DNA from: a virus
Virus record (IMG/VR): IMGVR_UViG_3300032083_002076
Location: 1-23,709 of that record
DNA length: 23,709 bases
Direction: 5' to 3' (one strand)
Below the pieces are notes generated by a model. That model was not told the origin of the DNA and ran no database searches. It worked only from the letters and a program-made list of their open reading frames with translations. Shown one piece after another: positions 1-23,709 of the stretch (position 1 is the first letter of the stretch; every line of letters begins with the position of its first letter). Position numbers and translations under genes: made by a program.

Positions 1-35
1 GCATCAGCGATAGCTTCTTTTAATAAATCAGACAT
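1..35 (-). CDS. Start of a probable prohead scaffold protein (partial)
   Basis: Only the first twelve codons, reading MSDLLKEAIADA, lie inside the window; the gene continues past base 1. The start is well supported: a GGGAG ribosome binding site sits about seven bases upstream of the ATG. From memory, a leader of the type 'DLLKEAIADAK' begins the scaffold/prohead core proteins (gp22 role) of marine T4-like phages. The position fits, downstream of terminase, portal and protease, where T4 has gene 22 and then the major capsid gene. The product name is inference from twelve residues and position; the existence of the gene is much safer than its name. Confidence 0.55.
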   Translation of the reverse strand, partial: MSDLLKEAIAD

Positions 36-163
36 ATTATGTCTCCCATACTATTTGTATTGGAATAAAGTTATTCTGGAACTTTAATTAGGATTAATTT
101 TTTAGACTCTGTAAGACCACAGAGTATTGAGGTTACATATAAGTATATAGAAAAATATAAAAA
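36..163 (-). promoter_or_regulatory. Intergenic leader with two stem-loops before the scaffold-like gene
   Basis: This is the longest non-coding stretch of the window. It holds two perfect 7-bp stem-loops: ACTCTGT/ACAGAGT at 106-125 with a 6-base loop, and TAAAGTT/AACTTTA at 66-86 with a 7-base loop. On the transcribed strand the first hairpin is followed by an A-rich run, not a U run, so it is not a standard intrinsic terminator. AT-rich stretches such as TATATTTTTCTATATA around 130-155 could hold a promoter -10 element. A 5' untranslated leader or RNA processing site for the head genes that follow is a reasonable guess. No known regulatory family is recognised. Confidence 0.35.
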
Positions 164-394
164 CTAGTCATCTAACTTAAGAGATTTTATTTTTATTGCT
201 CTTTGTTTTCTTTTTTCTCTTTTAACAGCAGATGGTTTTTGGTAGAACTCTCTTTCTCTAAGTTCTTTTAACATATTAGAGTTTTTAACTTTTCTTTTAA
301 ACTCTGAAAGAGCTCTATCAATAGTTTTATTTGTAGCATCTACATATAGTAATGTAGAAACTTTTCTTTTTGTTTTCTTTTGTTTATTAAACAT
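164..394 (-). CDS. rpsU: Phage-encoded ribosomal protein bS21
   Basis: A 76-aa basic protein that matches the bacterial small-subunit ribosomal protein bS21 over nearly its whole length: a short beta-like start (VSTLLYVDA), then DRALSEFKRKVKNSNMLKEL, then the hallmark REFYQKPS followed by a lysine/arginine-rich helix. Bacterial bS21 is about 70 aa, so the gene looks complete. bS21 binds the 30S platform near the anti-Shine-Dalgarno end of 16S rRNA and helps initiation. Phage copies are known from aquatic viruses and may replace the host protein. The ATG at 394 is chosen because AAGG lies seven bases upstream. An ATG 30 bases earlier would overlap the actin-like gene and has no such site. The gene is last in the cassette, 16 bases after the actin-like gene, and ends in an acidic LDD tail. 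Confidence 0.93.
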   Translation of the reverse strand: MFNKQKKTKRKVSTLLYVDATNKTIDRALSEFKRKVKNSNMLKELREREFYQKPSAVKREKRKQRAIKIKSLKLDD

Positions 395-410
395 ATTAAA
401 ACCTTTTTTA

Positions 411-1433
411 TTATTCTTCATCATCTTCTTCTATTAGTTGAGCTTCAGATAAACATCCTCTAGCAACTGCTGTATGAGCATCTTCTATATGAATAATTTC
501 TGAAATAGGTATTGGAAACTCATCTTGGTCAAACTGTTCATTAAACACATCCAAGAATCCTTTAACCAATGAAGTTCCACCACCGATAACAATAGGAACA
601 GCATTAGGAAAATTAGGAACATTTTCAACACCTTCAAACTGAACCTTTAGGTTAGTCAAAAGATAGTTAATTAGGGCACCATAATAAGAACGGATAGCGA
701 TAAGAACATTAGCCTCATCCGTTTCTTCTTCATAAATATTTTGATAAGTAGCAGAAGATAAGTCAAGTGTAGTTGATGTTTCTTTAATATTAGTTACCTT
801 AGCTTTTGATACTCCTGTATCCATAGCAACATTTTCATCAACCCAATCACCACCACGGCTTACACTAAAAGATAGGGCAGTCATCCCTTGATACATAACT
901 GCTATGTTACACATACCAGCACCCATCGAGATGGCTACACCAGTTAGTTGAGTATCAACCAACCCTTCATATCCAATCGCAACTGCCTCCTCTATCTTTT
1001 TCACATTGTATCCGTATTGTTCTATTATCGTTCTCAATACATCTTCGTGATATGATACTTCCCTTTTAACATCAATAGGTTTAGATGGAATGCAATAAAC
1101 ACAAGTTTCTCCATCTTTAGCATCACCCAACAACTCTCCGATTATGGCGTTTAGAACTGGTAAGGCATCTTTCTCTGTAGGATTTAATAGACCACTTTTC
1201 ATCGGTCTTTTAAGTTCGGCTGTTGAGAATATTTGAGCATAGTTGAAAGCGTGTTGTCCAACTATATGAACTTTACCTGCTTTCTCTACGAAAGGAATTC
1301 CTTGTCGTTTTAACATTCTCTTGACTTGGTTCACCTCCCCATCAACAGTTAAGAATGCATTTCTTTGTTTTTTTACTAGCTCTTCTGTAGCAGCAATATA
1401 GAATGATGTACCACAATCTAAACCTTTTGCCAT
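411..1433 (-). CDS. Actin-like ATPase (MreB/ParM superfamily)
   Basis: A 340-aa protein with the actin/Hsp70 ATPase plan. Phosphate-1 is LDCGTS at residues 5-10. A connect-1-like helix (EEAVAIGYEGL) is at 148-158. Phosphate-2 occupies GVAISMGAGMCNIAV at 165-179, and the adenosine motif PIVIGGGTSLVKGF is at 280-293. Length is typical of MreB or ParM. The usual aspartate of phosphate-2 (DxGxG) is a serine (S169). I recall a similar serine-containing version in an unnamed chromosomal family of actin-like proteins, so it may be a family trait. The C-terminus is very acidic. A ribosome binding site (AGAGG) precedes the ATG, which follows the stop of the one-membrane-span gene by two bases. Known phage actins such as AlpC or Alp6A move or position DNA; that role here is inference. 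Confidence 0.85.
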   Translation of the reverse strand: MAKGLDCGTSFYIAATEELVKKQRNAFLTVDGEVNQVKRMLKRQGIPFVEKAGKVHIVGQHAFNYAQIFSTAELKRPMKSGLLNPTEKDALPVLNAIIGELLGDAKDGETCVYCIPSKPIDVKREVSYHEDVLRTIIEQYGYNVKKIEEAVAIGYEGLVDTQLTGVAISMGAGMCNIAVMYQGMTALSFSVSRGGDWVDENVAMDTGVSKAKVTNIKETSTTLDLSSATYQNIYEEETDEANVLIAIRSYYGALINYLLTNLKVQFEGVENVPNFPNAVPIVIGGGTSLVKGFLDVFNEQFDQDEFPIPISEIIHIEDAHTAVARGCLSEAQLIEEDDEE

Positions 1434-1435
1434 AT

Positions 1436-1750
1436 CTAACCTCTTCTAAGTTGTTTAAGTTTTTCTTTCTGTGTCACTACTTTACCTTTTATTACCTCAT
1501 CTGATTTGATAGATGACTTTGTTGGTTTTTGTAGTGCTATATTTTTTCTTGTTTCAATTTCGATGTGCCCAACTTTTTTCTGTTTTGGTAGCTCGACTTC
1601 AACAGCTTTCGGTGTTGACCTATTCGTAAAAACCTCTTTTGTCTTTTTCTTTTTATCATCTCTGTAAAATAACTTTAGTAGTATTCCTATAATAAAACCG
1701 ATTTGCCATAGTGTCAATGAGACATAAATAAATGTATTATTTATCTCCAT
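1436..1750 (-). CDS. Single-span membrane protein with basic tail, unknown function
   Basis: A 104-aa protein. Residues about 6-28 form one hydrophobic membrane span, followed by YRDDKKKKTK, which by the positive-inside rule puts the rest in the cytoplasm. The tail is rich in lysine and low in predicted structure, ending KEKLKQLRRG. There is no signal peptidase motif. It overlaps the end of the upstream gene by 14 bases and ends two bases before the actin-like gene, so the two are almost certainly co-translated. A membrane anchor for the actin-like filament is an attractive guess from position only. It could also be an accessory lysis protein. I recognise no family. Confidence 0.7.
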   Translation of the reverse strand: MEINNTFIYVSLTLWQIGFIIGILLKLFYRDDKKKKTKEVFTNRSTPKAVEVELPKQKKVGHIEIETRKNIALQKPTKSSIKSDEVIKGKVVTQKEKLKQLRRG

Positions 1751-2549
1751 TCTTTACAGCTTTAGTAATAGCATCTCTTCTTTTCTTTAGATACCTATCA
1801 CTATCATCAGTATCACCATCGTTGTCAACATCATCATCTTCTTTACCAACTGGATCTAAAGCTTCATCAATATCATAATAGCGATTTAAAATATTTCCCA
1901 TATCTTCGTAAAGAGCAGAAAGTCGTTGATTAGTGGCATTTGCCTCAACAGCAGTCTTTTTAAACTGTCCTGTCAAACCTTTAAGTTCTTTCATATTTCT
2001 CTTTACACTAACATTATCAAACCAATCATCACTTTCACCAAGAATGTGATTTTGAGCAGCTTCAGCCATCTTAACAAGTTGTTTAGCAGTTTCTAAAATA
2101 TTATTGTTATGATAAATTTGTTTACCAACTGTTTGGTAAGACCTAACTGCTTCTATCACTTCATATTTATTTACTCTTGGTTTTTCATCAGCCATAATTC
2201 CTATGTCTTCAATTAAACCCATTAACTTAATATTTTTCATTTCAACTCCCTCATTCTGAGCTAACTTGTTTGTAATTTTTTCTTTAATATATTTGTCTGC
2301 CAAATGTTTTTCTCTACCGTATTTGGCTTGACTCCACTTTTTCTGTAGAGACATCGGTAAATCTGTTTCACTTAAACCATTGTTGATAAATGAAGCAACT
2401 CTTCTAGCATCAACACCTGGTATTTTTCTGTAACGGAACTCCTCTAACTTTTTTAACCAAGAACGAACCTCTTTTACAGTTACTCGTTTGTTGACACTTT
2501 CATCAACCCTCTTGTATTTTTTTCCGTTAAATTTAATTTCGTCTTTCAT
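1737..2549 (-). CDS. Helical virion-region protein with acidic Ca-binding-like loop, unknown function
   Basis: A 270-aa protein, mostly helical and charged. Its start reads MKDEIKFNGKKYKRVDES. Near residue 235-265 it carries DDDVDNDGDTDDSDRYL, a DxDxDGDxD pattern like EF-hand or thrombospondin/dockerin calcium loops, followed by a basic KKRRDAI. The start at 2549 is preferred over one at 2585, because the extra twelve codons (MVGKVNNIIFIG) overlap the end of the preceding gene and are not in the style of the family starts. However, only a weak TAGG precedes the chosen ATG. The segment YKRVDES near the N-terminus closely resembles YKKVDES at residues 53-59 of the 1453-aa enzyme fusion. A prohead-internal protein cut after VDE is possible (inference). 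Confidence 0.7.
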   Translation of the reverse strand: MKDEIKFNGKKYKRVDESVNKRVTVKEVRSWLKKLEEFRYRKIPGVDARRVASFINNGLSETDLPMSLQKKWSQAKYGREKHLADKYIKEKITNKLAQNEGVEMKNIKLMGLIEDIGIMADEKPRVNKYEVIEAVRSYQTVGKQIYHNNNILETAKQLVKMAEAAQNHILGESDDWFDNVSVKRNMKELKGLTGQFKKTAVEANATNQRLSALYEDMGNILNRYYDIDEALDPVGKEDDDVDNDGDTDDSDRYLKKRRDAITKAVKNGDK

Positions 2550-2565
2550 ACCTATAAATATTATG

Positions 2566-2796
2566 TTATTTACTTTCCCCACCATCTTTCATATGATGAG
2601 TTAAATAGTCTTTTACTGAATTCATATAATCAGCTGACTTTGTTATTTTTGCTTCTAACCACTCAGGTAAATTCATATCATCTGTAATCATTTCAGAAAC
2701 ATCTTTAGCATCACTAGCACATTCCATAGCATCGTGTTTAGCCATCTTACCTTCTTTATGACTATCTTCTTTTAATAAATCTTTTAACTTAATCAC
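2566..2796 (-). CDS. Small protein with (V/M)IKLKD capsid-targeting-like leader
   Basis: A 76-aa protein opening V(M)IKLKDLLKED, followed by a hydrophilic helical body rich in Asp, Met and Lys, including CASDAKDVSEMITDDM. The GTG at 2796 is chosen as the start: GAGAGG lies seven bases upstream, and the codon aligns exactly with the ATG of three sister genes that begin MIKLKD. A TTG further upstream would add five residues that no sister has. The start overlaps the stop of the gene before it by eight bases (GTGATTAA). The leader resembles the T4 capsid targeting sequence (MKTYQEFIAE) with a possible cut after LLKE or HKE. The body has no recognised family. Confidence 0.75.
   Translation of the reverse strand: MIKLKDLLKEDSHKEGKMAKHDAMECASDAKDVSEMITDDMNLPEWLEAKITKSADYMNSVKDYLTHHMKDGGESK
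2779..2796 (-). repeat. MIKLKD leader DNA module, copy 1 (GTG version)
   Basis: GTGATTAAGTTAAAAGAT, identical apart from the first base to the copy at 3005-3022. Its first eight bases also provide the stop of the upstream gene. Confidence 0.75.
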
Positions 2797-3022
2797 GGTT
2801 TTTCCTCTCAAAGTTTTTCATCTTTACCTTAAACTCTATGATGTGTTTTTTATAAAGAGAAGCAACTTCTAAAGATTCTTTTTTTAATCCATCTTTTCCT
2901 AAATCTTTTATAAGTTGTTTAACATTTTTTTCTAACCTATCAAGGTTGTTATTTACATTATCAAAGTATCCTCTGAAATAGTTAGGTATTCCCTCATTTA
3001 AAAAATCTTTTAACTTAATCAT
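2789..3022 (-). CDS. Small protein with MIKLKD leader, probable prohead-internal protein
   Basis: A 77-aa lysine-rich, probably all-helical protein. It begins MIKLKDFLNEGIPNYFRGYF and continues with heptad-like residues (LDRLEKNVKQLIKDL, then VASLYKKHIIEF), so a short coiled coil is likely. A good ribosome binding site (GAGG, seven bases before the ATG) overlaps the stop region of the upstream gene, one base away. The FLNE/G junction at residues 8-11 fits the (L/I)xE cut rule of T4 gp21. The function is unknown. Delivery into the head through the leader is inference from the four-gene pattern and the nearby protease. Confidence 0.75.
   Translation of the reverse strand: MIKLKDFLNEGIPNYFRGYFDNVNNNLDRLEKNVKQLIKDLGKDGLKKESLEVASLYKKHIIEFKVKMKNFERKNRD
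3005..3022 (-). repeat. MIKLKD leader DNA module, copy 2
   Basis: ATGATTAAGTTAAAAGAT. Here the upstream stop lies one base before the module, so there is no overlap. Confidence 0.75.
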
Positions 3023-3023
3023 T

Positions 3024-3275
3024 TTAAACCTCTATGACTTTATATCGTCTGTTTGTAGAATCAGCTGTAAACAACTCATCCATTTTTGTAGTAGCATCAC
3101 TTTCAACATCATACTCATAAATATTATCACTTGAATTTAACTTAGCAACCCAAGCTTTTCCACCAGTAGAACCTATACCTGTACCTTTTGCTCCACTAGT
3201 TGATGTTTCATTCCAAACCCATTCTGGTATATCATCTGGTCTTGGAAGTAATTCCATTACCACTCGGTATGCCAT
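3024..3275 (-). CDS. Small hypothetical protein
   Basis: An 83-aa protein with an N-terminal strand (MAYRVVMELLPRPDDIPEWVW), a glycine/serine-rich middle and a beta-rich end (RRYKVIEV). It has no membrane span, leader or recognised motif. It starts within the TAATG stop-start overlap with the holin-like gene upstream, so translation is coupled, and it ends one base before the next MIKLKD gene. It is real by context and coding style; I do not recognise its family. Confidence 0.65.
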   Translation of the reverse strand: MAYRVVMELLPRPDDIPEWVWNETSTSGAKGTGIGSTGGKAWVAKLNSSDNIYEYDVESDATTKMDELFTADSTNRRYKVIEV

Positions 3276-3688
3276 TATTTTGTTACCTTCTTAACCTTTT
3301 CTATTGAACGACCAGCAAAGTAAGCAGCATATACTGTCATCAATAGGGTTTGGTATACAGGAACATAAGCTTCACCTATTGTGAACTCACCCATGTTTCC
3401 GTCAAATACACTTAGTATCACGAATACACCTGTTAAAAATATTAATGTAATTGGTCTAATGTTTTTACTTAACCAACTACCATGTTTTAAATCAGCTTCC
3501 CAACGAGCAGATACTTGAGCTTGAGCAGCTTGTTCTGCTTGTGCTAATATACTTGTAATTCTTTCTTTAGCAGCCGCTTTTTCTTCACCTGATGTATGTA
3601 GGTCATCTATTATATTACCTACATCTTTTATAGCGTCACCACCTAGTAATGAACCGGCGCCTTTTGCTAATGTACTTAGTAAACCCAT
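3275..3688 (-). CDS. Probable holin of the GTA/3TM type
   Basis: A 137-aa protein with a glycine/leucine-rich amphipathic N-terminus (LLSTLAKGAGSLLGG), an alanine-rich charged helix at 35-65, the conserved-looking SWLSKNIRPITLIFL at 71-85, and two clear membrane spans at about 79-95 and 108-126. It ends in a basic tail (SIEKVKKVTK). This arrangement matches the 'holin of 3TMs, for gene-transfer release' family as I remember it. Such proteins make holes in the inner membrane so that the endolysin (here at 16274-16750) reaches the cell wall. A ribosome binding site (AGGAG) precedes the ATG. It lies among head-protein genes, far from the endolysin, which is normal for T4-like phages. Confidence 0.75.
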   Translation of the reverse strand: MGLLSTLAKGAGSLLGGDAIKDVGNIIDDLHTSGEEKAAAKERITSILAQAEQAAQAQVSARWEADLKHGSWLSKNIRPITLIFLTGVFVILSVFDGNMGEFTIGEAYVPVYQTLLMTVYAAYFAGRSIEKVKKVTK

Positions 3689-3699
3689 AACTTATACTC

Positions 3700-4068
3700 C
3701 TAAATCTTATCCAAATATATTGGTTCGTCACCAAATAAATAAGGTCCAGTAACAACTTGTGTTTTACCACTATGCCAATTAATCACAGCTGAAAACTTAT
3801 TGACTTCACCTGCATTAACAAACCCCATAGAATCGGGTTTAGCAATTATCTTATTGTCAAATTTGACAGATTTTATTGTACCACTTACCTTTACTTTATT
3901 ATCCCAAACTCTTACTCCAACTAATTTTTGAAGATTTTTTTCTATTTTTTTATTTGCTTTGTTGATAGCATCAGCTCTAATTTTGGCATTTTCTTTTTTT
4001 ATACCATTCCACATACTACCAATTTGCTTACCTTTACCTTCAGTAATTATGTCTTTTAACTTAATCAT
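3700..4068 (-). CDS. Small protein with MIKLKD leader, unknown body
   Basis: A 122-aa protein starting MIKLKDIITEGKGKQIGSMW. Behind the leader come a lysine-rich helix (about 18-48) and a beta-rich domain (VRVWDNKVKVSGTIKSVKF onward, then VINWHSGKTQVVTGPYLF). The ATG at 4068 is preferred to one six bases upstream: GGAG lies seven bases before it but directly against the upstream ATG, and only the chosen start aligns with the sister leaders. It overlaps the stop of the preceding gene by eight bases (ATGATTAA). A cut after IITE would remove the leader and free residues 11-122 (inference). The body is not recognised. Confidence 0.75.
   Translation of the reverse strand: MIKLKDIITEGKGKQIGSMWNGIKKENAKIRADAINKANKKIEKNLQKLVGVRVWDNKVKVSGTIKSVKFDNKIIAKPDSMGFVNAGEVNKFSAVINWHSGKTQVVTGPYLFGDEPIYLDKI
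4051..4068 (-). repeat. MIKLKD leader DNA module, copy 3
   Basis: ATGATTAAGTTAAAAGAC, one base different from copy 2. The first eight bases overlap the end of the upstream membrane-protein gene (its final DD and stop). Confidence 0.75.
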
Positions 4069-4384
4069 CAGCATGCTCCAATAATTTTACGTCATCTTCA
4101 GCGTTGTTAAACCAAAAATCTATTACTTTAGCAAATGAACCGACAAATCCACCTAACATTAATAATAATATCTCTTTCCATCCACCCATTACATCAACAC
4201 CACTACTCATAAAGTAAATCATAAGTCCTAATATTGTAGCAAATAGTGAAACAACAACAATACTAATTAACCATTTTTTGTTTTGTCTAAATTTTATTAT
4301 ACCAATTAACTCTGTATTAATAGAATGTTTTTGGTCTTGTATATGATAATCTACTTTATCTTCTTTTTTAGCTAATTCAGCCAT
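4061..4384 (-). CDS. Two-span membrane protein, unknown (holin-like or lysis accessory)
   Basis: A 107-aa protein with a hydrophilic N-terminus of about 36 residues, two hydrophobic spans at about 38-59 and 70-88 (the second is ILLLMLGGFVGSFAKVIDFWF), and an acidic tail ending LEHADD. A strong AGGAG ribosome binding site lies upstream. Two short spans joined by a glycine-containing turn recall small class II holins and antiholins. The long charged N-terminus makes this uncertain, and a clearer holin candidate sits two genes downstream. Its last codons come from the ATGATTAA overlap with the next MIKLKD gene. Confidence 0.65.
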   Translation of the reverse strand: MAELAKKEDKVDYHIQDQKHSINTELIGIIKFRQNKKWLISIVVVSLFATILGLMIYFMSSGVDVMGGWKEILLLMLGGFVGSFAKVIDFWFNNAEDDVKLLEHADD

Positions 4385-4393
4385 TATGAACTC

Positions 4394-4816
4394 CTATAAA
4401 CGGGTATACAATCCTGTATGTTTTGTAAATATTTTTTGTAGTTGGTCATTGTAAACACCTGTTACTTTCTTGACCACTTTTATCTTAGTTCCTCTTATTC
4501 TAATAAATTCCATATCATATAAGTCATTAGATTTTAAATCAACTCTTACATAGTTTATACTTTTAGAGTTTTTACCAATTCTAAATCCTAAACCTTGTTT
4601 ACCAAATGAAAATTGTTTAGCACCGGTCATAGCAATAAACTTATTACCACCTAACTGTTTTAAGGTTATGTCTGCTTGTTGTTTAGTCATACCCTCATCT
4701 ACAGATTTATCTTTTTTCTTTTTCTTTAATAGGTGTGGTCCTGCTGGTTCATCACCAAGCTCACCATCTAAGCCATATCCACAGGTTCCTTCTAGTATAT
4801 CTTTTAATTTAATCAT
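4394..4816 (-). CDS. MIKLKD-leader protein with a small bacterial-type domain of unknown function
   Basis: A 140-aa protein. The leader MIKLKDILEG is followed by a short linker with KKKKKDKSVDEGMTK at 31-45, then a compact domain at about 45-140: LGGNKFIAMTGAKQFSFG, GLGFRIGKNSKSINYVRVDL, YDMEFIRIRGTKIKVV, VYNDQLQKIFTKHTGLYT. I remember this domain as a free-standing small protein in bacterial chromosomes and mobile elements, with no known function. Here it is fused to a leader. Two gp21-like cut motifs, ILE/G and VDE/G, would release the domain exactly (inference). The ATG at 4816 is chosen by alignment to the sister genes and its eight-base overlap with the upstream stop. A GTG two codons earlier is possible. 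Confidence 0.75.
   Translation of the reverse strand: MIKLKDILEGTCGYGLDGELGDEPAGPHLLKKKKKDKSVDEGMTKQQADITLKQLGGNKFIAMTGAKQFSFGKQGLGFRIGKNSKSINYVRVDLKSNDLYDMEFIRIRGTKIKVVKKVTGVYNDQLQKIFTKHTGLYTRL
4799..4816 (-). repeat. MIKLKD leader DNA module, copy 4
   Basis: ATGATTAAATTAAAAGAT, one base different from copy 2. The first eight bases overlap the end of the 362-aa gene (its final DD and stop). Confidence 0.75.
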
Positions 4817-5897
4817 CTTCACTTAAACCTGGATTTTCTTGTTGTCCTCTATCCCATTCTATCATTATTTTATTAAGTGGAATAAGACCTTTTTCATATG
4901 CCTTTTCTATAATTTTTCCATCTACTTTACTACCGGTTGACCTATCTACCAATTTAATTACATCTCTAATCTCTCTTGAGAATTTTATAAAAGCCATATC
5001 AAATTTTCTTAGTATCATACTAGCTTGTTTTTTTTGACCTTCATTTACGGATTCTTTTACACCCTTACCACCCATTTTTTTATAAAGCTTTATTAGATTT
5101 TTTAGATGGTCTTCATCTCTTGCATTAGTAACTCTACCTTGTTTCTTAATCTTCTTTTGAAACATTAGTATAGCATCTTTAATTTTATTTAGTTCCATAG
5201 CAGCTTCATTTACATCTTCTTTAATTCCTAATACCTTTGGCATTTTTAAAGTCATATCAACAAGTTCATCAGAAGTATATTTTTCCATAGCTTTCTGATA
5301 CTTCTTCATCTTTGGGTGATTGTAAATCTTCATAATAAGATTAGCAGTTTTACCGTTCATCTTTGTACCGGTAACATTACCATACTTATTTTGTTTAGCT
5401 AAGTTTTCAATAGATTTTAATACTTTTGAACTTTCATTCATTTGATATTCTCCAAATACCTCGTCTAATACTTCATCTATTATTGGATTGAAGTCAGGCA
5501 TATTATTTTCTTTTTTCAAACGACTTTTTTCAGCTCGTCCTCTATTTTTTGATTCTTTTTCAAATCCCACAATTTTTCCTCCCTTATGAGAAGCATCTTT
5601 ACCATCACCATTTCCATAAGTTCCTTTATCTCTATTATACTTATTTAATTCTGCTCTATACTTTTTAGACTTAGTGGATGATTGAAATTTTTTATATTCG
5701 TCTTTGTAATCTCTCTCTTCTTTTTTTATCGGTAAATCATCGTGTTTGGTTTTAGCATATTTTTTCACACTACCTTTCTTCATAGACTTAGCAGCATCTT
5801 GAGCATCTTTAGAAAATTTACCGGCAGGTTGTTCACCCTTTTGGATAGACCGAACAATTCCCATGAACTTCTGTTGTTTCTTGGAAACCGATGGCAT
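4809..5897 (-). CDS. Composite protein: KKQQKFMG (DUF3008-like) head, HNH-like remnant, three NE-bounded helical segments
   Basis: A 362-aa protein of joined parts. Residues 1-56 (MPSVSKKQQKFMGIVRSIQK, then KYAKTKHDDLP) match a short phage/bacterial protein I remember as DUF3008. Residues 62-129 (RDYKDEYKKFQ, GDGKDASHKGGK, NRGRAEKSR) look like the small HNH-related proteins of marine phages. The D-x-x-H-K is kept but the rest is shortened, so nuclease activity is doubtful. Residues 130-362 are three helical segments separated by MNE/SS (153-156), VNE/AA (229-232) and VNE/GQ (284-287). These could be cut sites for the prohead protease encoded just upstream, making it a small polyprotein (inference). 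A GAGGGG ribosome binding site overlaps the protease stop. Confidence 0.75.
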   Translation of the reverse strand: MPSVSKKQQKFMGIVRSIQKGEQPAGKFSKDAQDAAKSMKKGSVKKYAKTKHDDLPIKKEERDYKDEYKKFQSSTKSKKYRAELNKYNRDKGTYGNGDGKDASHKGGKIVGFEKESKNRGRAEKSRLKKENNMPDFNPIIDEVLDEVFGEYQMNESSKVLKSIENLAKQNKYGNVTGTKMNGKTANLIMKIYNHPKMKKYQKAMEKYTSDELVDMTLKMPKVLGIKEDVNEAAMELNKIKDAILMFQKKIKKQGRVTNARDEDHLKNLIKLYKKMGGKGVKESVNEGQKKQASMILRKFDMAFIKFSREIRDVIKLVDRSTGSKVDGKIIEKAYEKGLIPLNKIMIEWDRGQQENPGLSEDD

Positions 5898-5898
5898 T

Positions 5899-6489
5899 TT
5901 ATCCCCTCATTATAGAGTTAATAATAGACTCAATTTTGTTTTCTGATTTTGGTTGTTCTACACCTTCATTAACAGGTCTCATGAAAGCACCATGTGTAGA
6001 TGGATTTGATACGAAATCAAATGCAATAAGTTCAAAGTCAGGTTGAACTTGAACGGTGTCTGCTTCTTTCATTGGTTCTACTGAACCTAATCCTCTTGAA
6101 GAGATACCAAGTTTTATACCTGATTTAAATAATTCTTTTAAGATGTTTCCAGCAGGTGTTGATAGAACCTCAACAGTTCCTAACAAGTCATCACCATCCC
6201 AATGCATCTCAATAATATTATGTGAAGCATTGTTTAGATTAACAACAGAAGAATCAGGATGGTCTAACTCACCTAATGCTCTTCTTTCTGTTACTTGTTC
6301 TGATAGATATTTAGATACTTCTTTTAAAAGAACTTCTCTTGGATACACTCTACCATTTTGATTTTTGGATTCTGCTCTTTGTAAAACACCTTTTACAATT
6401 AACCGACCATCATTTTCTTTTATAGATTCATCAATTTTATTTCTTGATATTTCAAATGGTCTTACATCTACTAATAATTTTTTATTCAT
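5899..6489 (-). CDS. gp21: Prohead core protease (T4 gp21-like)
   Basis: A 196-aa protein with the T4 gp21 / herpesvirus-assemblin-like serine protease signature: NGRVYPREVL at 45-54, RALGELDHP with the presumed catalytic His77, ASHNIIEMHW at 88-97, and KLGISSRGLGSV with the presumed nucleophile Ser at 130-131, then the C-terminal core FELIAFDFVSNPSTHGA at 152-168. It would cleave scaffold, capsid and internal head proteins after (I/L)xE and then itself. A RPVNE/GVEQ motif at 171-178, just after the core domain, may be the self-cleavage site (inference). A ribosome binding site (AGGA) precedes the ATG. Its neighbours include many short proteins with similar motifs. Confidence 0.92.
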   Translation of the reverse strand: MNKKLLVDVRPFEISRNKIDESIKENDGRLIVKGVLQRAESKNQNGRVYPREVLLKEVSKYLSEQVTERRALGELDHPDSSVVNLNNASHNIIEMHWDGDDLLGTVEVLSTPAGNILKELFKSGIKLGISSRGLGSVEPMKEADTVQVQPDFELIAFDFVSNPSTHGAFMRPVNEGVEQPKSENKIESIINSIMRG

Positions 6490-6493
6490 TGTT

Positions 6494-6811
6494 TTATCCT
6501 ACGTTTCCTGTGTATACAAAAGTTACATCACCAGCAGCTCCACCGTTACTTGTCCAAGCAACTGGATTGATATCTAAACGAATGGGACCTCCAGCGGCGT
6601 TAGTTACTTGTGAACCACTTACATATGTTGAAAGACTTCCTGATTGATAGGCAAAAGAATAATTACCTATTTTATTAATTAAAATATAATTAGGTCTATC
6701 GTGTAAGGCTGGATATGGAGCTGGATTTGTTGATTGACCATGAGCACTCAAAGGTAATGCCTTTGGTTGTGATTTTAAGTTATTATTAGGATTTGCTTCA
6801 TACCTTGACAT
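6494..6811 (-). CDS. Small probable virion protein, unknown
   Basis: A 105-aa protein with a proline/asparagine-rich N-terminus (MSRYEANPNNNLKSQPKALP) and a beta-rich rest (NYILINKIGNYSFAYQSGSLSTYVSGS, then DVTFVYTGNVG), low in charge and rich in Gly, Ser and Asn. This resembles small head- or neck-surface proteins more than enzymes. The ATG directly follows, in the same frame, the TAA of the upstream gene. The seven-G tract that codes the end of that gene also acts as its ribosome binding site. No family recognised. Confidence 0.6.
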   Translation of the reverse strand: MSRYEANPNNNLKSQPKALPLSAHGQSTNPAPYPALHDRPNYILINKIGNYSFAYQSGSLSTYVSGSQVTNAAGGPIRLDINPVAWTSNGGAAGDVTFVYTGNVG

Positions 6812-7117
6812 TTATTTACCCCCCCAAGAGCTTCTCTTTACCCAAATATCAAAAAGAATATCAGAAACTTCTTTTCTTATTTGTTTTTTAATTTTATCTA
6901 AATCTTGTTTTGATACATCTTCATCTATAAATTTGTATCCTGTTTGTTTTTCAATATTTTTCTTTCTTTTCTTTTTCATCTTACCAAAAGCATATGGCGT
7001 TTGGTAAGCATCAACACTAGCAGTAGTAGTTATTTCTTTTAACTTTTTTTGAAATAGCTTACTAGCTAGTTCTTTAACTAAAGAATTAAATTTTACTGAG
7101 TTCTTTATCGAGTTCAT
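6812..7117 (-). CDS. Small conserved-looking phage protein with TASVDAYQTPYAF motif
   Basis: A 101-aa basic protein. A helical start (VKELASKLFQKKLKEIT) leads to TTTASVDAYQTPYAFGKMKKKRKK at about 31-54 and a helical C-terminus ending WVKRSSWGGK. From memory the 'TTT..v.gYqTPyAF' signature recurs in small proteins of marine T4-like phages encoded close to portal and protease, without a known role. The start overlaps the upstream gene by 32 bases. No other in-frame ATG is available, and GAG lies five bases before this one. It sits where T4 has its prohead core genes 67 and 68, which is suggestive only. Confidence 0.65.
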   Translation of the reverse strand: MNSIKNSVKFNSLVKELASKLFQKKLKEITTTASVDAYQTPYAFGKMKKKRKKNIEKQTGYKFIDEDVSKQDLDKIKKQIRKEVSDILFDIWVKRSSWGGK

Positions 7118-7931
7118 AGTATCTCAAAAGTTGAACAACTGAATTATCATCAGTTTGTTTTGATTCATTTAAACAAAACTTATCAGTACAATTAATTGCT
7201 TCTTGTAACTTTATTTTTAATACCTTATCCTTTACTTTCTTTACTTTGGAATTTAACTTTGTTTTAAGTTTTGGTATTTGAGTTTCTACAAATACAGAAA
7301 AGTTGTTGGTATTAGAGATATTACTAATGTATTCTTTAAGAACTTTCTTTTGTTCATCTGAAAGGTTTGTGTATTTGTTATTAAACTTTTCTAAAAGTGT
7401 TTTATAAGAAAGGATTCTTAAATCTTTATCTTTAAACTCTTTAGGTATATAAGATTTTTCTTTAGAATGCTTTAAAGTTGTTACATTTTCTATTATAATA
7501 AAATAACTTTCTGTTTTCTCGTCAGCACCCATTTCATTTATACCCTCAAACAACTTATATGTAGAGGCAAATACTTTATAATTTGGAAGTTTTGAACTGA
7601 AGAGTTGATTTACATCATAAGATTCTTTTATAGAAGCAATTGTATTGTACTTCTCTCTTCTTAATGTAGCATTATTTAAAAGATTTCTCTGTTTAATAAC
7701 TTCTGATAAGAAAAAATCAGCCTTCTTGTCTGATTTAAATTTTTTAGTCATCACTAAATTATACAAAGCCAATTCTTTACCCAACTCTGTATGTTCATTA
7801 AATTGTTTTTTAATGATTTTAAGAGCCGGTGACTCCTTCTTTTTGTTTAACACATCTACTGTTACTTGTCTTAGTAAGAACTCAAATAATAGTCCTGTGT
7901 TTCTTAATTTACTATGTTTAAATTTGCTCAT
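7086..7931 (-). CDS. Portal-adjacent helical protein, unknown (candidate prohead core component)
   Basis: A 281-aa lysine-rich, mainly helical protein starting MSKFKHSKLRNTGLLFEFLL. Notable segments are ELGKELALYNLVMTKKF at 49-65, RREKYNTIASIKESYD and YFIIIENVTTLK. I recall relatives with the same NTGLLFEFLLRQVT opening in marine T4-like phages, always near the portal gene, but no function. LNE/S at 254-257 and LQE/A at 242-245 fit the gp21 cut rule close to the C-terminus. It follows the portal gene after a 72-base gap that may hold a promoter. Membership in the prohead core is inferred from position. Confidence 0.7.
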   Translation of the reverse strand: MSKFKHSKLRNTGLLFEFLLRQVTVDVLNKKKESPALKIIKKQFNEHTELGKELALYNLVMTKKFKSDKKADFFLSEVIKQRNLLNNATLRREKYNTIASIKESYDVNQLFSSKLPNYKVFASTYKLFEGINEMGADEKTESYFIIIENVTTLKHSKEKSYIPKEFKDKDLRILSYKTLLEKFNNKYTNLSDEQKKVLKEYISNISNTNNFSVFVETQIPKLKTKLNSKVKKVKDKVLKIKLQEAINCTDKFCLNESKQTDDNSVVQLLRYYELDKELSKI

Positions 7932-8003
7932 ATAATATTTTCCAAAGTATTTTGATACAATTATTCATATATAAATATAACAGAATTTAGATAAAGTAGG
8001 TAA
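7932..8003 (-). promoter_or_regulatory. AT-rich 72-base gap, possible promoter
   Basis: This is one of only four gaps over 40 bases in the window. On the transcribed strand it reads TTATATTTATATATGAATAAT and similar, so a -10-like element is easy to find but not distinctive. The exact T4 late-promoter octamer TATAAATA lies at 7970-7977, on the plus strand, opposite to the genes. No hairpin with a U run is seen. GGAAAAT before the ATG at 7931 is a modest ribosome binding site. Confidence 0.25.
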
Positions 8004-9770
8004 TTACTCTTTTATTATGTTATCTTCACTCAACAAAGATGATTTCTTTTTAGGAAATTTTTCTTTGAGTCTATCTAGTATTCCCTCTCTAGCAATTACC
8101 GTACTAGCTTTTGATGTAGCAAGTGGAGATTTACCTTTAAACTCTCTTTTCCCATAGGACCTGTCTGTATCCTTTAAACTATCATGTCCATACTTATCTT
8201 TCATAGTATCTCTGTCTTTAAAAGAATCTTTTTTACTACCACCCCAATCACCTTTTCTGCTTACTGAAAAGTCATCATCTTCATCTTCATTATCTTCTTG
8301 TGGTGCTGGTTCTTTAGCAGGATCACTTCCTTCTGATTCTATTTGCTCTAATCTAAACTTTTGTTTTGTATCATCTACAATACCTTCATAAATGTCAATT
8401 TGTTTCTTTTCAGAAAAATCAAATATATTATCATAAATCCACTCTCTTGAAAATAACTTTGTTTCCATAGCTTTTTCAGCTGCTTCTATTTGTTGGTTTA
8501 ACAACTCAAGTTTTTCTTGCTCATGAATCATAGATGGATTTTGTAACTCTAAACTAAAGTCAATTAAATCAGAATCATTAAATCCTTGTGAATAAAGATG
8601 AACAATACCAATCTTAGTTAATTCACTTACAATAATTTTTTGTAATCTTTCTATTGTTCTAGCAAATCTTACATCTTCAGCAGCCAATGTAGCTTTACCA
8701 CCACTTAAACCTTCTTCATATCCTAAGAAAGCCTTTGGTATTCTTAAACTAGCCATCAACTTGTTTCTTAGATATTCTATGTCATCTATTTGGTCATTAT
8801 TAGAAAGACCTTGTAATGTATCTATCTGTGTTCCACTATCTCCACCACGAACTGGCAGAAAAAAGTCTTCAGTAACAGATTCTACATTATATTTTAAGTT
8901 ATATTCACCTGTTTTTTGGTCAATAACAGGAGTTTTCTTCATCTTGTTGATGATTTTTTGCATAAACTGTTCAACTTCTCTTGGTGGTATGTTTCCAACA
9001 TCTATCTTGAACACTCTTTTCTCTGGTGCTCTCATGATACGGTGAATTAACATAGCATCTTCCATAAGAGTTAATTGTTTAAATATTTTTCTTCCGTTTT
9101 CTAATAAAGAACGACCATATGGTAAAAAGTTTGTATCAGATAATACACGGAAGTGTGCTATCTCATAGTTTTCTTTTATTTCTTTTTTATTATCTTCAAC
9201 TTCAAACTGAATAAGTTGTGGGTTAGCAGGATCGTGGTCTTCTAATCTAGTAATATCATAAGCAGAAATAGGTTTTACATTTACTACTCCGTATTTATCA
9301 ACAATATCCAACTGAAGATAAAAGTCTCCATACTTAGTCATATTACGAATCCAACTCCATAAGTTAAATTCAATATTTATAACATCATAAAATAAATTGT
9401 GTAAAATCTTTTGAACTTGACTATTTTCACTTTTTACTTTAAGTATTTCACCCTCAATATTATCAACGGTTGATTCATCTGAATATATGTCAAGAGCAGA
9501 AGCAATAATCGGGTCTTGATCCATTAACTCATAATCTTTAAATAAGTCATGTTTTCTTATTTCATAAGCAGCTCTTCTATTTTGAGCGGTTGCATATGGA
9601 TTTGAATAATTGTTTTGTATCATCCGATTATATCGGTCAACAAAATTTGATGTCAAACTTGTTTGTGAGTAGTCTAAATCTTTTACTACCAATCTATTAT
9701 CATCAGCTTTTCTGATGATAACATTAGATTGAAATAATCTACCAAGTCTTGTAAATAAATTGTCTGCCAT
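8004..9770 (-). CDS. gp20: Portal vertex protein (T4 gp20-like)
   Basis: A 588-aa protein, close to the length of T4 gp20 (about 520 aa) plus a charged tail. Recognisable segments in order are DQDPIIASALDIYSDEST (about 84-101), YGDFYLQLDI (about 146-155), the strongly conserved RIMRAPEKRVFKIDVGNIPP (about 244-263) with the stem helix after it, EDFFLPVRGGDSGTQIDTLQG, and LRNKLMASLRIPKAFLGYEEG. It forms the dodecameric ring that starts prohead assembly, holds the terminase during packaging and later joins the neck. Residues after about 490 (EDNEDEDDDFSVSRKGDW and on) are hydrophilic and probably disordered. It starts three bases after the terminase stop, whose GGGG acts as the ribosome binding site. 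Confidence 0.95.
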   Translation of the reverse strand: MADNLFTRLGRLFQSNVIIRKADDNRLVVKDLDYSQTSLTSNFVDRYNRMIQNNYSNPYATAQNRRAAYEIRKHDLFKDYELMDQDPIIASALDIYSDESTVDNIEGEILKVKSENSQVQKILHNLFYDVINIEFNLWSWIRNMTKYGDFYLQLDIVDKYGVVNVKPISAYDITRLEDHDPANPQLIQFEVEDNKKEIKENYEIAHFRVLSDTNFLPYGRSLLENGRKIFKQLTLMEDAMLIHRIMRAPEKRVFKIDVGNIPPREVEQFMQKIINKMKKTPVIDQKTGEYNLKYNVESVTEDFFLPVRGGDSGTQIDTLQGLSNNDQIDDIEYLRNKLMASLRIPKAFLGYEEGLSGGKATLAAEDVRFARTIERLQKIIVSELTKIGIVHLYSQGFNDSDLIDFSLELQNPSMIHEQEKLELLNQQIEAAEKAMETKLFSREWIYDNIFDFSEKKQIDIYEGIVDDTKQKFRLEQIESEGSDPAKEPAPQEDNEDEDDDFSVSRKGDWGGSKKDSFKDRDTMKDKYGHDSLKDTDRSYGKREFKGKSPLATSKASTVIAREGILDRLKEKFPKKKSSLLSEDNIIKE

Positions 9771-9773
9771 GTT

Positions 9774-11357
9774 TTACCCCAATAGCCAAGTTAAGTCTTC
9801 TTCTTCATTTTCATTAATTTTTATTTTATATGGATTATGTTTAGGAACATTGTTTGATGTCATTACTGCTGAGTTTCCATTTAAACTTCCAATAGAACTT
9901 ACCAAACTACTTTGAAATTCGTTTCTTTCTGATTGAATACGAATCGCAGTATCCCTAATCCATAGTAAAATAGAATAAGACATAACAAGGTCATCATTAT
10001 ATCCTTCTAATGCTTCGGTCTTACTATTCTTATATATAAATACAAAAAGTTCATCAATTAAACGAGTTGATTTTATCTTTACCATCTTTTCTCTGGTATA
10101 TTCTTCCATCTTAGCAATAATCAACGGTTTAGACTTCATAGTTGTTGTGAAACCTGGTATCTTGTTTCTATCTATTTGTCTATATCTGTTTGTATGTTGA
10201 ACATCTTCATCTACAATAAGGTGATTTTTTTCTTGATAAAAAAGATTTTCATATCCTCTATCAATAATTGTTTGTAATGTAGCCCAACCTATGTTATTGT
10301 TTTCCACAACAAGTAAGGCATCATTGTATTTTGTAGCTAACTCAATTAAAAAGTTTCCAAATTCGGTTGTTCCTAACTGACCTTTGTATTCTGCTACTTG
10401 TTCCATTTCTTCTATATCAAATACTTGAGCAGTGCTGTAATCAGTTCCATCTCCTCTAGCAACATCAGCACTAACCAAGTATTTTTTAGCATAATCTGGA
10501 TATCCCCATATCCATAAGTTTCTATCAAACCCACTCTTCTCACTTGGCTCACAACATACATTATCTTTATACCAACCCAATATAAGAGGATCAACAACTG
10601 AACGACCAGAACTTAAAAAGTCAGCATCACATTCTTGAGCAGCTTTACTAGGTCCTAATATTTTATCTTGTTCATCTCTCCAACTCTGGTCTCTTTCAGG
10701 ATGGTCTGTCCAATGAAGTTTGATTGTATTAAATTTATTTGTTCCATCTTTAGCATCCATCCAAGTTTTGTGAAACCAATTACCCACACCATTAGGTGTT
10801 GATATACCGATACAACGACCACCAGTAGCAAGTGTCTGTTGAGCGGCAGTCCAGATAATATCAATCTTATCAATGAAAGCAGCCTCATCAAGTATTAGTA
10901 GAGACAAAGCTTCAGAACGACCAGCAGACTCATTAGAAGCAATAGCTTTTATCTGACTTCCGTTCTTAAATATAAGTGAAAGTTTGTTGTTTTCCACAAT
11001 AGCAGTTTTTAACCAATTAGGTAAACCCTCATACATAATACGGACTTTTGTTACCAAGTTTTTTGCTGTATCTTTTGATGTAGCAATACATAGGATGTTT
11101 TTATCATTGTGAAATAACATCATCCATAAAGCATAAGCAGCACTTAGGGTTGATATACCTAACTGACGAGATTTTAGTACAACATTATAGTCGTGTTTCT
11201 CAAACTCATCTAATACATCATACTGATAAGGATAAAGTTTAAACTTTATCTTACCTCGTTGTGGATGTTGGATAGTACAAAACTCATTGATAAAGTAACT
11301 AGGACTTTTAGCACACTTTACATAGTTTTGTTTTATCGCTTGTTTTAAGTTACTCAT
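9774..11357 (-). CDS. terL: Large terminase subunit (T4 gp17-like)
   Basis: A 527-aa DNA-packaging motor with both domains complete. The ATPase has a variant Walker A SRQLGIST (63-70), Walker B LLILDEAAF (153-161, with Asp157 and Glu158), and the coupling motif GISTPNG (184-190). The RNase H-like nuclease shows Asp298 (VSADVARGDGTD), Glu352 (VVENNN) and the C-terminal acidic pair in YNDDLVMSY (453-460). It would pump DNA through the portal encoded next and cut concatemers. It starts inside an ATGA overlap with the zinc-finger gene. T4 places tail sheath and tube genes between terminase and portal; here the two are directly adjacent. Confidence 0.97.
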   Translation of the reverse strand: MSNLKQAIKQNYVKCAKSPSYFINEFCTIQHPQRGKIKFKLYPYQYDVLDEFEKHDYNVVLKSRQLGISTLSAAYALWMMLFHNDKNILCIATSKDTAKNLVTKVRIMYEGLPNWLKTAIVENNKLSLIFKNGSQIKAIASNESAGRSEALSLLILDEAAFIDKIDIIWTAAQQTLATGGRCIGISTPNGVGNWFHKTWMDAKDGTNKFNTIKLHWTDHPERDQSWRDEQDKILGPSKAAQECDADFLSSGRSVVDPLILGWYKDNVCCEPSEKSGFDRNLWIWGYPDYAKKYLVSADVARGDGTDYSTAQVFDIEEMEQVAEYKGQLGTTEFGNFLIELATKYNDALLVVENNNIGWATLQTIIDRGYENLFYQEKNHLIVDEDVQHTNRYRQIDRNKIPGFTTTMKSKPLIIAKMEEYTREKMVKIKSTRLIDELFVFIYKNSKTEALEGYNDDLVMSYSILLWIRDTAIRIQSERNEFQSSLVSSIGSLNGNSAVMTSNNVPKHNPYKIKINENEEEDLTWLLG

Positions 11358-11848
11358 ATTTTATTTAAACCTTGTTCGTGGTTTCCAATAGCTTTTGCTA
11401 CTGTTTCATCAAATGGACTATCTGCTTTTTTTATACCATCCATTTCAGATTCATATTCGGCAAGAACGGCTTCCCATCTTTTTTCTTCTTGTTCTTTTAC
11501 CCAATCTTTCCATTTAGTAGTTCCACTTCTTTTATCTTCTCTTTTCAATTTCATCTCAAAATCTATTTGACAATACTTACATTTTTTAAATCTATTATAA
11601 GTTTGTTGGTCAACTGTTTTAAGAATTAGTTTTTCACAATCATCACATTTGTCAAATCCTTTTGGTGGAATCTTGGTAATTTGTTGTCTTTTACCATCTA
11701 CTTTAGTAAATTTTCTACCACTTGCTTCTTCCCAAATCTCACCTTCTTTTCTCATTTCAATAGTTTTTCCGGTGTATCCAATTCGTGGAGTTCCTTTACC
11801 ACCAACACCAGCTATTAACTTTTTTACTTTCTCTATATTTCTACCCAT
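11354..11848 (-). CDS. Zinc-finger protein upstream of terL, unknown
   Basis: A 164-aa hydrophilic protein. A small beta-rich N-terminal part (GKTIEMRKEGEIWEEASGRKF) is followed by a likely zinc site, CDDC at 68-71 and CKYC at 90-93 (CX2C-X18-CX2C), and then a long charged helix (KWKDWVKEQEEKRWEAVLAEYESEM). It overlaps terL by four bases. T4 encodes its small terminase (gp16) at this spot, and a coiled helix plus a nucleic-acid-binding finger could do such a job. However, it shows no similarity to gp16 that I can see, so the small-terminase idea is positional inference only. Confidence 0.7.
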   Translation of the reverse strand: MGRNIEKVKKLIAGVGGKGTPRIGYTGKTIEMRKEGEIWEEASGRKFTKVDGKRQQITKIPPKGFDKCDDCEKLILKTVDQQTYNRFKKCKYCQIDFEMKLKREDKRSGTTKWKDWVKEQEEKRWEAVLAEYESEMDGIKKADSPFDETVAKAIGNHEQGLNKI

Positions 11849-11863
11849 AATATAACCTCTAAT

Positions 11864-14800
11864 TTAAAAAAACATCAATCCTGTTATTTGATTTATAGGA
11901 GCAAAAGCACCTGTAAACTTATAAATATTACCATTATATTTAAATACCAATCCTTCAGTTGGAACAATAGCATCAAACCCACCGATAGCATTTAATCTAT
12001 CTAATTGTATTTTTAATTTATTTAACTTTTTTAAGTCACCACCACTTCTTATATCGGATATAGCAGCTTTAAGTTTCTTTCTCATATTCTGTACTGATTT
12101 TGCTGGATTGACGGCTAGCCACCCATCCATATTCTTCATTATCTCAGCACCAACTTCAAAAAATAATTCTTCAAATGGTTTCATATTATCTTTTACCATT
12201 CTAGCATGGTCTAATTTTTCTGTAACTAAAGTCCATTCTAAAAACTTATTATTTTTTATTGTAGCTTTCATATCTCTTATTGAATATGATTTATCAAAGA
12301 AAGCCCATCTCATTGTAAGTCTTTTAAGAACATTTGCTGGTATCTTATATTTAAATTGTTTAGCAGCATTAAAGATATATTCTTCCCAAAATCTTTGATG
12401 ATATAATCCAAGCGTATCATTATCTTTAAGAGCATATTGACTCTGTAATTTAGATAAACGGCCGTGAAATTTTTTCTTCATCTTACCAAAGTCTTGATGT
12501 TTAGGGACAGTAACAAAGTTTGGTTTTGATATTTTATAATGTTTTTGTATATGTTGATTAACTTGTTTTATCATACCTTGTAACATTCTTGCACTATCTT
12601 TTGCTTGTCCTATTGGTCTACCATTATCGTCATATTCAATTGCACCGTGAAAAAGTAATTCTGTAATATCATAGTTGACCACATTCTCACTAGCAGGCCA
12701 CATCACTTCTAAACTCATAAACTTAGAACCATTACCAAAAATCTTATCTTGTTGTTTTTTAGAAAGAGCACCGATTGCTTTTGATAAATCTCTCATCGCA
12801 TATACAAAAGCATCTCGTATAGAACCTCTACCTTTAAATTTATTTTCTACATCTTTTATGGTTAAAGCTGTTTCACCTTTATTTTTAAGATGTCCTTTAT
12901 TACGAGCAGCAATAAGTTTTCCATCTTTGTAACTTATCATTAAGTTTTGACCATCTGTTTTTTCTGTAACATTATCTTCACGATTTAACTGACCACCCAA
13001 TCCCAACTCTATTATCTTTTTTAAATCTTTAAAAGTTAATTCTTTATCATCAAATGGATGATTCATATGTCCGTAGGCTCCGCCCATTAATAATAACTCC
13101 TTTCCGTTTCTTTCTAAATTACTTGTAAGTGAATAAACCTCTTTTACAATATCATATTCATCGTGCTGTTTGTTTCCTCTATCTTGGTCTGTATCAGTTG
13201 GTTCTTCTTTTTCTAATTGGTCTAATGTATTTTTACTATGTTTAAGAACTGACTTTCTTGATTTTTTAAGTTTGTCTGTATATTCATAATCTTGATTTTT
13301 TAAAATCATATCAATATGGTCTAACCAATGATTCCACAACTCACTTCCAACTAAATCTAAATCATTAGCAGCACTTGGAGAAGCTGCTCCAGCAGGTCCG
13401 TATGATACTGAACCTATTGGACCATTTGGATATTTTGGAATATCAAACTCTTGACTATAGTAGTTTTCATCATCAATTATATTCTTAGCAATCTCCCAAC
13501 CTAATCTACCAGCTTCTTTCTCACCTCTAAGCAAGTAAGATTTTAAACTTGATATAAAACCAGGACCATCATCAACCCCACCTGATTGAGTACCTGTGCT
13601 TTCTAATAAACCACGATAAACCTCATATAGTTTTTTAAACTTATTGGTCATCATATTATACACACCTTTGTCGTAATATCCAAATGTTTTTTTGAAAAAC
13701 TTTACTTTTTCTTTATCATCTACTTTTGGATTACCTAACATATCTCGTGTTTTAGTTCCACTTATGTTTCCGACTTGAGGAGCAGTTATAATGTATCCGT
13801 GTTCATCAAACCCTTTCATATCTTTAGTATAAGGTTTAAAATATTTACCACCTAACCTACCAGCATCTTTTTCACCAACAACATAAACTACTGCTGTAGT
13901 TTTAGGATCAAATTTGTTTAATAAGTTTTTTGCTACATATGGTGACTTTTCCATAACGATACGATTCTTTGGAATACCAACCTTTACCATATGTCTAACT
14001 TTTTCTTTAAAGTTCATAGGATGACGAGGTGGTTTTTTTATATCGGATGTGGTTATGTAAGCCTCATCAACTTGTTTAGACAACCACTTGTATGTAGCAA
14101 GATGACCTGAATGAAAGGGTTGAAATCTTCCACCAAATACACCAACAACTTTCTTAATGTTTTTTTCTTCCTTCAAATTGGATACACTATCCCCATTATC
14201 AACATTAGAATATACAACACTTTCTCTATGTAAGTCAAGCGTTTTATTTATTTCTTTTATTCCTCTACCACCCCTATCAAATTTAGTAAATTTTTGTAGC
14301 TTACCAAAATGTTTTTCTTTACTCATCTTATCTTGTTTAGTCCATTTCATCTTATCAAAGACTTTCATTCTCATATGTTGTTTAACTATATAATGAATAG
14401 TATCAACATCACCACCCATTGATTTTATCCAAGTAGCATATTTCTTTACTAATTGTGCTGAAACTTTCTCGTGTCCATAATGAGTCCAAAACCCTTTCTT
14501 TGGATGTAGTTTTGCTGTTGAGTCTTTTCCTATGTCGTGGAATAATGCTGATAAAGCAAAGTCTATGTCACCGGTTTTTAATGCTCTGTTAGTTACAGCG
14601 ATAGTATGTTTTAAAACATTACCTTCGGGATGAGCATCTCTTCTTTGGTCATAGTTTTTAAGATTATAAACTCTCTTTTTTAAAGCACTAGGAAGAGCAT
14701 CATAGATGTCCCTAAATTTTTTAGGTTTAGGTCTAACTGCTATCTCTTTTATTTTTTTACCAGTATCGGTTTTTGTAAAAGGTCCTCTTCTCAATGTTGA

Positions 14801-16225
14801 AAATTTTACAGGTGTCTCAATACCAAATAATTTCTTTGGTGCTAAAATTCTCAATGTAATCATCTTTCTACTATTATCAACACCCAATGTTTCAAATTCT
14901 ATTTCTTTATATTTCTTACCCTTCATAGTAAGATTATGACCTGTAATAAACTTTTCTACTTTATTACCTCTAACTGCAAATGCTTCGTTCAAGAATTTAT
15001 CCCTTTCTAATTTTTGTATAGCCTTACCTATTTCTCTTCCTTTTAAATCCTTTGAAACATCACTACCCTTTACCGATAGTTTAAATTTAACCATCTTCTT
15101 TAAATCTTTTCCTATATACTTACCCCATTGAATAATTTGATTATCAGTTAAGGATGTTTTCTCTTGAAACTTTTTAGTTAGAAATATATTTTCAGGTTTA
15201 AAGTTCTGTAATACATTTAGGAATTGAATATTTTGTGCTTCATCTCCTGAGTATCTTAATTTGTTTAATTTAATACCCAATGAATTAGCATCATTCTTTC
15301 TTAAAATCCAAGCCAATAATAAGATATGGTCATTCTCATCTATATATGGTTTACTAATCTTTAAGCCAGGTAAGATTTGGTCTGTAAATTTTAACTCATC
15401 AGTTTTCTGTAGGTAGTTTTTGGTTGATTTTGCTTTCTTAATCGACTTAACAAACTCATCTCTAATTCTTTCACCACTAATACCTTTAAGACTTGGATTA
15501 TCCATCAGAGCCTGCTTGGTATCCTTAGACATCTTACCACCAAGAGCACCGTGAAATCTAAGGGCTCTCATCTTCCTCAATGGGTCCTCATCAAACCTTT
15601 CACTAGCCTTCCCAACAGTTCTTATCTTTCTCTTCTTTAAATCTGCTATACCACCAACCAAATCAACTATATCTTTTCTATCTATATCATAAAATAAAGC
15701 ATTGATGGTTAAATCTCTTCTCTTTACATCACCCTCAATGTCTGTATAATCAACAGCACTCGGCCTCCTACCCTTTCCAATATCTTTTCTGAATGTTGCT
15801 ATTTCATGCCCACCTACAACCACCACCCCAAAAGATTTACCAACCTCTGTGGTTTTCAATCCACCATCTTTGGCTATCTTCAATACCTCATCGGGCTTAG
15901 CATCGGTGGCTAAATCAAAATCTTTTGGATTCTTTCCTAATATTGCATCTCTAACTGCTCCACCTACAATATACAGTTTTTTATTATTTTTCTTAAATAA
16001 TTTATGTATCTTTTCTATGTCATTTGGAATATTAAGTTTAAGGTTTTTACTTTCATCTACTTTTTTATAACCACTACCATAAGGAACTGAGGTGTGTCCT
16101 TTCTTCTTCATCTTTTTTATCTTAGAAAGTTTAGAACCACCTTTGATAGTTCCATCACCGGCGACTATACCCATCTCATCTATGACGGGTTTGGTTATTT
16201 CTTCTATTAGTTTTTTTAAGCTCAT
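11864..16225 (-). CDS. Four-enzyme fusion: CCA-adding-type nucleotidyltransferase, HD, NadM-like, KxDG ligase
   Basis: A 1453-aa protein with four recognisable enzymes. (1) Residues ~60-410 are a class II CCA-adding/poly(A) polymerase head: GGAVRDAILGKNPKDFDLAT with Asp102/Asp104, RRDLTINALFYD (169-180) and RFDEDPLRKMRALRF (210-224). (2) ~530-650 is an HD hydrolase: His540, His563-Asp564, His585, His617. (3) ~690-870 is an NMN-adenylyltransferase-like domain: GRFQPFHSGH (699-708), ISGTKTR (821-827). (4) ~1040-1453 is a nucleotidyl ligase: KTDG with Lys1089, AARNKG, SLEVMWP with Glu1173, EGLVFK (1424-1429), YKF with Lys1436. An insertion of about 250 residues separates ligase motifs III and IV. 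Short VDE/S, LNE/A, HRE/S and LLE/S motifs lie at 56-59, 412-415, 667-670 and 873-876, close to domain borders. RNA repair plus NAD synthesis is inferred; no frameshift is seen. Confidence 0.9.
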   Translation of the reverse strand: MSLKKLIEEITKPVIDEMGIVAGDGTIKGGSKLSKIKKMKKKGHTSVPYGSGYKKVDESKNLKLNIPNDIEKIHKLFKKNNKKLYIVGGAVRDAILGKNPKDFDLATDAKPDEVLKIAKDGGLKTTEVGKSFGVVVVGGHEIATFRKDIGKGRRPSAVDYTDIEGDVKRRDLTINALFYDIDRKDIVDLVGGIADLKKRKIRTVGKASERFDEDPLRKMRALRFHGALGGKMSKDTKQALMDNPSLKGISGERIRDEFVKSIKKAKSTKNYLQKTDELKFTDQILPGLKISKPYIDENDHILLLAWILRKNDANSLGIKLNKLRYSGDEAQNIQFLNVLQNFKPENIFLTKKFQEKTSLTDNQIIQWGKYIGKDLKKMVKFKLSVKGSDVSKDLKGREIGKAIQKLERDKFLNEAFAVRGNKVEKFITGHNLTMKGKKYKEIEFETLGVDNSRKMITLRILAPKKLFGIETPVKFSTLRRGPFTKTDTGKKIKEIAVRPKPKKFRDIYDALPSALKKRVYNLKNYDQRRDAHPEGNVLKHTIAVTNRALKTGDIDFALSALFHDIGKDSTAKLHPKKGFWTHYGHEKVSAQLVKKYATWIKSMGGDVDTIHYIVKQHMRMKVFDKMKWTKQDKMSKEKHFGKLQKFTKFDRGGRGIKEINKTLDLHRESVVYSNVDNGDSVSNLKEEKNIKKVVGVFGGRFQPFHSGHLATYKWLSKQVDEAYITTSDIKKPPRHPMNFKEKVRHMVKVGIPKNRIVMEKSPYVAKNLLNKFDPKTTAVVYVVGEKDAGRLGGKYFKPYTKDMKGFDEHGYIITAPQVGNISGTKTRDMLGNPKVDDKEKVKFFKKTFGYYDKGVYNMMTNKFKKLYEVYRGLLESTGTQSGGVDDGPGFISSLKSYLLRGEKEAGRLGWEIAKNIIDDENYYSQEFDIPKYPNGPIGSVSYGPAGAASPSAANDLDLVGSELWNHWLDHIDMILKNQDYEYTDKLKKSRKSVLKHSKNTLDQLEKEEPTDTDQDRGNKQHDEYDIVKEVYSLTSNLERNGKELLLMGGAYGHMNHPFDDKELTFKDLKKIIELGLGGQLNREDNVTEKTDGQNLMISYKDGKLIAARNKGHLKNKGETALTIKDVENKFKGRGSIRDAFVYAMRDLSKAIGALSKKQQDKIFGNGSKFMSLEVMWPASENVVNYDITELLFHGAIEYDDNGRPIGQAKDSARMLQGMIKQVNQHIQKHYKISKPNFVTVPKHQDFGKMKKKFHGRLSKLQSQYALKDNDTLGLYHQRFWEEYIFNAAKQFKYKIPANVLKRLTMRWAFFDKSYSIRDMKATIKNNKFLEWTLVTEKLDHARMVKDNMKPFEELFFEVGAEIMKNMDGWLAVNPAKSVQNMRKKLKAAISDIRSGGDLKKLNKLKIQLDRLNAIGGFDAIVPTEGLVFKYNGNIYKFTGAFAPINQITGLMFF

Positions 16226-16245
16226 AAGTTTTGATGTTCCTTTAC

Positions 16246-16263
16246 ATCTATAAATATATAGAT
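16246..16263 (-). other. Stem-loop beside the ribosome binding site of the 1453-aa gene
   Basis: In the 48-base gap between endolysin and the fusion gene, ATCTATA and TATAGAT form a perfect 7-bp stem with a 4-base loop. AAAGGA, the likely ribosome binding site of the 1453-aa gene, follows immediately at 16243-16238, twelve bases before the ATG, a rather long spacing. No U run follows the stem, so it is not a normal terminator. It may mark an RNA processing site or slow initiation. The stem is AT-rich and weak. Confidence 0.35.
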
Positions 16264-16273
16264 TTAAAAAGAA

Positions 16274-16750
16274 CTAAACTTCTAATGCTCTTCTAAACCA
16301 ACCAAAGTAAAATTTCTCTAAATCAGGTTTTCTTGTGACTAAATCAGCGTAATATTTAACACGGTATGCCCTAACTCTTTGTAACTCAACTCCGTCCATA
16401 GCAGCTATTGTCTTAGGTCCCATTCCACCATCTACTTTAAGCCCAGCACCTTTAGCGTTAGCAGCCTGTTGTAAAATTTTAACGGCTCTTCCTCTACCTT
16501 GATTTACACACATATCAAAGTAAATATGTCTTAGGTCTTCTGAAAGAGACTCTACTTTGTTACCATCCCAATATACTTCTTTGTATATTTCTTTAGCACC
16601 ATCTTTTGTAAGGTTTTTTATATCCACATCAGGATGACTTCTTTTGGCTATACCAAAATTAGTTTCTCCACCAGGATCTTTCGGGTCATTAACGTATCCA
16701 CCTTCGTGGTGTAATACTACTTCTATTATATCGTCAAATTTAGTTAACAT
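16274..16750 (-). CDS. Endolysin, GH108 N-acetylmuramidase
   Basis: A 158-aa protein with the full glycoside hydrolase 108 signature: HHEGGYVNDPKDPGGETNFG at residues 14-33, with the presumed catalytic Glu16. A C-terminal half of the small peptidoglycan-binding type common in this family includes FDMCVNQGRGRAVKILQQA, KVDGGMGPKTIAAM and FYFGWFRRA. The length is typical. There is no signal peptide, so export would need the holin. It cleaves the glycan backbone of peptidoglycan at lysis; alternatively a virion-borne lysozyme cannot be excluded, since it sits beside the fibre genes. AGGAG lies ahead of the ATG, and the gene begins nine bases after the 1407-aa fibre gene. Confidence 0.92.
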   Translation of the reverse strand: MLTKFDDIIEVVLHHEGGYVNDPKDPGGETNFGIAKRSHPDVDIKNLTKDGAKEIYKEVYWDGNKVESLSEDLRHIYFDMCVNQGRGRAVKILQQAANAKGAGLKVDGGMGPKTIAAMDGVELQRVRAYRVKYYADLVTRKPDLEKFYFGWFRRALEV

Positions 16751-16759
16751 ATGTAACTC

Positions 16760-19700
16760 CTATTGTTTTTTTAGTTTATCAATTTCTTTTTGTTGTTCTT
16801 CAACTTTCTTTGTTAGTTCTTGAACAGCTTTTATCAAAGGTGTAATCAATTCTGTTTCACCTAATTCTTGCATTCCATCAGTATTTTCTTTCCATACAGG
16901 AAAATCAGAGTGTCCTACTGAATCCATAGCTTCTTTAACTTCTTGTGCTACAAACCCATAATGTTTTCTGTTTGGATTTTTTCTTTCCGTTACTTCAGCA
17001 TCATATCCATCAAACTCTGTTGGGTATTCACTTGGAGCTTTTTTCTTAAAGGTTCTTGTTTTTAGTTTGTTAATAAACTCTAAACCTAAAGTGTTATCCT
17101 CAATATCTTTTTTAATTCTTTTATCGGAAGAGTGTGTCCAAGTAGCATTTTCACCGAAGTCGTTTGTGATATGGTCTGAATCAACACCTATCCGAATAGT
17201 TTCGGCTCCAGCACCTGTTACATTTCCTTGTCCAGCTGCTATTACTATTTCATCATCCACGCCAGTAGCAGAAGCTTGAGTTCTACCAATAAATACATTG
17301 TAATCTCCGGTTTGTAAATTACTTCCTGCCGAATTACCTAAATGAACATTACCGGTTCCAGTTGTTACTGCTTTTCCTGCTCGGTATCCATACATAGCAT
17401 TTTGATCACCTTGAACATTATATCCAGCTTCAAATCCTATAGCAATATTTTCACGACCACCATCTGAATTTTGTCCAGCAGTATAGCCTAAAAATATTTG
17501 TCTCATACCACCATCTTTATTAGTTCCACCCCCATAAAGAGCATTTATTCCAATTGCTATGTTTTCAGAACCTGATACTACTACTCCCATAGCACCACCA
17601 AGAGCAGCAAAGTTACCACCGTCATTTCCATTAAATCCAGCAGCATTACTTCCTTGTTCTAAGTTTTGTAGGGCAGAACCAAGAGCAATATTACCTGTAA
17701 TATTACCAGAATCTGTTCCTTCTACACTATTCATAGCATTTGTTCCGATAGCAACATTACCAGTACCATTTTTTAAATCACCTAAGGCATTTGCTCCGAT
17801 AGCAACATTACCAGTCAATTCAGCACCAGTACCACTATTATCATTATCACCTAATGCTTGATAGCCAATTGCTACGTTTTTAGATCCAGATTCCATCTGA
17901 TACATAGCCTGATAACCAAGAGCTATGTTATAATCACCTTTTTCCAAAGAATATAAACTAGTTTGTCCAATGGCTATGTTATCATCTAAATCTTCTCCGT
18001 TAGCACCAGCTTGATACATAGCTTGATTTCCAATAGCAATCTGATTTGCACCTGATTGCATCTGTCCATTAGAGTTACTGCCTATGGCTATATTTTGTGT
18101 AAAAATATTTGAAGCAACTCCTTCTGAACCGTTAAGAGCATAACTTCCTATGGCAATATTACTAGATCCTGAATCGGAACTTTTAAATACATTTGAACCT
18201 ATTGCTATGTTATCATCGCCGTCTTTGAAATTAAGACCTGCTTGGTATCCTAAGAATGTATTTTTATCAGAACCATCTCCTAATCTATATCCAGCTTTAT
18301 AACCAAGAGCAAGAGTGTAATCACAGTTTGTTGCTTGGTATCCTGCTTGGTAACCAACAAAGAAGTTATAGTCACCGCCGTTAAAATTCATACTATCACC
18401 AGACATAACTTGTGTACCAAAAGCAATATTGTTACTACCAAAGTCTCGGGTACCTGTTCCAGCGTTATTAAAAGCAGCTCTGTTTCCTACTACAAAATTT
18501 TCAGAACCTGTATAATAATTCATAAAAACATCGTGACCAAGTGCTATGTTACTACTACCCTTTTTAAAGTACCTAGCAGCTTGATCACCTATAAATATAT
18601 TTGTAGAATAAGCAGTATTACTATTTGAGTTATTATCACCGCCGTTGTAAGCAGCTTGATTTCCCATTATGATATTATTTGAGCCTGATGTTAGATTAAA
18701 ACCAGCTTCCTTACCAATAATAATACTACCTTGTTGTTTTGAGCCCCTAGCAGTACTTCTACCTATAATTACAGTATCCGTTATATCTCTACCTACTTGT
18801 GCAGCACCATATCCTACAACTGTATTATATTCACCCAAAGCACTAGTTGCATTACTTACTTGTTGAGCAGCAGCTGTTCCAATATATGTATTACCAACCC
18901 CTACAGTATTGGACGAACCTGCAGCATTACCGACATAAACATTACTATCACCGGTTGTTGTACTTTGTCCAGCTTGACTTCCAACTGCAGTATTATAATC
19001 AGCCTCATTAACCCTTAATGAATAATATCCGATAGCAACATTACTAGCTTGATCTCCGTTTCCATCACTACCCTTCATAGCCTCATTACCAACCACCGTA
19101 TTTTGGTCACCGGTTGTTATATATTGACCAGAATCTGCTCCGATAATTACATTTCTTCTACTTGTAGTTAGACCACCATCTATTTGAGCAGCAAAAGTAT
19201 TACTATCACCGATTATAGTATTATCAGAACCACCGACTCCTGTTTGTATTATTATATCTGTAAATGTAGGAGCGGCCGCTGGTATATCAGTTAATCCAGC
19301 AGCAGAACCTTCAAATCTACCGAATGATGCGGTTGATACTGCCGAACCACTTACATTTCCTGTATGAACTACAGCACCTTTATCCTCGCTTAGATAAATG
19401 TCCGTTACACCATCATCACCAATTGTAACGGTATTAGCTCCTTTACCGATTGCACTTTGACCAATCACGGTTTCATTACTAGCTCCAGCAGTACCTTTAG
19501 TATTATATCCTATATATGTCCCACTATCACCTGTTGTTTGTAAATCACCAGCTCCGCGGCCAACTGCGGTGACATTATTACCTGTTGTAAGATCATTTCC
19601 TGTTTGATAACCTAATAATACATTATAACTTCCACCATCCAAATCTTGTCCTGAAAAATATCCTTGAATAAAGTTATATGTACCCATATCTCCAGTACCA

Positions 19701-20983
19701 TTGGTTCTTGAAGAGTTGTAAGCAGACCTTATCCCCAAAACCACATTATTTGAACCAGTTGAATATTGTTGAGCAACATCACCGCCAATAAATACATTAG
19801 AACTGCCCTTTTCAATATATTGTGCAGCTTGTGGACCAATTGATATATTACCACCGACACTATTTAACCCATCTTGTCCAGCATATGTCATAGCATTAGG
19901 TCCGATAGCAATATTACTATCTCCGTTTTCAAGATTCTGTAAAGCAGTATATCCAATAGCAATATTTTTATCGTTTTGATTTTGGGTTGAATCACCTATA
20001 TCTTTCATAGCGTCTCTACCAATTGCTATATTATATGATCCGGTTACATGATCCATCATCGCCTGATAACCAATAGCAATATTAGCATCAGGACCTTGAC
20101 TAGTATATTGTCCTTTTTCCGCATTTTTTAAAGCATTAAGCCCAATCGCAATACAATATTGAATTCTTCCCCCATCTGCTCCAGCACTAGACATAGCACC
20201 ATTTCCAAGAGCGATATTACTATTAAGAATACCTATTCCTGAACCTATGGCAGAATTTCCAATAGCAATATTGTTACTTGTAGTTGAGTTCTCACCGGCA
20301 TCTAAAGAATAAGATCCAATTGCTATATTATCAGAACCACTATCGGTGTTTTTCATAGAATTTACACCAATTGCTATATTTTGATCACCTACCGCAAAAT
20401 TCTCTCCACTATCGTGTCCCATAAAAATATTTTTATCAGAACCAGGTCTTAAACTTTTTCCAGCTAATTGTCCTATAGCAATAGTATCGTCTGCATCACT
20501 AGCTAATGACATAGCTGAATCGCCTATTGCTACATTATAATCTCCTGTAGTTTCGGTATGTAAAGAATCATGACCTAAAGCAATATTACTTACACCATTT
20601 GTAATCTCACCCATAGAATCAGTACCGATTGCTATATTATTATTACCACCATCGTCATCAACTCCAGCATCATGTCCAATAAAAACTGATGTATTTTCAG
20701 TTGGATGTTGTATTCTAATAGCTTTTCCATCATTAAGTACCATCTGTCCAAATGAAGCAGTTAAAGTTGTTGCTCCTTGAAAAGAACCACTTATTCCGGC
20801 TGCTGTAAATGGAGATGCTACATTTGTTAATTGACTTCCATCTCCAGCAAAATTTGTTGCAATAACCCTTCCAAATGAACCACTTTGAACATTTAAGAAT
20901 TGGGTTGCAAGTCTTCTTCCTTGCATTCTTCCAAAAGAACCTGTTTGTGCTAAACTACTTGATACACTTCCTCTTAATGGCAT
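16760..20983 (-). CDS. Giant beta-roll fibre/spike protein with S74 intramolecular chaperone
   Basis: A 1407-aa structural protein. Residues 1-80 are a fibre-type start with SGSFGR linkers and GDGSQLTNV. Residues ~80-540 and ~590-1275 are two blocks of short repeats of the kind (S/D)NIAIGxxAM, with 14 exact NIAIG copies, as in YadA/Hia trimeric adhesin heads. The C-terminus is a peptidase S74/endosialidase-type chaperone: SSDKRIKKDI at 1285-1294 (cut expected before the second Ser), KHYGFVAQEVKEAM, and a closing coiled coil (KKVEEQQKEIDKLKKQ). The chaperone trimerises and releases the fibre. The protein probably forms a trimeric fibre for host or surface binding. It starts in a TAATG overlap with the preceding fibre gene. 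Confidence 0.9.
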   Translation of the reverse strand: MPLRGSVSSSLAQTGSFGRMQGRRLATQFLNVQSGSFGRVIATNFAGDGSQLTNVASPFTAAGISGSFQGATTLTASFGQMVLNDGKAIRIQHPTENTSVFIGHDAGVDDDGGNNNIAIGTDSMGEITNGVSNIALGHDSLHTETTGDYNVAIGDSAMSLASDADDTIAIGQLAGKSLRPGSDKNIFMGHDSGENFAVGDQNIAIGVNSMKNTDSGSDNIAIGSYSLDAGENSTTSNNIAIGNSAIGSGIGILNSNIALGNGAMSSAGADGGRIQYCIAIGLNALKNAEKGQYTSQGPDANIAIGYQAMMDHVTGSYNIAIGRDAMKDIGDSTQNQNDKNIAIGYTALQNLENGDSNIAIGPNAMTYAGQDGLNSVGGNISIGPQAAQYIEKGSSNVFIGGDVAQQYSTGSNNVVLGIRSAYNSSRTNGTGDMGTYNFIQGYFSGQDLDGGSYNVLLGYQTGNDLTTGNNVTAVGRGAGDLQTTGDSGTYIGYNTKGTAGASNETVIGQSAIGKGANTVTIGDDGVTDIYLSEDKGAVVHTGNVSGSAVSTASFGRFEGSAAGLTDIPAAAPTFTDIIIQTGVGGSDNTIIGDSNTFAAQIDGGLTTSRRNVIIGADSGQYITTGDQNTVVGNEAMKGSDGNGDQASNVAIGYYSLRVNEADYNTAVGSQAGQSTTTGDSNVYVGNAAGSSNTVGVGNTYIGTAAAQQVSNATSALGEYNTVVGYGAAQVGRDITDTVIIGRSTARGSKQQGSIIIGKEAGFNLTSGSNNIIMGNQAAYNGGDNNSNSNTAYSTNIFIGDQAARYFKKGSSNIALGHDVFMNYYTGSENFVVGNRAAFNNAGTGTRDFGSNNIAFGTQVMSGDSMNFNGGDYNFFVGYQAGYQATNCDYTLALGYKAGYRLGDGSDKNTFLGYQAGLNFKDGDDNIAIGSNVFKSSDSGSSNIAIGSYALNGSEGVASNIFTQNIAIGSNSNGQMQSGANQIAIGNQAMYQAGANGEDLDDNIAIGQTSLYSLEKGDYNIALGYQAMYQMESGSKNVAIGYQALGDNDNSGTGAELTGNVAIGANALGDLKNGTGNVAIGTNAMNSVEGTDSGNITGNIALGSALQNLEQGSNAAGFNGNDGGNFAALGGAMGVVVSGSENIAIGINALYGGGTNKDGGMRQIFLGYTAGQNSDGGRENIAIGFEAGYNVQGDQNAMYGYRAGKAVTTGTGNVHLGNSAGSNLQTGDYNVFIGRTQASATGVDDEIVIAAGQGNVTGAGAETIRIGVDSDHITNDFGENATWTHSSDKRIKKDIEDNTLGLEFINKLKTRTFKKKAPSEYPTEFDGYDAEVTERKNPNRKHYGFVAQEVKEAMDSVGHSDFPVWKENTDGMQELGETELITPLIKAVQELTKKVEEQQKEIDKLKKQ
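17160..19216 (-). repeat. Second NIAIG beta-roll repeat block (within the 1407-aa gene)
   Basis: About 685 codons of degenerate repeats, roughly 15-35 residues each, marked by N(I/V)(A/F)(I/L)G. Examples are DNIAIGSNVF, SNIAIGSYAL, DNIAIGQTSL, ENIAIGINAL and ENIAIGFEAG. Each is one turn of a left-handed beta-roll in the YadA-head family. The DNA copies are diverged but alike enough to recombine. Confidence 0.8.
19316..19360 (-). repeat. SGSAxSTxSFG linker DNA repeat, copy in 1407-aa gene
   Basis: Codes GNVSGSAVSTASFGR at the boundary between the two repeat blocks. It shares most bases with copies at 21229-21270, 21916-21958 and 23061-23104. All four hold a core close to GAACCACTTA on the plus strand. 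Confidence 0.7.
19363..20746 (-). repeat. First NIAIG beta-roll repeat block (within the 1407-aa gene)
   Basis: About 460 codons of the same N(I/V)(A/F)(I/L)G repeats, for example NNIAIGTDSM, DNIAIGSYSL, YNIAIGRDAM and SNIAIGPNAM. It ends in a GKGANTVTIGDD / TDIYLSEDKGAVVH segment that is also the end of the repeat block in the 349-aa gene next door. Confidence 0.8.
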
Positions 20984-22032
20984 TATTTAATCTCCTGTAA
21001 CATAAACTTATATTTTTTCCCGTTCTTTCTGTTTAATAAATATAACTCTTCTTCACCTTCCTGAATTGTCCAAGAGCCTGTTGTTCCATCTACTTCATTA
21101 CCATTTTCTTTTCCTTCATTGGATAACTGTAAATCTGTTGTAAAAATATTTTGAAATCTTTTATCAGCAGCACCTAAATCCACACTATCATCAACCTTTG
21201 GGGTTATGTTTCCAGCAGATTGAATAGCACCGAAAGAACCGGTTGATGTTGCTGAACCACTTATGTTTCCAACATGAACCATCGCACCTATATCTTCACT
21301 CATATAGATATCTGTGATATTATCATCACCTAAAACTACTGTATTACTTCCTTTACCAACGGCACTTTTTCCAATCACAATTTCTCTTGAAGCACCATCG
21401 GTAGCAACAGTACTTTCTCCTATGTATGTGCCACCCTCAGTATTACCACCATTACCAGAAAAATAACCAAGAAATACATTTGAACTACCAGCGACTAAAC
21501 TTCTAGCTGAATTGTCTCCAATAGCAGTATTTTTTAAACCTGATGTAGCTCCATCACCTGCCTGGTGTCCGATATAGGTATTTGAAGTAGCATTATAAGT
21601 TCCACCACTTCCGTCTAAACTGTAACCCGCATCTACTCCAACCAGTGTGTTTTGCCCCATTTTTTGAGCACCTGGACCACCAGCACGATATCCGATAGCA
21701 ACATTTTCACTTGCACCAACTCTGTTTGCCATAGCCGAAAGTCCAATCGCTACATTTCTAGCTCCTGTTCCTATATCTGAAAGAACATCATATCCAATAC
21801 CGACATTGTGATTAGCAGAACCATCATCGCCTGTGCCAGTTCCCCCTTGCCCTAAATATATAGAACTTCCAGTTGTGAATATTGGTGGTAAATCTTTACC
21901 ATCCATTCTTACATGACCAAACGAACCAGTTGATGTAGCTGAACCACTTATGTTTCCACCATAAGATGTAGCTGTGAGGGATGATAAACTGGCATCAGAG
22001 CCAGAGACTATAAGTTTTTTCCAAGATGGCAT
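20983..22032 (-). CDS. Beta-roll fibre-associated protein
   Basis: A 349-aa structural protein. It begins MPSWKKLIVSGSDASLSSLT, a start I have seen on fibre genes of marine T4-like phages. SGSATSTGSFG linkers lie near residues 30-40 and 260-270. Between them lies a beta-roll block (HNVGIGYDVL, RNVAIGLSAM, ENVAIGYRAG, SNTVVLGDDNITDIYMSED). The C-terminal cap is DLGAADKRFQNIFTTDLQLS, then GNEVDGTTGSWTIQEGEE and KNGKKYKFML. Unlike the 1407-aa protein it lacks the S74 chaperone. It probably builds one section of the same fibre or collar structure. A strong AGGAG lies upstream, and its stop overlaps the next start (TAATG). Confidence 0.85.
   Translation of the reverse strand: MPSWKKLIVSGSDASLSSLTATSYGGNISGSATSTGSFGHVRMDGKDLPPIFTTGSSIYLGQGGTGTGDDGSANHNVGIGYDVLSDIGTGARNVAIGLSAMANRVGASENVAIGYRAGGPGAQKMGQNTLVGVDAGYSLDGSGGTYNATSNTYIGHQAGDGATSGLKNTAIGDNSARSLVAGSSNVFLGYFSGNGGNTEGGTYIGESTVATDGASREIVIGKSAVGKGSNTVVLGDDNITDIYMSEDIGAMVHVGNISGSATSTGSFGAIQSAGNITPKVDDSVDLGAADKRFQNIFTTDLQLSNEGKENGNEVDGTTGSWTIQEGEEELYLLNRKNGKKYKFMLQEIK
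21229..21270 (-). repeat. SGSATSTGSFG linker DNA repeat, copy 2 in 349-aa gene
   Basis: Codes GNISGSATSTGSFGA. Nearly the same bases as the copy at 21916-21958 in the same gene and the copies at 19316-19360 and 23061-23104 in the flanking fibre genes. Confidence 0.75.
21916..21958 (-). repeat. SGSATSTGSFG linker DNA repeat, copy 1 in 349-aa gene
   Basis: Codes GNISGSATSTGSFGH close to the N-terminus. It pairs with the copy about 690 bases away in the same gene, so the two flank the whole beta-roll block. Confidence 0.75.
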
Positions 22033-22059
22033 ATGTACTCCTATTGTGGTTGGTTACTC

Positions 22060-22107
22060 TTATTGAGCCCACTTCCCATCGTTGCCAAACGACAGGCCAA
22101 CACTAAG
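22060..22107 (-). pseudogene. Possible 3' remnant of a lost gene (reads LSVGLSFGNDGKWAQ, then stop)
   Basis: Between the 83-aa and 349-aa genes this segment is clearly richer in G+C than its surroundings. It reads LSVGLSFGNDGKWAQ followed by TAA, in a frame that has an in-frame stop a few codons upstream and no start. The peptide looks like the end of a structural protein, so a gene remnant left by recombination is plausible. Alternatives are a 20-codon GTG open frame (22103-22041) that ends at the next ribosome binding site, chance, or a sequence shaped only by the hairpin inside it. Confidence 0.3.
22075..22096 (-). other. Nine-bp hairpin in the gap before the 349-aa gene
   Basis: On the transcribed strand CCTGTCGTT, loop TGGC, then AACGATGGG pair over nine positions, two of them G-U. 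This is the strongest intergenic stem I found. No U run follows, so it is not a standard intrinsic terminator. It may be an mRNA processing or stability element ahead of the fibre genes. Confidence 0.4.
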
Positions 22108-22108
22108 A

Positions 22109-22360
22109 TTATTTATTTAATAGTTGTTTATAAGTATTCTGTAACTTAACTATTAAATTGTAAGTTAATTCTATTTCTACACCCTTAAAATCAAAATGAG
22201 CAAACTTTGATAAAATAAAAGTTATCTCGTCCTTTGATAATTCAACGGGTGCTTTTAATTCTTTTGGTTGTTCAACAACCTCTTGTTCTATTTCTTTTTT
22301 CAATTCTTCCTCAGTAGTTATTTCTACTGTTTTTTTTATTTGGTCTGATATTCCAGCCAT
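22109..22360 (-). CDS. Small acidic helical protein between fibre genes, unknown
   Basis: An 83-aa protein. The N-terminal half is charged and low in complexity (ITTEEELKKEIEQEVVEQPK). The C-terminal half is a compact helical segment (LSKDEITFILSKFAHFDFKG, then IELTYNLIVKLQNTYKQLLNK). GAGG lies a few bases before the ATG. Small helical proteins of this type often accompany fibre genes in marine T4-like phages and may help folding or attachment; that is inference from context. It ends 76 bases before the next gene. Confidence 0.65.
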   Translation of the reverse strand: MAGISDQIKKTVEITTEEELKKEIEQEVVEQPKELKAPVELSKDEITFILSKFAHFDFKGVEIELTYNLIVKLQNTYKQLLNK

Positions 22361-22378
22361 TATAACCTCACTTACTTA

Positions 22379-23709
22379 TTATGAATAAATGTATATTTCA
22401 CCATCATCATCTACATGTATTTCTCCAACTCCATATTTTGGAGAACTTCCTACTGGACTAGCTGAAGCAGTATAAACTGTAGCAACAAATCCACCCCACT
22501 TACTATCTGGTACATTAGTAGCAGTTGATGCTATACCTTTTCCAACCGACCATCTTTCTTTTGATATATCATGATACAAAGCACTACCACTATCTATAAA
22601 AGAACCACTCTGAACAATAATACCAGCATCAACATTTGTTCCAGCAGATCCTGTAGCAAAGAAACCAAAAGCATCTTGAACTAATATGTTACTTGTTGAT
22701 ATGGTTGTAGTGTCGCCGTTGATAGTTAAGTCACCACCTACAGTCACATTATTTGTTGTAGTTAAAGAACCAAATGTTACATTAGCATCTGATGATAAGT
22801 CTTGGTCAACAGTAGCATTATCTTCAACAGTTAATGTTTTTGAAGCACCACTAAAGGTTATCGTTCCATCATTTCCATCACCAACAGTCAAACTTTCATT
22901 TAATGTTAGTGTTCTACCCGCACCAACAGCATTTATCGTGACATCATTATTTTGTGTTGTAAAGTTTCCAGCAGTTGTTAGAGTTCCACCTGTAGTTACA
23001 TTTCCACCTAAAGTAAAAGTATGTGAACCGAAACTAGCAACAGTATCTGCCGTTTGTAATCTACCAAAAGAACCGGTTGAGGTTGCTGAACCACTTACAC
23101 TTCCATTATGTGTGATATTAAGAATGTCCGAACTTCCACTTTGTATTCGTAAGTAATCAGCGGCTTGGTCTTGATTACCAACTATCTTTATACCTTCAAA
23201 AGAACCTGAATTAGGTGCAACTGTTAATTGAGCTTGTCCTGCTGTCCAAGTCTTAGAATTATTACTAAATATTTCTACATATCCCCATCTCATTCCCGTA
23301 GCGCCAACATAACCTTCACCAATATCAATGGCATCGTAACTATTACTATATGTGTTTATCTCGTTTGATTGAAATTTTGTTGCTTTTAATCCTTGATTAG
23401 AGGTTAAAGTAATATTTCCACCCTCTATAGAAGTTTGGTTTCCAGTTGTTAATATTTTGAAAATTCCACCACCTGGTTGAATGATTTGAAAATGGCTATT
23501 CTTATCTAAATTTACAGATCCACTTATATTTAAAGATCCTGTAAACTCGTGTGTATCGTCATTACTATCACCAAATATGGTTGAACCACTAAGAGACTGA
23601 TATTCTATATTTGAGACTGAAGAACTTACAATAAAGTTTTGAGCAGTTATTGTTCCAAGAATATCAATATTACCTGTTCCGGTAATGTTGTTTGAATTAA
23701 GGTCTAAGT
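22379..23709 (-). CDS. Fibre protein, N-terminus beyond the window (partial)
   Basis: The frame stays open without a stop from the TAA at 22379 to the window edge, about 443 codons, so the ATG at 23293 is an internal Met and not the start. The upstream part reads, for example, NNITGTGNIDILGTITAQNF, SLSGSTIFGDSNDDTHEFTG and GGNITLTSNQGL, which is classic fibre/collar style. It is followed by NGSVSGSATSTGSFGR and a threonine/asparagine-rich beta-repeat (GGNVTTGGTLTTAGNFTTQN, VTVGGDLTINGDTTT). The C-terminal part (NILVQDAFGFFATGSAG, ERWSVGKGI, GEIHVDDDGEIYIYS) looks like a small globular cap. It is probably a long fibre or whisker-like subunit that shares linkers with the next two fibre genes. 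Confidence 0.85.
   Translation of the reverse strand, partial: LDLNSNNITGTGNIDILGTITAQNFIVSSSVSNIEYQSLSGSTIFGDSNDDTHEFTGSLNISGSVNLDKNSHFQIIQPGGGIFKILTTGNQTSIEGGNITLTSNQGLKATKFQSNEINTYSNSYDAIDIGEGYVGATGMRWGYVEIFSNNSKTWTAGQAQLTVAPNSGSFEGIKIVGNQDQAADYLRIQSGSSDILNITHNGSVSGSATSTGSFGRLQTADTVASFGSHTFTLGGNVTTGGTLTTAGNFTTQNNDVTINAVGAGRTLTLNESLTVGDGNDGTITFSGASKTLTVEDNATVDQDLSSDANVTFGSLTTTNNVTVGGDLTINGDTTTISTSNILVQDAFGFFATGSAGTNVDAGIIVQSGSFIDSGSALYHDISKERWSVGKGIASTATNVPDSKWGGFVATVYTASASPVGSSPKYGVGEIHVDDDGEIYIYS
23061..23104 (-). repeat. SGSATSTGSFG linker DNA repeat, copy in the partial fibre gene
   Basis: Codes GSVSGSATSTGSFGR. Same linker as at 19316-19360, 21229-21270 and 21916-21958. Confidence 0.75.

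Follow-up and report, generated by a model that had tools for sequence, protein, structure and literature searches.

A 1453-residue multi-enzyme protein of a marine T4-like phage is predicted to be a head-targeted polyprotein of exchangeable modules

Why a marine T4-like phage should join four enzyme-type domains in a single chain, encoded near its head genes, is the question raised by one open reading frame of IMGVR_UViG_3300032083_002076, of which a stretch of 23,709 nucleotides (here termed the window, and the basis of all window positions) was analyzed. The reading frame is intact, with an ATG at position 16225 and no internal stop:

11864..16225, minus strand: complete ORF of 1453 aa, predicted head-targeted polyprotein, with full-length colinear relatives

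An origin by assembly error or frameshift fusion was ruled out, because a second full-length copy (100% identical) is present in another IMG/VR contig (L002), and L003 (69% identity) and L006 (64% identity) each hold a colinear relative of full length. The first-pass annotation of this locus had described a single four-domain protein of 1453 aa, and the ORF, the motifs and the Pfam profiles agree with it: at the level of sequence, the union of tRNA nucleotidyltransferase, HD, NMNAT-like and KxDG ligase-like domains in one chain is confirmed. Profiles support the first three; for the fourth, the evidence consists of conserved motifs and weak matches. The modules, all on the minus strand, are:

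16175..16225, minus strand: predicted N-terminal propeptide (aa 1-17, MSLKKLIEE ITKPVIDE/M, cut before M); leader conserved in relatives
16052..16174, minus strand: basic linker module (aa 18-58), SKIKKMKKKGHTSVPYGSGYKKVDE followed by a predicted cut; recurs as a movable module
14984..16051, minus strand: class II tRNA nucleotidyltransferase of the CCA-adding/poly(A) polymerase family (aa 59-414, ending FLNE/A), from Pfam, PHROG, PDB and motifs
14744..14983, minus strand: small beta-rich module (aa 415-494, predicted cut after IKE); independently movable, beta strands in the model
14252..14743, minus strand: HD hydrolase module (aa 495-658), from Pfam HD, PDB 3wfo and invariant HD residues
13601..14167, minus strand: NMNAT-like adenylyltransferase (aa 687-875) between NLKE and KLYE/LLE sites, from Pfam CTP_transf_like, NadM matches and Foldseek
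13139..13600, minus strand: 'DDGP' helical module (aa 876-1029); separate ORF or replaced in relatives
11867..13138, minus strand: ligase-like nucleotidyltransferase (aa 1030-1453) with a long helical insert, from invariant motifs, model and weak RNA-ligase matches

The tRNA nucleotidyltransferase module contains a Pfam PolyA_pol head domain (aa 84-202, E 1e-29) and an RNA-binding domain (aa 232-288, E 5e-5), both above the curated cut-offs, and matches PHROG 2244 (2e-65) and PDB entry 1miv (1e-30). The GG-RD, DxD, RRD and EDxxR motifs of class II tRNA nucleotidyltransferases and poly(A) polymerases are all present and invariant in 12/12 relatives. Its best CCA-adding score (174.5 bits, PRK13299) misses the equivalog cut-off of 290 and lies near that obtained with the poly(A) polymerase PcnB profile (164.5 bits against a cut-off of 305.65). 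The HD module is matched by Pfam HD at aa 537-622 (2e-7; 31.9 bits against a cut-off of 22) and by the C-terminal part of the poly A polymerase chain 3wfo, and its H...HD... metal residues are invariant in 11/11 relatives. In the adenylyltransferase, Pfam CTP_transf_like (aa 696-785, E 1e-9) exceeds its curated cut-off, and both the HxGH and ISxTxxR motifs are found, as GRFQPFHSGH (aa 699-708) and ISGTKTR (aa 821-827); the module matches NadM, with a Foldseek probability of 1.00 to NMN adenylyltransferase/NadM structures, and reaches 23 bits against a NadM equivalog cut-off of 181.2. Of the complete motif sets previously described, those of the nucleotidyltransferase and HD modules have their catalytic residues intact among relatives, but HxGH, kept in the window's clade, is replaced by GPHH in 40 of 60 relatives.

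The structural comparison that placed the NMNAT-like module with NadM gave much less for the ligase-like region, the model of which has a pLDDT of 62; its closest PDB fold, T4 RNA ligase 2 (1s68), is matched by this low-confidence model at a non-significant Foldseek E of 1.6. A search of viral predicted structures returned just unnamed or 'cytidyltransferase-like' relatives. Aa 1030-1453 have no significant match in Pfam, NCBIfam or PHROG, and RNA_ligase (PF09414) matches the relatives weakly, over the motif I stretch (E 0.003-0.03). Clear membership of the Rnl2 family was rejected on the grounds of this low-confidence model, of a profile-profile comparison (hhalign) with 13 Rnl2 sequences, which was not significant, and of a PDB profile search, which returned nothing relevant. 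Nevertheless, KTDG at aa 1089-1092 (motif I, with K1089), E1173 (III), E1424-G1425 (IV) and K1436 (V) are kept by practically every one of 82 non-redundant relatives. Given conserved motifs but weak profile matches and a non-significant fold match, ligase identity is likely rather than proven.

The comparison of more than 250 relatives reveals at least 36 architectures, built from modules that can be exchanged, and no fixed four-enzyme fusion. The four domains are fused together in the window, L002, L003 and L006, and the constant part of the family is the pair formed by the NMNAT-like and ligase-like domains. The 'all-in-one' kit formerly proposed is thus not supported as a fixed enzyme, since modules are dropped, added, reordered or placed on separate genes, and are probably cut apart. 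The linker module at aa 18-58 (SPSRK..GYKKVNE) occurs in other orders, and the 'DDGP' module has its own ORF in L056 (14724-15503) and in L055 and is swapped out or absent elsewhere. Passenger modules in relatives include ParB-like, KOW-like, kinase (Zeta_toxin/AAA_33), Nudix-like, Ntn-hydrolase-like and weakly ChaN/TIKI-like domains; two or more biochemically unrelated domains share a polypeptide in variable arrangements. The 1453-aa protein is thus a mosaic, and it is encoded near these head genes:

4809..5897, minus strand: second multi-module protein, adjoining the protease, with a DUF3008-like start and blocks ending MNE, VNE and VNE (from sequence)
5899..6489, minus strand: prohead core protein serine protease, T4 gp21 family (Peptidase_S77; Pfam 5e-32, PHROG head maturation protease 2e-55)
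8004..9770, minus strand: portal protein, as context (PHROG 5e-69)
9774..11357, minus strand: terminase large subunit, as context (PHROG 6e-51)

The protease gene lies 5.4 kb from the 1453-aa ORF, and the RDYKDEYKKFQSS.. block of the protein adjoining it recurs within the L152 relative of the 1453-aa protein (aa 292-382). T4 gp21 cleaves after L/I-X-E (PMC9026906), and the major capsid protein of the relatives reads QLIDE/A or QLISE/N where that of T4 reads FLTE/A. Motifs of this type, [LIVMF]-x-E, mark the module edges of the family in 111 of 297 pooled cases against 41.9 expected. The motif, like the leader pattern described below, was chosen after a first look (32/83 edges against 11.5 expected), and an independent second set of edges repeats the excess (52/112 against 15.4). 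In the window protein, the predicted cut sites at 414, 494 and 658 coincide with low-confidence linkers of the structure model, and a huge-phage standalone ligase (L084) begins MKFLKSYEEFLNE..LILE, followed by GG after the predicted cut. In the subclade of the window, the residue preceding the ligase is M instead of E (LLLM/GGAYGH); cleavage may therefore spare this junction or take place at 1029.

A second type of evidence comes from N-termini. Four small ORFs of the window carry a common leader:

4394..4822, minus strand: leader-bearing small ORF, MKMIKLKDILE/G (from sequence)
3700..4074, minus strand: leader-bearing small ORF, MIKLKDIITE/G (from sequence)
2789..3022, minus strand: leader-bearing small ORF, MIKLKDFLNE/G (from sequence)
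2566..2811, minus strand: leader-bearing small ORF with GTG start, VIKLKDLLKE/D (from sequence)

The ten-residue pattern MIKLKDLLxE begins 73 of 1675 ORFs, against 0.12 after shuffling, and is found internally once in 311,541 aa; it precedes 18 unrelated clusters of passengers, mostly between the capsid and terminase genes. The leader of the 1453-aa family, MSLKKL(I/V)EE, is conserved among relatives. In the window, where the propeptide has [LI]xE sites at positions 8, 9 and 17, it reads MSLKKLIEE, a variant that differs from MIKLKDLLxE and was assigned to the same group by eye. Leaders of 10-20 residues ending in L/I-x-E are thus shared by unrelated cargo, and MIKLKDLLKE and MSLKKLIEEITKPVIDE are predicted as candidate head-targeting sequences. 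Both leader types resemble the start of T4 gp24 (MAKINELLRE), from which a propeptide of 10-20 residues is removed by cleavage (PMC5694885).

Taken as a whole, these sequences make it fairly probable that the T4-like phage directs the 1453-aa protein to its head as a polyprotein, to be cut during head maturation. The N-terminal leader would bring the chain to the prohead core, where the gp21-type protease would separate the modules by cutting at the [LIV]-x-E sites between them. Enzymes and small accessory modules set free in this way would remain inside the head and reach the host together with the DNA. Carriage in the virion had been suspected at the first reading; the head-protease gene, the edge sites and the leader now point to the prohead, and packaging, cleavage, injection and the substrates of the modules are what we infer from them. 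Since the enzymes are joined at sites that its head protease could cut, the phage may pack a changeable enzyme set, ready for use on entry into a cell and under rapid exchange between phages. If so, marine T4-like phages would, as an entire class, carry interchangeable, protease-released head enzyme payloads, the prohead protease would link two ideas already known, capsid-targeting peptides and injected multi-domain proteins, and a sequence rule would be at hand for spotting head cargo in unannotated phage genomes. A ligase-like family that no library model covers would come to light, and RNA repair by phages ahead of their own gene expression would become testable.

What such cargo would do is a more tentative matter. 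The likeliest use of the window's set would be to mend damaged RNA, with tRNA as first target: HD might trim RNA ends, the ligase seal them and the nucleotidyltransferase rebuild the 3' end. A P-loop kinase of zeta/PNK type, added in relatives (and with at most a weak adenylate-kinase match in PDB), lends plausibility to the RNA half of the tRNA and NAD rescue formerly proposed, and RNA repair by the window's own module set is a reading that we advance with caution, as possible. In L056, a leader-bearing kinase gene of this type, a CCA-HD gene and an NMNAT-ligase gene adjoin one another. The fuller proposal, in which modules are swapped between cleavage sites and one gene supplies an RNA-repair pathway of kinase, HD phosphatase, ligase and 3'-end nucleotidyltransferase, packed in the particle and acting before phage expression, must be deemed unlikely as a whole. 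The head-targeted and cut protein might instead deliver general host-takeover or DNA-handling factors, with the NMNAT-ligase pair acting on DNA ends or NAD pools. This alternative differs from the polyprotein reading in cargo function alone, so that its probability overlaps with that given above, and it appears somewhat unlikely: the very varied passengers and the mixed functions typical of polyvalent proteins (PMC5512222) speak for it, but the L056 neighbors (nucleotidyltransferase, HD, ligase-like and kinase) form a coherent RNA-end set.

That the chain acts uncut, as one covalent multi-enzyme restoring tRNA and NAD after abortive-infection attack, is improbable. In its favor, CCA enzymes and genes for NAD synthesis are among the known means by which phages counter host attack (PMC7824862, PMC9503650), the window's clade retains its catalytic residues, and four contigs hold the full fusion. 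However, the modules are exchanged, reordered and found on separate genes, with cut-type sites between them. NadV/NAMPT is absent from two relatives with a fused NMNAT-like domain (the two searchable at genome scale), although NadM phages have been reported always to carry NadV, which was found in LR756500 only, where the ligase stands alone. With HxGH altered in most relatives as well, the NAD half of the earlier proposal is weak. No NADase or tRNase context was seen, PADLOC defence models gave no match, and tRNA genes were found neither in the window nor in about 354 kb of relatives' sequence.

The modules might also be scaffold-core assembly parts, their enzyme folds retained for structure and their fragments expelled like those of T4 gp22, gp67 and gp68. 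T4 core proteins are likewise cut into several pieces that mostly leave the head (PMC9026906), and a similar chain (4809-5897) adjoins the protease; yet expelled filler would not need active sites, and the fact that these are invariant among diverged relatives in the nucleotidyltransferase, HD and ligase modules renders this very unlikely. Equally slight is the chance that the edge glutamates are an artefact of recombination or linker composition with no head processing, for while linkers are rich in lysine and glutamate and [LIVMF]xE is short enough to occur also inside folded domains (aa 213, 297, 721-808), the second set has E precisely at the end of the shared block in 28 cases (6.3 expected, p 1.6e-11), D is depleted and K rises little when tested in place of E, the mosaic tail fibres of the same phages show no excess (2/43 edges against 2.9 expected), and the leader precedes 18 unrelated proteins, most of them encoded close to head genes.

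The predicted head-targeted polyprotein combines traits of several known systems. In mode of action it would parallel T4 IPI-III and Alt, a diverse host-directed cargo cut by gp21, in which short N-terminal peptides ending in L/I-x-E precede unrelated proteins, again with a gp21-family (S77) protease and T4-like head genes; the T4 internal proteins form a diverse set against host defences with only the capsid-targeting sequence in common (PMC3012670). The T4 cargo consists of single proteins trimmed at their ends, whereas here many enzymes share a chain with sites between them. Polyvalent proteins, very large products of phages and conjugative elements, likewise unite unrelated enzyme domains in many architectures, are predicted to be injected and are likened by their authors to polyproteins (PMC5512222). 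Their release is predicted to proceed via embedded zincin-type peptidases, a common but not universal theme, they are scarce in cyanobacteria and archaea, and the main text describing them mentions neither CCA nor NMN (PMC5512222). The 1453-aa protein, in contrast, has no zincin-like peptidase in Pfam, NCBIfam or PHROG searches, appears to rely on the prohead protease, bears a short shared leader and has the NMNAT and ligase-like pair as its constant part. A HEIDH stretch was spotted by eye in the L180 relative.

T4 has its tRNA-repair enzymes synthesized inside the cell, each as a protein of its own. Those enzymes (Pnkp and the RNA ligases) and phage CCA enzymes offer kinase-, phosphatase-, ligase- and CCA-type activities similar to those that could heal tRNA here, but the genes of this family are encoded with head genes, HD stands in for the phosphatase of T4, and the ligase is no recognised member of Rnl1 or Rnl2. 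With NadV-NadM salvage (PMC9503650) and NARP1 (PMC12774641) the family has a NadM-like HxGH domain in common, and differs in its ligase-like fusion, in the lack of NadV in two relatives and in the loss of HxGH from most. A search of the available literature found no paper on a prohead-protease-cut enzyme polyprotein, nor on the cultured Microcystis phage Mel-JY01, the 639-aa protein of which (WWT39297.1, 'cytidylyltransferase like protein') contains the NMNAT-ligase pair at 33-40% identity. Its gene lies upstream of TerL, a few small genes away; the protein has NIIAE/GG preceding the ligase and represents a minimal form with no CCA, HD or other modules, annotated by its NMNAT part only.

The open reading frame at 11864-16225 on the minus strand is uninterrupted and encodes 1453 aa, in which profile searches place the following domains:

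aa 84-202, tRNA nucleotidyltransferase head
aa 232-288, RNA-binding region of tRNA nucleotidyltransferase
aa 537-622, HD domain
aa 696-785, cytidylyltransferase-like domain

The first is a 'tRNA nucleotidyltransferase' in PHROGs (2e-65), and PDB matches of the protein include CCA-adding enzymes and archaeal NMN adenylyltransferases, and the HD domain's match there lies in the C-terminal region of a poly A polymerase chain. Profiles thus back the CCA-type nucleotidyltransferase, HD and NMNAT-like domains of the first-pass annotation, as family-level assignments because none of the three reaches NCBIfam equivalog cut-offs. Of the KxDG ligase also claimed there, the motifs hold: a 24-relative alignment shows little or no variation at E-K-x-D-G, A-R-N-K, a mid E, E-G-x-x-F and Y-K-x-T-G, which are retained essentially without exception across 82 non-redundant relatives and, judged from sequence, are arranged as in covalent nucleotidyltransferases, RNA ligases among them. 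The C-terminal 424 aa of the window protein, however, match no library model, and the best PDB fold match of the predicted structure, T4 RNA ligase 2, is not significant; PF09414 (RNA_ligase) matches several relatives weakly, at motif I. The region is called here ligase-like, not ligase.

The all-in-one kit initially proposed does not agree, as a fixed enzyme, with the composition of the family. A scan of IMG/VR returned 252 related stretches, 80 of which were kept, and a second scan using the ligase alignment gave at least 559 matches. All four domains occur together in few relatives, and many (about 840 aa) comprise only a leader, the NMNAT, a helical DDGP module and the ligase. At least 36 module strings are found, with the addition in some relatives of a P-loop kinase (Zeta_toxin 1.5e-8, AAA_33 3e-8) or a ParB-like module (ParB_N 4e-4 in locus L083), as well as basic, KOW-like and Ntn-hydrolase-like modules (the latter two by eye), and order varies, the ligase preceding the NMNAT in L155, for instance. 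In four loci the ligase is naturally split:

L050, 2471-5269 and 6179-6412
L055, 2176-3903 and 5162-5911
L056, 9803-12643 and 14724-15503
L073, 3101-5959 and 7919-8644

In these, the KLDG nucleophile piece is encoded by a distinct gene downstream and the remainder by an upstream gene, the break falling after 'SWR(D/A)' or equivalent; both pieces have an [IL]xE site in front, and the nucleotidyltransferase-HD half has its own, overlapping gene. Among other passengers, aa 1012-1291 of L203 (also in L202, L208 and L223) show weak ChaN/TIKI similarity (Cofac_haem_bdg, E 0.03) and, by eye, of L152 aa 726-1073 and L180 aa 555-724 one is ADP-ribosyltransferase-like and one carries a zincin-like HEIDH motif. 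Relatives L152-L156 come from MAG contigs labelled Flavobacteriales, Euryarchaeota, Neomarinimicrobiota, Pelagibacteraceae and Bacillus, labels that leave the host uncertain because these are probably binned phage contigs.

Module edges, defined blind to any motif as local-alignment ends between relatives internal to both proteins, frequently coincide with [LIVMF]xE. A first set comprised 83 non-redundant edges; 32 of them have the motif within 4 residues, where 11.5 would be expected and none of 2000 trials exceeded 26. E is the exact last shared residue at 24; in this test E was enriched, D depleted and K slightly up. An independent set of 47 proteins, none near-identical to the first, yielded 52/112 edges, against 15.4 expected and at most 31 in any of 5000 trials; E came exactly last 28 times against 6.3 expected (p 1.6e-11). 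Pooled, the counts are 111/297 (41.9 expected) and 69 (16.0 expected). All these edges stem from related proteins, which leaves the trials short of full independence despite redundancy removal. Mosaic tail fibres of the same phages, in contrast, give 2/43 edges (2.9 expected) and a last E once (1.5 expected). T4 gp21 cleaves after L/I-X-E, and core proteins are cleaved into several fragments (PMC9026906); capsid proteins of the relatives read QLIDE|A or QLISE|N, the T4 gp23 counterpart being FLTE|A.

Of the 1675 ORFs in the loci analysed, 73 start with a ten-residue leader, typically MIKLKDLLxE, where shuffling gives 0.12; away from N-termini, 311,541 residues contain it a single time. Its passengers fall into 18 unrelated clusters, among them a Nudix-like protein and a standalone kinase module. 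On seven longer contigs the leader-bearing genes lie among capsid, protease, terminase and family genes, with one exception, four such ORFs on G003 (the L031 contig, about 48344-50774) away from recognised head genes, one of which runs on into a KOW-like block. T4 gp24 starts with MAKINELLRE, and its propeptide of 10-20 residues is cleaved off (PMC5694885). Four window ORFs bear the leader; the 1453-aa protein starts with MSLKKLIEEITKPVIDE, which has [LI]xE sites at 8, 9 and 17, and counting it as a variant of the leader is a matter of judgement. In many relatives (L014 7564-8004, L023 2073-2504 and others) the Nudix-like protein, recognised by eye, has a KLKDLLxE-type leader and lies directly upstream of, and overlapping, the family gene.

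In transcription order, and all on the same strand, the window encodes:

tail fibre proteins, S74-type (by eye)
GH108 endolysin
the 1453-aa protein
small ORF
large terminase, then portal (PHROG)
small ORFs
Peptidase_S77 prohead protease (5e-32)
4809-5897, DUF3008-like multi-block protein, adjoining the protease
small ORFs
411-1433, actin-like protein (Pfam Volactin, 4e-72), ending the head gene block

The DUF3008-like protein has junctions of MNE|/VNE| type, and its RDYKDEYKKFQSS... block reappears at aa 292-382 of the L152 relative of the 1453-aa protein. By terminase, the closest cultured phages are Microcystis phage Mel-JY01 (54%), which encodes a 639-aa NMNAT-ligase protein a few small genes ahead of the terminase, and Flavobacterium phage immuto (53.5%).

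From these sequences we infer that the leader would guide the 1453-aa protein into the prohead core, where the S77 protease would cut it at 17, 58, 414, 494, 658/686, 868/875 and perhaps 1029, and that the released enzymes would stay in the head and be delivered along with the DNA. Predicted sites 414, 494 and 658 coincide with low-confidence linkers in the structure model. The T4 internal proteins, varied anti-defence proteins with a common capsid-targeting sequence (PMC3012670), are an explicit precedent for leader-targeted head cargo. The nearest known class are the polyvalent proteins, large injected multi-domain proteins of which many have predicted zincin processing (PMC5512222). The family shares their principle, but the window protein lacks an embedded peptidase, and the family has prohead-protease-type sites, a T4-like leader and a constant NMNAT and ligase-like pair absent from that description, whose main text mentions neither CCA nor NMN.

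As predicted cargo function, RNA-end repair fits best, given the HD, ligase-like and 3'-end nucleotidyltransferase domains and the nearby kinase gene in L056. The NAD restoration first suggested is the weaker part, since NadV is absent from Mel-JY01 and LR756508, and HxGH is replaced by GPHH in the NMNAT domain of 40/60 relatives; phages with NadM are reported always to carry NadV (PMC9503650). Outside the window's clade, GPHH suggests a changed active site or substrate. In phage immuto, the 907-aa QQO91862.1 (L224 2132-4855), annotated as NadR, shows by eye a start resembling a nucleotidyltransferase together with an NMNAT-like HxxH block and a pair of zincin-like motifs, and would on that inspection be a polyvalent-type protein with an NMNAT in a cultured relative.
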